From the NCBI GenBank assembly GCA_003565625.1, contig PXBD01000016.1:1-64000 (forward strand): 64,000 bases of DNA, in the 5' to 3' direction. The DNA comes from Gammaproteobacteria bacterium. GTDB lineage: Bacteria > Pseudomonadota > Gammaproteobacteria > Xanthomonadales > Wenzhouxiangellaceae. The notes below the pieces were generated by a model. It worked only from the letters and a program-made list of their open reading frames with translations, ran no database searches and was not told the origin of the DNA. The position numbers were made by a program, and so were the translations under genes. Shown piece by piece: positions 1-64,000 of the stretch. Position 1 is the first letter of the stretch; each line of letters starts with the position of its first letter.

Positions 1-144
1 CTGCATGATCTGCTGCTGGGCCGCGTGGAAGCGCCCTATGCGCTGGGTAACGAACGCTCGCTGGCGGCGTTTATCGAGCGCAGCGGGATTGACTATCCAA
101 AACTGCAGATCAGCGCGCCGAAGATTGAGCTGGTCAAGGTCTGA
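1..144 (+). CDS. C-terminal end of an unidentified protein (partial)
   Basis: An open frame enters from the left edge in frame 1 and stops with TGA at 142-144, leaving 47 residues. The tail contains segments such as LHDLLLGRVE and ending KIELVKV. I do not recognise a family from this fragment. Codon choice is strongly GC-biased at third positions, as in the neighbouring genes, which supports real coding. It converges on lpxH; 81 bp separate the two stop codons. Confidence 0.6.
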   Translation: MHDLLLGRVEAPYALGNERSLAAFIERSGIDYPKLQISAPKIELVKV

Positions 145-189
145 GGAGAATAGTGGGCGTTTCTCAAGGGCGCTGCTGGCACCCCAGGG

Positions 190-230
190 CTTGATCACGC
201 ACGAGTAGCGATCGCAGATCCTGGATCAAG
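190..230. terminator. Possible hairpin between convergent genes
   Basis: The seven bases cttgatc at 190-196 pair with gatcaag at 224-230, with an inner gcgatcgc palindrome. The right arm overlaps the lpxH stop codon. No T-tract follows on either strand, so intrinsic termination is uncertain. Confidence 0.25.
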
Positions 231-993
231 TCGGCGTCAGTTCGATCTGGCCATCCGGACGTCTGGTCAGCAGCAGCAGATCAACCCCGTCCTCGTCAAC
301 GCGCACCACGCTGCCGCGCTCGCCATGCCAGTCACCCAGCACAATGCGCTCGCAGGGCTGTCCGTCGATCTCGAGTTGATGAACGCCGGGCCGGTGGGTG
401 TGGCCGTGGATCAGGCGGCGGATGCCCAGGTCGCGGAAGCATTGCTGCACGGCGTCGGAATTGACATCCATGATCTCGTCTGACTTGCCGCGGTTGCGCG
501 ATCGGCTGATGGCGCGCGCGATTCGGGCCAGCAGGCGGCGCCACCACAGCGGGCGTGACAGGATGCGCGCCTGCCAGTCCGGGTCGCGGACCTTGGTCCG
601 GAAGCGCTGGTAGTCGACATCGTCGGTGCACAGGGTGTCGCCGTGGAGCAGCGCGGTGGCGGGTTCGCAGTCGGTCAGGAGGACTGGTTCATCCACCAGC
701 TGCATGCCGGCGCGCTGGCAGTAGGCATCCCCGACGAGGAAATCCCTATTGCCGTGGACAAAGAAAATCTGCACGCCGTGGTCGGCCAGGTCGCGCAGGC
801 CGCCGGCCACGCGCCCGGCCAGCGCGTCGGCACCGTCGTCGCCCACCCAGGCCTCGAACAGGTCGCCCAGAATGTAGAGGGTGCGGGCCCGGCGCGCCGG
901 GCCGCGCAGAAAGTCGAGCAGGAGACGCGTGGTCTCCGGCCGACCTGCCTCCAGGTGCAGGTCGGCGATGCAGTAGATCAGGCGATCACTCAG
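226..993 (-). CDS. lpxH: UDP-2,3-diacylglucosamine diphosphatase LpxH
   Basis: Cleaves UDP-2,3-diacylglucosamine to lipid X and UMP in lipid A synthesis, as a peripheral inner-membrane calcineurin-like phosphoesterase. The metal-site motifs are in order: DLHL (residues 11-14), GDLFEAW, GNRDF, a HGD segment and HGHTHRP near the C terminus. The first in-frame ATG (846) would delete the DLHL and GDLF motifs and so cannot be the start. Upstream of it there is no ATG, GTG or TTG before an in-frame stop. The best candidate is CTG at 993-991, which overlaps the ppiA stop and gives 255 aa with an N terminus that aligns with E. coli LpxH. Likely translationally coupled to ppiA upstream. Confidence 0.9.
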
Positions 994-1585
994 GGATCTC
1001 GACCCGCTCGATGATCACGTCCTCGACCGGCACGTCCTGGTGCATGCCGCGCCGGCCGGTGTCGACCTCGCGGATGGTATCGACCACATCCATGCCGTCG
1101 ACCACCCGGCCAAACACCGCGTAGCCCCAGGTCTGGCCCGAGGCCGTGCTGCGGTGGTTCAGAAAATCATTGTCGGTGACGTTGATGAAAAACTGCGCGG
1201 TGGCCGAATGCGGGTCGTTGGTGCGGGCCATGGCCAGGGTGCCACGCTCGTTGGACAGGCCGTTATCGGCCTCGTTTTCGATCGGCTCGCGGGTGGGCTT
1301 TTGCTGGAAGTCGGTATCGAAGCCGCCGCCCTGGACCATGAAGTTGGAGATGACGCGGTGGAACAGCGTGCCGTCGTAGTGGCCGTCGCGGGCGTACTCC
1401 AGGAAATTGGCCACCGACAGCGGGGCCTGTTCTTCAAACAGTTCCAGGGTGATGGCGCCATGGTTGGTGTGCAGGATCACTGTGGGATTCTCCGTGGTCT
1501 GGGCTTCGGGGGGTTGTGTTTCGATTTCGGTTTCGGCTGCGGCCAGCACGGGCAGCAGCAGGCAGAGCGAAAGCAGCAGTCTCAT
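986..1585 (-). CDS. ppiA: Peptidyl-prolyl cis-trans isomerase, cyclophilin type, exported
   Basis: A 199-aa cyclophilin. Residues 1 to about 17 form a signal peptide ([11 protein letters not shown] followed by VLAAAET), so the enzyme should act on proline bonds in the periplasm. Cyclophilin core motifs are clear: [13 protein letters not shown] in the active-site strand, then ATAQFFINV, and the C-terminal [10 protein letters not shown] segment. The frame stays open far upstream (to about 2794) antisense to mtnA, but that part has no cyclophilin homology; the ATG before the signal peptide is the natural start. Its TGA overlaps the proposed lpxH CTG start, suggesting a two-gene operon as in several gammaproteobacteria. 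It diverges from mtnA across an 84-bp gap. Confidence 0.93.
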
Positions 1586-1635
1586 GGTTTCGGTCCATTT
1601 GGATTCAGTATTGCGGGGCGCCAATGATACGGGTT

Positions 1636-1662
1636 TTGCGGTTGGCCTGCTGTCGCTAGAAT
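1636..1662 (+). promoter_or_regulatory. Predicted sigma70 promoter of mtnA
   Basis: TTGCGG at 1636-1641 and TAGAAT at 1657-1662 with a 15-bp spacer (16 if TTTGCG is taken as the -35). The -10 ends only 7 nt before the mtnA ATG, with no Shine-Dalgarno sequence, so the mRNA would be leaderless or nearly so. Confidence 0.45.
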
Positions 1663-1669
1663 ACGCGCC

Positions 1670-2695
1670 ATGCAATCGACATTCGACGAGACCCGCGACG
1701 GCTTCCAGGCCGTGCGTTTCGATGGCCGGGTGCTGGAGCTGATTGACCAGCGCCGCCTGCCGCAGACCGAGCACTGGCTGCGCATCGGCGATATTGACGG
1801 CGTGATTGGCGCCATCGCCGACCTGGTGGTGCGCGGGGCGCCGGCCATTGGCGTCACCGCAGCCTATGGCGCGGTCATTGCCGCCCATCAGCGTGGTAAG
1901 GACCTGGCCGGCTGGCATCAGGACATGGAACGACTGGTGCAGGCCCGACCGACCGCGGTCAACCTGGCCTGGGCGGTGGCGCGTATGCGCCAGTTGGTGG
2001 CCGGACAGGGTGACCTGGACGCCGATGCCCTGGCTGCCGAGGCCGGGCGCATTCACCGCGCCGATATCGAAGCCAACCGCGCCATGGCCCGCGCCGGCAG
2101 CGCCGTGATCGAGCCGGGCAGCGGCGTGCTCACTCACTGCAATACCGGCTCGCTGGCCACCGGCGGTATTGGTACGGCGCTGGGGGTGGTCATCGAGGGC
2201 GTGCGCGCAGGCCGGATAGCGCGGGTGTTTGCCGATGAAACCCGGCCGTGGCTGCAGGGCTCGCGCCTGACCGCCTGGGAACTGGCCCGGGCGGGGGTGG
2301 AGTTCCAGGTGATCGTGGAGGGTGCGGCGGCCGCATTGATGGCCAGCGGAGCAGTCCAGTGGGTGATCACCGGCGCCGACCGGATTGCCGCCAATGGTGA
2401 TGTGGCCAACAAGATCGGCACCTATGCCCTGGCCGTGCTGGCGCGACACCACGGGGTAAAAATGATGGTGGTTGCGCCATCCTCGACCCTGGACCCGGCC
2501 ATGCCCGACGGTGCCGGCATTGCCATCGAACAGCGCGACCCGGCCGAGGTCTGGCGCGCGGCCGGGCTGGAGGCCATGCCCGCCGGTTTCGCCGCCTGGA
2601 ACCCGGTATTCGACGTGACCCCGGCAGCGCTGGTCGACTGCATTGTGACCGAGGCTGGCGTGGCCCGCCCGCCGTACGATTTCTCGACCATCTGA
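1670..2695 (+). CDS. mtnA: S-methyl-5-thioribose-1-phosphate isomerase
   Basis: 341 aa, the usual length for MtnA. Converts methylthioribose-1-phosphate to methylthioribulose-1-phosphate in cytosolic methionine salvage. Visible family motifs: RGAPAIG near residue 55, the THCNTGSL loop with catalytic Cys157, [17 protein letters not shown], and [12 protein letters not shown] with catalytic Asp237, followed by NKIGTY. Both catalytic residues match the Cys/Asp pair known from the Bacillus enzyme. The start ATG has no Shine-Dalgarno and lies 7 nt after a TAGAAT box. No other salvage gene adjoins it. In many gammaproteobacteria mtnA lies next to gyrA, as here. Confidence 0.95.
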
Positions 2696-2733
2696 AATGC
2701 TTCCGGCCGGGCTGTCGATTGGGCCCGCTATGG

Positions 2734-2739
2734 TAGAAT
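2734..2739 (+). promoter_or_regulatory. Possible -10 element of gyrA
   Basis: TAGAAT within an AT-rich island (tagaattatag) in the mtnA-gyrA gap. No clear -35 is visible. If used, the gyrA mRNA would carry a leader of about 110 nt. Confidence 0.35.
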
Positions 2740-2751
2740 TATAGGACTGTT

Positions 2752-2776
2752 CGGACGCGTGAAGTCGGCGCGTTCG
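2752..2776 (+). other. Hairpin in the gyrA leader
   Basis: Arms cggacgcg (2752-2759) and cgcgttcg (2769-2776) form an 8-bp stem with one G-U pair and a 9-nt loop. It lies between the putative -10 and the gyrA start. It has no T-tract, so it is more likely an mRNA structure than a terminator. Confidence 0.35.
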
Positions 2777-2856
2777 GGGAACTTGAGTCCGCAAAAGTAT
2801 CGCATAAAAACAATTGGATACGCGGGTTTCCTCGAATTAATCTACGGAATTTCGTG

Positions 2857-5421
<2,565 letters not shown>

Positions 5422-5461
5422 AACGTTCTTACAGCCAGAATTCAACCCCAAGGATAGACCC

Positions 5462-8400
5462 ATGACGAGCTTTCGTTTGCGCGCGCTCGCCGCGCTGTTG
5501 CTGACCACGCTGGCCGCCCAGGCCGTGGCCGACGAAACCCGCCTGCTGCGCTTCCCGGACCTGCATGACGACCGCGTCGTGTTCAGCTACGGCGGTGATC
5601 TGTGGATGGCGCCGGATAGCGGCGGTACGGCCTGGCGCCTGACCAGCCACCCGGGCAAGGAATTGTTTCCGAAGTTCTCCCCGGACGGCGCTCAAATTGC
5701 CTTTACCGGGCAATACGGCGGCGATGAGCAGGTGTTCGTGATCCCGGCCGCCGGCGGCGAGCCGCAGCAGCTGACCTGGTACCCGGCCACCGGCCCGCTG
5801 CCGGCGCGCTGGGGCTACGACAACCAGGCCTACGGCTGGACGCCGGACGGCGAACGCGTGCTGTTTCGCTCGCAGCGCGAGGCCTGGGGTTCGAGCACGG
5901 CAACCCTGTTCACGGTCGCTGCCGACGGCGGTTTGCCCGAAGCCCTGCCAATGCCCGTTTCCGGCGCCGGCACGTTTACCGAGGACGGCAGCCAGGTGTT
6001 CTACTCGCCCCTGTTCCGTGATTTCCGGACCTGGAAGCGCTACCAGGGCGGCTGGGCCCAGAGCTTGTGGCTGTTCGATCTGGAGGCCAACGATGCGCGC
6101 CAGATCACCGATCATCCCCGCACCGACCGCGACCCGATGTGGATCGACGGCATGGGCTACTTTGTCTCCGACCGCGACGGCAAGCTCAATCTGTACAGCG
6201 TCGACCCGGACAGCCTGGCCGTCGAGCAGCTGACCTTCCACGAGGACTGGGACGTGCGCTGGGCCAGCGCCGGTAATGACGGCCGGATTGTCTACGAACT
6301 CAACGGCGGCCTGCGCATTTTCGATACCCGCAACGGCTCGGATGAGGCGATTGCCATCCGCGTGCCCGATGACGGTCTCAACCGCCGCGTGCGCACCGTC
6401 CAGGTCGATGGCCAGATCAATGGCGCGCGCCTGAGCCCGACCGGTCAGCGCGTGCTGTTCGAGGCTCGCGGCAACCTGTTCAACGCGCCTGTCGGGGACG
6501 GCATTACCCGCGCCCTGACCAATCGCTCGACCGCCCACGACCGCGAGGCGGCCTGGTCGCCGGACGGGCGGCAATTGGCCTTTGTTTCCGATATCTCGGG
6601 CGAAGAACAGCTCTACCTGGTGGCCGCCGACGGCAATGCGCCGCCGCGCGCGCTGACCTCGGGTCATCAGACCCGCTTCTACCGCCCGGTGTTTTCGCCC
6701 GGCGGGGACCACATTGCGTTCTCCGACAAGGACGGCCGGATCCTGGTGATGGCGAGCGACGGCAACGGGGAGTTGCGCGAGGCCGGGCGCGATCCGGGGT
6801 GGCGCAACCGCGACTATGCCTGGTCGCCGGCCGGTGACTACCTGGCCTTCAGCCAGGTCCAGGAAAGCGGCCTGCGCGCGCTCTACCTCTACAGCCTGGA
6901 AGAAGACCGCACCCGGCAGATCAGCGAGGGTCTGTTTTCGGAGTTCATGCCGCGCTTCTCCAGCGATGGCGAGCACCTGTTTTTTCTCGGTGACCGGGAG
7001 TTCGCGCCGCAGATTTCCGGCCGCGAGTGGAATTTCGCCACCAATCGCATGACCGGGATCTTCGCCGTGGCCCTGACCCGCCAGGCCGCCAACCCCTTCG
7101 CCCCCGAAGACGCCGAAGAGCCGGGCCTGCACCCGGCGGACGAAGACGACAATAACGACGACAACGGCTCGGAAAACAACGGCGAAAGCACGGCAATCGA
7201 GTTCGACGGGCTGATGCAGCGCGTGATCCGGGTGCCGGTCGACAACGCCAATATCGGCGGTCTCGCCGTGGTGGACGGTGGCCTGCTGTTTGTCGAATCC
7301 GACGCGTTCTACTACGGTCGAGGACCGGAACGGACGCCGCGGGTGCGCCTGTTCCAGTTCGATGGCGCCGAGGTGGTTGATTTTCCCTCCGGCATCCAGT
7401 GGCGCGATGTCAGCGCCGACGGCAAGCGTCTGCTGGCCCGCCAGGGCGGTCAGTGGCAGGTATTCGACATTGCCCGCGAGGGTCGCGACCCGACCACCGT
7501 CTCGACCGCGGGTCTGCAGGCCACGGTTGATCCGGTGGCCGAATGGGCAACCGCCTTCGACGAGGTCTGGCGTCGCTTCCGCGATCATTTCTATGTCGAG
7601 AACATGCATGGCTACGACTGGGAGGCGCTGCGCGAGGCCTACCGGCCGTGGCTGGAACATGTTGCCCATCGCTCGGATCTCAACTACCTGATGGGCGAGA
7701 TGATCGCCGAGCTCAACGTCTCGCACGCCTACGTCAGCGGCGGCGATGAAGGCCTGCCGGACCGCCCGAACGTGGCCTTGCTGGGAGCGCGCTTCGAGGT
7801 GGACCAGGGCCGCTACCGCATCGCCCGCATCCTTGAAGGCGAGAACGACCAGGCCCGCTATCGCTCGCCGCTGACCGAGGTCGGGGTCGACGTGGCTGTC
7901 GGGGACTACCTGCTGGCGATCAACGGTCGCGATCTCACGGCGGCCGACAACGTCTATCGGCGCCTGCATCTGCCGGCCGGGGAAGCGGTCGAGTTGACCG
8001 TCAGCGCGTCGCCCGACGGCGACAATGCCCGGACCGTGCGGGTGCGCCCGGTTGGCGACGAGACCGCGCTGCATTACCTGGACTGGGTGCTGGACAACCG
8101 GCGTCGGGTGCTCGAGGCCAGTGACGGACGGGTCGGCTACCTCCATATTCCCGATATGGGCGCCAACGGCATCCGCGAGTTCGTCAAGTGGTTTTACGGC
8201 CAGCGCCACCTTGATGGCCTGGTCATCGACGTGCGCTCCAACGGCGGCGGCAACGTCTCGCAGATGCTGATCGAGCGCCTGGCCCGGCGTCCCCTGGCGC
8301 TGGGTTATTCGCGCACCATGCCGTATACCTCCACCTACCCGAACCAGGCCTTCAACGGCCACCTGGCGGCGCTGCTCGACGAGAATTCCGCTTCTGACGG

Positions 8401-8734
8401 CGATATTTTCCCGTGGCAGTTCCGCAACGCAGGCCTGGGCCCGTTGATCGGCAAGACCTCGTGGGGTGGCGTGGTCGGCATCACCAGTCACGGGCCCCTG
8501 ATTGACGGCGGCAGCGTCAACGTGCCGGAGTTCGGCTTTGCCGATACCGACGGCAATTACGTGATCGAAGGCGAGGGCGTGGTTCCGGATATCGAGGTCG
8601 ATAACGATCCGGCCAGTGTCCTGGCCGGACGTGACTCGCAGCTCGAGCGCGCGATCGAGGAAGTGCTGGCCAGGATCGAGGCCAACCCGCCGCGCCTGCC
8701 CGAACGCCCGGAAGAGCCGATCAAGACCGATTGA
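5462..8734 (+). CDS. Exported tricorn-like S41 protease
   Basis: 1090 aa, with a signal peptide of about 23 residues (LAAQAVADE cleavage region), so periplasmic or secreted. Order: beta-propeller with repeated FSPDG-type TolB/WD blades (about 30-540), an acidic low-complexity linker (about 545-580) rich in D, E and N, a shorter second propeller, then a PDZ-like region and the S41 catalytic core. The tricorn catalytic set is visible: Ser754-His755 in NVSHAYV, nucleophile Ser978 in NSASDGD, and a Glu at about 1036 in EGEGVVPDI. Tricorn proteases degrade oligopeptides in large rings. A Shine-Dalgarno (aagga) precedes the ATG. Its stop abuts the stop of the convergent gene with no gap. The specific substrate cannot be told from sequence. 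Confidence 0.9.
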
Positions 8735-11053
8735 TCAAAGCGGTCTGAGAACATGGGCCAGCCAGCGCAGCCCGCGGTATTCTCGGTAGCCGCGGGTGCG
8801 CGCCGAGCCCATCAGGAACTCTCGCCCTGCCAGCGTGATGATGCTGGAGCAGGCCGTGCCGGGGGCCAGGGCCTCGGCCTGGGGCGGCAGTTCCAGCCGG
8901 GTGTCTTCGCCCAGAATGCTTGCATCCGTGCTCTCGATAATGCGGCCGTTGCGGTCGCTGTAGACCGCCAGGCTGCCGGGGACGGGTTCCCCGGCATCAT
9001 CATGCGGCAGGCAGGCGGCGAGGATTGTGTCGGCCTCGGTCTGCCAGTCGAACAGAATCCCCAGGGCGCCGATGGCATCGCCGGTGCGCGCGCCGCGGGC
9101 GCGAATGCCGCCGGCGTAGATTAGTGACAGCGGCTGGTCGGGCTCCAGCGCGGAGCGGGCTACGTCCTGGACCACGAAGGCGGTGCTGGCGCGGGTTGCC
9201 ATGGCCTCGCTGAACCACTCGTGGGTGCCCACTTCGATGGCGGCCATGGTTTCGCGCTGGGCTTGGTCGGACGAGGCGACGATGCGGCCTTGGGCATCGG
9301 CCAGGACCAGGTTGCGGTACATGGCGTAGCTGTTGTTGATCACCGCCAGCCGCTCCGAGGCGCGCTCGAACGCGCCCTGTTCGGGCTCCATCAGCGCGCT
9401 CCAGAAGTACTCGTCGGTTGACCACCAGCGCACGTCGGCGGCGCGCTCGAACAGGTTGCGGTCGATCAACTCGATGGCCTGGCGGGCCGAATTGGCCATG
9501 GCCTGGCGAATCAGCTGGAATTCACTGGCGGCCATTTCACCGAGCAGGTGCTCCATCTTCTGGGTAACGGCATCACCGGTGCGGGTGATCTCGTCGAACA
9601 CCGGTCCGAGGCTGAGCCCTTTGCGGCCCAGGCGCGAGGCGAAGATGATGCCGTTGAGCGAGATTCTCTGGATCGCGAACTTGTCGTCCTGCACGGCCTC
9701 GAAAGCGCGCCGGTTGGTCTCCGGAATCAGGTTGGACTGCATCAGGGCTTCGCGGTCGAGCAGTTGTTCTTCGTCCGCGCTGTCTGCGGTGGCAAAGATC
9801 GAGCGCCGGTCGGCAATCAGGTGCGAGCTCCAGCCCAGCCCGGGATAGTCCAGATAGCCGTCGGTGGCGGCCGAATAGATCACCGCTTCGCGCCCGGCGA
9901 TGACCGCATCGCTGCTGGCTCTTTGGCCATCTTGAAGCTGGCGGTGGGCCCGCGGCAGGGCCACGCGCTGCCCGACCGGAAACAGGAAGTCGTCGCTGGA
10001 GGCAATGACGACGTCATCGCGATCGGTCAGCAGGCTGTACCAGCCTTCGAGGATGGCGCCGGCCTCGTCCCGGGGCATGAAATCGTCGAGGATGAGACGG
10101 GCCTCGCCCTGGAAATCGAAGAAAATGCCCATTACTCCGATGGCTTCGCCGTGCACGGTCGAGCCGCGGCGGATGGCGGTGCTGTAGACCAGGCTGGCGG
10201 GCTCGCTCTCGATGCGCGAGGCGCTCAGGTCTTCGGCGTGATACTGGTCGCCGTCTTTGAGGCCCAGCGCTGCGCTGAACCAGTGCTCATCGGCGATGTT
10301 GAGCCCCAGCACCTGCTCGCGGCGCTGCGGGTTACTGCTGGCCAGGACGTGCCCGGCCCGATCGGTAATGACCAGGTCGCGGTACAGGGTGTAGCTGTGG
10401 CGAATGTCTTCAAGGCGGCGGCAGGCCAGGGCAACCGCGCGGTCGAGATCGCCGAGGCTGGCCCTGGCCTGCTCGACGGCCTCGGCCGCGGCCGCGTCCA
10501 GGCCATGGCCGGTGGCCGGCAGGGCCTGGAGCAGCGCACGGCGCCAGTCCGGGCCGGCCAGGTTCTCCGCCAGGTCTTCGAGCAGGCCGTGCAGTTGTTC
10601 ATCAGCGTCCGGCAGTGTGCGCTGCAGTGCAGCGAGCCGGGACTGGATGGTTTCGGCCTGGACCACGCACTGGGCAAAAGAGGTTTCCAGCGCCCACCAG
10701 CGCACGTCGCAGGTCCGTTCCAGCAGGTTGCGGTCGACCAGGTTGACCTTGATGTAGGCGGTGTCGAGGTGAATGGCGCGCGAGAACTCGGCCTTGGCCC
10801 GGTAGAAGTCGCTGAACAGCTCGGTGGTGACTTCCAGCAGGCGCCGGGCAAAGGTCTCGGCGCGTTTCATCAGGCCAATCAGCTGATCGCGTTGGGCGGC
10901 CGTGGAACTGATCTCGATGGCCCGGCACTTGCCCTGGTTGCAGATCGGCACGACGGTGTTGAGTTCGCTGGCGACCTGCTCGTAAAAGGCCCGATGATCG
11001 CTGGACACCACTGGGTCGTGCACCGAGTACCGAGTGCGACTGTCTCCGCTCAC
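8735..11053 (-). CDS. Soluble protein with two tandem Cache-like sensor modules
   Basis: 772 aa from a GTG start chosen because gggagg (11065-11060) lies 6 nt upstream; a TTG at 11059 would abut that site. No signal peptide or transmembrane helix is seen. Two homologous modules occupy about 106-418 and 530-772. Each opens with an amphipathic helix and DRNL[LF]ER..DVRWW, then SY..YR.LV..D..G...ASS, an HWFS/EWFS motif, IG..GI.FD(F/W) and a final GY.(D/E)Y.GL.W. These patterns resemble Cache sensor domains of chemoreceptors and cyclases. Between them, residues 465-489 resemble the conserved tip of a methyl-accepting hairpin (LN..I.A.R.G..G....V.DE). No kinase, GGDEF or CheW output domain is visible. 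Function unknown; a sensory adaptor is an inference. Confidence 0.75.
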   Translation of the reverse strand: MSGDSRTRYSVHDPVVSSDHRAFYEQVASELNTVVPICNQGKCRAIEISSTAAQRDQLIGLMKRAETFARRLLEVTTELFSDFYRAKAEFSRAIHLDTAYIKVNLVDRNLLERTCDVRWWALETSFAQCVVQAETIQSRLAALQRTLPDADEQLHGLLEDLAENLAGPDWRRALLQALPATGHGLDAAAAEAVEQARASLGDLDRAVALACRRLEDIRHSYTLYRDLVITDRAGHVLASSNPQRREQVLGLNIADEHWFSAALGLKDGDQYHAEDLSASRIESEPASLVYSTAIRRGSTVHGEAIGVMGIFFDFQGEARLILDDFMPRDEAGAILEGWYSLLTDRDDVVIASSDDFLFPVGQRVALPRAHRQLQDGQRASSDAVIAGREAVIYSAATDGYLDYPGLGWSSHLIADRRSIFATADSADEEQLLDREALMQSNLIPETNRRAFEAVQDDKFAIQRISLNGIIFASRLGRKGLSLGPVFDEITRTGDAVTQKMEHLLGEMAASEFQLIRQAMANSARQAIELIDRNLFERAADVRWWSTDEYFWSALMEPEQGAFERASERLAVINNSYAMYRNLVLADAQGRIVASSDQAQRETMAAIEVGTHEWFSEAMATRASTAFVVQDVARSALEPDQPLSLIYAGGIRARGARTGDAIGALGILFDWQTEADTILAACLPHDDAGEPVPGSLAVYSDRNGRIIESTDASILGEDTRLELPPQAEALAPGTACSSIITLAGREFLMGSARTRGYREYRGLRWLAHVLRPL
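9587..9661 (-). other. Chemoreceptor-tip-like segment inside the double-Cache gene
   Basis: Encodes residues 465-489 (SLNGIIFASR then LGRKGLSLGP and VFDEI). Spacing of Leu-Asn, Arg, two Gly and Asp-Glu matches the signalling-tip consensus of methyl-accepting proteins, but it is short and flanked by sensor modules. Confidence 0.4.
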
Positions 11054-11115
11054 CTTCAACCTCCCTTGGTCGAGCCGCGTCCACCCCGGCGGGGATGGAC
11101 AAGCCTCAAGGGGAG

Positions 11116-11121
11116 ATTATA
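11116..11121 (-). promoter_or_regulatory. Predicted -10 of the double-Cache gene
   Basis: A perfect TATAAT on the minus strand between the gcvP stop and the gene start, about 63 nt before the GTG codon. No strong -35 is seen. It suggests that the gene is transcribed independently of gcvP. Confidence 0.45.
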
Positions 11122-11133
11122 TCGCGGCTATGG

Positions 11134-14055
<2,922 letters not shown>

Positions 14056-14059
14056 AAGA

Positions 14060-14962
14060 TCAGGCCATCAGGGTCAGGGTGGGCGGCAGGTAATGGTCGA
14101 GCAGCAGGAAGGCAAACAACATCATCAGGTACTGGATCGAGTAGCTGAACATCTTCATCGGCAGTTGCTCGTTGTCGGAGCGCAACAAGGCGATGGCGTA
14201 GCCGAGGAAACCGGCGTTGAGGACCAGCGAGCCGGCCAGGTAGACCATGCCGTTCATGCCCAGCAGCCAGGGCAGCAGGGTGACCAGGGCGAGGATGATG
14301 CTGTAGAACAGGATCTGCCAGCGCGTGAAACGGTGCCCATGGGTCACCGGCAGCATGGGCACATCGGCCGCCGCGTAGTCGTGCCGGCGATAAATGGCCA
14401 GGGCCCAGAAATGCGGTGGCGTCCAGACAAAGATGATCAGGAACAGGACCAGCGCGTAGGCGTGGATTTCGCCGGTGACCGCGACCCAGCCCAGCAGCGG
14501 CGGTGCCGCCCCGGCCGCACCACCGATCACGATGTTCTGCGGCGTGGCGCGCTTGAGAAACACGGTATAGATCACCGCGTACCCGACCAGGCTGAAAAAG
14601 GTCAGGAGCGCGGTCAGCGGGTTGACGAAGTAGACCAGGATGACCATCGAGGCGGTGGTCAAAAGCATGGCGAACGACAGCACCTGGCGCTCGTTGAGCT
14701 GGCCCTGGGGCAGTGGCCGGTTGCGCGTGCGCAGCATGATCTGGTCGGTGCGTGCGTCAATCAGGTGGTTGATGGCGGCCGCACCGGCCGCGGCCAGGCC
14801 GATCCCCAGAGTGCCCCAGAACAGAATGTCGAGCGGGACGATGCCGGGCGTGGCCAGGGCCATGCCGACCACGGCGGTAAACACGATCAGGCTGACCACC
14901 TTGAGTTTGCAGACCGCCAGCAGATGGCTCAGCCGAGCCGGTGAGAGAACCTGGGTGTTCAT
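14060..14962 (-). CDS. cyoE: Protoheme IX farnesyltransferase (heme O synthase)
   Basis: 300 aa polytopic inner-membrane UbiA-type prenyltransferase that adds the farnesyl tail to heme B, the first step towards heme A. Visible motifs: [21 protein letters not shown], whose Asp and Arg residues belong to the prenyl-diphosphate/Mg site; [10 protein letters not shown]; and HRFTRWQI. About nine hydrophobic segments follow. The ATG overlaps the ctaA stop (ATGA), which fixes the start; the frame upstream of it is antisense-like read-through. It works in sequence with ctaA to make heme A for the aa3-type oxidase. Confidence 0.96.
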
Positions 14963-15960
14963 GCGCTCACCACCTTCGGGACTGAGGTTCGATACAACAA
15001 GTACACCATGCTGCCAAGCAGCAGCGCGGCCACGCCGTTGTGCGCGACCGCCACCCACAGCGGCAGACCGAGCACGACGTTGAGGATGCCCAGCAAGACC
15101 TGGCCGCTCAGCAGCGTGCCCAGAATCAGGCCGGGGCCATGGAGCCCGGGCGTGCGCAGCAGTTGCCACAAAAGCCAGGCGAAGACCCCGATCACCACCA
15201 CGGCCCCGATTCGATGGGCCAGGTGGATGGCAACCCGGGCCGGCTGGTCGAGGATGCCGCCTTCGTAGTCGACGCCAACGCCGCGCCAGATCGTGAAGCC
15301 TTCGCCGAAATCCGAGTCAGGCCACCAGCGGGCGGTGCAGGTCGGGAAGTCAGGGCAGGCCAGGGCGGCGTAGTTGGTGCTCACCCATCCGCCCAGCAGA
15401 ATCTGCGCCACCAGCACCCCCAGGGCCAGCGCCAGGGCCGGTTTGAGTTTGCGCTGCGGCAGGTTGGGGCGATGCTGGGTCGGCCGGGTGCGCAGGTACA
15501 GCAGCACCAGCAGGCTGAAGGTGAGCATCCCGCCGGCCAGGTGGGCCAGCACGATCGCCGGTTTCAGCAGCATGGTGACGGTCCAGGCCCCGAGGGCGGA
15601 CTGGAAAACGATCAAACCGAGCAGGAGCAGGGGTAGCTTGACCGGCTGGGCGGGATCCTGACGCCGCCGCCAGGCCATGATGGCCAGGGCCAGCACGATC
15701 AGGCCCAAGGCGCCGGCGGCGTAGCGATGCACCATTTCGCGGATGGCAGCACCGACGTCCACGGCGCGTTCGGCGCGCACCTGGTCGGCCACTGCGATCG
15801 AGTCTTCATCTGCCGGCCAGGTCAGATGGCCGTAGCAACCAGGCCAGTCGGGGCAGCCCAGTCCGGCATCGGTCAGGCGCACCCAGGCCCCAAGCACAAT
15901 GACCACCAGGGTCAGCCAGCAGGCGAACATGGTCAGCTTGTTGTACAGCGAACGGTTCAT
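14959..15960 (-). CDS. ctaA: Heme A synthase, COX15/CtaA family
   Basis: 333 aa integral membrane protein that oxidises the heme O methyl group to make heme A. The family pattern is clear: N-terminal helix, then [20 protein letters not shown] (residues about 26-45), a helix with HRYAAGALG, the second-half repeat [24 protein letters not shown], then HLAHRIGA and a [10 protein letters not shown] helix carrying ligand-type histidines. Two Cys pairs are visible in the periplasmic loops. The stop overlaps cyoE by 4 nt; the SCO-like gene ends 23 nt upstream of its start, so this is one operon. Confidence 0.95.
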
Positions 15961-15983
15961 GTGGCTCGTTTCATGCGGTCGGT

Positions 15984-16556
15984 TCAGTCGCGCTGGGTCC
16001 AGGTCAGCAGACGACGAAGATCGCGGCGGATTCCGTTGTGATCAGTATCTGCGGGATACTGCAATATTATATTGGCCATGGGGTCGATGATGTAAAAGCC
16101 TCCCTCGCGACCGTCTTGCGGAAACTGATCGAGCACCTCTGCGGCAGGCGCGCCGGTCAGCACCAGCAAGTCGTCGGCCAGCGCTGCAATGGCCTCGATC
16201 GTGGCCTCGTCCTGGTCATGATTGGAAATGAATACCAGGCCAATGTCGGGCTGATGCCGATCCTGGGCGCGCCGAACCTGGCGCAGCCAGTACAGGTTTT
16301 CCAGGCAGGCCTCGTCGCAAGGCCGGGAGTCGACGTGGACCAACTGCCAGCGATCAAGCAGGTCGGCGCGCGTGACCGGCTGCCCGCGGGCGTCGTGGAT
16401 GGCGAAATCGTCCATCTCGATCACCGGCTGGATGAGATCGCCGTGGTTGCGCCCGCCAGCCGGCTGCCAGTCGAGCCACTGGCTGTGCATCAGGGTGGCC
16501 AGCAGAACCGGCACCAGGAACAGGGCGAAGACGGCCAATATGGCGGTTCGGTTCAT
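15984..16556 (-). CDS. SCO-like membrane-anchored thioredoxin-fold protein of the oxidase cluster
   Basis: 190 aa, starting at an ATG that overlaps the surf1 stop (ATGA). Residues 5-23 form one N-terminal transmembrane anchor. The soluble part carries CDEAC at 80-84, a CxxxC spacing like the copper-binding motif of SCO1/SenC, followed by ENLYWLRQVR. The distal His used by SCO proteins for copper is not obvious; the matching segment reads GGFYIIDP then NIILQYP. Such a gene lies between surf1 and ctaA in many gammaproteobacteria and is usually annotated as hypothetical. A role as thiol reductase or copper chaperone for oxidase assembly is inferred from the motif and the neighbours. Confidence 0.8.
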   Translation of the reverse strand: MNRTAILAVFALFLVPVLLATLMHSQWLDWQPAGGRNHGDLIQPVIEMDDFAIHDARGQPVTRADLLDRWQLVHVDSRPCDEACLENLYWLRQVRRAQDRHQPDIGLVFISNHDQDEATIEAIAALADDLLVLTGAPAAEVLDQFPQDGREGGFYIIDPMANIILQYPADTDHNGIRRDLRRLLTWTQRD

Positions 16557-17251
16557 GATTTGCGCAGGCCTCGAATGGTGAGGATCAGCCAGATGGTGAT
16601 GATGGCCAGGCCAATGCTGATCCACTGAAAAGCGTACCCCTGGTGGCGTTCCGGGCCCATGTTCACGGTCGGCCAGGCATCACCGCTCAAGTGGGCGGGG
16701 TGGTCGGGGTCGAGCAGCAGGACACCGTCGACCACTTTTTCACCGAGGGCATCGCGGATGCGCCCGGTGTCGTAGTAGGTCATCAGATTGGGCCACTGTT
16801 CCGGATCAAGCGGGCCGGCTTCACCGATCTGCAGGCCGACCCTGGGGGTGTCGCTGAAGCGCGCCGAAAGCGTCATCGGGCCTTCTGCCGTGGTGACCTC
16901 GGGCAGGTGGCCGTCGCGCCGGGTCCAGGGCTGCCAGCCGCGATTGACCATGAAGATCTGGTCCGAGTTTTCCGGATGAAAGGGGGTGAAAACATGGACT
17001 CCGGGATGGTTTTGTCGTGTCTGGTTGTCGAGCAGCACGTGGCGTTCCGGGTCGAAGTGGCCGCGAGCGCTCACCGGCGCGAAAAGGTCCGGGATGTCGT
17101 CTCCGCTGAGTTCGACCGCGCCGGCGCTGTCCCATTGGTCAAGCAGTTGCTGCTTTTCCTCGGCCCGATCAAACTGCCACAGGGCCAGGCGGGCACAAAG
17201 CAGCACGCAGGCCACGGCGGCCACGTGGGGAATCACCTTAACGAGTTTCAC
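16553..17251 (-). CDS. SURF1 family cytochrome oxidase assembly protein
   Basis: 232 aa with two terminal membrane helices (about 7-24 and 208-227) flanking a periplasmic domain, the standard SURF1 topology. Diagnostic motifs are FDRAEEK after helix 1, MVNRGW in the middle, and YAFQWISIGLA at the start of helix 2. SURF1 helps insert heme A into oxidase subunit I. It heads the minus-strand operon surf1-SCO-like-ctaA-cyoE(-gcvP). The oxidase subunit genes coxB, coxA and coxC, which usually precede it, are absent here. Confidence 0.94.
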   Translation of the reverse strand: MKLVKVIPHVAAVACVLLCARLALWQFDRAEEKQQLLDQWDSAGAVELSGDDIPDLFAPVSARGHFDPERHVLLDNQTRQNHPGVHVFTPFHPENSDQIFMVNRGWQPWTRRDGHLPEVTTAEGPMTLSARFSDTPRVGLQIGEAGPLDPEQWPNLMTYYDTGRIRDALGEKVVDGVLLLDPDHPAHLSGDAWPTVNMGPERHQGYAFQWISIGLAIITIWLILTIRGLRKS

Positions 17252-17283
17252 AAGCGATCCGGGAAGTCATCACAAGTGGTCGT

Positions 17284-17289
17284 TATACT
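17284..17289 (+). promoter_or_regulatory. Possible -10 of the DUF2909 gene
   Basis: TATACT in the 68-bp divergent gap between surf1 and the DUF2909 gene, about 30 nt before the TTG start. The -35 is weak. Confidence 0.3.
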
Positions 17290-17319
17290 CCGCCGGCAGT
17301 CAAATCAAGGTCGTCACAG

Positions 17320-17556
17320 TTGCTGGGTAAATTGCTGATCATTGGAACCTTCCTGGGGATCCTCTATACGCTGGCGTCGAGTTTTTACTTCCTGGTCCGC
17401 GACGATAGCGAAAGCGATCGAGCAGTGCGCCGGCTGACTTGGCGGATCAGCCTGTCGCTGGGCTTGATCCTGGCGCTCTGGGCAGGCTTTCATTTCGGCA
17501 TTATCGAGCCGCAGGGTGTCAACCCGGTGCGCTACCCCGCCCCGGGCAATTCCTGA
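17320..17556 (+). CDS. Twin-transmembrane protein, DUF2909 family
   Basis: 78 aa with two membrane helices (about 5-26 and 43-62) separated by a short charged loop (RDDSESDRAVRRLTWR). The loop-and-helix pattern fits DUF2909 proteins found in cytochrome c oxidase clusters between coxC and surf1. No ATG or GTG is available; TTG at 17320 follows an aagg site by 9 nt and starts the family-like sequence LGKLLIIG. It points away from surf1, which is unusual, since the two are normally codirectional. Function unknown; context suggests oxidase assembly or stability. Confidence 0.8.
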   Translation: MLGKLLIIGTFLGILYTLASSFYFLVRDDSESDRAVRRLTWRISLSLGLILALWAGFHFGIIEPQGVNPVRYPAPGNS

Positions 17557-17565
17557 ATGCGGTCG

Positions 17566-17600
17566 GCCTGACCTGGGCAGGCTGCGTGCCCCGGTCAGGC
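17566..17600. terminator. Bidirectional hairpin between convergent genes
   Basis: gcctgacc (17566-17573) pairs perfectly with ggtcaggc (17593-17600); ggg/ccc pairs extend it inward past one mismatch, giving about 11 bp with an 11-nt loop. It sits between the stops of the DUF2909 gene and the peroxiredoxin gene. T-tracts are weak on both sides. Confidence 0.5.
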
Positions 17601-17617
17601 TTGCCAGGCGGTCTGGT

Positions 17618-18100
17618 TCAGAGTTGCTCGAGCACGTGCTCGGCGCTGGAGACGCGGAATTCGCCGGGCCCTTCAACGAAGACCTTTTCTACCTGGCCAT
17701 CGCGGATGATCATGGCAAAGCGCTGACAGCGCTGGCCCATGCCGAAGGCAGAAGCGTCCATTTCCAGCCCGAGGGCTTTCGTGAACTCACCGTTTCCGTC
17801 GGCAGCCACGGTCAGTGCGGCCTTGGCTCCACCCGCCTCGGCCCAGGCATCCATGACGAAGATGTCGTTGACGGCCATGCCCACGATCTGATCGACACCG
17901 CGCTCTTTGAATGCTGCGGCCTGTTCCACGAAACCCGGCAGATGCTGGGCCGAGCAGGTCGGGGTAAAAGCGCCCGGTACGGCAAACAGGACGGTCAGGC
18001 CCTGGCCCAGCAGTTCATCACTGGCAACCGGGGTCGGGCCGTTGCTGCCCATGATGGTCAGCTGCGCTTTCGGAATTCGTTCTCCGGCGGAAATGGTCAT
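17618..18100 (-). CDS. Peroxiredoxin, Prx5 type
   Basis: 160 aa thiol peroxidase of the AhpC/TSA-like Prx5 group, which reduces H2O2 and organic hydroperoxides. The peroxidatic Cys49 lies in VPGAFTPTCS, with the family Thr two residues upstream; the following SAQHLPGFVE and the VNDIFVM segment are typical. No C-terminal glutaredoxin domain is fused. The ATG overlaps the pilH stop (ATGA), so it is probably translated as the last gene of acuI-pilH-prx. Cytosolic; no signal peptide. Confidence 0.95.
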   Translation of the reverse strand: MTISAGERIPKAQLTIMGSNGPTPVASDELLGQGLTVLFAVPGAFTPTCSAQHLPGFVEQAAAFKERGVDQIVGMAVNDIFVMDAWAEAGGAKAALTVAADGNGEFTKALGLEMDASAFGMGQRCQRFAMIIRDGQVEKVFVEGPGEFRVSSAEHVLEQL

Positions 18101-18468
18101 TGCTGTTGCTCCAGAATTCGTTCAATAGTGGCCAGCAGATGCTTGGGCTCGGCTGGTTTGGTGATGTAGTCGACGGCGCCCTGACGCATGCCCCAGATAC
18201 GGTCGGTTTCCTGATCCTTGGTCGTGACAAAAATCACCGGTATGTTGGCCGTGTTGCCGTGACGAGCGAGTTTACGGGTTGCCTGGAAGCCGCTCATGCC
18301 GGGCATGACCACATCCATCAAAATCACGTCCGGCTGCTGGCTGATGGCCAGTTCTACGCCTTCGGCACCATTGTCGGCTGCGATCACTTCATGCTCGGCG
18401 GCGGCAAGAATTTTGCGCAGCGCAAACAGCTGTACCTCGGAGTCGTCGACGATCAGAATCCTGGCCAC
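18097..18468 (-). CDS. pilH: PilH-like single-domain response regulator
   Basis: 123 aa CheY-like receiver only. Phosphoacceptor Asp52 (VILMD), acidic pair Asp8-Asp9, Thr82-Thr83 and Lys104 in YITKP are all present. The stretch VTTKDQETDRIWG plus RQGA is characteristic of PilH, the retraction-side regulator of the Pil-Chp twitching system, rather than CheY. Start: GTG at 18468, with ggagg 4 nt upstream; no ATG fits. Here it is not next to pilG, pilI or pilJ but lies between acuI (16 nt upstream) and a peroxiredoxin gene (4-nt overlap). Other Pil genes occur elsewhere in the window. Confidence 0.88.
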   Translation of the reverse strand: MARILIVDDSEVQLFALRKILAAAEHEVIAADNGAEGVELAISQQPDVILMDVVMPGMSGFQATRKLARHGNTANIPVIFVTTKDQETDRIWGMRQGAVDYITKPAEPKHLLATIERILEQQQ

Positions 18469-18484
18469 GCAGCCTCCGGCAATG

Positions 18485-19501
18485 CTATGCGTCAGTTGCG
18501 CCGAGGCGCACGGGGGTTCGGCCGGTACCGTCACCGGCCAGCAACTTGCCGAATACCGCCGGCAGGTCTTCCAGGCCGACCGGCGCCTGGGCGATCCGAT
18601 CCAGATGGGCCGGTTTCCAGTCATCGGCCAGCCGCTCCCACAGCTGCTTGCGCAACGGGTAGGGGCAGGCCGCGGAATTGATGCCGACCAGGCTGATACC
18701 GCGAATGATGAACGGCATGACGGTGGTGCGGATACCGATGCCCCCGGCCATGCCGCAGGCGGCAATCGTGCCCCAGGGCTTGATGACCCTGGTCAGCCCG
18801 CTGAGCATGTCACCGCCGACCGTATCCAGGGCGCCGGCAAACCGGGCCGAGGACATCGGCGCTTCCGGCCAGTGCAGGTCATGGCGCGAGATGCATTGCC
18901 CGGCGCCCAATTCGTGCAGCCAGTCAAACTGGTCGAGTTTGCCGGTGATGGCGCTGACTTCATAGCCGGCACGCGAGTAGATATCGACCGCCAGCGAGCC
19001 AACTCCGCCGGAAGCGCCGGTGATCACCAGCGGGCCCATGTCGGGCTGCTGGCCCAGGGCCTCCATGCGCGCCAGCCCAAGGGCCGCGGTAAAGCCGGCC
19101 GTGCCCAGGCACATGGCCTCATACAGGCTGAGATTGTCCGGGCGCGGCACCAGCCACTTCGACGGCACGCGCAGGTACTCGCTGTAGCCACCGTCGCGCA
19201 CCTCCGACAGGCCGCAGCCGGTCATGATTACTTCATCACCCTCGGCAAATTCGGCGCTGTGCGACTCGACCACCGTGCCGGCTACATCGATGCCGCCGTT
19301 GAGCGGAAAATCGCGCAGGATCTTGCCCTTGCCGGTGCCGGCCAGCGCATCCTTGTAGTTGACGCTGGACCAGGCAACCCGGATGACGACATCGCCCTCG
19401 GACTGATCATCGATGGTTTGCTCGACGATCCGGGCGCGGTAGCCGTCCTCGTCATCGAAAATGCGCAGGGCCTTGAAGAGGGGGGGGATGGCTTCGCTCA
19501 T
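18485..19501 (-). CDS. acuI: Acryloyl-CoA reductase / YhdH-family NADPH oxidoreductase
   Basis: 338 aa zinc-free medium-chain dehydrogenase of the YhdH/AcuI group. Landmarks are SSVNYKDALAGTGKGKI, PLNGGIDVAGTV, the NADP-binding ITGASGGVGSLAV near residue 155, and GINSAACP in the C-terminal part. AcuI proteins reduce acryloyl-CoA to propionyl-CoA, a detoxifying step; the substrate here is inferred from family only. A start ATG lies 11 nt after the lpdA stop, so it may be read from the lpdA transcript and lead into pilH and the peroxiredoxin gene. Confidence 0.9.
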   Translation of the reverse strand: MSEAIPPLFKALRIFDDEDGYRARIVEQTIDDQSEGDVVIRVAWSSVNYKDALAGTGKGKILRDFPLNGGIDVAGTVVESHSAEFAEGDEVIMTGCGLSEVRDGGYSEYLRVPSKWLVPRPDNLSLYEAMCLGTAGFTAALGLARMEALGQQPDMGPLVITGASGGVGSLAVDIYSRAGYEVSAITGKLDQFDWLHELGAGQCISRHDLHWPEAPMSSARFAGALDTVGGDMLSGLTRVIKPWGTIAACGMAGGIGIRTTVMPFIIRGISLVGINSAACPYPLRKQLWERLADDWKPAHLDRIAQAPVGLEDLPAVFGKLLAGDGTGRTPVRLGATDA

Positions 19502-19512
19502 GGCGGTGCGAC

Positions 19513-20940
19513 TCAGTTGGCCTTGTGAATGGCGCGCTGATCCACGGCCAGGGCGGCTTCGTGGATGGCTTCGGACAAAGTGGGATGCGCATGAACGATC
19601 CGCGCCAGGTCTTCGCTGGCACCGGCAAACTCCATGGCCACGACAATCTCTGCGATCATTTCAGAAGCCGTTGGCCCGATGATCTGGGCACCGAGGATGC
19701 GGTCGGTCTCGGCATCGGCCAGGATCTTGACGTGACCGGCAGCCTCGCCCATGGCCAGGCCGCGGCCGGTAGCGGCAAACGGAAAGCTGCCGGCCTTGTA
19801 TTCGACGCCGGCCTCGCTGAGCTCTTTTTCGTTCTTGCCGACCCAGGCGATCTCGGGGTCGGTGTAGATCACCCAGGGCACGTGGTCGAGGTTGATGTGG
19901 CCGTGCTGGCCGGCAATGGTTTCGACCACGGCAACGCCTTCCTCGGAGGCCTTGTGGGCCAGCATGGGCCCGCGCACCAGGTCGCCAATGGCCCAGACAT
20001 TTTCTACCGAGGTGCGGCAGTGTTCATCGACCTCGACCTGGCCGCGCTGGGTCAGCTTGACGCCGCTGTTGTCGTCCAGCAGATCGTCGCTGGCGGCCCG
20101 GCGGCCCACCGACACCAGTAGCCTGTCAAAGGTTTCGGTCTGTTCTTCCTCCCCCCGGGTGTAGCTGACCTTGACCTTGCCGTCGACAACTTCGGCCCCG
20201 GATACCTTGGTGCCCAGGCGAATATCGAGCCCCTGCTTCTTGAACTCACGCGCTGCCGCCCGGCTCATGTCCTTGTCGACCACCGGCAGCAGTTCGTCCA
20301 TGGCCTCGAACAGGATGGTTTCCGAGCCCAGGCGCTTCCATACGCTGCCCATTTCCAGCCCGATCACGCCGGCCCCGATCACGCCCAGGCGCTCGGGTAC
20401 GGCTTCGAATTCCAGCGCGCCGACGTTGTCGACGATGTGCTCACCGTCGATCTCGACATTGGGGATGGTGAACGGCACCGAGCCGGCCGCCAGGATCACG
20501 TGCGTGCCGCGCGCGCGGTAGGCCTCGCCGTCACACGGGCTGACCTCGACCTCGCGCTCGGCCAGCAGCTTGCCGCGGCCGTTGGCAAATTCGATCTTGT
20601 TGGCCTTGAACAGCTGCATCAGGCCGCCGTTGAGTTGTTTGACCACCTTGCGCTTGCGGTTGATCATGGTGCCGACGTCCATGGAGACCCCGTCGACACT
20701 GATGCCGTGGGCGGCGTAATCGTGCTGGACGTGGTGGTAATGCTTGGACGAGTCGAGCAAGGCCTTGGACGGGACACAGCCCACGTTCAGGCAGGTGCCG
20801 CCCGGAGCCGGCTTGCCGTCTTCGGCCTGGCGGTCGTCGATCAGCAGCACCTTCATTTCCAGTTGGGCGGCCCGAATCGCGGCCACGTAGCCACCGGGCC
20901 CACCACCAATCACGATCAGATCGAATTGCTTATCAGACAT
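19513..20940 (-). CDS. lpdA: Dihydrolipoyl dehydrogenase (E3)
   Basis: 475 aa flavoprotein that reoxidises the lipoyl group of SucB with NAD+. FAD motif IGGGPGGYVAA at 11-21, redox-active Cys50 and Cys55 in GGTCLNVGCVPSK, NAD site GAGVIGLEMGS, second FAD motif AIGDLVRGPMLAHKA, and the catalytic HAHPTLSEAIHE near the C terminus. Two ATGs are possible: the Shine-Dalgarno aagga directly touches the first (20946) but is 6 nt from the second (20940), so the second is chosen. Third gene of sucA-sucB-lpdA, though 139 bp containing an inverted repeat separate it from sucB. Confidence 0.96.
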   Translation of the reverse strand: MSDKQFDLIVIGGGPGGYVAAIRAAQLEMKVLLIDDRQAEDGKPAPGGTCLNVGCVPSKALLDSSKHYHHVQHDYAAHGISVDGVSMDVGTMINRKRKVVKQLNGGLMQLFKANKIEFANGRGKLLAEREVEVSPCDGEAYRARGTHVILAAGSVPFTIPNVEIDGEHIVDNVGALEFEAVPERLGVIGAGVIGLEMGSVWKRLGSETILFEAMDELLPVVDKDMSRAAAREFKKQGLDIRLGTKVSGAEVVDGKVKVSYTRGEEEQTETFDRLLVSVGRRAASDDLLDDNSGVKLTQRGQVEVDEHCRTSVENVWAIGDLVRGPMLAHKASEEGVAVVETIAGQHGHINLDHVPWVIYTDPEIAWVGKNEKELSEAGVEYKAGSFPFAATGRGLAMGEAAGHVKILADAETDRILGAQIIGPTASEMIAEIVVAMEFAGASEDLARIVHAHPTLSEAIHEAALAVDQRAIHKAN

Positions 20941-20967
20941 CGTCATTCCTTGGATCAGTTGGTTTCT

Positions 20968-21066
20968 AACCGCAGATGAACGCGGATGAACGCGGATAAA
21001 AGAAAGGGTTTGTTCGCGACCTCAAAGCTGCCCTGGCTTGTCGTTATCTGCGTTTATCTGCGGTTT
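20968..21066. repeat. Imperfect inverted repeat of a dispersed-repeat type
   Basis: Left arm from 20968 (aaccgcagatgaacgcggat, then a further gaacgcggat unit) faces right arm 21044-21066 (ttatctgcgtttatctgcgg plus ttt). The arms match at 19 of 23 positions. Three of the four differences become G-U pairs in the plus-strand RNA. About 45 nt of unrelated sequence separates the arms. A 10-nt unit (gcagatgaac/gcggatgaac) is itself tandemly repeated. It fills the sucB-lpdA gap. Confidence 0.7.
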
Positions 21067-21079
21067 CATATTTCAGCAC

Positions 21080-22291
21080 TCAAAGTCCGAGCAGTATCCG
21101 CGCCGGATCTTCCAGCGCCTGCTTGATCGCGACCAGGAACTGGACGGCGTCCTTGCCGTCGATGATCCTGTGGTCGTAGGACAGGGCGATGTACATCATC
21201 GGCCGGATAACGACCTCGCCGTTTTCGGCCACCGGTCGCTCCTTGATGGCGTGCATGCCCAGGATGGCGCTTTGCGGCATGTTGAGCAGCGGCGTGGACA
21301 GCAGCGAGCCGAACACGCCGCCGTTGGTAATGGTGAACGTACCGCCTTGCAGGTCTTCCAGCTGGATGCTGCCCTTGCGCGCCTTGTCGGCGTATTCGGC
21401 GATGGCGCCTTCGATATCGGCCAGGCCCATGTGGCCGACGTCGCGCAGGATCGGCACCAGCAGGCCGCGCTCGGTGGATACGGCAATGCCGATGTCCTGG
21501 TAGCCGTGGTAGACGATTTCGTCGCCGTCGATCGAGGCGTTGACCACCGGGTGCTTGCGCAGCGCCTCGGAGCAGGCCTTGACGAAGAACGACATGAAGC
21601 CGAGCTTGACGTCGTGGCGCTTGAGGAAATCGTCCTTGTAGCGCGCCCGGATGTCCATGACCGCCTGCAGGTTGACCTCGTTGAACGAGGTCAGGATGGC
21701 GGCGGTGTTCTGGGCGTCTTTCATGCGCTCGGCAATGCGTGAGCGCAGGCGTGACATCTTGACCCGCTCTTCGGGCCGCGCGCCGCCGCCCTGCAGGTGC
21801 TGGAGCACGTCGCCCTTGGTCAGTCGACCGGCCCGGCCGCTGCCCTGGACTGCCGACGGGTCGACGTCGTTTTCGGCGACCAGCTTGCGCACCGACGGGG
21901 CGAGGTTGTCGTCGCCGGCTTTCGGTGATGCTGCCCGGGCGGGCGTGTCGTCCTTGCCGGCAGCTTTGCCGGCGCCCGGTTTTGCGTCGGCAGCGGCCGC
22001 CGCGGACTCGGTCTGGCTTTCCTTGTGGTCATCGCCAGACGCTGCCGGGGCTTCGCCTTCGGCCAGCAGGCCCAGGGCCTGGCCCTCGGTGACGGTGTCG
22101 CCTTCCTCGGCGCTGATGCTCTCGAGCACGCCGTCGGCCGGGGCCGGGACCTCCAGCACCACCTTGTCGGTTTCCAGGTCCACCAGGTTTTCGTCACGGG
22201 CCACCGCGTCGCCAGGCTTCTTGTGCCACTTGGCGATGGTGGCGTCGGAGACCGACTCCGGCAGATTGGGTACCTTGACTTCTACGCTCAT
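21080..22291 (-). CDS. sucB: Dihydrolipoyllysine succinyltransferase (E2 of 2-oxoglutarate dehydrogenase)
   Basis: 403 aa. Order: lipoyl domain 1-78 with lipoyl-Lys43 in [10 protein letters not shown]; an Ala/Glu/Lys-rich linker; an E3-binding domain ([12 protein letters not shown] through [12 protein letters not shown], about 125-160); then the catalytic core ending in the HRIIDGKDA active-site motif and PARILLGL tail. Transfers succinyl groups from SucA to CoA. The ATG at 22291 has gaggag upstream; a GTG at 22309 would place that site inside the gene. It begins 14 nt after sucA. Confidence 0.97.
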
Positions 22292-22305
22292 ATTCAGTTC
22301 GCTCC

Positions 22306-25116
22306 TCACTCGATTCCCTGGCCGTGAGTCAATGCCTCGCTCACGAGTTGTTTTTGCTGTTCCTGGTGGACCTGGTAATAGCCCACCGCCGGCGAGGCCG
22401 AAGCCTCACGCCCGACGTATCGCAACGGCTGACCGGCGCGCACGCAGGCCTGCAGGTGGTGTCGTATCTGGAACCAGGCCCCCTGATTGAGGGGTTCTTC
22501 CTGGCACCAGACTACCTCTTCGGCCTGACCGTAGCGCTCGATGATGGCCTGGACCTCTTCCCGCGGAAACGGGTAGAGCTGCTCGACCCGAACCAGCGCG
22601 ATGTCCTCCAGGCCCTGATCGTCGCGCGCGCCGGCGAGGTCAAAGTAGACCTTGCCGGCGCAGAACACCAGGCGCTTGACCTGGCCGGTTTCCGGCCGGG
22701 CCGGGTCGTCGATGACCAGCTGGAACTCGCCGCTGGTCAGGTCTTCGAGGCGAGAGGTCGACGCCTTGTGTCGCAGCAGCGACTTGGGCGTCATGACGAT
22801 CAGCGGCTTGCGGAACGGCCGCAGCATCTGGCGCCGCAGCATATGGAACATCTGCGCCGGCAGCGACGGCACGCAGACCTGGATGTTGTTGCCCGAAGAC
22901 AGCTGCATGAACCGCTCCAGCCGGGCCGAGGAATGCTCCGGGCCCTGGCCCTCGTAGCCGTGCGGCAGAAACATGACCAGCCCGCACAGCCGGCCCCACT
23001 TGGTTTCGCCCGAGGCGATGAACTGGTCGATGACGACCTGGGCGCCGTTGACGAAGTCGCCGAACTGGCCTTCCCAGATCACCAGCGACCCGGGATCGGC
23101 GGTGGCGTAGCCGTACTCAAAGCCGAGCACCGCTTCTTCCGACAGCAGTGAGTCGATGATGGTGACCTTGCGCTCGTTGTCGGTCAGCTGGGCCAGCGGC
23201 ACAAACGGGCGTCCGTCTTCCTGGTTGTGGAGCACTGCATGGCGATGGAAAAAGGTGCCGCGGCCGGAGTCCTGTCCGACCAAGCGCAAGCCGTGTCCGG
23301 CCTGGATCAGGCCGGCATAGGCCATGGTTTCGGCAAAGCCCCAGTCCAGCGGCAGCTCGCCGGCGGCCATCTTGCGGCGCGAGTCGATGATGCGCTCGAC
23401 CTGCCGGTGCAGCTTGAAATCCTCCGGCACGCTGGTAATGACCCGGGCCAGCTCGGAGAATTGTTCGACCGGCAGTGCCGTTTCGGCCGGGTCACGCCAG
23501 TCGGAGTCCAGGTAGGGATCCCAGTCGACCGTTACCAGCGCGTCTTCCTCGGGGACCAGTTCGACCACCGGCGCACCGGAGTCCAGCTTGTCCCGATAGG
23601 CCTCGGCAGCGGCGGCGATGCCGTCGCCATCGACCATGCCCTCGTCTGCCAGTCGATCGGCATATTGCTTGCGCACCGAGTCGAGCTTGCGGATGACCTG
23701 GTACATGCGGGGCTGGGTCGCGGCCGGCTCGTCGGCCTCGTTGTGGCCGTGGCGCCGGTAACAGACCAGGTCGATGACCACGTCTTTCTTGAATTCGCGC
23801 CGGAAATCGGCCGCCAGGCGGGTGACGAACAAAACGGCTTCGGGGTCGTCGCCGTTGACGTGGAAAATCGGCGCCTGCACCATCTTGGCCACCTCGGTGC
23901 AATACAGGGTCGAGCGCGCGTCGATCGGGTTGGACGTGGTGAAGCCGATCTGGTTGTTGATGACGATGTGGAACGTGCCGCCGACGGCAAAGCCGCGCGC
24001 CTGCGACATGTTGAGCAGCTCCATGACCACACCCTGGCCGGCGATGGCCGCATCACCGTGCACCAGGACCGGCATGACCTGCTCACGGAGCTCATCACCC
24101 AGCCTGGTTTGACGAGCCCTGGCCGAGCCGGCGACGACCGGGTTGACGATTTCCAGGTGCGACGGGTTGAAGGCCAGGGCCAGATGCATGACCCCGCCCG
24201 GGGTGCGCACGTCGGAGCTGAAGCCCAGGTGGTATTTGACGTCGCCGGAGCGGCTGGGGTCGTCGATGGCCATCGCCCCTTCAAATTCGGCAAACAGGTC
24301 GCGCGGGCTCTTGCCAAGAACGTTGACCAGCAGGTTCAGGCGGCCCCGGTGGGCCATGCCGATGACCATTTCCTTGACGCCCTGAGTGCCGGCATGCCGA
24401 ATCAGGGTATCGATAAGCGGGATCAGGCTCTCGCCGCCTTCCAGCGAAAAGCGTTTCTGGCCGACGTATTTCGAGTGCAGGTACTTTTCCAGGCCCTCGG
24501 CGGCTGACAGCTTGTCGAGCAGGCGCAGGCGTTCTTCGCGCGCGGGCGTGAAATCACCGCGCGCACTCTCCAGGCGCTGCTGCAGCCAGCGGCGCTGATT
24601 GGTGTCGGTGATGTGCATGTACTCGGTGCCGATGCTGCCGCAGTAGGTTCGGCGGCAGAGGTCGATGATATCGGCGAGCGGCAGGTGATCCGGGCCGGCG
24701 AGGGTGCCGGTGTGGAATTGGGTCGTCAGGTCTGCGTCGCTGAGGCCGTAAAACGCCAGTTCCAGATCGGGCACTTCCGGGCGCTCGTTCAGGGCCAGCG
24801 GATCGAGCTGCGCGCGCTGATGCCCGCGCACCCGAAAGGCGTTGATCATGCGCAACACGCCCGACTGCTTGAAGTCCTCGGCGCCGCTGGCAACCGCCAC
24901 CTGGTGGCCGTTGGCGCCGATCAAACGAAAGCGCTCGAGCGTGGCCAGGTGGCGACTGTCCTCGCCGGTTTCGTTGAGGTTGGCGAACAATTTCTGCCAG
25001 TGATCCGGAACGGCATCCGGGCTGTCGAGCCAGGTTTCGTAGAGTTCCTCGACATACGCGGCGTTGCCGCCGGACAGGTGGGATGTCCGATACTGCTGCT
25101 GAAGGTTCTTGCTCAT
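22306..25116 (-). CDS. sucA: 2-oxoglutarate dehydrogenase E1 component
   Basis: 936 aa thiamine-diphosphate enzyme that decarboxylates 2-oxoglutarate and succinylates the lipoyl arm of SucB. Visible: N-terminal [10 protein letters not shown] segment, [11 protein letters not shown], the cofactor-binding [12 protein letters not shown], then [22 protein letters not shown], and [20 protein letters not shown] in the C-terminal half. Full family length. The ATG is set by the conserved MSKNLQQQY start; the frame extends further upstream over the promoter but without homology. First gene of sucAB-lpdA, with a consensus -10 about 43 nt upstream. Confidence 0.97.
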
Positions 25117-25158
25117 GGGAAAGAGCCTGCGGAATGGGTTGGTCGACACCAGCACAAG

Positions 25159-25164
25159 ATTATA
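25159..25164 (-). promoter_or_regulatory. Predicted -10 of the sucAB-lpdA operon
   Basis: Perfect TATAAT on the minus strand in the 121-bp purB-sucA gap. It would give a leader of about 36 nt. The -35 is poor (CTGTCG at 18 bp), suggesting that an activator or extended contacts are needed. Confidence 0.5.
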
Positions 25165-25237
25165 ACCGCGCGCACCCGCAATCGACAGCGGATTGATCGG
25201 AATCGGCAGCTTTTTCAGGCAATCGCGGCACGGCCGG

Positions 25238-26617
25238 CTACACGAAGCGTCGGATGGCCTCGGCCATGGCGCGGGCGTTGCCGGTGTAGCGGGCCGGGGT
25301 GAGTTCAAGCAGGCGCTGGCGGTCACTCTCCGGCAGGTCCAGACCGGCAATGAAGGCGCGCAGCGAGTCCCGGTCGATACCGCGACCGCGGGTCAGCGCT
25401 TTGAGCTGCTCGTAGGGTTCGGGCAGGCCATGCAGGCGCATCACGGTCTGGACGGCTTCGGCCAGCACCTCCCAGGAATGATCCAGGTCGGCTGCAAGGC
25501 GGTCGCGGTCGGGGGCGACCCGCCCGAGGCCGCGCAGGATCGAACCCCAGCCCAGGTGGCAGTAGCCGAATGCGCTGCCGAGGCTGCGCTGCACGGTGGA
25601 GTCGGTCAGGTCACGCTGCCAGCGCGATATGGGCAGCTTGGCGGCCAGGTGCTCGAGCATGGCGTTGGCCAGCCCCAGGTTGCCTTCGCCGTTTTCGAAA
25701 TCGATCGGGTTGACCTTGTGCGGCATGGTCGAGGATCCGACTTCGCCTTCGACCAGGCGCTGACGAAAATAACCCAGCGAGACGTAACCCCAGGCGTCGC
25801 GGGCAAAGTCCAGCAGTACGGTGTTGACGCGCGCCAGGGCATGACAGACTTCGGCCAGCATGTCGTGCGGTTCGATCTGGGTGGTATAGGGGTTCCAGAC
25901 CAGGCCGAGGTCCTCGATCATCTTGCGGGCCAGCTCCGGCCAGTCGAGGTCAGGGCAGGCGACCAGGTGGGCATTGAAGTTGCCGACCGCGCCGTTGATC
26001 TTGGCGCTGATTTCCACTGCCGCCAGCTGGCGGCGCTGGCGGCGCAGGCGAAACACGGTGTTGGCGATTTCCTTGCCCAGGGTGGTGGGTGATGCGGTCT
26101 GGCCGTGGGTGCGCGAGAGCATCGGAAGGCCGGCATGCTCGCAGGCCAGCTGCTCCAGGTTGCGGTCGAGATCGCCCAGCAGTGGGTCGAGTTCCTGTTC
26201 GATGGCGGCCCGGACGATCAGCCCCCAGGCCAGGTTGTTGATGTCTTCCGAGGTGCAGGCAAAGTGGATGAATTCCCGTTTTTCGGCCAGCGACGGATGC
26301 GTGGCCAGCTGTTGCTTCAGCCAGTACTCCACCGCCTTGACATCGTGATTCGTGGTTCGCTCGATGGCCTTGATCTCGGCCGCCTGCTCCGGCCCGAAAG
26401 TGTTTGTCAGCCGCTCTAGAAACGCCTGCTCCTCGCCGCTGAGCGCGGCCAGCACCGGAAACTGTTCGTGCTCTGCCAGGGCCTGGAACCAGGCGATTTC
26501 GACCTCCACCCGGCGCGCGATCAGGCCGCTTTCGGAACACAGTTCGGACAGGCCGCGCAGGCGGCTGGCGTAGCGGCCGTCCAGCGGGGACAGGGCGCTC
26601 AACGAGAAACTGGACAT
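25238..26617 (-). CDS. purB: Adenylosuccinate lyase
   Basis: 459 aa, the long gammaproteobacterial PurB form. Splits SAICAR and adenylosuccinate in purine synthesis. Fumarase/aspartase superfamily signature GSSTMPHKVNPIDFENGEGN near residues 295-315, with HFACTSEDINNL and the catalytic LSRTHGQTASPTTLG upstream. The start ATG has no clear Shine-Dalgarno; a TACCCT box lies 7 nt upstream, as at the other apparently leaderless starts. The gene lies 28 nt downstream of the ygfZ stop. Confidence 0.97.
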   Translation of the reverse strand: MSSFSLSALSPLDGRYASRLRGLSELCSESGLIARRVEVEIAWFQALAEHEQFPVLAALSGEEQAFLERLTNTFGPEQAAEIKAIERTTNHDVKAVEYWLKQQLATHPSLAEKREFIHFACTSEDINNLAWGLIVRAAIEQELDPLLGDLDRNLEQLACEHAGLPMLSRTHGQTASPTTLGKEIANTVFRLRRQRRQLAAVEISAKINGAVGNFNAHLVACPDLDWPELARKMIEDLGLVWNPYTTQIEPHDMLAEVCHALARVNTVLLDFARDAWGYVSLGYFRQRLVEGEVGSSTMPHKVNPIDFENGEGNLGLANAMLEHLAAKLPISRWQRDLTDSTVQRSLGSAFGYCHLGWGSILRGLGRVAPDRDRLAADLDHSWEVLAEAVQTVMRLHGLPEPYEQLKALTRGRGIDRDSLRAFIAGLDLPESDRQRLLELTPARYTGNARAMAEAIRRFV

Positions 26618-26645
26618 AGTGGCTAGGGTACCCCTGATTCGGGCG

Positions 26646-27458
26646 TCATGAGTTGGTGGTCATCAGTAGTTCCGGAGCGCACAGCACGCCGTCATGGTCA
26701 AGGCAGCGGACGGCCAGGCCCGATTCCCGGTCGGCGCGGACTACGGCCAGGCCGATGGTGCTGCCATTGATCGGCATGGCGTCGACGACGCTGCCGACGC
26801 GCTGGTCTTGCTCATCCAGCAGGTCCTGTTCGCTGCAGTCGACGGAACCTTTGAGGCGAAACCCTGCAAGCTGTTCCTTGGCCTTGCCCAGGTAATGCAC
26901 CCGGGCGATGACCTCCTGGCCCGGAAAACACCCCTTGCGATAGCTCAGGCCGCCGCGTTCCTCCAGGCCCAGCGCCTGCGGCAGGAAGCGGCCGCTGCTG
27001 CCCGTGTCCAGCCAGGTGATGCCGGCGGCCAGGTCGCGCTGGCGCCAGCGCTCGATGAACCCGGGGTCGGCCGCCACCGAATCATTTTCGATCAGGCGCA
27101 GGGCCCGGCTCTGGTCGGGACGCAGAGTCTGGTCGCCATCGTCTTCCCTGTCCATACAGCCCTGCACCTGGGTCGTATGCTGGAACTCGACCTTGCGGCC
27201 AATGGCATACATCCCGAGCTGGCGCGTCAGCTGCTGGCTTTGACCGGCAGGTACGATCAGGTCGACGCCTTGTTCATGCCGGCGCGCGAGAATAACGGCT
27301 ATCGCGCGGCCTTTGGGATTGCACCAGGCGGTCAGGCCCCAGCCGGGCTCGCCGGGTTGATCAAAGGCGGTGGTGAACTGGGAATGGGCAAAGACAGTGG
27401 CGTCTGGCCCGCTCAGCCTGATCGCCGATAAATTGGGTAGCGGATTCCAGTCAGACAT
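26646..27458 (-). CDS. ygfZ: tRNA-modifying / Fe-S repair protein YgfZ
   Basis: 270 aa folate-binding protein of the GcvT-like fold that supports assembly or repair of Fe-S clusters, including those of MiaB-type enzymes. The signature K-G-C-x-P-G-Q-E-V is present as KGCFPGQEVIAR at about residue 178, with the essential Cys. The start at 27458 gives the family-like MSDWNPLPNL; the TTG further up is inside the divergent promoter. It faces the succinate dehydrogenase cluster and, like it, needs Fe-S clusters, although the co-location may be chance. Confidence 0.9.
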   Translation of the reverse strand: MSDWNPLPNLSAIRLSGPDATVFAHSQFTTAFDQPGEPGWGLTAWCNPKGRAIAVILARRHEQGVDLIVPAGQSQQLTRQLGMYAIGRKVEFQHTTQVQGCMDREDDGDQTLRPDQSRALRLIENDSVAADPGFIERWRQRDLAAGITWLDTGSSGRFLPQALGLEERGGLSYRKGCFPGQEVIARVHYLGKAKEQLAGFRLKGSVDCSEQDLLDEQDQRVGSVVDAMPINGSTIGLAVVRADRESGLAVRCLDHDGVLCAPELLMTTNS

Positions 27459-27464
27459 GCGTGA

Positions 27465-27492
27465 TTGATCATGTTCGAAACGAGGGTACAAT
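27465..27492 (+). promoter_or_regulatory. Predicted promoter of the sdh cluster
   Basis: TTGATC (27465-27470), 16-bp spacer, TACAAT (27487-27492). The -10 ends 8 nt before the sdhAF4 ATG, so the transcript would start at or 1-2 nt before the start codon, which has no Shine-Dalgarno. Confidence 0.55.
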
Positions 27493-27500
27493 TCTAGATC

Positions 27501-27668
27501 ATGAAAGAAGACACAAGCTCAAACTCGCAACAACCCGAAGGCGACACCCACCCGGCCGACGATGAATGCACGCCGAATGAAGCGCGCGAAATTGGCGGCA
27601 GGCGGGACGGTCTCGATCCGACCCGCTACGGCGACTGGGAAAAAAACGGCCGCTGCATCGACTTCTGA
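27501..27668 (+). CDS. sdhAF4: Succinate dehydrogenase assembly factor 4 homolog (DUF1674)
   Basis: 55 aa. The C-terminal half carries the DUF1674/SdhAF4 signature: EIGGRRDG, then LDPTRYGDWEKNGRCIDF at the very end, after a low-complexity hydrophilic N terminus. Eukaryotic and alphaproteobacterial members bind the flavinylated SdhA subunit and promote its assembly with SdhB. Its position as the first gene before sdhC fits that role. The start lies directly behind a TTGATC/TACAAT promoter and has no Shine-Dalgarno. A short gene such as this is easily missed by gene callers. Confidence 0.9.
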   Translation: MKEDTSSNSQQPEGDTHPADDECTPNEAREIGGRRDGLDPTRYGDWEKNGRCIDF

Positions 27669-27707
27669 ACCGCTGGACGCAATCGCTAACTTACAGGACG
27701 ACTGACC

Positions 27708-28085
27708 ATGGCGACTGACAATCGACCGCTATCTCCCCACCTGCAGATTTACCGCCCGCAGCTGACCTCCGTTCTTTCGATCACGCACCGCATCACCGGC
27801 GTTGTGCTCAGCCTTGGCCTGGGTCTGGTAGTGGCCTGGGTGCTGGCGCTGGCGGCTGGGCCCGAACGTTTTGCGGCCGTGACCGGCGTGCTGTCGAGCA
27901 CGCCCGTGCTGCTGCTGTTGCTGGCGTGGACGGCAGCGTTGTTTTACCACCTGCTCAACGGCATCCGGCACTTGTGCTGGGATGCGGGCTGGATGCTGGA
28001 TCTGCGGGGCGCTTACGCGTCGGGCTGGACGGTTGTCGGCCTGGCCGTCGTGCTGACCGCGGTTGCCTGGGGGGTGTGGTTATGA
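27708..28085 (+). CDS. sdhC: Succinate dehydrogenase cytochrome b556 subunit
   Basis: 125 aa with three membrane helices. The SdhC signature RPLSPHLQIYRPQLTS precedes SITHRITG (Ser24, Arg28 in the quinone site), and the heme-ligand motif FYHLLNGIRHLCWD has His81 at the axial position. Anchors SdhAB to the membrane and passes electrons to ubiquinone. Shine-Dalgarno-like sequence aggacg lies 7 nt upstream of the ATG. The stop overlaps sdhD by 4 nt (ATGA). Confidence 0.95.
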   Translation: MATDNRPLSPHLQIYRPQLTSVLSITHRITGVVLSLGLGLVVAWVLALAAGPERFAAVTGVLSSTPVLLLLLAWTAALFYHLLNGIRHLCWDAGWMLDLRGAYASGWTVVGLAVVLTAVAWGVWL

Positions 28086-28462
28086 ACCTGCGCAACCCTC
28101 TCGCCAACGCCCACAACCATGGCTCGGCCGGGGACGGCGTCAGTCACTGGTGGGCCCAGCGCTTCAGCGCGATCTTGCTGATTGGCCTCACCGCCTGGCT
28201 GGTGGTTGCCCTGGCGGCGCTGACCGGCGCCAGCCATGCCGAGGCTTCAGCCTGGCTGGGACGACCTTTCAATGCCGCCATGGCCATTCTGTTTGTGGTC
28301 GCTTCTTTCTACCACGCCAGACTTGGCCTGCAGGTGGTCATCGAAGACTACGTGCATCAGCGCGCGCTTGAAGTCGGGCTGCAGCTGCTGGTCAAGATCG
28401 CGGCAATCGTCGGCGGCCTGGTGGCCGTCCTCGCCATTCTCAAGGTGGCGTTTGGAGCTTAA
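28082..28462 (+). CDS. sdhD: Succinate dehydrogenase membrane anchor subunit
   Basis: 126 aa with three predicted helices (about 30-50, 62-85, 95-118). SdhD-like features are the N-terminal LRNPLANA, then [13 protein letters not shown], and [16 protein letters not shown] with the heme-ligand His and quinone-site Asp-Tyr region. Translationally coupled to sdhC through ATGA. Its TAA precedes the sdhA TTG by 1 nt. Confidence 0.94.
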
Positions 28463-28463
28463 G

Positions 28464-30254
28464 TTGACTTCTGCATACGAAATAACCAAACACGAATACG
28501 ACGTTCTGGTGATCGGCGCCGGCGGTGCCGGCCTGAGGGCGACCATGGGGCTGGCCGCCACCGGCCTGACCACGGCCTGCATTACCAAGGTCTTTCCCAC
28601 CCGCTCGCATACCGTGGCCGCACAGGGCGGCATGAGTGCTGCGCTGGGCAACATGGGCGAAGACGACTGGCGCTGGCACATGTACGACACCATCAAGGGG
28701 TCGGACTGGCTGGGCGACCAGGACGCCATCGAGTACATGTGCCGCGAGGCGATTCCCTCGGTGATCGAACTCGAACACTTCGGTGTCCCGTTTTCGCGCA
28801 CCGAGGAGGGCAAGATCTACCAGCGCCCATTCGGCGGCATGACCACGCGCTTTGGCGAAGGCACCGCCCAGCGCACTTGCGCGGCTGCCGACCGCACCGG
28901 CCACGCCATCCTGCACACGCTCTACCAGCAGGCGCTGAAGCATGACGCGCAGTTCTTCATCGAGTACTTTGCCCTCGATTTGCTGATGGACGACGACGGT
29001 ACCTGTCGTGGCTGCCTGGCCTGGGACCTGGCCTCGGGCACCTTGCACGAGTTCCGCGCCCACGCGGTGATCCTGGCCACTGGTGGCTACGGTCGGGCCT
29101 ACTTTTCGGCCACCTCGGCGCACACCTGTACCGGGGATGGCAACGGCATGGTCTTGCGCGCCGGGCTGCCGCTGCAGGACATGGAGTTCGTCCAGTTCCA
29201 CCCCACCGGCGTCTACGGTGCCGGCTGTCTGATTACCGAGGGCGTGCGCGGGGAGGGCGGTTATCTGACCAACTCCGAGGGCGAGCGCTTCATGGAGCGC
29301 TACGCGCCCAACGCCAAGGATCTGGCCTCGCGTGATGTGGTGTCTCGCTCCATGACGATCGAGATTCGCGAGGGCCGCGGCGTGGGCGGCAAGAACGACC
29401 ACATCCACCTCAATCTGCAGCATCTGGGCGGAGACGTGATTCACGAGCGCCTGCCCGGCATTGCCGAGACCGCCAAGATTTTCGCCGGCGTTGATGTGAC
29501 CCGCGAACCGATCCCGGTGTTGCCGACCGTGCACTACAACATGGGCGGTATCCCGACCAACTATCACGGCGAGGTGGTAACCCTGAAAGACGGAAATCCC
29601 GACGCCGTGGTGCCGGGTTTGTATTCCATCGGGGAGGCGGCCTGCGTGTCTGTGCATGGCGCTAACCGGCTGGGGTCAAACTCCCTGCTGGACCTGATCG
29701 TGTTCGGGCGGGCGGTAGCCAAGCGCTGTGGCGCCACCATTGAGCCGGGTCAGTCGCACAAGCCGATTGCGCGTGAGCGTATCGACGAACTGGTCGGTGA
29801 GTTCGATCGTCTGCGGCATGCCTCGGGCAGCGAATCGACCGCGTCGATCCGCGACAACATGCAGCAGGTCATGCAGCAGGATGCGGCCGTGTTCCGGACC
29901 GGCGAAACCCTGCAGCAGGGGTGCGAACGGATCGCCGCGGTGCGAGCTGCTTTCGACGATGTCCAGGTCACTGATCGATCCATGATCTGGAATTCCGACC
30001 TGGTCGAAACGCTGGAGTTGCGCAACCTGATCGGCAACGCGGTAACGACGATGGTGTCGGCCGAAAATCGGCAGGAAAGCCGTGGCGCGCACGCGCGCGA
30101 GGATTTCCCCGACCGCGACGATAATGACTGGATGAAACACACGCTGACCTGGATGGACGCGGACGGCAAGGTGCGGATTGACTACCGGCCGGTGCATATG
30201 TACACCCTGACCGACGAGGTCGATGTCTTCCCGGCCAAGGCGAGAACGTACTGA
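28464..30254 (+). CDS. sdhA: Succinate dehydrogenase flavoprotein subunit
   Basis: 596 aa. Oxidises succinate to fumarate on a covalently bound FAD: flavin-attachment His49 in [11 protein letters not shown], dinucleotide motif [11 protein letters not shown] at 16-26, FHPTG with the substrate-binding His, and [13 protein letters not shown] near the end of the FAD domain. The start is TTG at 28464, because ggag lies 6 nt upstream and the family N terminus begins there; no ATG or GTG fits. A TTG start for such a highly expressed enzyme is notable. Confidence 0.96.
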
Positions 30255-30292
30255 ACCGGCGTTTTGAATCAAGCAGTTACGGATGAAACAAG

Positions 30293-31078
30293 ATGGCTGA
30301 ATTCCGACTCCCGAAGAACTCCCGCATACGCGCGGGCAAGCACTTCCCGGCGCCCCAGGGGGCCAGCAATGTGCGCACCTTTCGCGTCTACCGTTGGGAT
30401 CCCGACAGCGGTGAGAATCCGCGCATCGATTCCTACGATCTGGATCTGGACCAGTGCGGCCCGATGGTGCTCGATGCGGTACTGAAGATCAAAAACGAGA
30501 TCGACCCCACGCTGACTTTCCGGCGTTCCTGTCGGGAGGGGATTTGCGGTTCGTGCGCGTTCAATATCGACGGCACCAATACCCTGGCCTGTACCCAGGC
30601 AATCGAGGACATCAAGGGTGATGTCAAGATCTACCCGCTACCGCATATGCCGGTCATCAAGGATCTGGTGCCGGATCTGACCCACTTCTATGCCCAGTAT
30701 GCCTCGATCAAGCCGTGGATCCGGACCCAGAGCCCGGCCCCGCCGGACAAGGAGCGCCTGCAGTCACCGGAAGACCGCAAGCACATCGATGGCCTGTATG
30801 AATGCATCCTGTGCGCATGCTGCTCGACTTCCTGCCCGAGCTACTGGTGGAACGGCGAACGCTACCTCGGCCCGGCCGTCTTGCTCCAGGCCTACCGCTG
30901 GCTGGTGGATTCGCGCGACGAGGCCACCGGAGAGCGACTGGATGATCTGGAAGACCCCTTCCGCCTGTATCGCTGCCACACCATCATGAACTGCGCCAAA
31001 ACCTGCCCCAAGGGTCTCAACCCGGCCAAGGCGATTGCCGAAATCAAGAAGATGATGCTGGCGCGCCAGAGCCTTTGA
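30293..31078 (+). CDS. sdhB: Succinate dehydrogenase iron-sulfur subunit
   Basis: 261 aa. Three clusters are accounted for: [2Fe-2S] by Cys80, 85, 88 and 100 ([10 protein letters not shown]); [4Fe-4S] by Cys171, 174 and 177 (CILCACC) with Cys238 of the KTCP segment; and [3Fe-4S] by Cys181, 228 and 234. This is the full set for electron flow from FAD to quinone. About 25 residues longer at the N terminus than E. coli SdhB, as is common for the alphaproteobacterial and mitochondrial type. Confidence 0.97.
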
Positions 31079-31105
31079 TCGGCTCATCGGCACTTCGATC
31101 GGCCC

Positions 31106-31360
31106 ATGACCGCTGCAAGCGTACCTAGAGCTCTGCGCTGGCGCTGCCGGCGCGGCATGCGTGAGCTCGACGCGCTGCTGGGCGCCTGGCTGGATCGGCG
31201 CTGGGCGCAGGTGGATGAACTGCTGCAGCAGGCATTTGAACGGCTGCTGGAACAGGAAGACGACCAATTGTGGGACTGGTTGCTGGGCCGCACCCGGCCT
31301 GCAGACCTGAATCTGGCGCGCATCGTCGACGATATCCGTGAGCACGCCGGCCCCGGCTGA
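31106..31360 (+). CDS. sdhE: FAD assembly factor SdhE
   Basis: 84 aa helical protein. The diagnostic RGMRELD motif is at 16-22, containing the Gly-Met-Arg-Glu stretch that contacts SdhA and promotes covalent flavinylation. Starts 27 nt after sdhB and overlaps ygfX by 23 nt. Together with the SdhAF4 homolog, the cell has both known factors acting on SdhA. Confidence 0.93.
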   Translation: MTAASVPRALRWRCRRGMRELDALLGAWLDRRWAQVDELLQQAFERLLEQEDDQLWDWLLGRTRPADLNLARIVDDIREHAGPG

Positions 31361-31748
31361 ATTCCATGCCCGATCGGCACCGGCGCTGGCTGTGGCCCTG
31401 CTGGTGCTCGGCCTGGTCGCCGTTGGAGCCATCCTGGCCAGTGCACTGTCTCCGTTGCCGAGCCTGCTGGCCTCTGTCGTGGCCATTGTCCTGAGCGTGC
31501 GCGGTGCCTGGCGCTTTGTGCAGCCGGGATTGAGCCTGCGCCTGGACGAGGACGGCGGGCTGGCTTGGAAGCGCGGTCAGCAAGCCTGGTCCAGTGTCGT
31601 CCAGGCCCCGTTCGTGAGCCCCTGGTTCATCGGCTGGCGCGCGGGGATGTGGACCGCAGCCGGCGTGTTCCGGCTGCAGCTGGATCCGGATGCCTATCGT
31701 CGCCTGGCGGTCGCCCTGCGTCACGCCGGCGAGGCCCGGTCCCGGTGA
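31338..31748 (+). CDS. ygfX: YgfX-like membrane protein (CptA family)
   Basis: 136 aa with two adjacent helices (about 15-35 and 39-58) and a soluble C-terminal part with LRLDEDGGLAW and WRAGMW segments. It fits YgfX, the small inner-membrane protein encoded after sdhE in gammaproteobacteria, once described as the toxin CptA with SdhE (CptB) as partner; that toxin role is disputed. GTG start inside sdhE. The assignment rests on context and topology more than on a strong motif. Confidence 0.7.
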   Translation: MSTPAPAEFHARSAPALAVALLVLGLVAVGAILASALSPLPSLLASVVAIVLSVRGAWRFVQPGLSLRLDEDGGLAWKRGQQAWSSVVQAPFVSPWFIGWRAGMWTAAGVFRLQLDPDAYRRLAVALRHAGEARSR

Positions 31749-31811
31749 TACACTTGACAACAAAAGCGCGGGCGTGGGCCTGCGCCCTGGCCCGTTCCTT
31801 AGGGGGTTCTC

Positions 31812-32921
31812 GTGACGCTTGAAAAATTTCTCCAGGCCATGGTCAAGCACGGTGGCTCGGACCTGTTTTTCAGTGCCGGTTCGCCGGTCGGTATCAACAT
31901 CGAGGGCAAGACCCGGTTTCTGGGCGAGCAGCGCATGACCGCCGCCGACACCCGGCAGCTGGCCTACTCGGTGATGAACGACAAGCAGAGCACCGAATTC
32001 GAACGCGAGATGGAGATGAATCTTGCCCTGGCCCTGGAAGGGGTGGGGCGATTCCGGGTCAACGTGTTTCGCCAGCGCGGCTCGGTGGCTATGGTCATCC
32101 GCCACATCAAGGGCGAAATTCCCTCGATCGAAGAACTGAATCTGCCGCCCAAGCTGCGCGAGATGATCATGCTGCCCCGGGGACTGTTGCTGGTGGTCGG
32201 CTCTACCGGGTCCGGCAAGTCAACCACGCTGGCCTCGATGATCGACCATCGCAACGCTCATCGTTCCGGGCATATCCTGACCATTGAGGATCCGATCGAA
32301 TTTCTCCATCCGCACAAGCGCTCGATCGTCGATCAACGCGAGGTGGGGCTGGATACCAAGAGCTACGAAGTGGCCCTGAAAAATGCCATGCGCGAGGCTC
32401 CGGACGTGATCCTGATCGGTGAGATTCGTGATCGCGAAACCATGCAGCACGCAGTGGCCTATGCCGAGACCGGCCATCTGTGCCTGTCGACCCTGCACGC
32501 CAACAACGCCAACCAGACCCTTGATCGGATCATCAACTTCTTCCCCGAGTCCGCTCATAGACAGCTGTTCGTGGATCTTTCGCTGCACCTGCAGGGCATC
32601 ATCAGCCAGCGCCTGATTCCCAGCCTGGACGGCACGCGCGTGCCGGCCGTCGAATTGCTGCTGCGCACGCCCTACATTGCCGACCTGATTCTGAAAGGGG
32701 AAGTGCACGGGATCAAGGACGCCATGAAGGAAGGCTCCCAGCACGGCATGCAGACCTTCGATCAGTCGTTGTTCAAATTGTTCGAAGAAGGCAAGATCAG
32801 CGAGGAGGAAGCGCTGCAAAACGCCGACTCGCGCAATGACCTGGGTCTGAATATCCGTCTTTCGCGCGAGAAGGGTGCGCACGACACACCCGATTCGTGG
32901 GAAATCAACCCCACCACCTGA
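31812..32921 (+). CDS. pilU: Type IV pilus retraction ATPase PilU
   Basis: 369 aa hexameric ATPase. Walker A GSTGSGKST at 130-138, Walker B DVILIGEIRD at about 194-203, and the His-box CLSTLHANNANQT. The N-terminal TLEKFLQAMVKHGGSDLFF and the long C-terminal extension favour PilU over PilT. PilU assists PilT in forceful pilus retraction at the inner membrane. The start is GTG, preceded by aggggg. No pilT is adjacent, whereas pilT-pilU is the usual order. Confidence 0.92.
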   Translation: MTLEKFLQAMVKHGGSDLFFSAGSPVGINIEGKTRFLGEQRMTAADTRQLAYSVMNDKQSTEFEREMEMNLALALEGVGRFRVNVFRQRGSVAMVIRHIKGEIPSIEELNLPPKLREMIMLPRGLLLVVGSTGSGKSTTLASMIDHRNAHRSGHILTIEDPIEFLHPHKRSIVDQREVGLDTKSYEVALKNAMREAPDVILIGEIRDRETMQHAVAYAETGHLCLSTLHANNANQTLDRIINFFPESAHRQLFVDLSLHLQGIISQRLIPSLDGTRVPAVELLLRTPYIADLILKGEVHGIKDAMKEGSQHGMQTFDQSLFKLFEEGKISEEEALQNADSRNDLGLNIRLSREKGAHDTPDSWEINPTT

Positions 32922-32953
32922 AGCGGCAGCGCCCGCGAGGAGGCAAGCCCGTC

Positions 32954-33322
32954 ATGAGCAAGGATCGAAGGCATTTCCAGCGGGTGACCTACGAATGTCC
33001 CGCCCTGCTCGAACTGGAGGGCAGGGAGCCGGTTGCAGTCGAGGTCGAAAACCTCTCGCTCAAGGGTGTCCTGCTGCGCCAGGTGCCGGCCGAGTGCATG
33101 CCGGAGCCGGGTCAGTCGGCCAATCTCGAACTGCAGCTGGCGCCGGAAGTGGCCATCCGCATGGCGCTGGAAGTCTCGTTTTGTGGAGATGGCCGGCTCG
33201 GGGCTCACTGGGTCGAGATCGATGTCGAGGGGATGGCGCATCTGCGTCGGCTGCTCGCCCTCAACCTGGGTGACGCCGAGCAGGTGGATCGTGAACTGGC
33301 CCACATGCTCCACCCCGAATAA
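32954..33322 (+). CDS. PilZ-domain protein, probable c-di-GMP receptor
   Basis: 122 aa consisting of a single PilZ domain. The c-di-GMP-binding signature is intact: RRHFQR (Arg6 and Arg10 of RxxxR) and NLSLKG (33-38, the [D/N]xSxxG motif). ATG at 32954 with aggagg about 10 nt upstream. Follows pilU by 32 nt and is likely cotranscribed. Unlike the true PilZ at 63551, it retains the ligand motif, so it may pass c-di-GMP levels to pilus retraction (inference from position). Confidence 0.88.
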   Translation: MSKDRRHFQRVTYECPALLELEGREPVAVEVENLSLKGVLLRQVPAECMPEPGQSANLELQLAPEVAIRMALEVSFCGDGRLGAHWVEIDVEGMAHLRRLLALNLGDAEQVDRELAHMLHPE

Positions 33323-33330
33323 ATCCTGCT

Positions 33331-36300
33331 TCAGCGGACCTCCAGCTGGGCATCGAGTGCGCGCCGCACCCGCTGTGGCGATCCGGTTTTCCGGGCCATC
33401 AGGCTGTAGAGCACCGGGATCACGAACAGCGTCAGGATGGTCGAAACGCTGACCCCGAACAGCACCACGATGCCGATCACCTGGCGGGTCTCGGCACCGG
33501 CGCCGCTGGACAGGATCAGGGGCAGGGCGCCGGCCGCGGTGGTAATGCCGGTCATGATGATGGGCCGCAGGCGAATCGTCGCCCCCTCGACGATGGCCTG
33601 GTCGAAAGCGGTGCCGTCATCGCGCAGCTGGTTGACGAACTCGACAATCAGGATCCCGTTCTTGGCCGCCAGTCCGATCAGCATCACCAGGCCGATCTGG
33701 CTGTAGATGTTGAGCGTGGAGCCGGTCAGCCACAGGCCGAGCAGCCCGCCGCCCACGGCCAGGGGAACCCCGAACATGATCACCAGCGGATGAATCCAGT
33801 TTTCGAACTGGGCCGCCAGCACCAGGAAGACCACGATCAGGCCGAGCACGAAGACGAAGGCGACCGAGGCCCCGGCGGTCATGAAGTCCCGGCTCTGGCC
33901 GCGGTAGTCGATGACCACTGTTTCCGGCAGTTCCGCGCGCGCCAGCGTTTCCAGGAAATTCAGTGCTTCGCCCAGGCTCAGACCGTCGTCGAGCGAGGCC
34001 TGCAGGGTGATGCTGCGCACCCGGTTGTAGCGGTTCAGGCTGGTCGAGTCGGCGAAGTCGGTCAACGTGACCAGGTTGGACAGCGGGATCAGACGATTCG
34101 AGCGTTCGGACCTGACGTAGAGATTTTCCAGCGCCGCCGGGCTGCGCTGGGCGTCACGCTCGCCCTCCACGATCACATCGTATTCCTGACCGTCGTCGAT
34201 GTAGGTGGTCACCCGGCGCGAACCAAGCATGGTTTCCAGGGTTCGGCCGATGGTTCCGACCGTCACCCCGAGCTCGGCGGCCCGGTTGTAGTCGATGCTG
34301 ACCTCGAGTTGGGGCTGGGTTTCCTTGTAATCCCAGTCAATGCCGCTCAGGCCCGGATTGGCGCGCTCGATCGCGGCGAGCAGGAGATCGCGCCACTCGG
34401 CCAGTTCCTCGTAGCTTCCGGCACCACCGATGACGAACTGGACCGGGTTGCGAAAGCCGCCGCCAAAGCCCTGGCGCATGGCTACACTGGTCCGCACGCC
34501 CGACAGGTCGGCCAGGCGGCCGCGCACGTCGGCCATGATCTCGCGGCCCGGCCGGCGCCGCGACCAGTCGTCGAGCACAATGATGACGATACCGGTATTG
34601 AAAACCGACAGATTGCCGAAATCGCGCGGGGCACGCACCAGCAGGCGGGTAATTTCGCCATCGTCGACCAGCGGCATCAGGCGCTGCTCGATTTCGTCCA
34701 TGTATTCTTCCATGAACGAAAACGACGCCCCTTCCGGTCCGTTGACCAGGACAAAAAAGGCGCCCCGGTCTTCGGTCGGCGCATACTCCTCGGGAATCAG
34801 GGTAAACAGGGTACCGGCGAGCACGAACAAACCGATGATGCCGCCCAGCGCCGCCCAGCGCCAGCGGATGACCTGGCGTAACAGACGCTGGTAGATGCGA
34901 CGCATGCGGTCGATTCCGGCATCGATGGCCATGACCAGGCGATTGTCCTGGTCGCGCGGGCGCAACACGCGCGAGGCCAGCATGGCCGAAACGGTCAGGG
35001 CGACAAAGCTGGAAAATGCCACCGCGGCGGCCATGGTCAGGGCGAATTCCGAGAACAGGCGGCCGATGTCACCGCGCAGCAGGGCGATGGGAACAAAGAC
35101 CGAAATCAGAACCAGCGTGGTCGAGATGATGGCAAACGCCACCTGGCGGGTCCCGCGGAATGCCGCAACCAGCGCTGATTCGCCGTATTCATCCATGCGC
35201 CGGCGCACGTTTTCGACCACGATGATGCCGTCATCGACGACCAGGCCAATGGCCAGCACCAGCGCCAGCAGGGTCAGCAGGTTGATGGTGAAGCCGAAAA
35301 TGGCCAGGGCAATAAAGGTCGAAACCAAAGCCACGGGGACGGCCACCGCGGGCACGACGATGGCGCGAACCGAGCCCAGGAACAAAAAGATGGTCAACAC
35401 GACCAGGCCGATGGCGATGAACAGGGTCCGGTAGACCTCGCGGACCGCGCCCTCGACAAAGACCGAGGAATCGAAGCTGGCGATCAGTTCCATGCCCCCG
35501 GGCAGGTTGGGGTTGAGGCGTTCGACCTCCGCGCGCACCGCGCGCGCCACCTCGAGCGTGTTGGCGGTCGACTGGCGAATGACGCCGAGTCCGATCATCG
35601 GCTCGCCGTTGCCCCGAAACAGGGTGCGGTCTTCGACCGTGCAGCGCTCGACCCGGGCAACATCGCCGAGTCGGACCAGGTAGCCATCGTCGCCGCGAAA
35701 CAGCACCAGCCGGGCGAACTCATCGGCGGCGTTGAACTGGCGCGCCACGCGCACCGTGAACTGGCGGGTCTGGGACTCGATGCTGCCGGCCGGCAATTCG
35801 ATATTTTCCGACCGCAGGGCCTGCTCGACGTCGGCAACGGTCAGGTTGCGGGCGGCCAGCGCCTGGCGGTCCAGCCAGACCCGCATGGCGTAGCTCTGGG
35901 CGCCGCCGATGCGGATCTGGGCGACCCCGTCGATGACCGAGAAGCGGTCGGACAGAAAACGCTCGGCATAGTCGGTCAGTTCGGGAATGCTGTAGTCGGT
36001 GCCGACCAGGTTCCACCACACGATGACGTCGGCGTTGGCGTCCACCCGGCGCACTTCCGGCGGGTCGGCCTCGTCGGGCAGGCGCCGCAGAACCCGCGCG
36101 ACCCGGTCGCGAATGTCGTTGGCGGCCGCGTCAACGTCGCGGCGCAGGTTGAAGCGAACGGTAATGCGCGAGATGCCGTCGCGGCTCTCGGATTCGATGA
36201 ATTCGATGCCCTCGACACCGGCGACGGCCTCCTCGATGCGCTCGGTAATCTGGGTGTCGATGACGCTGGCCGCGGCTCCGGGATAGCGGGTTTCAATCGA

Positions 36301-36435
36301 GACCACGGGCGGGTCGATGTCCGGATACTCGCGCAGCGGCAGCTGGCTGAAAGCGACCAGGCCAAAAATCACCAGCAGCAGGGCGACCACCGAGGCCAGT
36401 ACCGGCCTGGTGACGGACAGGTCGGACAGAATCAT
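33331..36435 (-). CDS. RND efflux transporter, HAE1-type inner-membrane permease
   Basis: 1034 aa with the standard 12-helix RND layout: helix 1, a large periplasmic loop, helices 2-6, a second loop, helices 7-12. Start motif SVTRPVLASVVALLL with LPLREYPDIDPP fits MexF/AcrB-like drug exporters rather than metal exporters. Proton-relay Asp-Asp pair in helix 4 (GLVVDDGIIVVEN) and the conserved Lys in helix 10 (AAKNGILIVEF) are present. The start overlaps the adaptor stop (ATGA). No outer-membrane TolC-like gene is adjacent, so the pump would use one encoded elsewhere. The substrate is unknown. Confidence 0.94.
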   Translation of the reverse strand: MILSDLSVTRPVLASVVALLLVIFGLVAFSQLPLREYPDIDPPVVSIETRYPGAAASVIDTQITERIEEAVAGVEGIEFIESESRDGISRITVRFNLRRDVDAAANDIRDRVARVLRRLPDEADPPEVRRVDANADVIVWWNLVGTDYSIPELTDYAERFLSDRFSVIDGVAQIRIGGAQSYAMRVWLDRQALAARNLTVADVEQALRSENIELPAGSIESQTRQFTVRVARQFNAADEFARLVLFRGDDGYLVRLGDVARVERCTVEDRTLFRGNGEPMIGLGVIRQSTANTLEVARAVRAEVERLNPNLPGGMELIASFDSSVFVEGAVREVYRTLFIAIGLVVLTIFLFLGSVRAIVVPAVAVPVALVSTFIALAIFGFTINLLTLLALVLAIGLVVDDGIIVVENVRRRMDEYGESALVAAFRGTRQVAFAIISTTLVLISVFVPIALLRGDIGRLFSEFALTMAAAVAFSSFVALTVSAMLASRVLRPRDQDNRLVMAIDAGIDRMRRIYQRLLRQVIRWRWAALGGIIGLFVLAGTLFTLIPEEYAPTEDRGAFFVLVNGPEGASFSFMEEYMDEIEQRLMPLVDDGEITRLLVRAPRDFGNLSVFNTGIVIIVLDDWSRRRPGREIMADVRGRLADLSGVRTSVAMRQGFGGGFRNPVQFVIGGAGSYEELAEWRDLLLAAIERANPGLSGIDWDYKETQPQLEVSIDYNRAAELGVTVGTIGRTLETMLGSRRVTTYIDDGQEYDVIVEGERDAQRSPAALENLYVRSERSNRLIPLSNLVTLTDFADSTSLNRYNRVRSITLQASLDDGLSLGEALNFLETLARAELPETVVIDYRGQSRDFMTAGASVAFVFVLGLIVVFLVLAAQFENWIHPLVIMFGVPLAVGGGLLGLWLTGSTLNIYSQIGLVMLIGLAAKNGILIVEFVNQLRDDGTAFDQAIVEGATIRLRPIIMTGITTAAGALPLILSSGAGAETRQVIGIVVLFGVSVSTILTLFVIPVLYSLMARKTGSPQRVRRALDAQLEVR

Positions 36436-37481
36436 GTCGGGTTGGCTTGCGTCCGGTCGGCCTGCACGCGCACGGCCTGACCATCCGACAGCCTGAAGCC
36501 ACCGTGGATGACAACCCGCTGATCGGCGTCCAGGCCGGCCCGGATTTCGACCCGCCCACGGCTGCGTGTGCCCAGTTCCACGCGTTGCCGCACCACCGTA
36601 CTTTGGCCTTGTTCGTCGGTCCTGACGACTAATACATGGTGTTCGCGGCCGCGACTGAGTATCGCTTCTTCGGGTACGCTGACCGCTTGCCGCCGGGCGC
36701 CCTCGAGGGTCGCCGTCATGAGCATGCCCGGGCGCAGCAGGCCGTCGGGGTTGTCGAGCCGGGCGCGAACCTGGAAAGACCGGGTGACCGGGTCGACTAC
36801 GTTGCTGATACTGGTCACCTCGCCCTCGAACTCGTAATCGGGCCAGGCCCGGCTGCGCGCGCTCAGCCGCAAACCCGGATGGACCTGGCCCAAGCGCAGC
36901 TCAGGCACGCCAAAATCCAGGTTCATGACCGAATCGTCGACCAGCGTGGTGACCACGGTTCCGGGTGTGAGCAGACTGCCGACCGAAACGTTGCGCAGCC
37001 CCAGCACTCCATCAAAGGGAGCAACGATCAGCCGGTCGCTGAGCCGGGCCTCGACCGCTGCCAGGCGCGCCGTGGCGGTATCGAGTTCGCGTCGGCTCCG
37101 ATCGAGCATGGCGCGCGACTCCTGACCGCGCTCGGCCAGATCAGAGACGCGCTCGAACTGGCGCCTGGCTTCGTCAAGGTCGGCCTCGGCCTCGGCCAGA
37201 TCGGCCAGTTGCTCCCGGTTGGTCAGCGCGACCAGGACCTGCCCGCGCTCCACGCGCTGGCCGTCGCTGAAGCGGATCTCGGCAATGGTTTCGGTAATGC
37301 TGCTGGTCAGCTCGGCCGACTCGTTGGCGCGCAACGTTCCGAGCACTTCAATGGGATCGCTGACCGTGCTGATGACCGCTGGAGCGGCGATGATTTCGGG
37401 TAACTGGGCCGGCTGCGCGGATACCGGCATGGCCAGGGCGAGGGCAAGCGACGCAGCAGGCAGGACGTTTAGATGTCTCAT
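36432..37481 (-). CDS. RND efflux periplasmic adaptor (membrane fusion protein)
   Basis: 349 aa. Signal peptide of about 25 residues (LALALAMPVSAQ), a barrel-sandwich lipoyl-like half, a coiled-coil hairpin rich in Glu, Arg and Ala (about 95-145), the second lipoyl half (APFDGVLGLRNVSVGSL), then beta-barrel and membrane-proximal domains (RSFQVRARLDN, LRPGMLMTATL). Bridges the permease to an outer-membrane channel. ATG at 37481 is chosen because it begins the signal peptide. Two-gene operon with the permease, divergent from ndk. No adjacent TetR or MarR regulator. Confidence 0.92.
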   Translation of the reverse strand: MRHLNVLPAASLALALAMPVSAQPAQLPEIIAAPAVISTVSDPIEVLGTLRANESAELTSSITETIAEIRFSDGQRVERGQVLVALTNREQLADLAEAEADLDEARRQFERVSDLAERGQESRAMLDRSRRELDTATARLAAVEARLSDRLIVAPFDGVLGLRNVSVGSLLTPGTVVTTLVDDSVMNLDFGVPELRLGQVHPGLRLSARSRAWPDYEFEGEVTSISNVVDPVTRSFQVRARLDNPDGLLRPGMLMTATLEGARRQAVSVPEEAILSRGREHHVLVVRTDEQGQSTVVRQRVELGTRSRGRVEIRAGLDADQRVVIHGGFRLSDGQAVRVQADRTQANPT

Positions 37482-37559
37482 GAGCAAATAATAATCTGCC
37501 TGCGTGAGCAACCGTGGGCTTTTAACGCGCGCTTATCGTCGTTGCCATCAAGGCTGGGC

Positions 37560-37565
37560 TACAAT
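37560..37565 (+). promoter_or_regulatory. Possible -10 of ndk
   Basis: TACAAT 32 nt upstream of the ndk ATG. The -35 match is weak. Unlike several other genes in the window, ndk has a leader with a Shine-Dalgarno (aagg, 7 nt before ATG). Confidence 0.4.
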
Positions 37566-37597
37566 TACGGGTTGACTTTATTCCTCAAGGATTATCC

Positions 37598-38017
37598 ATG
37601 GAGCGCACCCTGTCCATCATCAAGCCCGATGCCGTCGCCAAGAACGTGATCGGAGAAATTTATTCGCGCTTCGAGCGTGCCGGCTTGCGGATCGTGGCGG
37701 CAAGAATGAAGCATCTCAGCCGCGAAGAGGCAGAGGGATTTTATGCGGTCCACCGGGAACGTCCGTTTTTTGGCGATCTGGTGGAATTCATGACGTCCGG
37801 ACCGGTGATGATCCAGGTGCTAGAAGGTCAGGACGCGATTGCCCGAAACCGGGAACTGATGGGTGCAACGGATCCGCGCCAGGCCGCGCCGGGCACCATC
37901 CGGGCCGAATTTGCCGCCAGCATCGACGCCAACGCGGTGCACGGCTCTGATGCAGCGGAAACCGCAAAACAGGAGATCGAGTTCTTTTTCGGAGCCGATG
38001 AGATATACTCGCGCTGA
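37598..38017 (+). CDS. ndk: Nucleoside diphosphate kinase
   Basis: 139 aa. Phospho-carrier His115 lies in [33 protein letters not shown] and [14 protein letters not shown] are typical. Balances NTP and dNTP pools. Heads the conserved gammaproteobacterial array ndk-rlmN-pilF-rodZ. The rlmN start follows 22 nt later. Confidence 0.97.
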
Positions 38018-38039
38018 TTTCGCAGGGTTTTCTCAGCAG

Positions 38040-39158
38040 ATGCAGGCATCGGCCACAGTGAAAACCAATCTCCTCGGACTGCACCGACCGGCCCTCGAGC
38101 GGTACTTTGCCGACCTCGGGGAAAAGCCGTTCCGTGCCCGCCAGCTGTTGCAGTGGATTCATCAGCGCGGCGTTACCGACTTTGCCCTGATGACCGACCT
38201 GGCGCGCGATCTGCGCGCCCGTCTGCAAGAGCGCGCCGAAGTGCGCGCTCCGCGCGTGATCCGCGAGCAGGTCTCTGAAGACGGTACGGTCAAGTGGCTG
38301 CTGAGCGAAAACGGCGGCAGCGCGGTCGAGACCGTGTTCATTCCCGAGCCCGACCGGGGAACGCTGTGCATTTCCTCGCAGGTCGGCTGCATGCTCAACT
38401 GCACCTTTTGCTCGACTGCCACGCAGGGCTTCAAGCGCAACCTGTCGGCCGATGAGATCATCGGCCAGGTCTGGTTTGCCGTCAATGCGCTGGCCGACCC
38501 TCGTCTGGGCGAGCGGCGGGTCACCAACGTTGTATTCATGGGGATGGGCGAGCCGCTGCTCAACCTGGAGGCGGTACGGCCGGCCCTGTCGCTGTTGCGC
38601 GACGACCTCGCGTATGGTCTGGCGTCGCGGCGGGTGACGATTTCGACCGCCGGGGTCGTGCCTGGCATGGATGATCTGGCCCATGGAGACGAGTTTGCCC
38701 TGGCCGTTTCATTGCACGCCCCGACCGATGAGTTGCGCACCCGGCTGGTGCCGCTGAACCGGAAATTTCCGCTCGCAGACCTGATGGCTGCCTGCCAGCG
38801 TTTCGTTCGCGTCCATCATCGTCGGTCGATCACCTTCGAGTACACCATGATTGACGGCGTCAACGACAGCCGGCGCGAAGCACGCGGCCTGGTGCGGCTG
38901 CTCAACGGGCTGCCGTGCAAGCTCAACCTGATTCCCTTCAACCCCTTTCCGGGTACCCCGTTCCGGCCCTCCAGCCCTGAAGTGATCTACGAGTTCCAGA
39001 AGGTGACCCGGGCGGCGGGCATCATCACCACGGTTCGCAAGACCCGCGGCGATGACATCGATGCCGCCTGTGGCCAGCTGGTCGGCCAACTGCTGGACCC
39101 AAGCCAGCGCCGACGCGTGGTTCAAGAGCAGTTAGCGCGCCAGGCCATGCCGGCATGA
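38040..39158 (+). CDS. rlmN: Dual-specificity 23S rRNA/tRNA (adenine-C2) methyltransferase
   Basis: 372 aa radical-SAM enzyme that methylates A2503 of 23S rRNA and A37 of some tRNAs. Cluster motif CMLNCTFC (Cys117, 121, 124), the mechanistic C-terminal Cys344, and GMGEPLLN and VSLHAP motifs are visible. The ATG at 38040 is chosen because it places KTNLLGLHRPALE at the family N terminus; a frame extending back into ndk has no homology. The stop overlaps pilF by 4 nt. Confidence 0.95.
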   Translation: MQASATVKTNLLGLHRPALERYFADLGEKPFRARQLLQWIHQRGVTDFALMTDLARDLRARLQERAEVRAPRVIREQVSEDGTVKWLLSENGGSAVETVFIPEPDRGTLCISSQVGCMLNCTFCSTATQGFKRNLSADEIIGQVWFAVNALADPRLGERRVTNVVFMGMGEPLLNLEAVRPALSLLRDDLAYGLASRRVTISTAGVVPGMDDLAHGDEFALAVSLHAPTDELRTRLVPLNRKFPLADLMAACQRFVRVHHRRSITFEYTMIDGVNDSRREARGLVRLLNGLPCKLNLIPFNPFPGTPFRPSSPEVIYEFQKVTRAAGIITTVRKTRGDDIDAACGQLVGQLLDPSQRRRVVQEQLARQAMPA

Positions 39159-39946
39159 GATCGTCCTGCGTCAGGCTCGGTTTTCTGGCCTGGTTGTCCC
39201 TGGTCGTGGTCGGCTGTGCGACTACGCCGGACGTTGCGTCCCTTGAACGCGAGGGCATGAACCGGGTCAGCCCGGTACGCGCGGCCGAGGTCAACACCCG
39301 TCTGGGCGTCGGCTACCTCGAGCGTGGCCAACTGCAGCTGGCGATCGAGAAGCTCGACACGGCGATTCGGCATGACCCGGACCACACCCCGGCCCACCTC
39401 ACCCTGGCCCTGATCTACGAGCAGCTGGGTGACAGCCGTCGCGCCGGCCAGCATTACCGAACGGCCTCCAGACTGGCGCCGAACGACGGAGCCACGCAAA
39501 ATGCCTTTGCGGTTCATTTGTGTCGGCAGCAGCGTTTTGGCGAGGCCGAGCGGCATTTCCAGCGCGCCATGGACGACCCTTTCTACGCCACGCCCGAACT
39601 GGCCTATGCCAATGCCGGCGCATGTGCCCGGCGCGCCGGCGACAGTGAGCAGGCGCAACGCTACCTGCGCCAGGCGCTGGAAATCGACCCTGGCTATGCC
39701 GACGCCCTGTTCCAGCTGGCCGGTCTTTACCTTGAGCAAGGTGATGCGTTCCGCGCGCGCGCCTTTTTTCAGCGATTTGAAGGCGTGGCTGGCGTCGATG
39801 CGGCCGCGCTGATGCTTGGCTACCGGATTGAAAACAGCCTGGACAATACCAGCGGGGCGTATCGCTACGCCCGTCGACTGGAACAGGATTTTCCGGATTC
39901 CCTGCAAGCCAGAGAGCTGCGCAGCCTGAGACAAGAAGATGACTGA
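39155..39946 (+). CDS. pilF: Type IV pilus biogenesis lipoprotein PilF/PilW
   Basis: 263 aa with a lipobox (VVVGC, lipidated Cys21), followed by about six TPR repeats over residues 45-245 (for example LGVGYLERGQLQLAIEKLDTA and LEIDPGYADALFQLA). PilF is the outer-membrane pilotin needed for PilQ secretin assembly. ATGA overlap with rlmN and an 8-nt overlap with rodZ indicate tight coupling. Confidence 0.92.
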   Translation: MRSSCVRLGFLAWLSLVVVGCATTPDVASLEREGMNRVSPVRAAEVNTRLGVGYLERGQLQLAIEKLDTAIRHDPDHTPAHLTLALIYEQLGDSRRAGQHYRTASRLAPNDGATQNAFAVHLCRQQRFGEAERHFQRAMDDPFYATPELAYANAGACARRAGDSEQAQRYLRQALEIDPGYADALFQLAGLYLEQGDAFRARAFFQRFEGVAGVDAAALMLGYRIENSLDNTSGAYRYARRLEQDFPDSLQARELRSLRQEDD

Positions 39947-40892
39947 CCAGTACCATCATCCCGCCAGCACCGTCGTGCCCGAGCCGAACCAGCTCAGGCT
40001 GCCCGTCGGACGAGCCGAAGAAGAAGTCGGAATCCAGCTGCGCCAGCAACGCCTCAAGCGACGTCTTGGTCTCGAAGAGGCTGCGCGCCGCATTCGCTTG
40101 ACTCCGCTCGCCCTGGAGCGGATGGAAAAGGGCGAGCTGGATCAGCTCGCACCGATTTATCGGCGCGGCTACGTACGCAATTACGCCACCTTTCTCGGCC
40201 TCGACCCGGCGCCTTTGCTGGAATTGATCGAGCAGCCGGAGCCGGCCCAGCTGCGCCAGGTACTGGCCGTGCCCAGGCGTCAGCCAAAGTTTGATCGATA
40301 TCTCAAGTTTGCAACCTATCTTGTTGTTACTACTTTGATTGTCCCACCCATTGTGTGGCTCTATGTTCAAGGTGGGTCGCGCTTTATCGAGCCTGAGCCA
40401 GTGGCGGGTATGGAGCTTGCCGAAAGCGCGCCGGGCGCGGTCGAGCAGCGCAATGCCAGCCGCATTGCCCGCGCGCTGGCCCTTGACGACGGCAACGATC
40501 CGGCCGAGAGTTCTTCGGGCGGCAGCGCGGTAGCTGCCTCCGCTTTGCCGCTGGCGGCAATCCGTCCGCTGCGCGACCCGGCCGCGGCCGAACCAGATGC
40601 CGTGGCTCCGGACTCGGAGGCGCTGGAAGAAGGGCTTTCGGTACTGGTGATCGACTTGCGGGCCGACAGCTGGCTGGAGGTCTACGCGGCCGACGGCGAA
40701 CGGCTTGAATATGACCTGCTGCGGGCCGGCGATCGGCGCAGGTTCGAGGCCAAACCGCCGTTCCGGCTGCTGCTGGGCCGGGCCAGCGCAATCGCCCTGG
40801 AAGTCGATGGCCAGACGGTGGAGTTTGACGGCCAGGACCGCGCTGACGTCACCAGCCTGGAGTTACTGGCCGGCGGTGAGGTTCGACTCTGA
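39939..40892 (+). CDS. rodZ: Cytoskeletal protein RodZ
   Basis: 317 aa. N-terminal Xre-like HTH (about 28-95; LRQQRLKRRLGLEEAA, then YRRGYVRNYATFLGLD), one transmembrane helix (124-143), an Ala/Pro/Glu-rich periplasmic linker, and a C-terminal DUF4115 beta domain (DSWLEVYAADGERLEY, FRLLLGRA). Links MreB to the envelope and sets rod shape. Most relatives have ispG directly downstream; here a terminator-like hairpin and hisS follow instead. Confidence 0.93.
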   Translation: MTDQYHHPASTVVPEPNQLRLPVGRAEEEVGIQLRQQRLKRRLGLEEAARRIRLTPLALERMEKGELDQLAPIYRRGYVRNYATFLGLDPAPLLELIEQPEPAQLRQVLAVPRRQPKFDRYLKFATYLVVTTLIVPPIVWLYVQGGSRFIEPEPVAGMELAESAPGAVEQRNASRIARALALDDGNDPAESSSGGSAVAASALPLAAIRPLRDPAAAEPDAVAPDSEALEEGLSVLVIDLRADSWLEVYAADGERLEYDLLRAGDRRRFEAKPPFRLLLGRASAIALEVDGQTVEFDGQDRADVTSLELLAGGEVRL

Positions 40893-40906
40893 GCCGGTTT
40901 TTCTTT
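40868..40906 (+). terminator. Probable intrinsic terminator after rodZ
   Basis: ccggc (40870-40874) pairs with gccgg (40893-40897), extended by two G-U pairs, with an 18-nt loop containing the rodZ stop, followed by ttttt and cttt. Suggests that hisS begins a new transcript. Confidence 0.4.
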
Positions 40907-40969
40907 CGTTGTTCCAACCTTGACGGTGTGCGGGTCTGGCCCGCAACCCTGCTTGTTGCTGTGTGAGCC

Positions 40970-42247
40970 ATGAACAATATTCAGTCCATTCGCGGGATGC
41001 ACGATATCCTGCCGACCGAGACGCCCACCTGGCGCTGGCTGGAATTGCAGCTGTCGGAACTCCTGGACGGCTACGATTTTCGCGAAATCCGGATTCCGCT
41101 GGTTGAAAAAGCCGAATTGTTCACCCGCGCGATCGGGCAGGGCACCGACGTGGTCGAAAAGGAAATGTATGCCTTTGCCGATCGCAACGGGGATCTGCTG
41201 AGTCTGCGACCCGAGGGAACGGCCGGGGTCGTGCGAGCGGCCATTCAGCATGGTCTGCTGACCACTCCCGGGCTCAAGGTCTGGTACCGCGGGCCGATGT
41301 TTCGCCACGAACGTCCGCAGCGTGGCCGTCAACGTCAGTTCCATCAGTTTGGAGCCGAGGTGTTTGGCCTGGCCGGCGCCGATGCCGACGCTGAATTGAT
41401 CGCCCTGGGGGAGCGCATGTGGCGCCGTCTGGGCCTGGCCGAGCGCATCCGGCTCGAAATCAACAGCCTGGGTGATCGTGACGATCGTCAGCGCTACCGC
41501 AAACGGCTGCTCGAGTATCTGCGGCCGCGGATCGATCAACTCGACGAAGACAGTCAGCGCCGCCTCGAGACCAACCCGCTGCGGATTTTCGACAGCAAGC
41601 ACCCGGCCACGCGCGCGATCATGGCCCAGGCGCCGCTGCTGGCCGATGCGCTCGGCGACGAGGCACGGGCCCATTTCGAGAGCGTTTGCGCGCTCCTGGA
41701 CGGCCTCGGGATCCGCTACCGGATCAATCCGGCCCTGGTGCGTGGTCTCGACTATTACTGCCGGACGGTGTTTGAATGGGTGACCGACGATCTCGGCGCC
41801 CAGGGTACGGTCTGTGCCGGCGGACGCTACGACGATCTGGTCTCCATCCAGGGTGGTCGGGCCACTCCGGGGATCGGCTTTGCGCTCGGCATGGAGCGAC
41901 TGGTGGACCTGATCGAAAGCCTGGGCACGGAACACCCCGGCGGTGCGCAGGTCTATCTGGTGTGCCAGGCTGACCCGGTCGAGGCGCTGGGCCTGGCCGA
42001 GTTTTTGCGCGACCACTTGCCCGGACTGCGCCTGGCCTGCAACCTGGGCGGCGGCAGTTTCAAGGCCCAGTTCAAGCGCGCCGATCGCAGTGGGGCGGCC
42101 TATGCGCTGGTGCTGGGCGAAGAGGAAGTCCAGCAGGGGCGCTGCCAAATCAAGGATTTGCGCGGTGACCAGCCGCAGCAAAGCCTGGCCCGGGAGGAAT
42201 TGCCTGCGCGGTTGGCCCGGCTGTTGCCCGATCTGGCGCCGGCCTGA
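40970..42247 (+). CDS. hisS: Histidyl-tRNA synthetase
   Basis: 425 aa class II synthetase. Motif 2 region [20 protein letters not shown], motif 1 region ([17 protein letters not shown]), ATP and histidine site [10 protein letters not shown], the histidine-specific [15 protein letters not shown] and the motif 3 [11 protein letters not shown] are all in place, with a C-terminal anticodon-binding domain. Preceded by a gcggg/cccgc stem in a 77-bp gap; no convincing promoter was found. Confidence 0.97.
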
Positions 42248-42301
42248 CGTATCATGGCGGGCTGATCGACCACTCACTTTCAAGCACACAGAAGGCAATT
42301 C

Positions 42302-42949
42302 ATGGCGGTTGAGCTGTACGACGAACATGAACAGGGCGAACGAGTCCGCAAGTGGCTGCGTGAATACGTTCCTGCGATCGTGATGGGGCTGGTTCTCGCG
42401 TTTGGCGGAATCTTCGGTTTTCGCTACTGGCAGGATCAACAGGCCAGCCAGCAGGCGCTCGCCGCGGACTATTACAACCTGATTCAAAACGAAATCGAGG
42501 CCGGCCGCATCCAGGTGGCCGAAGATCATTTCGAAACCCTGCGCAGTGAAGGCGGCCGCAGCGCCTATCTTGGCCTTGCGGGCCTGGCAATGGCGGCGGC
42601 CTACGTCGAGGACGGGCGGCTGGAGTCGGCGGCGCGGATCTATCGCGAACTGCTGGAGCAACGGCGCATGGAAATGCTGCACCCGGTGACCCGACTGCGC
42701 CTGGCCCGGGTGCTGCATGCCCAGGGCGATGCGCGGGCCGCCCTGGACATTGTCGGCGAGGACGCGCCACGCGGCTTCGAGGCCGCCTGGAGTGAGTTGC
42801 GCGGTGACCTTTTGCTGGAACTGGGAGAACGGCAGCGGGCACGTCTGGCCTATGAGCAGGCCCTGGATCATGCCACCCGGCAGGGCGGTCTGCAGCGTCT
42901 GCTGCAGATGAAGATTGACGCCACAGGCCCGGGCGGAGAGGCTTCGTGA
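42302..42949 (+). CDS. yfgM: YfgM family ancillary SecYEG translocon subunit
   Basis: 215 aa. A short cytosolic N terminus (YDEHEQGERVRKWLREY), one membrane helix (about 24-43) and a periplasmic TPR-like domain (for example YLGLAGLAMAAAYVEDGRLE). YfgM joins PpiD at the Sec translocon as a periplasmic chaperone. Located between hisS and bamB as in most gammaproteobacteria. GTGA overlap with bamB. Confidence 0.92.
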   Translation: MAVELYDEHEQGERVRKWLREYVPAIVMGLVLAFGGIFGFRYWQDQQASQQALAADYYNLIQNEIEAGRIQVAEDHFETLRSEGGRSAYLGLAGLAMAAAYVEDGRLESAARIYRELLEQRRMEMLHPVTRLRLARVLHAQGDARAALDIVGEDAPRGFEAAWSELRGDLLLELGERQRARLAYEQALDHATRQGGLQRLLQMKIDATGPGGEAS

Positions 42950-44112
42950 GTTGGTTGCTGCGTTCAGCCCTGTTCGTGCTGGTCACGTTGGCCCTGGCCG
43001 GCTGCCAGACCGTGGGCGGCTGGTTTAGTCGCGATGATGCAGGGGACGGGCCGGCAGCCCTGGTCGATTTCGAACCCACAGCGGAGCCGCGCCAGGTCTG
43101 GTCGGCCAACATGGGCCGCGGGCCGGGTCGCAGCCGCGCTGCCCTGGGGCCGGTCTACGATCGCCAGGAAATCTGGGTAGCCGATTATCGCGGTCGGATC
43201 ACGGTGGTAGACGCTGATTCCGGGAGTCAGAAGGCTCGGCACGAAACCGACCTGGCGATTTCCGCCGGTCCGTTACTGCATGGCGACCGGGCCTATTTCG
43301 GTACCTTTGACGGGGAACTGGTTGCGCTGGATCGAGCCAGCGCGACCGTACTCTGGCGCGCCCGCTTGTCCTCGGAGGTGCTCTCGCGACCGGTTATCCA
43401 GGACGGTGTGGTGGTGGTGCGCTGCATTGACGGCCGGGTGTTCGGGATTGATGAACAGTCTGGGGCCAGGGTTTGGGTCCACGATCGCAGCGTACCGCTG
43501 CTGACCCTGCGCGGCAACAGCGATCCCCTGGGTCGAGCCGGCCAGGTCTTTATCGGTTACGAGGACGGCGTGGTCAGCGGGCTGCGCGCCGGCGACGGCA
43601 GCGTGCTATGGGATCAGCGCGTCAGCGTGCCGGAAGGCCGTACCGAACTCGATCGGCTGGCCGACATCGACGGGCCCATGGCAATCGTCGGCTCGGAGCT
43701 CTACGTCGTGAGCTACCACGGCCAGATGGCCGGACTGGCCCTGGACTCCGGGCGCATCCTGTGGAGCAAGGATGTGGCCTCCCACCGCGGGATCAGCCTG
43801 CAGCGGACCCAGCTGGCCGCGGCCGATCGCGAGGATGCAGTCTGGCTGGTGGATCGACGCAACGGCGCCACCCTGTGGCGCGACGACAGTCTGGCGCGGC
43901 GGAACATCAGCCGACCGGTATTTTTCGGACGTTTCCTGGTGACGGTCGATGAGCAAGGCTACATGCACTGGTATGACGTCGACCAGGGCGGATTCGCCGC
44001 GCGCAGCCGGATCGGACGTAACACCCCGGCCCAGGCCCCACTGGTGGTGGGCAACACCCTGTATGTACTGGATACCGACGGCAGGCTGACAGCCTGGCAG
44101 GTCGACCGCTGA
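42946..44112 (+). CDS. bamB: Outer membrane protein assembly factor BamB
   Basis: 388 aa lipoprotein with lipobox LALAGC (Cys20), then an eight-bladed PQQ-type beta-propeller (repeat units such as IWVADYRGRITVVDADSG, AYFGTFDGELVALDRASA and LYVLDTDGRLTAW). Part of the BAM complex that inserts outer-membrane barrels. GTG start overlapping the yfgM stop; der begins 10 nt downstream. Confidence 0.95.
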   Translation: MSWLLRSALFVLVTLALAGCQTVGGWFSRDDAGDGPAALVDFEPTAEPRQVWSANMGRGPGRSRAALGPVYDRQEIWVADYRGRITVVDADSGSQKARHETDLAISAGPLLHGDRAYFGTFDGELVALDRASATVLWRARLSSEVLSRPVIQDGVVVVRCIDGRVFGIDEQSGARVWVHDRSVPLLTLRGNSDPLGRAGQVFIGYEDGVVSGLRAGDGSVLWDQRVSVPEGRTELDRLADIDGPMAIVGSELYVVSYHGQMAGLALDSGRILWSKDVASHRGISLQRTQLAAADREDAVWLVDRRNGATLWRDDSLARRNISRPVFFGRFLVTVDEQGYMHWYDVDQGGFAARSRIGRNTPAQAPLVVGNTLYVLDTDGRLTAWQVDR

Positions 44113-44122
44113 GAGGCCTGGC

Positions 44123-45532
44123 ATGAACGGTGGTGGCTTGCCCGTGGCAGCGATCGTGGGCCGGCCCAATGTCGGCAAGTCGACCCTGTTCAACGCGCTT
44201 ACGCGAACCCGCGATGCCCTGGTGGCGGACCTTCCGGGCGTTACCCGTGACCGCATCTACGGCCGTGCCGTTGTTCAGGATCGGCCGCTGCTTCTGATTG
44301 ACACCGGCGGCCTGGAAGCGGCGCTCGATGAGGTTGGCAGTGGACGAGAGCGCCAGACCCGCCTAGCGGTGGACGAGGCCGACCTGGTGGTCCTGATGAC
44401 CGATGCACGGGCCGGCATCGTGCCGGCCGATCACGATATCGCCGCCTGGCTGCGCACCCTGGGCAAGCCGATCATCCACGCAATCAACAAGTCCGACGGG
44501 CTCGACCCGGACGTGGTCATGGGCGAAAACCTGGCCCTGGGGCTGGATCCGTTCTGCCTGATCTCGGCCAGCCACCGGCGCGGCCTCGAGGCTCTGGGGC
44601 AGGCGCTGAGCGAGCGTTTGCCCGAGGCCGTGAAGGCCGCTCCCGGCGCCGGCGATGATGCCATTCACCTGGCCCTGATCGGGCGCCCCAACACCGGCAA
44701 ATCCACTTTGCTCAATCGTTTGCTGGGCGAGGACCGGGCGCTGGCCACTCCTGTCGCCGGGACCACGCGGGACCCGATTCATGCCGAGATCACGCGCGAC
44801 GGACAGCGGCTGCACCTGGTCGACACTGCCGGCATTCGACGGCGTCGTGGCAGCCATGAGGGGCTGGAACGGTTCAGTACGATCAAGGCCTTGCAGGCAA
44901 TGGAACAGGCCCAGGTCGTGGTCCTGATGCTCGACGCCACCGAGGGGGTGACCGAGCAGGACGCGCGCCTGGCCGGGCACGCGATGGAGGCCGGTCGGGC
45001 CCTGATCCTGGTTCTGAACAAATGGGACGGGCTGGAGCACAACCAGCGCCGGTCGCTACTGGTTGATGTCGGCGAGCGCCTGCAGTTTGCCCGCCATGCG
45101 CCGGTCGTGACCCTGTCGGCACTGCACGGCAGTGGCCTGGGTCAGCTGCACAGCGCCGTTGTCCATGTTCATCGCTGCGCGCGTGCCGAGTTGGCGACCC
45201 CGGCGCTGACCCGAACCCTGCGCTCAGCGGTTGAAGCCCATCCGCCGCCCGGCGGGAAAAATGGCGCGCCGAAACTGCGCTATGCCCACGCCGGGGGCCA
45301 GTTGCCGACCCGGATCGTGGTCCACGGCAGCCGCACGCGGCAGCTGCCGGACCAGTACCGACGCTACTTGGTCAACCGCTTTCGCGAGGCATTTGACCTG
45401 ACCGGCGTAGCCATCCAGCTGGTGTTTCGGGACGGCGAAAACCCGTACGCCGGGCGCCGGAACGTGCTCACCCCGCGCCAGATCCAGAAGCGCAAAAGAC
45501 TGCGCAGGTTTACCGGCCGACAGAAACGCTGA
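44123..45532 (+). CDS. der: Ribosome biogenesis GTPase Der
   Basis: 469 aa. Two tandem GTPase domains: G1 GRPNVGKST, G3 DTGG and G4 NKSD in the first; GRPNTGKST, DTAG and NKWD in the second; then a KH-like domain and a basic C-terminal tail (KRKRLRRFTGRQKR). Required for 50S maturation. It ends the ndk-to-der block; its stop lies 7 bp from the stop of the convergent glutathione peroxidase gene. Confidence 0.97.
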   Translation: MNGGGLPVAAIVGRPNVGKSTLFNALTRTRDALVADLPGVTRDRIYGRAVVQDRPLLLIDTGGLEAALDEVGSGRERQTRLAVDEADLVVLMTDARAGIVPADHDIAAWLRTLGKPIIHAINKSDGLDPDVVMGENLALGLDPFCLISASHRRGLEALGQALSERLPEAVKAAPGAGDDAIHLALIGRPNTGKSTLLNRLLGEDRALATPVAGTTRDPIHAEITRDGQRLHLVDTAGIRRRRGSHEGLERFSTIKALQAMEQAQVVVLMLDATEGVTEQDARLAGHAMEAGRALILVLNKWDGLEHNQRRSLLVDVGERLQFARHAPVVTLSALHGSGLGQLHSAVVHVHRCARAELATPALTRTLRSAVEAHPPPGGKNGAPKLRYAHAGGQLPTRIVVHGSRTRQLPDQYRRYLVNRFREAFDLTGVAIQLVFRDGENPYAGRRNVLTPRQIQKRKRLRRFTGRQKR

Positions 45533-45539
45533 CCACTCG

Positions 45540-46028
45540 CTACAGCGACCAGGACTGAAGATTGCGGCCCAGGGTGTGGAGCAGGGTAGGATCGTCGGGC
45601 GGCGTTGCCGAAGGCCAGTGCTCAACCAGCTGGCCACGCCGGTCAAACAGGTACTTGTGGAAATTCCACCGGGGCAGTATGTCGCTGCCCCATTGCTCGA
45701 CCAACTCGCGGAACAGCGGGTGCGAGCCGCGCCCGATGACCGAGTACTTGGCGGTCATGGGAAAGGTAACGCCCCACTCCTCACGCACGAAGCGGGCGAT
45801 GTCTTCAGCGCTGCCGGGCTCCTGTTCGCCAAAGTCGTTGCACGGGATGCCGATGACTACCAGACCCGATCGATGGTAGTCGGCATGGAGCCGCTGCAAG
45901 GCCGCATATTGCGGCGTGAAGCCGCACTCCGAGGCCGTGTTGACCAGCAAGATGGGCTGGTTGCGGAAGCGGTCCAGCGGCAGCGAGCCGCCTTCCAGGG
46001 CAGCGAAGGTGTGTTCGTACAGGTTCAT
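45540..46028 (-). CDS. Glutathione peroxidase (cysteine type)
   Basis: 162 aa. Catalytic Cys35 in NTASECGFTPQY, Gln69 in NDFGEQEPG and the Trp of PRWNFHKYLFD complete the GPx active site; Cys replaces selenocysteine as in most bacteria. Start ATG preceded by aagga. Cytosolic; most bacterial GPx enzymes of this kind use thioredoxin. Divergent from folD with 62 bp between starts. Confidence 0.94.
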   Translation of the reverse strand: MNLYEHTFAALEGGSLPLDRFRNQPILLVNTASECGFTPQYAALQRLHADYHRSGLVVIGIPCNDFGEQEPGSAEDIARFVREEWGVTFPMTAKYSVIGRGSHPLFRELVEQWGSDILPRWNFHKYLFDRRGQLVEHWPSATPPDDPTLLHTLGRNLQSWSL

Positions 46029-46074
46029 GGGCGATCCTTTTCGTGGCAGCGGTCTTATTCGATCCGCCAGAAGC

Positions 46075-46080
46075 TACAAT
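46075..46080 (+). promoter_or_regulatory. Predicted -10 of folD
   Basis: TACAAT ends 10 nt before the folD ATG. No Shine-Dalgarno separates them, so the mRNA would have only a few leader bases. The -35 is weak. Confidence 0.4.
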
Positions 46081-46090
46081 ATCGCCCATC

Positions 46091-46960
46091 ATGGAGCAAC
46101 CCCACGCGCAAATGTTGAACGGCAGGGCAGTGGCCGACCGTCTGATCGACAACGTCGCGGCTGCGGTCTCGGCCCATCGCGAGCGCGGCGGAGCCCAGCC
46201 CGGTCTGGCCGTGGTGCTGGTAGGTGACGATCCGGCGTCCGAGGTCTATGTAGGCAACAAGGTCAAGGCCTGCGAACGGGCCGGCATTGCCTCACACAGT
46301 TACCGGTTGCCGCATGGCGTCGGCCGTGGTGAGCTGCTGGCCCGGATTGATGCCCTCAATGAAGATCCGGCGATTGACGGGATCCTGGTGCAGCTGCCCT
46401 TGCCCGGGCACCTTGACGAAAAAGCCGTCACCTCCCGCATCCACCCCGACAAGGACGTGGACGGTTTCCATCCCCACAACACCGGCCGCCTGGCGTTGCG
46501 CGATCCTGGTCTGCGCCCGTGCACGCCGCGCGGCGTTCTGACCCTGCTGGGCGCCTATGGTATCGACCCCAAGGGTTGCCACGTGGTCATCGTCGGGGCT
46601 TCGAACATTGTGGGCCGCCCGCTGGCCCTGGAGATGTTGCTGGCCGGCGCCACGGTCACGGTTGCCCATCGATTCACCCGCAGCCTGCGCGATCACGTGG
46701 CCCGCGCCGACATACTGTGCGTGGCGGTGGGCAAGCGCGGCGTGGTGGATTCCGACTGGGTTCGTCCAGGCAGCGTGGTCGTGGATATCGGGATCAACCG
46801 CGACGAGCACGGTCGCATCCACGGCGATCTGGATTTTGAGGCCTGTGCCAGGGTGGCGGCCTGGATCACGCCCGTGCCCGGCGGCGTCGGTCCGATGACC
46901 GTCGCGACTCTGCTGCAGAACACGGCCGAGGCGGCCGGGTTGGTTGTACTTGCTCCTTGA
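46091..46960 (+). CDS. folD: Methylenetetrahydrofolate dehydrogenase/cyclohydrolase
   Basis: 289 aa bifunctional enzyme that interconverts methylene-, methenyl- and formyl-tetrahydrofolate. Catalytic Tyr53 and Lys57 in SEVYVGNKVKAC, GILVQLPLPGHL, the DVDGFHP motif with the substrate Asp, NADP site GASNIVGRPLALEML, and WITPVPGGVGPMTVA. ATG at 46091 gives a slightly extended N terminus; ATG at 46112 (MLNGRAVAD) is an alternative. It supplies one-carbon units alongside gcvP. Confidence 0.96.
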   Translation: MEQPHAQMLNGRAVADRLIDNVAAAVSAHRERGGAQPGLAVVLVGDDPASEVYVGNKVKACERAGIASHSYRLPHGVGRGELLARIDALNEDPAIDGILVQLPLPGHLDEKAVTSRIHPDKDVDGFHPHNTGRLALRDPGLRPCTPRGVLTLLGAYGIDPKGCHVVIVGASNIVGRPLALEMLLAGATVTVAHRFTRSLRDHVARADILCVAVGKRGVVDSDWVRPGSVVVDIGINRDEHGRIHGDLDFEACARVAAWITPVPGGVGPMTVATLLQNTAEAAGLVVLAP

Positions 46961-46990
46961 TCGGCCGGGCGACCGTTGCCTGATGCTCGG

Positions 46991-47458
46991 ATGATGCCGC
47001 TCCGGTTGTTGTTGAGGCAGGGGTTTCGCGATCTCGATGAAAGCCTTGCCCTGATCGAGCGCAGCCTGATTGTCGTTCTGATGCTGGGCCTGGTCATGCT
47101 GGGCGTGGCCGAGGTCGCGGTTCAGCTCCTCGATCTTCGCCGTCTTTCCGGCATCCCGGACTACGCCGGGGTAGTGTTGCTGTGGTTGATCATGCTGGGT
47201 GCTGCCAGTGCGGCCGCGCACAGCGCCGTGGTTGCGGCCCTGCCTTTGCTGCTGGCGGCAGCAGTCAGTGCGCTGTTGGGCTGGGCGGCTCTGCGGTTGT
47301 GGTTTTTTGATCTGCAACTGGGGTCATCGTGGGCGCCAGGATTGTCCGGCTCAGTGGTCCTGGCACCGCTGCCGCTGTGTTTTGCGCTGATGGCCGGACG
47401 ATTTCTGGGTCGTGCCTTAGGGCCGAGACAGTCGCGGCATCAAGAGGCGCCGGAATGA
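46991..47458 (+). CDS. Small four-helix membrane protein, possibly DctQ-like
   Basis: 155 aa, with about four hydrophobic helices (26-45, 58-77, 80-100, 118-140). The stretch IPDYAGVVLLWLIMLGAASAAA has the feel of the second and third helices of TRAP small permeases (DctQ), where an LLWLxxLGA motif is typical, but no substrate-binding protein gene is near, so this is weak. It shares an LL(D/E).RRL..(I/F)P pattern with the next gene. No Shine-Dalgarno decides between ATG 46991 and 46994. Stop overlaps the next gene by 4 nt. Confidence 0.5.
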   Translation: MMPLRLLLRQGFRDLDESLALIERSLIVVLMLGLVMLGVAEVAVQLLDLRRLSGIPDYAGVVLLWLIMLGAASAAAHSAVVAALPLLLAAAVSALLGWAALRLWFFDLQLGSSWAPGLSGSVVLAPLPLCFALMAGRFLGRALGPRQSRHQEAPE

Positions 47459-48411
47459 ACCGTGAGCAATCCACACGCCCGGTCGGTGGCGCAGCGACGC
47501 GAGCCGGGGCTGTCTGCTTTGCCCTGGTCGGTCTGTTGGCTCTGGCCACGGTCGGGCTGGCCGGTTTTGACAGTCTGGTCCTGATGCTGGAGTTTCGACG
47601 TCTGGCTGAGTTTCCGATCCTTGCCGCAGTACCGCTTTGGTTACTGGCCTGGCAGTTGCACTGTGCGCTCGCAAGGCCGGGTGCGGCGGCGCCCGCGGCC
47701 GGGCCCTGGCAGGCGCTTGCGCTGGCCCTGCTGGCACCGGGCCTGATGCTGTTGCTGTATGCCGTCGCCGCCGAGGCGCTGGCGCCGCTGCAGGCTCCGG
47801 CGTATGAGCAATTGCTGCGGGCGGCGCTGTTGCCGGCCTTGCTCGCAGCGCTTGTGGCGGGCGTGCTTGGCGGAAGGCCGGGCCGGCGGGCAGGCTGCAG
47901 CCGGCTGGCAGTTGTTGGTGGCTGGCAGGGTACGCCTGCGCTGGGTCTGTTGTTGTTGCTCTATACCGGCTGGCTCCCGGCGCAGGCCCTTGCCGCGCTG
48001 CTGGTGGGCTGGCTGGCGGTGCAAGCCGTGCTGATTCAGCGGCGCCTGCGCCTGACCGAGCTGTCGGTGCTGGCGGTGCAAGGGACAACAGCAGGCGGCT
48101 TAACGGTGCTGTTGTTCTGGCTGGCGTTGGTGGGATCGTCGTTCGCGACTGATTTGTTGCCCGTGCAGGCACTGGCGGTGATTGCGCCAGTGGTGCTGCT
48201 GGTCGTGATGGCCGCCGCAGGCTGGTGGCTGGGGAGGTTGTTGAACAATGAATTGTTCGCGATGGCCATGCTGGCCGCTCCCGCCGTCGTCATGGGCAAT
48301 GCCGCGAGCGTGGACCCTGTCTGGATGGGCCTTGCCCTGAGTTCTGCGATTGCGCTTGGTGGCTGGCTCGGGCGAGACCGCCCGAGCCGTGCAGCGTCGG
48401 GCGGCTGCTAG
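47455..48411 (+). CDS. Polytopic membrane protein, unknown function
   Basis: 318 aa with roughly nine hydrophobic segments rich in Leu, Ala and Gly and few charged residues, plus a cluster of Arg and Gly near residues 143-150. I do not recognise a family. Its first 65 residues resemble the same region of the preceding small protein (MLEFRRLAEFP, then AAVPLWLLAW), suggesting either duplication or a shared TRAP-like ancestry in which this would be the large-subunit position, although TRAP large permeases are usually over 400 aa. The start overlaps the upstream stop (ATGA). Convergent with fadI. Confidence 0.6.
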   Translation: MNREQSTRPVGGAATRAGAVCFALVGLLALATVGLAGFDSLVLMLEFRRLAEFPILAAVPLWLLAWQLHCALARPGAAAPAAGPWQALALALLAPGLMLLLYAVAAEALAPLQAPAYEQLLRAALLPALLAALVAGVLGGRPGRRAGCSRLAVVGGWQGTPALGLLLLLYTGWLPAQALAALLVGWLAVQAVLIQRRLRLTELSVLAVQGTTAGGLTVLLFWLALVGSSFATDLLPVQALAVIAPVVLLVVMAAAGWWLGRLLNNELFAMAMLAAPAVVMGNAASVDPVWMGLALSSAIALGGWLGRDRPSRAASGGC

Positions 48412-48430
48412 TCGGCCGTTAGCCGCCCGA
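48397..48430. terminator. Perfect 10-bp hairpin across two convergent stop codons
   Basis: tcgggcggct (48397-48406) and agccgcccga (48421-48430) pair perfectly around a 14-nt loop that contains the stop of the membrane gene and most of the fadI stop. No T-tract on either strand. Likely a shared 3'-end stabiliser or terminator. Confidence 0.5.
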
Positions 48431-49861
48431 ACCCTTGGCTCCCGCTGCCGGGCCAGGCGCGGCTCTGGATGCGGCTTTCTTCCGCCGCCGCTTCTTGCGC
48501 TTCTTTTTGCCGGCCACTTTGACTGGCTCGGAGGCTTGCCCGCCGCTGGTCTCGGCGCTTCGACCGCCGCCACCGTTGCCGGGCCGCTCGACTATGGCCG
48601 CGACTCCCATCCCACCGGCCGTGCACACCGAAATCAGTCCGCGTCCCGAACCAGCCTGCTCCAGAATGGCGGTGAGGGTGGAGAGAATGCGCGCACCAGT
48701 CGCGGCAAACGGATGACCAATGGCGACCGAACCACCGCGAACATTCATGCGTGAGCGATCAATGGATCCGAGCGCGCCGTCCAGGCCGAGGCGTTCGCGG
48801 CAATACCGTTCCGACTCCCAGGCCTTGAGGGTGCACAGCACCTGGGCCGCAAAAGCTTCGTGGATTTCATAGAAGTCGAAGTCGCCAAGACCAAGACCCG
48901 CTGCCTGGAGCATCTCGGCAACGGCCACGGCCGGTGCCATCAGCAGCCCCTCGTCGCCGTCGACAAAGTCGACCGCCGCGGCCCTGCCGTGGCTGAGGTA
49001 GGCCGAGATCGGCAGGTCGTTGGCCCGGGCCCACTCTTCCGAGCACAGGAGCACCGCGGCGGCGCCGTCCGACAGCGTTGAACTGTTGCCGGCGGTCAAG
49101 GTGCCTTGCTTGCGGTCAAAGGCCGGCTTCAGGCTGGCAAGTTTGTCCGGGTTGGTATCGGGTCGGATGATGTTGTCCCGGACCACGCCGTTGTGGCTGA
49201 TCACCAGGTCGTCGAAGAAACCCGCTTCCCAGGCCGCGGCCGCTTTGCGGTGGCTCTCGACGGTCAACTCGTCCTGTTCCGCCCGCTCGATCTGCCACTC
49301 GCGGGCCATGCGTTCGCAGTGCTGGCCCATCGAAAGACCGGTTCTTGGCTCGGCGTTCCGGGGCGGCTGGGGAGCCAGTTCGGAGAATCGGAAGCCCTTG
49401 AAGACTTTCAGTTTCTGACCTATTGATCTGGCCTTGGACAGGCGGATCAGACGCTGGGCGAAGCGCTTCTGAAAAACGATGGGTGCATCACTGGTTGTGT
49501 CGGTGCCGGCGACAACGGCGCACTCGATCTGGCCAGCGGCGATCTGGCTGCCGGCCAGCAAGGCCGCCTGCAGGCTGGTACCGCAGGCTTGCTGCAGGGT
49601 GACCGCGGGGCTCAGGGGCGAGAGCGCGGTGGAAAGTACCGCTTCGCGGGCCAGGTTCCAGTCCTTCGAGTGGGTGGTCACCGCGCCGGCCATGACCTGG
49701 TCGATGACCTTGCCGTGCAGGCCGTAGCGTTCGACCAGGCCCTGGATCGCGGCGCTGAGCATGTCCTGGTTGGACTGGTCGGCGTACAGCGTGTTGGAGC
49801 GGCAGAACGGAATGCGAGCGCCGCCGACGATGACGGTTTTTCTCAAGCTGGTGCCCGACAT
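48419..49861 (-). CDS. fadI: Acetyl-CoA C-acyltransferase (thiolase) FadI with basic tail
   Basis: 480 aa beta-oxidation thiolase. Active-site Cys in QQACGTSLQA, His in EIHEAFAAQ, and the second Cys in CTAGGMG; GGSVAIGHPFAATG is typical of trifunctional-type thiolases. The family ends near VAAIVERP; here about 45 further residues follow, including an unbroken run of 11 Lys/Arg at 452-462 and an Ala/Gly-rich end. The ATG overlaps the fadJ stop, so the two subunits of the anaerobic-type fatty acid oxidation complex are coupled. Confidence 0.95.
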   Translation of the reverse strand: MSGTSLRKTVIVGGARIPFCRSNTLYADQSNQDMLSAAIQGLVERYGLHGKVIDQVMAGAVTTHSKDWNLAREAVLSTALSPLSPAVTLQQACGTSLQAALLAGSQIAAGQIECAVVAGTDTTSDAPIVFQKRFAQRLIRLSKARSIGQKLKVFKGFRFSELAPQPPRNAEPRTGLSMGQHCERMAREWQIERAEQDELTVESHRKAAAAWEAGFFDDLVISHNGVVRDNIIRPDTNPDKLASLKPAFDRKQGTLTAGNSSTLSDGAAAVLLCSEEWARANDLPISAYLSHGRAAAVDFVDGDEGLLMAPAVAVAEMLQAAGLGLGDFDFYEIHEAFAAQVLCTLKAWESERYCRERLGLDGALGSIDRSRMNVRGGSVAIGHPFAATGARILSTLTAILEQAGSGRGLISVCTAGGMGVAAIVERPGNGGGGRSAETSGGQASEPVKVAGKKKRKKRRRKKAASRAAPGPAAGAKGSGG

Positions 49862-51873
49862 CAGGAGTCCTCCTCGGTAGTAGTCGCAGGCGCAGGCGTG
49901 GCGTCGGTTTCGCCGCTACCGGCCAGGTAGTGCAGGGGGCCGCCGCGGAACGGAGCGAAACCGGTTCCAAAGATCATGCCCGCGTCCAGCAGGTCGGCAT
50001 CTTCAACGACCTGGTCGGCCAGGCAGGCGCGACACTCATCGAAATACGGCTGCATGAGGCGCTCGGCAAGATCGTTCAGATCGTGCCCCTCGTGTGCTTT
50101 CGGGTCCCGCTGCGGTCTGCCCTTTTTCCATTCATAGAAACCTTCCCCTGATTTCTTGCCGAGTTTTCCGGCCTTGACCATCTCCTCGAGCACTTTGCGG
50201 TCTTCTGCCGCCTGCTCGCCCATCAGGGTGTCGATCACCCCCATGCCGACGTCCAGACCCACGGTGTCGGCCAGTTCTACCGGCCCCATGGGCATGCCGA
50301 ACTGTTCGGCCGCGCGGTCAATCGCCTCGCGCGGAATGCCTTCGCGATGCAGTTTCATTGCGTTGCGCATGTAGGGTGCCAGAACCCGGTTGACCAGGAA
50401 GCCGGGGGTGGACTTGGCGGGCAGGGCATACTTGCCGATCTGGGTGGCAAAACTGCAGCCGTCGTCGACTCGCTCGGGCGCGCTGCCCGGATCATGCACA
50501 ACTTCAACCAGCGGCATGCGCGCCACCGGGTTGAAAAAGTGCAGCCCGATCAGGCGGCCGGGGTCTTCCAGCACGTCGGCCAGTTCCGCCAGCGGAATGG
50601 CGGAGGTATTGGTGGCGATGATGGCATGGTCGCTGACCTTGCCCTTGAGTTCGGCCAACAGGGCGCGCTTGGCCTCCCGGTTTTCGAAAATCGCTTCGAT
50701 AATGACATCGGCCCGGGCGACGCCATCGCCGTCCACGTCCGCCCGCAGGCGCTGGCGTGCCGCGGCCAGCGCCTCGGGCTTCTTCAGCTTGCGCCGGAAC
50801 AGACTCTCGGCCCGTTTCAGGGCCGGTTCGATGTACTTCATCTCGCGATCCTGCAGGGTCACCTCCAGGCCACGGGATGCACACCAGGCGGCGATATCGC
50901 CGCCCATCACGCCGGCGCCGATCACATGCACACGGCGCGCCTTGAAGCTCGATCGTTTGCCCTGTGCCTTGAGTTGTTCCATCAGGCGAAACACCCGGCG
51001 CAAATTGCGCGAGGTATCCCCGGCAAGCAATCTGGGGACTTTTTCGGCCTCGAGGCGAATCATCTCAGCCTGGTCATTGCCGGCCTGCTCGAATGCATCA
51101 ATCAATTCGAACGGAGCCGGGTAGTGTTCGCGCCGCGCCTTGGCGGCCGTCTGCTTGCGCATCTGTCGCACCAGCAGGGGGCGGACTGGAGCGCTGCCGG
51201 ACAGGCGATCGACCAGCCCCGGCCGCCGATGACGCTTCTTGCGCATTACTGCGTTCCGGGCGGCCCAGCGCAGTGAACCGTGAATATCAACGACCTGGTC
51301 AACCAGACCCATGGCGCGGGCAGCGCGCGGGCGCAGCATGCGACCGGTCAGCATGATCTGCATGGCCTTGAGAGCGCCGATGGCGGTGATGGCGCGACCC
51401 GAACCGCCGAAACCCGGATAAATACCTAGATTGACTTCCGGGAATCCCAGGCGGGTGTGGTCGGCATCCAGAGCGATGCGCCAGTCGAAGCACAATGCCA
51501 GTTCCAGGCCGCCGCCCAGGCAATAGCCTTCGAACGCCACGACCGTCGGAAAATCCAGTTTCTCGATCCGCTCAAACAGCGCATGGACTTTTTGCACGTT
51601 GTCCTGCAGCACCTGCACGTCGCTGGTTGCGTCGAATTCGCGCACGTCGGCACCAACGATGAAGCTGCCCTGCTTGCCCGACATCAGCACCAGGCCGGCA
51701 GGGCTGGTGCGCTCGAGCTCGGTCACGATGGTGTCGAGCTCGGCAAGTACTTCGGTGCCCAGGCTATTGACCTTGTCGTCGCCTCGATCGATCGTCAACC
51801 AGGCGATGCCGTCAAGGTCGTGTTGAATCTGCCAGTGCTGGAAGGGCTGGCCGGAATGGGGGGTTGCGGACAT
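49861..51873 (-). CDS. fadJ: Fatty acid oxidation complex alpha subunit FadJ
   Basis: 670 aa. N-terminal enoyl-CoA hydratase domain: oxyanion loop GYCLGGGLELALC and FPEVNLGIYPGFGGSGR carry the two catalytic Glu residues. C-terminal 3-hydroxyacyl-CoA dehydrogenase: NAD motif VIGAGVMGGDIAAW and HFFNPVARMPLVEVV with the catalytic His, followed by the repeated C-terminal domain. The ATG at 51873 gives the family N terminus. Forms the alpha4-beta4-like complex with FadI. Lies 87 bp downstream of yceF; a TACTAT box at 51917-51912 could serve as its -10. Confidence 0.95.
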   Translation of the reverse strand: MSATPHSGQPFQHWQIQHDLDGIAWLTIDRGDDKVNSLGTEVLAELDTIVTELERTSPAGLVLMSGKQGSFIVGADVREFDATSDVQVLQDNVQKVHALFERIEKLDFPTVVAFEGYCLGGGLELALCFDWRIALDADHTRLGFPEVNLGIYPGFGGSGRAITAIGALKAMQIMLTGRMLRPRAARAMGLVDQVVDIHGSLRWAARNAVMRKKRHRRPGLVDRLSGSAPVRPLLVRQMRKQTAAKARREHYPAPFELIDAFEQAGNDQAEMIRLEAEKVPRLLAGDTSRNLRRVFRLMEQLKAQGKRSSFKARRVHVIGAGVMGGDIAAWCASRGLEVTLQDREMKYIEPALKRAESLFRRKLKKPEALAAARQRLRADVDGDGVARADVIIEAIFENREAKRALLAELKGKVSDHAIIATNTSAIPLAELADVLEDPGRLIGLHFFNPVARMPLVEVVHDPGSAPERVDDGCSFATQIGKYALPAKSTPGFLVNRVLAPYMRNAMKLHREGIPREAIDRAAEQFGMPMGPVELADTVGLDVGMGVIDTLMGEQAAEDRKVLEEMVKAGKLGKKSGEGFYEWKKGRPQRDPKAHEGHDLNDLAERLMQPYFDECRACLADQVVEDADLLDAGMIFGTGFAPFRGGPLHYLAGSGETDATPAPATTTEEDS

Positions 51874-51960
51874 GCTAGGGCTCCCGGGTGGGCGGCAATC
51901 ATCTCCATCGAATAGTAGCATTTTCGCGCCCGTCAGCCGCCTTAAGGGCGAGTTCTGCGG

Positions 51961-52560
51961 TCAGGGCAGGGCGATGCCGAATGCCTCCAGGAGATCCACC
52001 GTTGCGATCAGCGGCAAGCCGACGAGGGCAGTCGGGTCGTCGCTGTGCAGGCGTTCGATCAGGCAGATTCCCAGGGCTTCACTTTTGAACGCGCCGGCGC
52101 AGTCCAGCGCTTGTTCCCGCTCGACATAGCGCTCGATCTGGGCGCGCGTCAGGGTGCGCATGCGCACCACCGTGGGAACAGTGCAGCCCAGTTCGCGCAC
52201 CCCGTCGGTCACGTGAATGGCCGTGTGGAAGGTCACGCTGCGGCCCTGCAGGTCTTCGAGTTGTTCGACCGCACGGACGGCGCTGCCGGGCTTGCCCAGG
52301 GAGGCGCCCGCGCATTCGACGACCTGATCGGAGCCTATGACCACCGCCCTTGGGTATTGGGCGCTGATGGCCCTGGCTTTTTCTCCAGCCAGTCGCCCGG
52401 CGAGTGCAGCCGGCTCCTCGCCCGGCTGTGCGGATTCGTCGATATTGGCGGGGTGGACATCGAAGCGGAGCTGCAGGCGCTTAAGCAGTTCGCGCCGGTA
52501 GGGCGAACTGGAGGCCAGAATGAGACGGGGGGTGGGCGCTGGGCCGGAAGCGGTGGGCAT
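51961..52560 (-). CDS. yceF: Maf-like nucleotide pyrophosphatase YceF
   Basis: 199 aa house-cleaning pyrophosphatase of the Maf family. LILASSSPYRRELL at the N terminus and the IGSDQVV segment with the catalytic Asp are visible. Divergence from yceD-rpmF-plsX, as in E. coli, supports the YceF subgroup, which hydrolyses m7GTP. ATG at 52560 is preferred; an in-frame ATG at 52572 would add four residues. Confidence 0.92.
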   Translation of the reverse strand: MPTASGPAPTPRLILASSSPYRRELLKRLQLRFDVHPANIDESAQPGEEPAALAGRLAGEKARAISAQYPRAVVIGSDQVVECAGASLGKPGSAVRAVEQLEDLQGRSVTFHTAIHVTDGVRELGCTVPTVVRMRTLTRAQIERYVEREQALDCAGAFKSEALGICLIERLHSDDPTALVGLPLIATVDLLEAFGIALP

Positions 52561-52579
52561 GGAGTGGATCATTCAGCCA

Positions 52580-52609
52580 TTGTGGGGAAAACAACCCCAA
52601 TGGTACAAT
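52580..52609 (+). promoter_or_regulatory. Predicted promoter of the yceD-rpmF-plsX-fab cluster
   Basis: TTGTGG (52580-52585), 18-bp spacer, TACAAT (52604-52609). The -10 ends 9 nt before the yceD ATG, again implying a leader of only a few bases. Confidence 0.55.
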
Positions 52610-52618
52610 GGCAGGCTT

Positions 52619-53164
52619 ATGTCGCGCGACTATCCGGACTGGCTCAATCCATTCAAGGCGGCCCAGGCAAGACGCGAGTTTGCCGGCACCGTTGCGCTGG
52701 CCCGGCTGGCTGCGGCGGTCGACCTGATCGAGGCGCCCGCAGACGAGGAACTAGGCTTCGAGTTGACGTTCGCGCTGGACGATCAACGCCAGGCCTGCGT
52801 CCGGGTGCGGGTGTTTGGTGAGGTGCCGCTGATGTGTCAGCGCACGCTGGTTCGCTACTTGCATCGAGTGGACAGCGAGTCGCTGGTCGGAATCGTTGCC
52901 AGCGAGGCGGCCGTCGAGGCACTGCCGGAGGATTACGAACCGCTGGTGGTAACCGAACCCAGGGTGCGCGTGGTCGACCTGCTGGCGGAAGAGTTGCTGC
53001 TGGCGCTGCCACTGGTGCCGAGAGCGCCAGACTCGGAACCTGTAGTGGCAGACCGCACGGCGGTGGAAGCGGCCCGAGGAGAAAACGTCCCGGCAGGCGG
53101 TGCGGACACCCAGCGCCCGTTCGCCGCCCTGGCCGAGCTGACCGGCAAGACGAAAAAGCACTGA
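52619..53164 (+). CDS. yceD: YceD (DUF177), large-subunit rRNA accumulation protein
   Basis: 181 aa. The DUF177 pattern shows as [27 protein letters not shown] (with the conserved Cys) and [17 protein letters not shown]. YceD proteins affect 23S rRNA levels and are cotranscribed with rpmF. ATG at 52619 sits just after the TACAAT box; the open frame upstream lies in the yceF coding region. rpmF begins 32 nt later. Confidence 0.9.
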
Positions 53165-53196
53165 ATTTCAATCCAACTGCTAGGAGTAACACGAAA

Positions 53197-53397
53197 ATGG
53201 CCGTCCAAAAAAATCGCAAAAGCCCGTCCAAGCGCGGCATGCGCCGCTCGCATGATCGCCTTTCAGGGCCGACCTTGTCCGAGGAATTGAGCACCGGCGA
53301 AACCCATCGCCGTCACCACGTCTCGGCGGAAGGATTCTATCGCGGCCGCCAGGTGGTAGAGCTGGCGCCGGAAGTCGAGGCAGAAGACGAGGACTGA
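53197..53397 (+). CDS. rpmF: Ribosomal protein bL32
   Basis: 66 aa. Begins with the L32 signature [19 protein letters not shown] and has an acidic C-terminal tail. The Cys residues of zinc-binding L32 forms are absent, as in enterobacterial proteins. Strong aggag site upstream. First ribosomal gene of the fab block. Confidence 0.96.
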
Positions 53398-53418
53398 TCG
53401 TCCCCGCCAGGCCGGGCC

Positions 53419-54423
53419 GTGTCTCTTGGCGCAAACGTGCGCGTTGCCGTCGACGCCCTGGGAGGAGACGGCAGCCTGGCGACTAATCTTGAGGGTTGTC
53501 GGCTGGCGCTTGCGGCCGACGCGCAGCTGGAACTGCAGGTCTTTGGTCCGGCAGCACTGATCGAGCCGTTACTGGCTTCCTGGTCAGCGTCAAGGCGGGC
53601 CCGCGTGCGGCTCTTCGATGCCGCTGACGCGCTGCCATCGGATGCCGGCCCGGCGGCTGCTCTGCGCCACGGACGTGAAAGCAGCATGGGCCTGGCTTTG
53701 CAGGCGCTGACTGAAGACGGTGCTGACGCCGTGGTCAGCGGTGGCAGCACCGGCGCCCTGATGGTGCTGGCCCGACATCTGCTCGGCACCTGGCCCGGAA
53801 TTGACCGGCCGGCCTTGATGGGGTCTTTGCCCACGCTTCAGGGCAGCTGCTGGATGCTGGACCTCGGGGCGAATATTCATGTCGATGCGCGTCGTCTGCA
53901 TGAGTTTGCCCGCCTGGGCCGGACAGCGGTGCAAACGCTCAATCGGCGCGAGCCGAAAATCGGGCTGCTCAATATCGGAACCGAGCCAGGCAAAGGGCCC
54001 GATGTGGTGCGCGAGGCCGCTCGCCTGATCAGCGCCGATCCCGACCTGGATTTTCACGGGTTCATAGAAGCAGACCAGGTCTTCGCCGGCGCGATCGACC
54101 TGATCGTCTGCGACGGGTTTTCCGGCAATGTCCTGCTGAAAAGCGCGGAGGGAGCGGTCCGCCTGATGTTCGCTGAAATCGGTCGGCGCTTCGGCGGCAG
54201 CCTGTGTGGTTGGATGGCCAGACCCCGTTTGCGCCGTCTGCGTGACAGCCTGGATCCGGCGCGGCATAATGGCGCGGCCTTGCTGGGCGTTCGCGGTGTG
54301 GTCATCAAAAGCCACGGTGGAGCGAGCGCTTCCGGCCTGGCGCAAGCGCTGGGGCTGGCTGCGCGGGAGGCGCGTGAGGGTCTGAGCCGGGCCATGGAGG
54401 CCCAGTTCTGGGCGCTTGATTGA
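53419..54423 (+). CDS. plsX: Phosphate acyltransferase PlsX
   Basis: 334 aa. Makes acyl-phosphate from acyl-ACP, the first step to phosphatidic acid. Visible: [10 protein letters not shown] at the N terminus, [23 protein letters not shown] and [18 protein letters not shown] start at 53419; a GTG at 53440, directly before RVAVDALGG, is an alternative. Located between rpmF and fabH as usual. Confidence 0.95.
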
Positions 54424-54446
54424 GCCGACAACGAGGGAGTTTGCGA

Positions 54447-55412
54447 ATGTATTCGCGCATCATCGGAACAGGCAGTTACCTGCCGGAAAAAGTCCTGACC
54501 AACAAGGACCTGGAAGCGTTCGTGGATACCAACGACCAGTGGATCCGCGATCGCACCGGTATCTCGGAAAGGCGCATCGCTGCCGACGATCAGACCACCT
54601 GCGACCTGGCCGAGGAGGCGGCTCGTGCGGCCCTGGATGCGGCCGGTCTGGCGCCTGCCGATATCGACCTTCTGGTGGTTGGGACAACAACCCCGGACGT
54701 GGTCTTTCCGTCCACCGCCTGCCTGTTGCAGCATCGCCTCGGCATGGCCGAATGCGGTGCTTTTGATCTGAACGCGGCCTGCTCCGGCTTTCTCTACGGT
54801 CTGTCGGTGGCCGACCAGTATATTCGGGCCGGAACCGCGCGGCGGGTCCTGGTGGTTGGCGCTGAAACCCTGACCCGCATGCTCGACTGGAGTGACCGTT
54901 CCACCTGCGTGCTGTTTGGTGACGGCGCCGGTGCGGCCGTTCTCGCTGCCGATGAAGAGCCCGGTATTCTGTCGACTCACATCCACGCCAACGGCGGCTA
55001 TGGCGACTTGCTCAAGGTGGATGTCGGCGTGTCGCGCGGTTTCCTGGCGGAGCCGCGCGGCGGTCTGAGCGTCCACATGCGGGGTAACGAGGTCTTCAAG
55101 GTGGCGGTCAATACCCTGGGGCGCATCGTCGATGAGACTCTGGAAGCCAACCAGCTGGAAAAAACTGATCTCGACTGGTTGATTCCACACCAGGCCAACC
55201 TGCGCATCATCAAGGCGACGGCGAAAAAACTCCAGATGTCGATGGACCAGGTGGTCGTTACCGTCGATCGTCACGGCAATACCTCGGCGGCCTCGGTGCC
55301 GCTGGCCCTTGATGAGGCGGTCCGCAGTGGCCGGGTACAGCGTGGCGACCGGCTGCTGCTGGAGGCCTTCGGTGGCGGTTTCACCTGGGGCTCAGCTCTG
55401 ATTGTCTATTAA
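54447..55412 (+). CDS. fabH: Beta-ketoacyl-ACP synthase III
   Basis: 321 aa. Condenses acetyl-CoA with malonyl-ACP to start fatty acid synthesis. Catalytic triad: Cys112 in [10 protein letters not shown], His at about 247 in IPHQANLRI, Asn at about 277 in [12 protein letters not shown] 54447 follows gagggag. The C-terminal [13 protein letters not shown] is characteristic. Confidence 0.97.
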
Positions 55413-55437
55413 AAAAGCCTTTCAATAAACTGATTTT

Positions 55438-56370
55438 ATGTCTTATCTTGCGTTCATATTTCCGGGCCAAGGGTCTCAGTCGCCGGGCATGCTGGAAGCA
55501 TTGAATGAGCGTCATCCGGTGGTTGCAGAGACCTTTGCCGAGGCCGGTGAAATACTCGGCCTGGACCTCTGGACAATGGCCTGTACCGGGCCGGCCGAAG
55601 CACTCAACGCCACCGAGCTGACCCAGCCGCTGATGCTGGCCGGCGGCATAGCGGTGTGGCGGGCCTGGTGTCACCGCGATGGTGCGCCTCCGGTCAGGCT
55701 GGCCGGTCACTCGCTGGGCGAGTTCAGCGCGCTGGTCGCTGCCGGTGCCCTGGAGTTTGCCGACGCGGTTCAAGTCACGGCCGAGCGCGCCCGTCTGATG
55801 CAGGCCGCCGTGCCGCCTGGTCAGGGCGCAATGGCGGCCGTTCTCGGTCTTGATGAAGAAGTGGTGGAGGCGATTTGCCGTGAGGTCGCCGAGGACCAGC
55901 TGGTGGCCCCAGCGAACTACAATTCGCCTGGCCAGCTCGTCATTGCCGGGCATGCCGCAGCCGTGGAGAGGGCCACCCGGGCTTGTCTGGAGGCCGGAGC
56001 CCGGCGCACGCTGACCTTGCCGGTGAGCGTGCCTTCGCATTGCGGCCTCATGGCCCCGGCGGCCGCTAAGCTGGCGGTTGTGCTGGAGAAGGTCTCCTTG
56101 ACCACGCCCACGATTCCGGTGCTGCATAACGTGGATGCCGGCATTCGAACCTCACCCAAAGCGATTCGGCAAGCGCTGGTGGAGCAGTTGTCGGCGCCGG
56201 TGCGCTGGACGGATTGTGTCCGCGAACTGGTTGCACCCGGCGTGACCACGGTGGCCGAATGCGGCCCCGGCAAGGTATTGTGTGGCCTGGGCAAGCGGAT
56301 CAATCGCCAGGTGGAGTGGCTGGCGCTGGAAAACCCGCAGGAGATGGACGGGCTTGCCGCCCGGGTGTAG
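55438..56370 (+). CDS. fabD: Malonyl-CoA:ACP transacylase
   Basis: 310 aa. Loads malonate onto ACP. FPGQGSQSPGM at 8-18, nucleophile Ser92 in GHSLGEFSAL, the Arg of ERARLMQ, and the His of PSHCGLM near residue 201. The 25-bp gap to fabH has no obvious Shine-Dalgarno. Confidence 0.97.
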   Translation: MSYLAFIFPGQGSQSPGMLEALNERHPVVAETFAEAGEILGLDLWTMACTGPAEALNATELTQPLMLAGGIAVWRAWCHRDGAPPVRLAGHSLGEFSALVAAGALEFADAVQVTAERARLMQAAVPPGQGAMAAVLGLDEEVVEAICREVAEDQLVAPANYNSPGQLVIAGHAAAVERATRACLEAGARRTLTLPVSVPSHCGLMAPAAAKLAVVLEKVSLTTPTIPVLHNVDAGIRTSPKAIRQALVEQLSAPVRWTDCVRELVAPGVTTVAECGPGKVLCGLGKRINRQVEWLALENPQEMDGLAARV

Positions 56371-56388
56371 GACAACAGGAGAGAGACG

Positions 56389-57126
56389 ATGAGCCAAAGC
56401 ACTGCCCCCATCGTTGCGCTGGTTACCGGTGCCAGTCGCGGTATCGGCCGAGCCGTGGCCCTGCGCCTGCGCCAGGAAGGCCTGGAGGTGTTCGGTACCG
56501 CTACCAGCGCGGCGGGTGCTGAAGGCATTGCCGATCAGCTCGGTTCCGGCCGTGGGCTGGTTCTGGACGTGACCGAACCGGAGGCGGTAGATCGGGCCCT
56601 GGCGGCGGTGGTCGAGCGCGCCGGTCCGGTTGGGGTACTGGTCAACAATGCCGCCATTACCCGCGATCAACTGCTGATGCGGCTTCGCGACGAGGATTGG
56701 GATGCCGTTCTGGAGACCAACCTGAAGGGGGCAATGCGCATGACCCGGGCCTGCCTGCGGGGGATGATCAAGGCGCGCAGCGGGCGCATTATCAGCATTT
56801 CTTCGGTGGTCGGCTATGCCGGCAACCCCGGTCAGACCAACTATGCTGCCGCCAAGGCGGGGCTGGCCGGTTTTTCGCGCGGCCTGGCCCATGAGGTCGG
56901 AAGCCGCGGCATCACCGTCAACGTTGTCGCACCGGGCTTTATCGACACCGACATGACTCGATCGCTTTCGCCGGAGCAGCGCGAGCGTCTTCAGGGTACA
57001 ATCCCCCTCGGCCATCTGGGTCGTCCAGAGGACATTGCCGGATGCGTGGCTTTCCTGGCCGGCCCGGACAGCGGCTACATCAGCGGCCAGACCGTGCACG
57101 TCAATGGCGGCATGTACATGACCTGA
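56389..57126 (+). CDS. fabG: 3-oxoacyl-ACP reductase
   Basis: 245 aa short-chain dehydrogenase. NADP site VTGASRGIGRAVA at 12-24, NNAAITRD, catalytic Ser139, Tyr152 and Lys156 (TNYAAAKAG), and the C-terminal GQTVHVNGGMYM. Reduces beta-ketoacyl-ACP. A strong ggagagag site precedes the ATG. Confidence 0.97.
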   Translation: MSQSTAPIVALVTGASRGIGRAVALRLRQEGLEVFGTATSAAGAEGIADQLGSGRGLVLDVTEPEAVDRALAAVVERAGPVGVLVNNAAITRDQLLMRLRDEDWDAVLETNLKGAMRMTRACLRGMIKARSGRIISISSVVGYAGNPGQTNYAAAKAGLAGFSRGLAHEVGSRGITVNVVAPGFIDTDMTRSLSPEQRERLQGTIPLGHLGRPEDIAGCVAFLAGPDSGYISGQTVHVNGGMYMT

Positions 57127-57215
57127 GGTCCGGCATGGATCAGCGGCAACACAGGCAAACAGCAGCAAGACTGGATCGGCCCTGCCTTTCGGGGGTTGTC
57201 GGATCCTGTGAGTGG

Positions 57216-57243
57216 CGCCGGTGGGCAGGATGCTCCGCCGGCG
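57216..57243 (+). terminator. Hairpin in the fabG-acpP gap, possible attenuator
   Basis: cgccgg (57216-57221) pairs with ccggcg (57238-57243), and four further pairs (two of them G-U) extend the stem to 10 bp with an 8-nt loop, followed by the mildly T-rich tcttgatt. The 150-bp gap holds no convincing gene. Confidence 0.35.
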
Positions 57244-57276
57244 TCTTGATTGAGTGATTCTAGAGGATTTAAACAA

Positions 57277-57516
57277 ATGAGCAGCATCGAAGATCGCGTC
57301 AAGAAAATCGTCATCGAGCAACTGGGCGTAAAGGAAGAAGAAGTCACTCCCAGCGCATCTTTCGTCGATGACCTGGGGGCCGATTCGCTGGATACCGTGG
57401 AACTGGTGATGGCGCTGGAAGAAGAGTTCGAGTGCGAAATACCGGATGAGGAAGCCGAAAAGATCAACAGCGTGCAGCAGGCGATCGACTACATCACCAA
57501 CAACGTCGATCAATAA
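57277..57516 (+). CDS. acpP: Acyl carrier protein
   Basis: 79 aa, acidic. Phosphopantetheine is attached at Ser37 in the [12 protein letters not shown] motif; [17 protein letters not shown] and the C-terminal QAIDYITNN match canonical ACP. ATG follows agagga. Carries acyl chains for the whole fab block and probably needs more expression than its neighbours, which would fit a separate promoter in the 150-bp gap upstream. Confidence 0.98.
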
Positions 57517-57572
57517 ACGCGATCAGTCGATCGTCGTGACGATAGCGGGCAAGCATCTGCAGGGCAGCCGTC

Positions 57573-58829
57573 ATGCGCGGTGAGCGCCGGGTGGTCGTGA
57601 CCGGTCTGGGCTGTGTTTCGCCGGTCGGCAACGATGCCGTGGCGGCCTGGGAGAGTGTCAAGGCCGGTCGCAGCGGGATTTCCACCCTGACGGCGTTTGA
57701 TGCGGAGCGTTTTTCGGCTCGCATTGCCGGGGAGGTGCGTGACTTCGACGTCGGCCGCTACCTCAGCCCCAAGGAGGCGCGCAAGTCCGATCGCTTCATC
57801 CATTACGGCATGGCGGCGGCCATTCAGGCGATCGAGGACGCCGGCCTTGCCGAGCACCCGGACGATGCCGACCGCCACGGATTGGCAATCGGCTCGGGCA
57901 TAGGCGGCATCGCCACGATCGAACAAACCTACCAGGCCTACCTCGACAACGGTCCGCGCAAGATCTCGCCGTTTTTCGTGCCCGGGTGCATCATCAACAT
58001 GATCGGCGGTAATGTCTCGATTCGCTATGGTTTCAAGGGCCCGAACATCAGCATCGTGACCGCCTGTACCACGGCCACCCACAATATTGGTGAGGCGGCC
58101 CGCCTGATTGCCTACGGCGACGCCGACGTCATGGTGGCTGGCGGAGCCGAGTACGGCACAACCCCCACCGCCTACGGCGGGTTTACCGCCGCCCGCGCGC
58201 TGTCAACTCGCAACGAAGAGCCCGAGCGGGCGAGTCGTCCCTGGGATCGAGATCGGGATGGCTTTGTTCTGAGTAACGGTGCCGGCGTGCTGTTGCTGGA
58301 GGAAATGGAACGGGCAATGCAGCGCGGTGCGCGAATTTACGGCGAAGTAGCCGGATTCGGGATGAGTGGCGACGCGCATCACATCACATCGCCGCCGGAA
58401 AACGGCGAGGGTGCGGCACGCTGCATGGCCAACGCCCTGGCCGATGGCGGCGTGCGTCCCGACCAGATCAACTATATCAACGCCCACGGCACCTCGACCC
58501 AGGTGGGGGATCGGGCCGAGTGCGCCGCCGTAAAGCAGCTGTTCGGTGATCACGCGGCCCGGCTCATGATGAGTTCGACCAAGTCGATGACCGGTCACCT
58601 GCTCGGGGCGGCCGGCGGCATCGAAGCGCTGTTTACAGTCTTGGCACTCAACGACCAAGTGGTGCCCCCCACGATCAATCTCGATGACCCCGATCCGGAT
58701 TGCTGCGGCCTTGACCTGGTCCCCGGCGAAGCTCGCCAGGCGCGGATGGAATATGCCCTGAGCAATTCTTTCGGTTTCGGTGGCACCAACGGCTCATTGC
58801 TGCTGCGCCGTTTTCCAGGCGCTGCCTGA
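57573..58829 (+). CDS. fabF: Beta-ketoacyl-ACP synthase II
   Basis: 418 aa elongating condensing enzyme. Catalytic Cys in [10 protein letters not shown] (about residue 169), His in [11 protein letters not shown] and His in [25 protein letters not shown] closes the active site. In canonical FabF the Cys is followed by Ala or Ser (TACA/TACS); Thr here is a conservative variation. pabB starts 28 nt downstream. Confidence 0.97.
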
Positions 58830-58857
58830 GCGCGTCACGGCCCCATTCCTGCCCGCC

Positions 58858-60180
58858 ATGAGCGAGGTCTGCGTTCGCCGGCTTGACGAACCGATCGACC
58901 TGCTGGAAATCCACCGTCACGACCCGGACGCCTGGCCGTTTCTGCTCAGCAGCGAGGCCACATCGGCTGCCGGTCGCTGGAGCATTTTGTTTCGGCACAG
59001 CGGGGAAACCCTGGTGGATACCGGGGGCTCGGACTTTCTGGCGCGTCTGCGAGTGGCCCTGCCCGCGGCCTTCGCCGCCCCGAATCCTGGCTCCTGCGGG
59101 CTGCCGTTTACCGGCGGCTGGTTTCTCTACCTGGGCTACGAGGTCGCTGCCGAGATCGAGCCACGGCTGTCGGTACCGCCGGCGGGCGACGGCCTGCCGG
59201 TCGCGTGCGCGGCGCGCTGCCCGGCCGCGCTGCTGATCGATACAATCTCTGGCCAGCGCTGGCTGGCGGCCGAGTCCGGGGCCTGGCTGGAGCAGGCCGG
59301 CGCCGAGTTGGCGAGGCTGCCGACGCCGGCGCGGCCGCGTTCCGTCCTGCCCGAGCTGGAGCTGGAGGTGGATGCAGCCGAGCAGTTCATCGACGGCGTG
59401 GACCGCATTCGCGCCTGGATCCTCGACGGCGATGTCTTTCAGGTCAACCTTTCAAGGGAGTGGCGGGCGCGTTTCGAAACCGCGCCCGACGCCGCCGAGC
59501 TGTATCGCCTGCTGGCCCGAGCCAACCCGGCTCCGTTCGCCGGTCTGGCCCGGCTGCCGGGCGGAACCGTGATCAGCTCGTCTCCGGAACGCCTGGTCGA
59601 GGCACGCGGGGGGCTGGTGCAAACCCGCCCGATCGCCGGAACCCGGCCGCGTGGAACGAACCAGGAACTGGATCTGGACCTGTCGGGCGAGTTGCTTGGG
59701 CATCCCAAGGAGCGGGCCGAACATATCATGCTCATCGACCTGGAACGCAACGACCTGGGCCGGGTCTGCGAAGCCGGATCGGTTGAGGTAAACGAGCTGA
59801 TGGGACTGGAAAGTTATACCCATGTGCATCACATCGTCTCGAACGTCCGCGGACGCCTGCGACCCGAAATCCACCCGGTAGACGTGATTGCTGCGCTGTT
59901 TCCCGGCGGCACCATCACCGGTTGTCCGAAAGTGCGCTGCATGGAAATCATCGCCGAACTCGAGGGTCGAGGGCGGAGCTTCTACACCGGCTCGATGGGC
60001 TACCTTGGGCTGGACGGCAGCATGGATCTCAACATCCTGATCCGCTCGATGCGGGTCAGCAATCGGCTGCTGACCTTTCGCACCGGTGCCGGCATCGTGG
60101 CCGATTCAGACCCCGTCGCCGAGGTCGCCGAGACTGAAGCCAAGGCACGTGGGCTGCTGCGCGCGCTTGGCCAGCCATGA
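58858..60180 (+). CDS. pabB: Aminodeoxychorismate synthase component I
   Basis: 440 aa chorismate-binding enzyme that makes 4-amino-4-deoxychorismate for folate. The C-terminal half carries QTRPIAGTRPRG, KERAEHIMLIDLERNDLGRV and GGTITGCPKVRCMEII. N-terminal domain with GYEVAAEIEP. ATG 58858 is chosen as the first start outside fabF. Shares ATGA with pabC, which acts next; component II (pabA) is not in the window. Confidence 0.93.
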   Translation: MSEVCVRRLDEPIDLLEIHRHDPDAWPFLLSSEATSAAGRWSILFRHSGETLVDTGGSDFLARLRVALPAAFAAPNPGSCGLPFTGGWFLYLGYEVAAEIEPRLSVPPAGDGLPVACAARCPAALLIDTISGQRWLAAESGAWLEQAGAELARLPTPARPRSVLPELELEVDAAEQFIDGVDRIRAWILDGDVFQVNLSREWRARFETAPDAAELYRLLARANPAPFAGLARLPGGTVISSSPERLVEARGGLVQTRPIAGTRPRGTNQELDLDLSGELLGHPKERAEHIMLIDLERNDLGRVCEAGSVEVNELMGLESYTHVHHIVSNVRGRLRPEIHPVDVIAALFPGGTITGCPKVRCMEIIAELEGRGRSFYTGSMGYLGLDGSMDLNILIRSMRVSNRLLTFRTGAGIVADSDPVAEVAETEAKARGLLRALGQP

Positions 60181-60983
60181 ACACGCTCGTTGATGGTCGA
60201 CCAGACCAGGCCGTGCCGGCCGACGACCGCGGCCTGCTGTTTGGCGAGCATGTGTTTGAAACCATTGCCTTCTGGCATGGCCAGGCTCCGCTCTGGTCGG
60301 GCCACATGCAGCGCCTGGCGCGCGGCGCCGAAGTGCTGGGAGTGATGCTGCCGGATCCCGCGCAGCTGGCGCGGGATTGCAGGATCCTGCTTCAAGCCTG
60401 CCCCGATTGCTCCGCTGTGATCCGGATTACGATCACGGCCGGGAGCGGTGGACGGGGCTATTGGCCGGTGGCCCAGCCGCGATCGCGCCGGATTGTCCAG
60501 CGTCGGCCCTGGCCGAGTGATCTGGAAGACCAGCGTCGGTCCGGGTTGCGCGCCATATTCAGTGCCCATCGCTTGGCCGATGAGGGTGTCCTGGCCGGCC
60601 TCAAACACGGCAATCGGCTCCTCCAGACCCTGGCCGCCCGGGAATGCGCCCGCGCCGGTGCCGACGAGGCCGTGCTGCTCGACAGCGCCGGCCGTCTTGC
60701 CGAGGCGGTCAGCAGCAACCTGGTGCTGGTTGGCGCCGATGGGATCGCCACGCCGCCGCACCCGGCGGTGGCGGGTGTCGGCCTGGCCTGGCTGCGCGAG
60801 GAACTGGCTTCGGAGTTGGCTGAAAGCAGCGTCTTTCCGGCCGAGCTGGATGCCGTGAGCGAACTGCTGGTGATAAACTCGATTGGCGGTATTCGCCCGG
60901 TCACGCAACTGGGCCGATTTCGATTCGAGGCCGGTCCGGTATTTCGGCGGCTGCACACTCTCTGGCAAAGCAAATTGTTCTGA
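60177..60983 (+). CDS. pabC: Aminodeoxychorismate lyase
   Basis: 268 aa fold-type IV PLP enzyme that splits aminodeoxychorismate to p-aminobenzoate and pyruvate. RGLLFGEHVFET at the N terminus, the PLP Lys in GLKHGNRLLQTLAARE, and AEAVSSNLVLV further on are typical. Ends in a 1-nt overlap with mltG. Confidence 0.93.
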   Translation: MNTLVDGRPDQAVPADDRGLLFGEHVFETIAFWHGQAPLWSGHMQRLARGAEVLGVMLPDPAQLARDCRILLQACPDCSAVIRITITAGSGGRGYWPVAQPRSRRIVQRRPWPSDLEDQRRSGLRAIFSAHRLADEGVLAGLKHGNRLLQTLAARECARAGADEAVLLDSAGRLAEAVSSNLVLVGADGIATPPHPAVAGVGLAWLREELASELAESSVFPAELDAVSELLVINSIGGIRPVTQLGRFRFEAGPVFRRLHTLWQSKLF

Positions 60984-61981
60984 TGCGCCTGACCCTGTTT
61001 CTCGTGATCTTCGCGCTGGGGCTGGTGACACTGCTGCTGGTTCAACGCTGGCATGAGTGGAACCGATTCCATGCTCTGCCGTTGAACCCGGACGGTGAAC
61101 TTCAGCTCTGGGTGGCGCCCGGTACCAGCTATTCCGGCCTGGTGCGAGAGCTCGAGCGGCTTGGCCTGGCCCAGCCAGACTGGCAGTGGCGCTTGTTTGG
61201 CCGGCTGCATGCACCGGGCGTTCAGGCCGGCGAGTACCGCATTCCTGCCGCCAGCAGTGTCGCAGCGCTCATGCAACAGCTCGAGCGAGGCGAAACCCGC
61301 GACCATCGCTTGACCATCATCGAGGGCTGGACGCTGAACCGCCTGCGCGCCGAACTGGCCAATGATCCTCGCCTGGTGAATCGTGGGCACGACCTGAGCG
61401 AGGCGGAATTGATGGAAGGTCTGGGTTGCACCGGCTGTTTCGGCGAAGGGCGCTTCTTGCCCGAGACGTATTTCTTTACCCGCGGCAGCAGCGATCTGGA
61501 TATCCTCAGGCGTGCCTACAGGGCCATGGAGGAGGCGCTGGCCGCGGCCTGGTCAGGGCGGGGCCAGGACCTGCCGCTGGCCTCACCCGAAGAGCTTCTG
61601 GTGCTGGCTTCCATCATCGAGCGCGAGACCGGCCAGGCGGCCGAGCGGAGCGAGGTCGCGGGTGTGTTCGTGCGCCGTCTGCAGCGCGGTATGCGCCTGC
61701 AGACCGACCCGACGGTGATGTATGGTCTGGGTGATGATTTCGACGGCCGGCTGCGACGCGTCCACCTGCGCACCGACCATCCTTGGAATACCTACACTCG
61801 CCACGGCTTGCCCCCCACACCCATCGCGCTGCCTGGGCGCGACAGTCTGCAGGCCGCCGCCCGGCCAGCGGAGGGCACAGCCCTGTATTTCGTCTCGCGC
61901 GGAGACGGGACCCATCAGTTTTCCGACACCCTGACCGAGCACAACGCCGCGGTCAACCGATACATTCGGGGGCGACGGTGA
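60983..61981 (+). CDS. mltG: Endolytic murein transglycosylase MltG
   Basis: 332 aa with one N-terminal helix (about 4-20), a LysM-like subdomain and the YceG catalytic domain. FLPETYFF and the catalytic Glu213 in SIIERETGQ are present, with RLQTDPTVMYGLG and the PIALPGRDSLQAA region. Cuts nascent glycan strands and sets chain length. GTGA overlap with tmk. Confidence 0.95.
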   Translation: MRLTLFLVIFALGLVTLLLVQRWHEWNRFHALPLNPDGELQLWVAPGTSYSGLVRELERLGLAQPDWQWRLFGRLHAPGVQAGEYRIPAASSVAALMQQLERGETRDHRLTIIEGWTLNRLRAELANDPRLVNRGHDLSEAELMEGLGCTGCFGEGRFLPETYFFTRGSSDLDILRRAYRAMEEALAAAWSGRGQDLPLASPEELLVLASIIERETGQAAERSEVAGVFVRRLQRGMRLQTDPTVMYGLGDDFDGRLRRVHLRTDHPWNTYTRHGLPPTPIALPGRDSLQAAARPAEGTALYFVSRGDGTHQFSDTLTEHNAAVNRYIRGRR

Positions 61982-62604
61982 GGCGCGGGCGTTTCATTAC
62001 CCTGGAGGGTGGCGAGGGTGCCGGCAAGACCACCGCCGCGGCCTGGGTGCTGGAATGGCTGCAAGGCGCGGGCCGGGAAGTGGTTCGAACCCGGGAGCCG
62101 GGCGGGACCAGCGCGGCCGAAAAGGTGCGCCAGATCCTGCTGGATCCGGACACCGGAGAACTGGAGCCGATGACCGAGCTGCTGCTGATGTTTTCGGCCC
62201 GAGCGGAAAACCTGGCCCGCATCATCCGACCGGCGCTGGAGGCCGGCCAGGACGTGCTGTGCGATCGCTTCACCGACGCCAGTCGCGCCTACCAGGGCGG
62301 CGGGCGCCGGTTGGGTATGCATCTGGTCGACCGCCTGGCCAACATTGTCCATCCTGACCTTCAGCCCGATCTGACTCTTTTGCTGGACGTGCCGGTCGCC
62401 GTTGGGCTGGAGCGGGTCGGCCGCCGTGGCGGCCAAAGAGATCGTTTCGAGCAGTCCCGCCAGGATTTTCTGGAACGGGTCAGGGCGGCTTATCTCGCCC
62501 AGGCGCGGCTGGAACCGGAACGGATCGTGGTCATTGATGCAAGTCTGCCCCCGGAACAGGTGCGGGAGCGAATCCTTGCCCAACTGCAGGCCAGGCTGAC
62601 GTGA
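61978..62604 (+). CDS. tmk: Thymidylate kinase
   Basis: 208 aa. P-loop GGEGAGKTT at 11-19, TREPGGT, the DRFTDASRAYQGGGR segment, and a LID region with basic residues (RRGGQRDRFEQ) of the E. coli type. Phosphorylates dTMP. The GTG start overlaps the mltG stop; an in-frame extension further upstream belongs to mltG. Its TGA overlaps the holB ATG by 1 nt. Confidence 0.96.
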   Translation: MRRGRFITLEGGEGAGKTTAAAWVLEWLQGAGREVVRTREPGGTSAAEKVRQILLDPDTGELEPMTELLLMFSARAENLARIIRPALEAGQDVLCDRFTDASRAYQGGGRRLGMHLVDRLANIVHPDLQPDLTLLLDVPVAVGLERVGRRGGQRDRFEQSRQDFLERVRAAYLAQARLEPERIVVIDASLPPEQVRERILAQLQARLT

Positions 62605-63545
62605 TGCTGCCCTGGCTCAGGACCTGCCGTGACCATTTGAATCAGTCGCTGGCAAATGAGCGTCTGGGCCATGCGCCATTGCTCCATGGCCCGGCTGGCC
62701 TGGGCAAGCGCAGTCTGGCGGACTGGCTGGTCCGGCGCCTGTTGTGCCTCGCCCCCAATGATGGAAACCCGTGTGGCGCATGCCGTGCCTGTCAACTGCT
62801 GGACAGCGGTACTCATCCCGATCTGTTCGCGGCTGCGGTCCCGGAAGACCGGACCCAGCTGACGGTGGACGTCATCCGTGAGCTCAACCGTGGTCTGGAA
62901 CTGACCCCTGCGCTGGGCCCGCGGCGCATCGGCCTGATTGCCGAGGCCGACCAGATGAACCGCAACGCCGCCAATGCCTTGCTCAAGACACTGGAAGAAC
63001 CGGCCGGGCAGGCCTGGCTGGTATTGGTCAGCGACCGCCCGGATGCGCTGCCGGCCACGGTCTTGAGCCGTTGTCAGAAACTGGCCGTGAGACCGCCGCC
63101 GACGGAACAGGCCATGGCCTGGCTGGCAGAGGAGGTCAAGGCCGCCGATCCTGCACAGCACGAACTGGCGCTTGAAGTGGCCGGAGGGGCGCCCTTACGG
63201 GCGCGGCAGCTGCTGCAAGAACAATCACTGGAGTTCGGCCTCGAAATCCGCAGCGCTTTGCTGGAAATGGCCAAAGGGAACGTTCTGGAGCCCGGCCTGA
63301 CCGAAACCTGGGCCGGGCGGGCTGACGAGGCTTGGCACTGGCTGGCATTCTGGACCCGCCAGTGGACGGGATCGGCGCTGGGTCTGGGCGAGGACACGGG
63401 CGCGCCAGCGGACGCCGAGAGGCTGGCTGAGCGCTGGCAAGCAGCGCTGACCGGCCGGGCCCTGGCCGACGGCTCGATCCGTGCTGACCTGTTACTCGGG
63501 AAATGGCTGCTAGAATGGGAAGCATTATTTCCCCCACGGGGCTGA
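62604..63545 (+). CDS. holB: DNA polymerase III delta' subunit
   Basis: 313 aa clamp-loader subunit. Degenerate P-loop HGPAGLGKRSL at about 28-38, zinc ligands Cys48, 57, 60 and 63, and the sensor region NAANALLKTLEEP, then LVLVSDRPDALPATVLSRCQ. A GTG directly upstream (62601) is an alternative start, but the ATG forming TGATG with the tmk stop is preferred. pilZ begins 5 nt after its stop. Confidence 0.94.
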   Translation: MLPWLRTCRDHLNQSLANERLGHAPLLHGPAGLGKRSLADWLVRRLLCLAPNDGNPCGACRACQLLDSGTHPDLFAAAVPEDRTQLTVDVIRELNRGLELTPALGPRRIGLIAEADQMNRNAANALLKTLEEPAGQAWLVLVSDRPDALPATVLSRCQKLAVRPPPTEQAMAWLAEEVKAADPAQHELALEVAGGAPLRARQLLQEQSLEFGLEIRSALLEMAKGNVLEPGLTETWAGRADEAWHWLAFWTRQWTGSALGLGEDTGAPADAERLAERWQAALTGRALADGSIRADLLLGKWLLEWEALFPPRG

Positions 63546-63550
63546 GGGCC

Positions 63551-63889
63551 ATGGCGCAGAAAGGCATCCTCTCTTACAACATCGAAAACAAGCAGGAGCT
63601 GTATGCAGCCTACATGCCGTTTCTGATCAACGGCGGGCTGTTTGTGCCGACGCGCAAGAATTTCCATCTAGGTGACGACGTCCTGGTGCTTCTCAGTCTC
63701 ATGGGTGAAGAACGCATGGCCATTCCCGGCAAGGTAGCGTGGATTACTCCACCCGGTAGTCAACGCGGTATCAACAGCGGTGTCGGTGTCCAGTTCGCCG
63801 ACGGCCAGGAAGCCCAGAAGGCGCAAAATTCCATCGTTGCCCATCTAGCCGGCATGCTCGACAGCGAGAAACCAACCCGCACGGTTTGA
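63551..63889 (+). CDS. pilZ: Type IV pilus assembly protein PilZ
   Basis: 112 aa. The founding PilZ type: [20 protein letters not shown], then INGGLFVPT and VAWITPPG. It lacks the RxxxR c-di-GMP motif, as known for true PilZ proteins, which instead bind PilB and FimX. ATG follows tgaggg. The position after holB is conserved in many gammaproteobacteria. Confidence 0.95.
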
Positions 63890-63909
63890 CCCGGACCGAC
63901 CCGGCCGCC

Positions 63910-64000
63910 ATGCGGCGTGTAATGCATGTCGACATGGATGCGTTTTATGCCAGTGTCGAGCAGCGCGATGACCCCGCCCTGCGCGCACGCCCGGTGCTGG
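63910..64000 (+). CDS. dinB: DNA polymerase IV, N-terminal fragment (partial)
   Basis: Thirty codons before the window ends: [20 protein letters not shown] and then [10 protein letters not shown]. The metal-binding Asp and the [10 protein letters not shown] motif mark a Y-family translesion polymerase of the DinB type. Starts 20 nt after pilZ; ATG 63910 matches the family start. An internal ATG at 63922 is less likely. Confidence 0.93.

Follow-up and report, generated by a model that had tools for sequence, protein, structure and literature searches.

The minus-strand gene X of the window (the whole 64,000-nucleotide stretch of DNA analysed here) probably encodes a soluble, membrane-free chemosensory input protein, a receptor or something receptor-like, that acts on CheW and CheA through a modified tip and takes its inputs from two dCache domains. 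Its relatives in bacteria and methane-producing archaea, together with their neighbour genes, suggest that X senses intracellular conditions and feeds chemotaxis-type signalling. In this family two dCache domains without membrane helices lie behind, not before, a chemoreceptor-type hairpin. The account of X as a cytosolic receptor or receptor-like sensor on CheW/CheA is the most economical one for its domains, for the homology of its tip to that of methyl-accepting chemotaxis proteins (MCPs), for an operon-like linkage to cheA and cheW in planctomycetes and for one fusion to CheW.

Architecture of the gene and its product

The features on which the analysis rests are the following, with residues numbered throughout on the 774-aa open reading frame counted from TTG 11059.

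11060..11066, minus strand: AGGGAGG, ribosome-binding-like, six bases before GTG 11053 (read off the sequence)
8735..11059, minus strand: coding sequence of the tandem helix-Cache protein X (open reading frame, translation, full-length homologs and alignment)
10745..11059, minus strand: N-terminal segment of module 1, family-conserved, residues 1-105
10715..10735, minus strand: family motif DRNLLER ahead of Cache 1, residues 109-115
9785..10495, minus strand: dCache domain 1, residues about 189-425
9422..9724, minus strand: predicted helical hairpin, residues 446-546 (AlphaFold2 and fold matches)
9587..9673, minus strand: altered MCP-tip segment IQRISLNGIIFASRLGRKGLSLGPVFDEI, residues 463-491 (profile, register and fold comparisons)
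9443..9463, minus strand: family motif DRNLFER ahead of Cache 2, residues 533-539
8738..9412, minus strand: dCache domain 2, residues about 550-774

The reading frame is real and open over its full length, and its GC content (66.6% vs 64.9% for the window) is ordinary. GTG 11053, giving 772 aa and lying six bases past AGGGAGG, is the likelier start, and it fits the gene ends given in the original prediction. X lies between two genes of the window's genome that we take, by recognition, to be gcvP and a tricorn/S41-type protease gene. A TATAAT upstream of X had been read as a sign of independent expression; the hexamer is indeed present on the minus strand (11121-11116), but a search for a two-hexamer promoter there gave no match, the upstream hexamer being missing, and independent expression is thus unsupported. 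The TATAAT (window 11116-11121) sits just past the gcvP stop on the minus strand. Given that no upstream hexamer accompanies it, co-transcription of X with gcvP, 74-80 bases away, is possible.

The two homologous modules first proposed for X align to each other at 36% identity in self-BLAST (E=1e-41), and both halves have the dCache fold that the proposal called for. X matches dCache_1 (PF02743) in Pfam in two stretches at E=2.2e-16, passing the curated cut-off. Also as proposed, X has no membrane helix (top 19-residue Kyte-Doolittle mean 1.21) and no GGDEF, kinase or CheW domain in Pfam at E<=10. NCBIfam returned no match to X, a PDB sequence search returned just an unrelated reductase (E 1.6), and a PDB search with the six-row family profile returned none. 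Membership in Diacid_rec, an intracellular Cache family, was considered and rejected, with E 0.17 in X and 0.028 in the best relative, below the cut-off. The modules look like tandem helix-Cache units akin to soluble single-module proteins, not like two membrane receptors.

Only one tip-like hairpin is detectable in X, which bears on the original idea that X may join chemosensory arrays. Residues 1-105 hold an LN dipeptide at spacing 75, as in several single-module proteins. A second tip in this segment was rejected, since hhalign gave E 0.13 and 0.23 against single-module hairpins; the value against MCPs was 0.04, and the predicted structure of the segment (AlphaFold2) is of low confidence.

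The hairpin and its altered tip

The middle segment of X is tip-derived, as originally proposed, by a margin greater than chance in profile score, shuffle and window tests. The MCPsignal comparison suggested for it came out in two parts: neither X nor any of the six family alignment members matches PF00015 at E<=10, but a homologous tip emerges from profile comparison. Once the Cache and the DRNL motif are cut out, the score of the tip profile is 20.4 for single-module hairpins, a value that 0/300 column shuffles reach, and 17.2 for MCPs, which 5/300 reach; among 72 windows along X, the best eight in each of the two comparisons contain the tip, whole or in part. By hhalign the X-family hairpin profile matches single-module hairpins at E 0.005 (6 rows) or 0.0007 (14 rows) and these in turn match MCPs at 1e-27 to 1e-28, whereas the direct match of the family to MCPs is weak (E 0.03). 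The 14-row and single-module profiles omit L058, L060, L061 and L067 (the same loci as L005, L008, L009 and L006), L066 (a 65-aa fragment), L083 (motif unmatched), L049 (a near-copy of L034) and L032 (Rhizobium plasmid, tip outside the open frame).

When the tip profile was run against the 786 other proteins of the fetched loci, 36 of the 40 best non-family matches had the motifs of tip-Cache, MCP or two-module proteins; the pool of such tip-bearing relatives and MCPs numbers 55, some of them overlapping copies. As a control, the reversed profile placed 15 such proteins among its top 40, seven being two-module (best E 0.12); for the N-terminal profile the number was 12 of 40. Hypergeometric values for these lists would count related proteins as independent, and no probabilities are given. 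Rank 19 in the real list is an unrelated enzyme. A recognisable tip is held by 21 of the 23 non-family matches at E<=0.15, and in 19 of these 21 the tip Asn is exactly in register, one being shifted by three residues and one lying elsewhere (judged by hand).

The model of residues 436-560 has two helices and a turn at 477-484 (mean pLDDT 68.5). With arms predicted at 446-476 and 485-546, it seems too short to form the canonical bundles of adaptation helices with methylated glutamates. In a Foldseek search of the PDB the top four rows and 9 of the 11 top rows are chemoreceptors (6s1k_E being assigned to them by its residue numbering), at E-values of 0.3-0.5 for the top four and 0.3-0.9 over the chemoreceptor rows, which are not significant. 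VIA-align lays the model on Tsr (1qu7_B) ungapped with N469 onto residue 381, a number that 8c5v_I and 6s1k_E repeat and a register identical to that from sequence; its Z of 7-8 (7.0-7.3 in the Tsr-register rows) falls in the range of unrelated helical bundles and is not significant alone. Several unrelated helical proteins outrank these chemoreceptors by Z.

The tip is altered in a consistent manner. All 14 full-length members, X included, keep the equivalents of Tsr N381, G390 and G393 unchanged and have K/R at position 388. The equivalent of 382 is Gly in 14/14 full-length members vs Ala in 32/32 single-module tips, and that of 385 is F/Y in 14/14 vs Glu in 32/32; Pro at 398 and Phe at 400 are likewise found in 14/14. 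Position 394 is mostly D/V/E/G, and Leu in X. Tsr E385 is presumably an interface residue. Tsr R394 touches CheA (PMC6746300). X has an equivalent of neither residue and, since the MCPsignal comparison fails as well, it is not to be filed as an MCP, though it probably works like one. Mean column identity is 81% in the hairpin region vs 72% over the whole protein, and this conservation above the protein average, together with tip positions that are altered yet invariant, argues on sequence grounds for modified function rather than decay.

Relatives, neighbour genes and descent

Full-length relatives occur in Methanolobus (L005, L008, L009) and in planctomycete MAGs (L006, L007), with 46-50% identity across the whole alignment; BLAST gives 44-51% identity to X for every full-length relative. 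A six-row profile matched 9/237 genomes of the archaeal class, eight at full length and one as a 65-aa fragment. The fragment (L066 1483-1677, archaeal genome G702) is a 65-codon remnant of the gene's C-terminal end, all that is left there, and the X-type gene thus seems to have been lost in G702. In the class of L006 the same profile matched 26/347 genomes, four with the full-length form and 23 with a single-module form, one of them having both; the single-module open frames there span 364-455 aa, with one of 229 aa. In the window's class a distant two-module form (667-891 aa) is present in four genomes besides the window's own, with 369 searched. A survey of 200 relatives, own genome counted, found matches in three other genomes, all of the same order, all single-module and one broken: that copy (L012 9417-9983) has an in-frame stop and a truncated frame, and two genomes of the same genus carry intact ones. 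A paralog search of the window's genome (assembly 89.5% complete) returned only X, and none of 40 pattern stretches on viral contigs was confirmed as a relative. On plasmids a single-module relative was found in 9/72,556 records, four of them annotated 'methyl-accepting chemotaxis protein', and no CheW-fused relative was found; in the order of G429 the CheW-fused form is present in 1/4 genomes, the one already known.

The soluble family with an MCP tip followed by a dCache (L071-L094; L027-L034, L049) is widespread and mostly about 340-390 aa long; in these single-module proteins, receptors of a very short type, the sensor follows the tip. Their order is MCP tip, then [DVI]RNL.ER..D.RWW, then dCache. 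MCPsignal is matched above its cut-off in all five that were scanned (E 1.3e-14 to 1.3e-20), and dCache_1 in one of them too. They align with X in one piece, from the tip to the end in L010 (residues 450-774, E 3e-29) and over the tip and second Cache in L028 (residues 466-774, E=3e-42). Membrane helices are absent from the nine tested.

A tree of 59 Cache modules resolves the family's module 1, its module 2, the distant gammaproteobacterial modules and the single-module proteins into one group each, with support of 99-100/98-100; besides the loci omitted from the profiles, the tree omits L007, L011, L059, L063, L073 and L092. This grouping fits a two-module gene passed as a unit among the window, planctomycete and archaeal lineages, and the distribution of X suggests the passage of an entire receptor between bacteria and archaea. 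X is absent from the fetched stretch in 19/19 other genomes of the genus, in agreement with the survey of 200 relatives, and in 12 of them the two neighbour genes are separated by only about 0.1-0.65 kb, which leaves no room for X. Because the neighbours are that close in those 12 loci and X is in none of the 19, X was likely inserted in the window's genome, probably by horizontal transfer.

The original prediction asked whether homologs are linked to che genes, and the answer is divided: some relatives are (the planctomycete cheA-cheW-X loci and a CheW fusion), but no linkage was found in the archaeal loci or in the window. A hybrid cheA, cheW and X stand in this order on one strand in all five planctomycete full-length loci (HMM on six-frame ORFs); as L006 and L007 nearly duplicate each other, with CheAs 97% identical, the cases amount to about four independent ones. 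In both L006 and L007 the stop codon of cheW overlaps the start of X, and in L095 the two are one base apart. The four CheAs scanned in Pfam have HATPase, CheW and receiver domains, and the three complete ones Hpt also; CheW is Pfam-confirmed in L007, L095 and L097, and the genome of L006 has a PF01584 match. A six-frame HMM search found no MCP in the fetched 9.6-19 kb of the five loci, where L006 starts inside cheA and L007 covers only about 1.2 kb before it. A protein kinase gene precedes cheA-cheW-X on the same strand in L095 (2934-4388), with a weak C-terminal receiver match below the Pfam cut-off. The fusion is in the gammaproteobacterial relative L047, one of four distant two-module proteins, which ends in a CheW domain (E=1.5e-14).

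Elsewhere, six-frame searches found no cheW, MCP or clear cheA beside X in the archaeal L005, L008, L009, L098 and L099, in the gammaproteobacterial L044, L045 and L046 (which have no fusion) or in the window; L009 and L046 gave generic histidine-kinase matches only. Single-module planctomycete neighbourhoods have che genes in only 2/11. At the genome level CheW and MCPs are present in 11/11 homolog genomes searched and in the window's own, and in the archaeal class CheW is found in 9/9 genomes with a match vs 122/237 overall, the independence of the nine being doubtful. In Methanolobus a small gene follows X on the same strand (L008 10512-10931, L009 10422-10898) that by eye has the look of a potassium channel (TTIGYGD, selectivity-filter-like).

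The window's genome has at least three CheA kinases, two in a che cluster on contig C68, which by recognition we take to be flagellar in part, and one ChpA-like; a Pil-Chp-like system lies on C7/C63. A dedicated extra CheA on C63 was considered as the partner of X and rejected, as it reads as the C-terminal part of the ChpA-like CheA. The ChpA-like CheA spans L111 8302-10680 and L112 1-2808 (contigs C63 and C7), and on each contig the gene call reaches a Pro-Glu repeat at the contig end, so that the C63 CheA probably belongs to Pil-Chp. It seems to be one kinase split by an assembly break rather than two.

Mechanism, rival readings and known systems

X is built of two modules, each a helical segment followed by a dCache, with the helical segment of module 2 a hairpin derived from an MCP tip. 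As we infer the mechanism, the Cache domains would bind small molecules in the cytosol, the signal would travel back through the helix to the hairpin, and its altered tip would dock on the CheW/CheA ring and change CheA activity. In planctomycetes the partners of X would be the hybrid CheA and the CheW whose genes stand directly upstream of it; the window protein is an orphan that would need one of the three or more CheA kinases of its genome. A bolder version, possible though doubtful, holds that the family represents a horizontally spread chemosensory pathway without canonical MCPs, made up of a hybrid CheA, a divergent CheW and a cytosolic two-dCache receptor with a re-engineered tip (385 aromatic, 398 Pro), and deployed as a three-gene system in planctomycetes and as a stand-alone plug-in receptor in archaea and gammaproteobacteria. 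If X is the receptor of cheA-cheW-X, the cluster would be a small soluble three-protein chemosensory system, and control of CheA by a tip without the usual interface residues would become directly testable.

X might instead be an adaptor or array modulator that takes its place between ordinary MCPs, either silent or inhibitory, and tunes arrays to cytosolic ligands, an unlikely reading but one with which several observations agree: the tip has no equivalents of E385 and R394, the gene is an orphan whose genome encodes chemosensory systems of its own, a CheW fusion occurs in one of the four distant two-module relatives, and CheWS (PMC10653840) is a precedent for tuning through a CheW domain. 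A dedicated receptor fits better, because planctomycete X sits with its own cheA and cheW and with no MCP in the fetched stretches. A still less probable reading makes the hairpin the vestige of an ancestral MCP, now a dimerisation stalk only, with output outside Che, for example through archaeal neighbour histidine kinases. The changed interface residues would suit a vestige, as would the lack of che genes in all five archaeal neighbourhoods examined and the two PAS-type histidine kinases near X in L009; however, the equivalents of 381 N, 382 G, 390 G, 393 G, 398 P and 400 F are kept in 14/14 members from two domains of life, and the operon-like cheA-cheW linkage and the CheW fusion also speak against a mere stalk.

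The suggestion in the original prediction that X is a relic of two fused receptors, in its full form two transmembrane receptors that lost their membrane helices and have no present function in the window's organism, is very improbable. One chain does hold two Cache modules, and the full-length gene is found in none of the surveyed relatives of the window nor at the 19 genus loci. But X is open and full length, its architecture is conserved in planctomycetes and Methanolobus, and so in two bacterial phyla and archaea, and the two-module layout recurs in a second gammaproteobacterial branch. Further, each module forms a single tree group, the hairpin is conserved above the rest of the protein, and the single-module relatives lack membrane helices as well.

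Among known systems, the soluble MCPs (class IV cytoplasmic chemoreceptors such as Thermotoga maritima Tm14, PDB 3g67/3g6b) share with X solubility and a hairpin with an LN..[IV].A.[RK].G..G tip, and the three best Foldseek matches of the hairpin by itself are to Tm14 (E 0.3-0.4). X differs in having no MCPsignal match, short arms, an altered tip, a Cache on the C-terminal side of the hairpin and, ahead of all this, another helix-Cache module. The single-module proteins (e.g., WP_008345706.1 of a Caballeronia plasmid) are about 27-36% identical to module 2 of X, with the same order of hairpin, [DVI]RNL.ER..D.RWW and dCache and no membrane helix; unlike X they have one module and a canonical tip above the MCPsignal cut-off. 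DosM of the F9 cytoplasmic arrays (PMC7534058, PMC9321776) is likewise soluble and tandem, but has two full MCP signalling domains, usually without a sensor, whereas X has two sensors and one detectable, altered tip; with no PF00015 match and no detectable N-terminal hairpin, X is not of the DosM type. CheWS, the SAM sensor of Treponema denticola arrays, is an array-attached cytosolic sensor whose CheW domain has a counterpart in L047, but X has no such domain and its sensor is a dCache, that of CheWS being CheR-like (PMC10653840). The CheW domain that marks sensors such as CheWS and CheV is thus absent from X and present in L047. The dCache_1 sensors of DctB, Mlp24 and PctA have the fold common to both halves of X, but they are extracytoplasmic and precede a membrane helix, whereas the Cache domains of X lie behind a helical segment with no membrane helix.

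Published work describes Cache domains as principally extracellular (PMC4822843), mentions archaeal cytoplasmic receptors with C-terminal ligand domains (PMC9680633) and counts 30 undescribed CheW architectures (PMC10653840). A description of the C-terminal-Cache architecture of X was not found in the literature searched, and neither it nor the CheW-fused layout is claimed as unreported. Each ingredient of X is known; its novelty lies in how they are combined, with the Cache placed after the hairpin, the module repeated in tandem, the tip altered and the cheA-cheW-X cluster free of MCPs.
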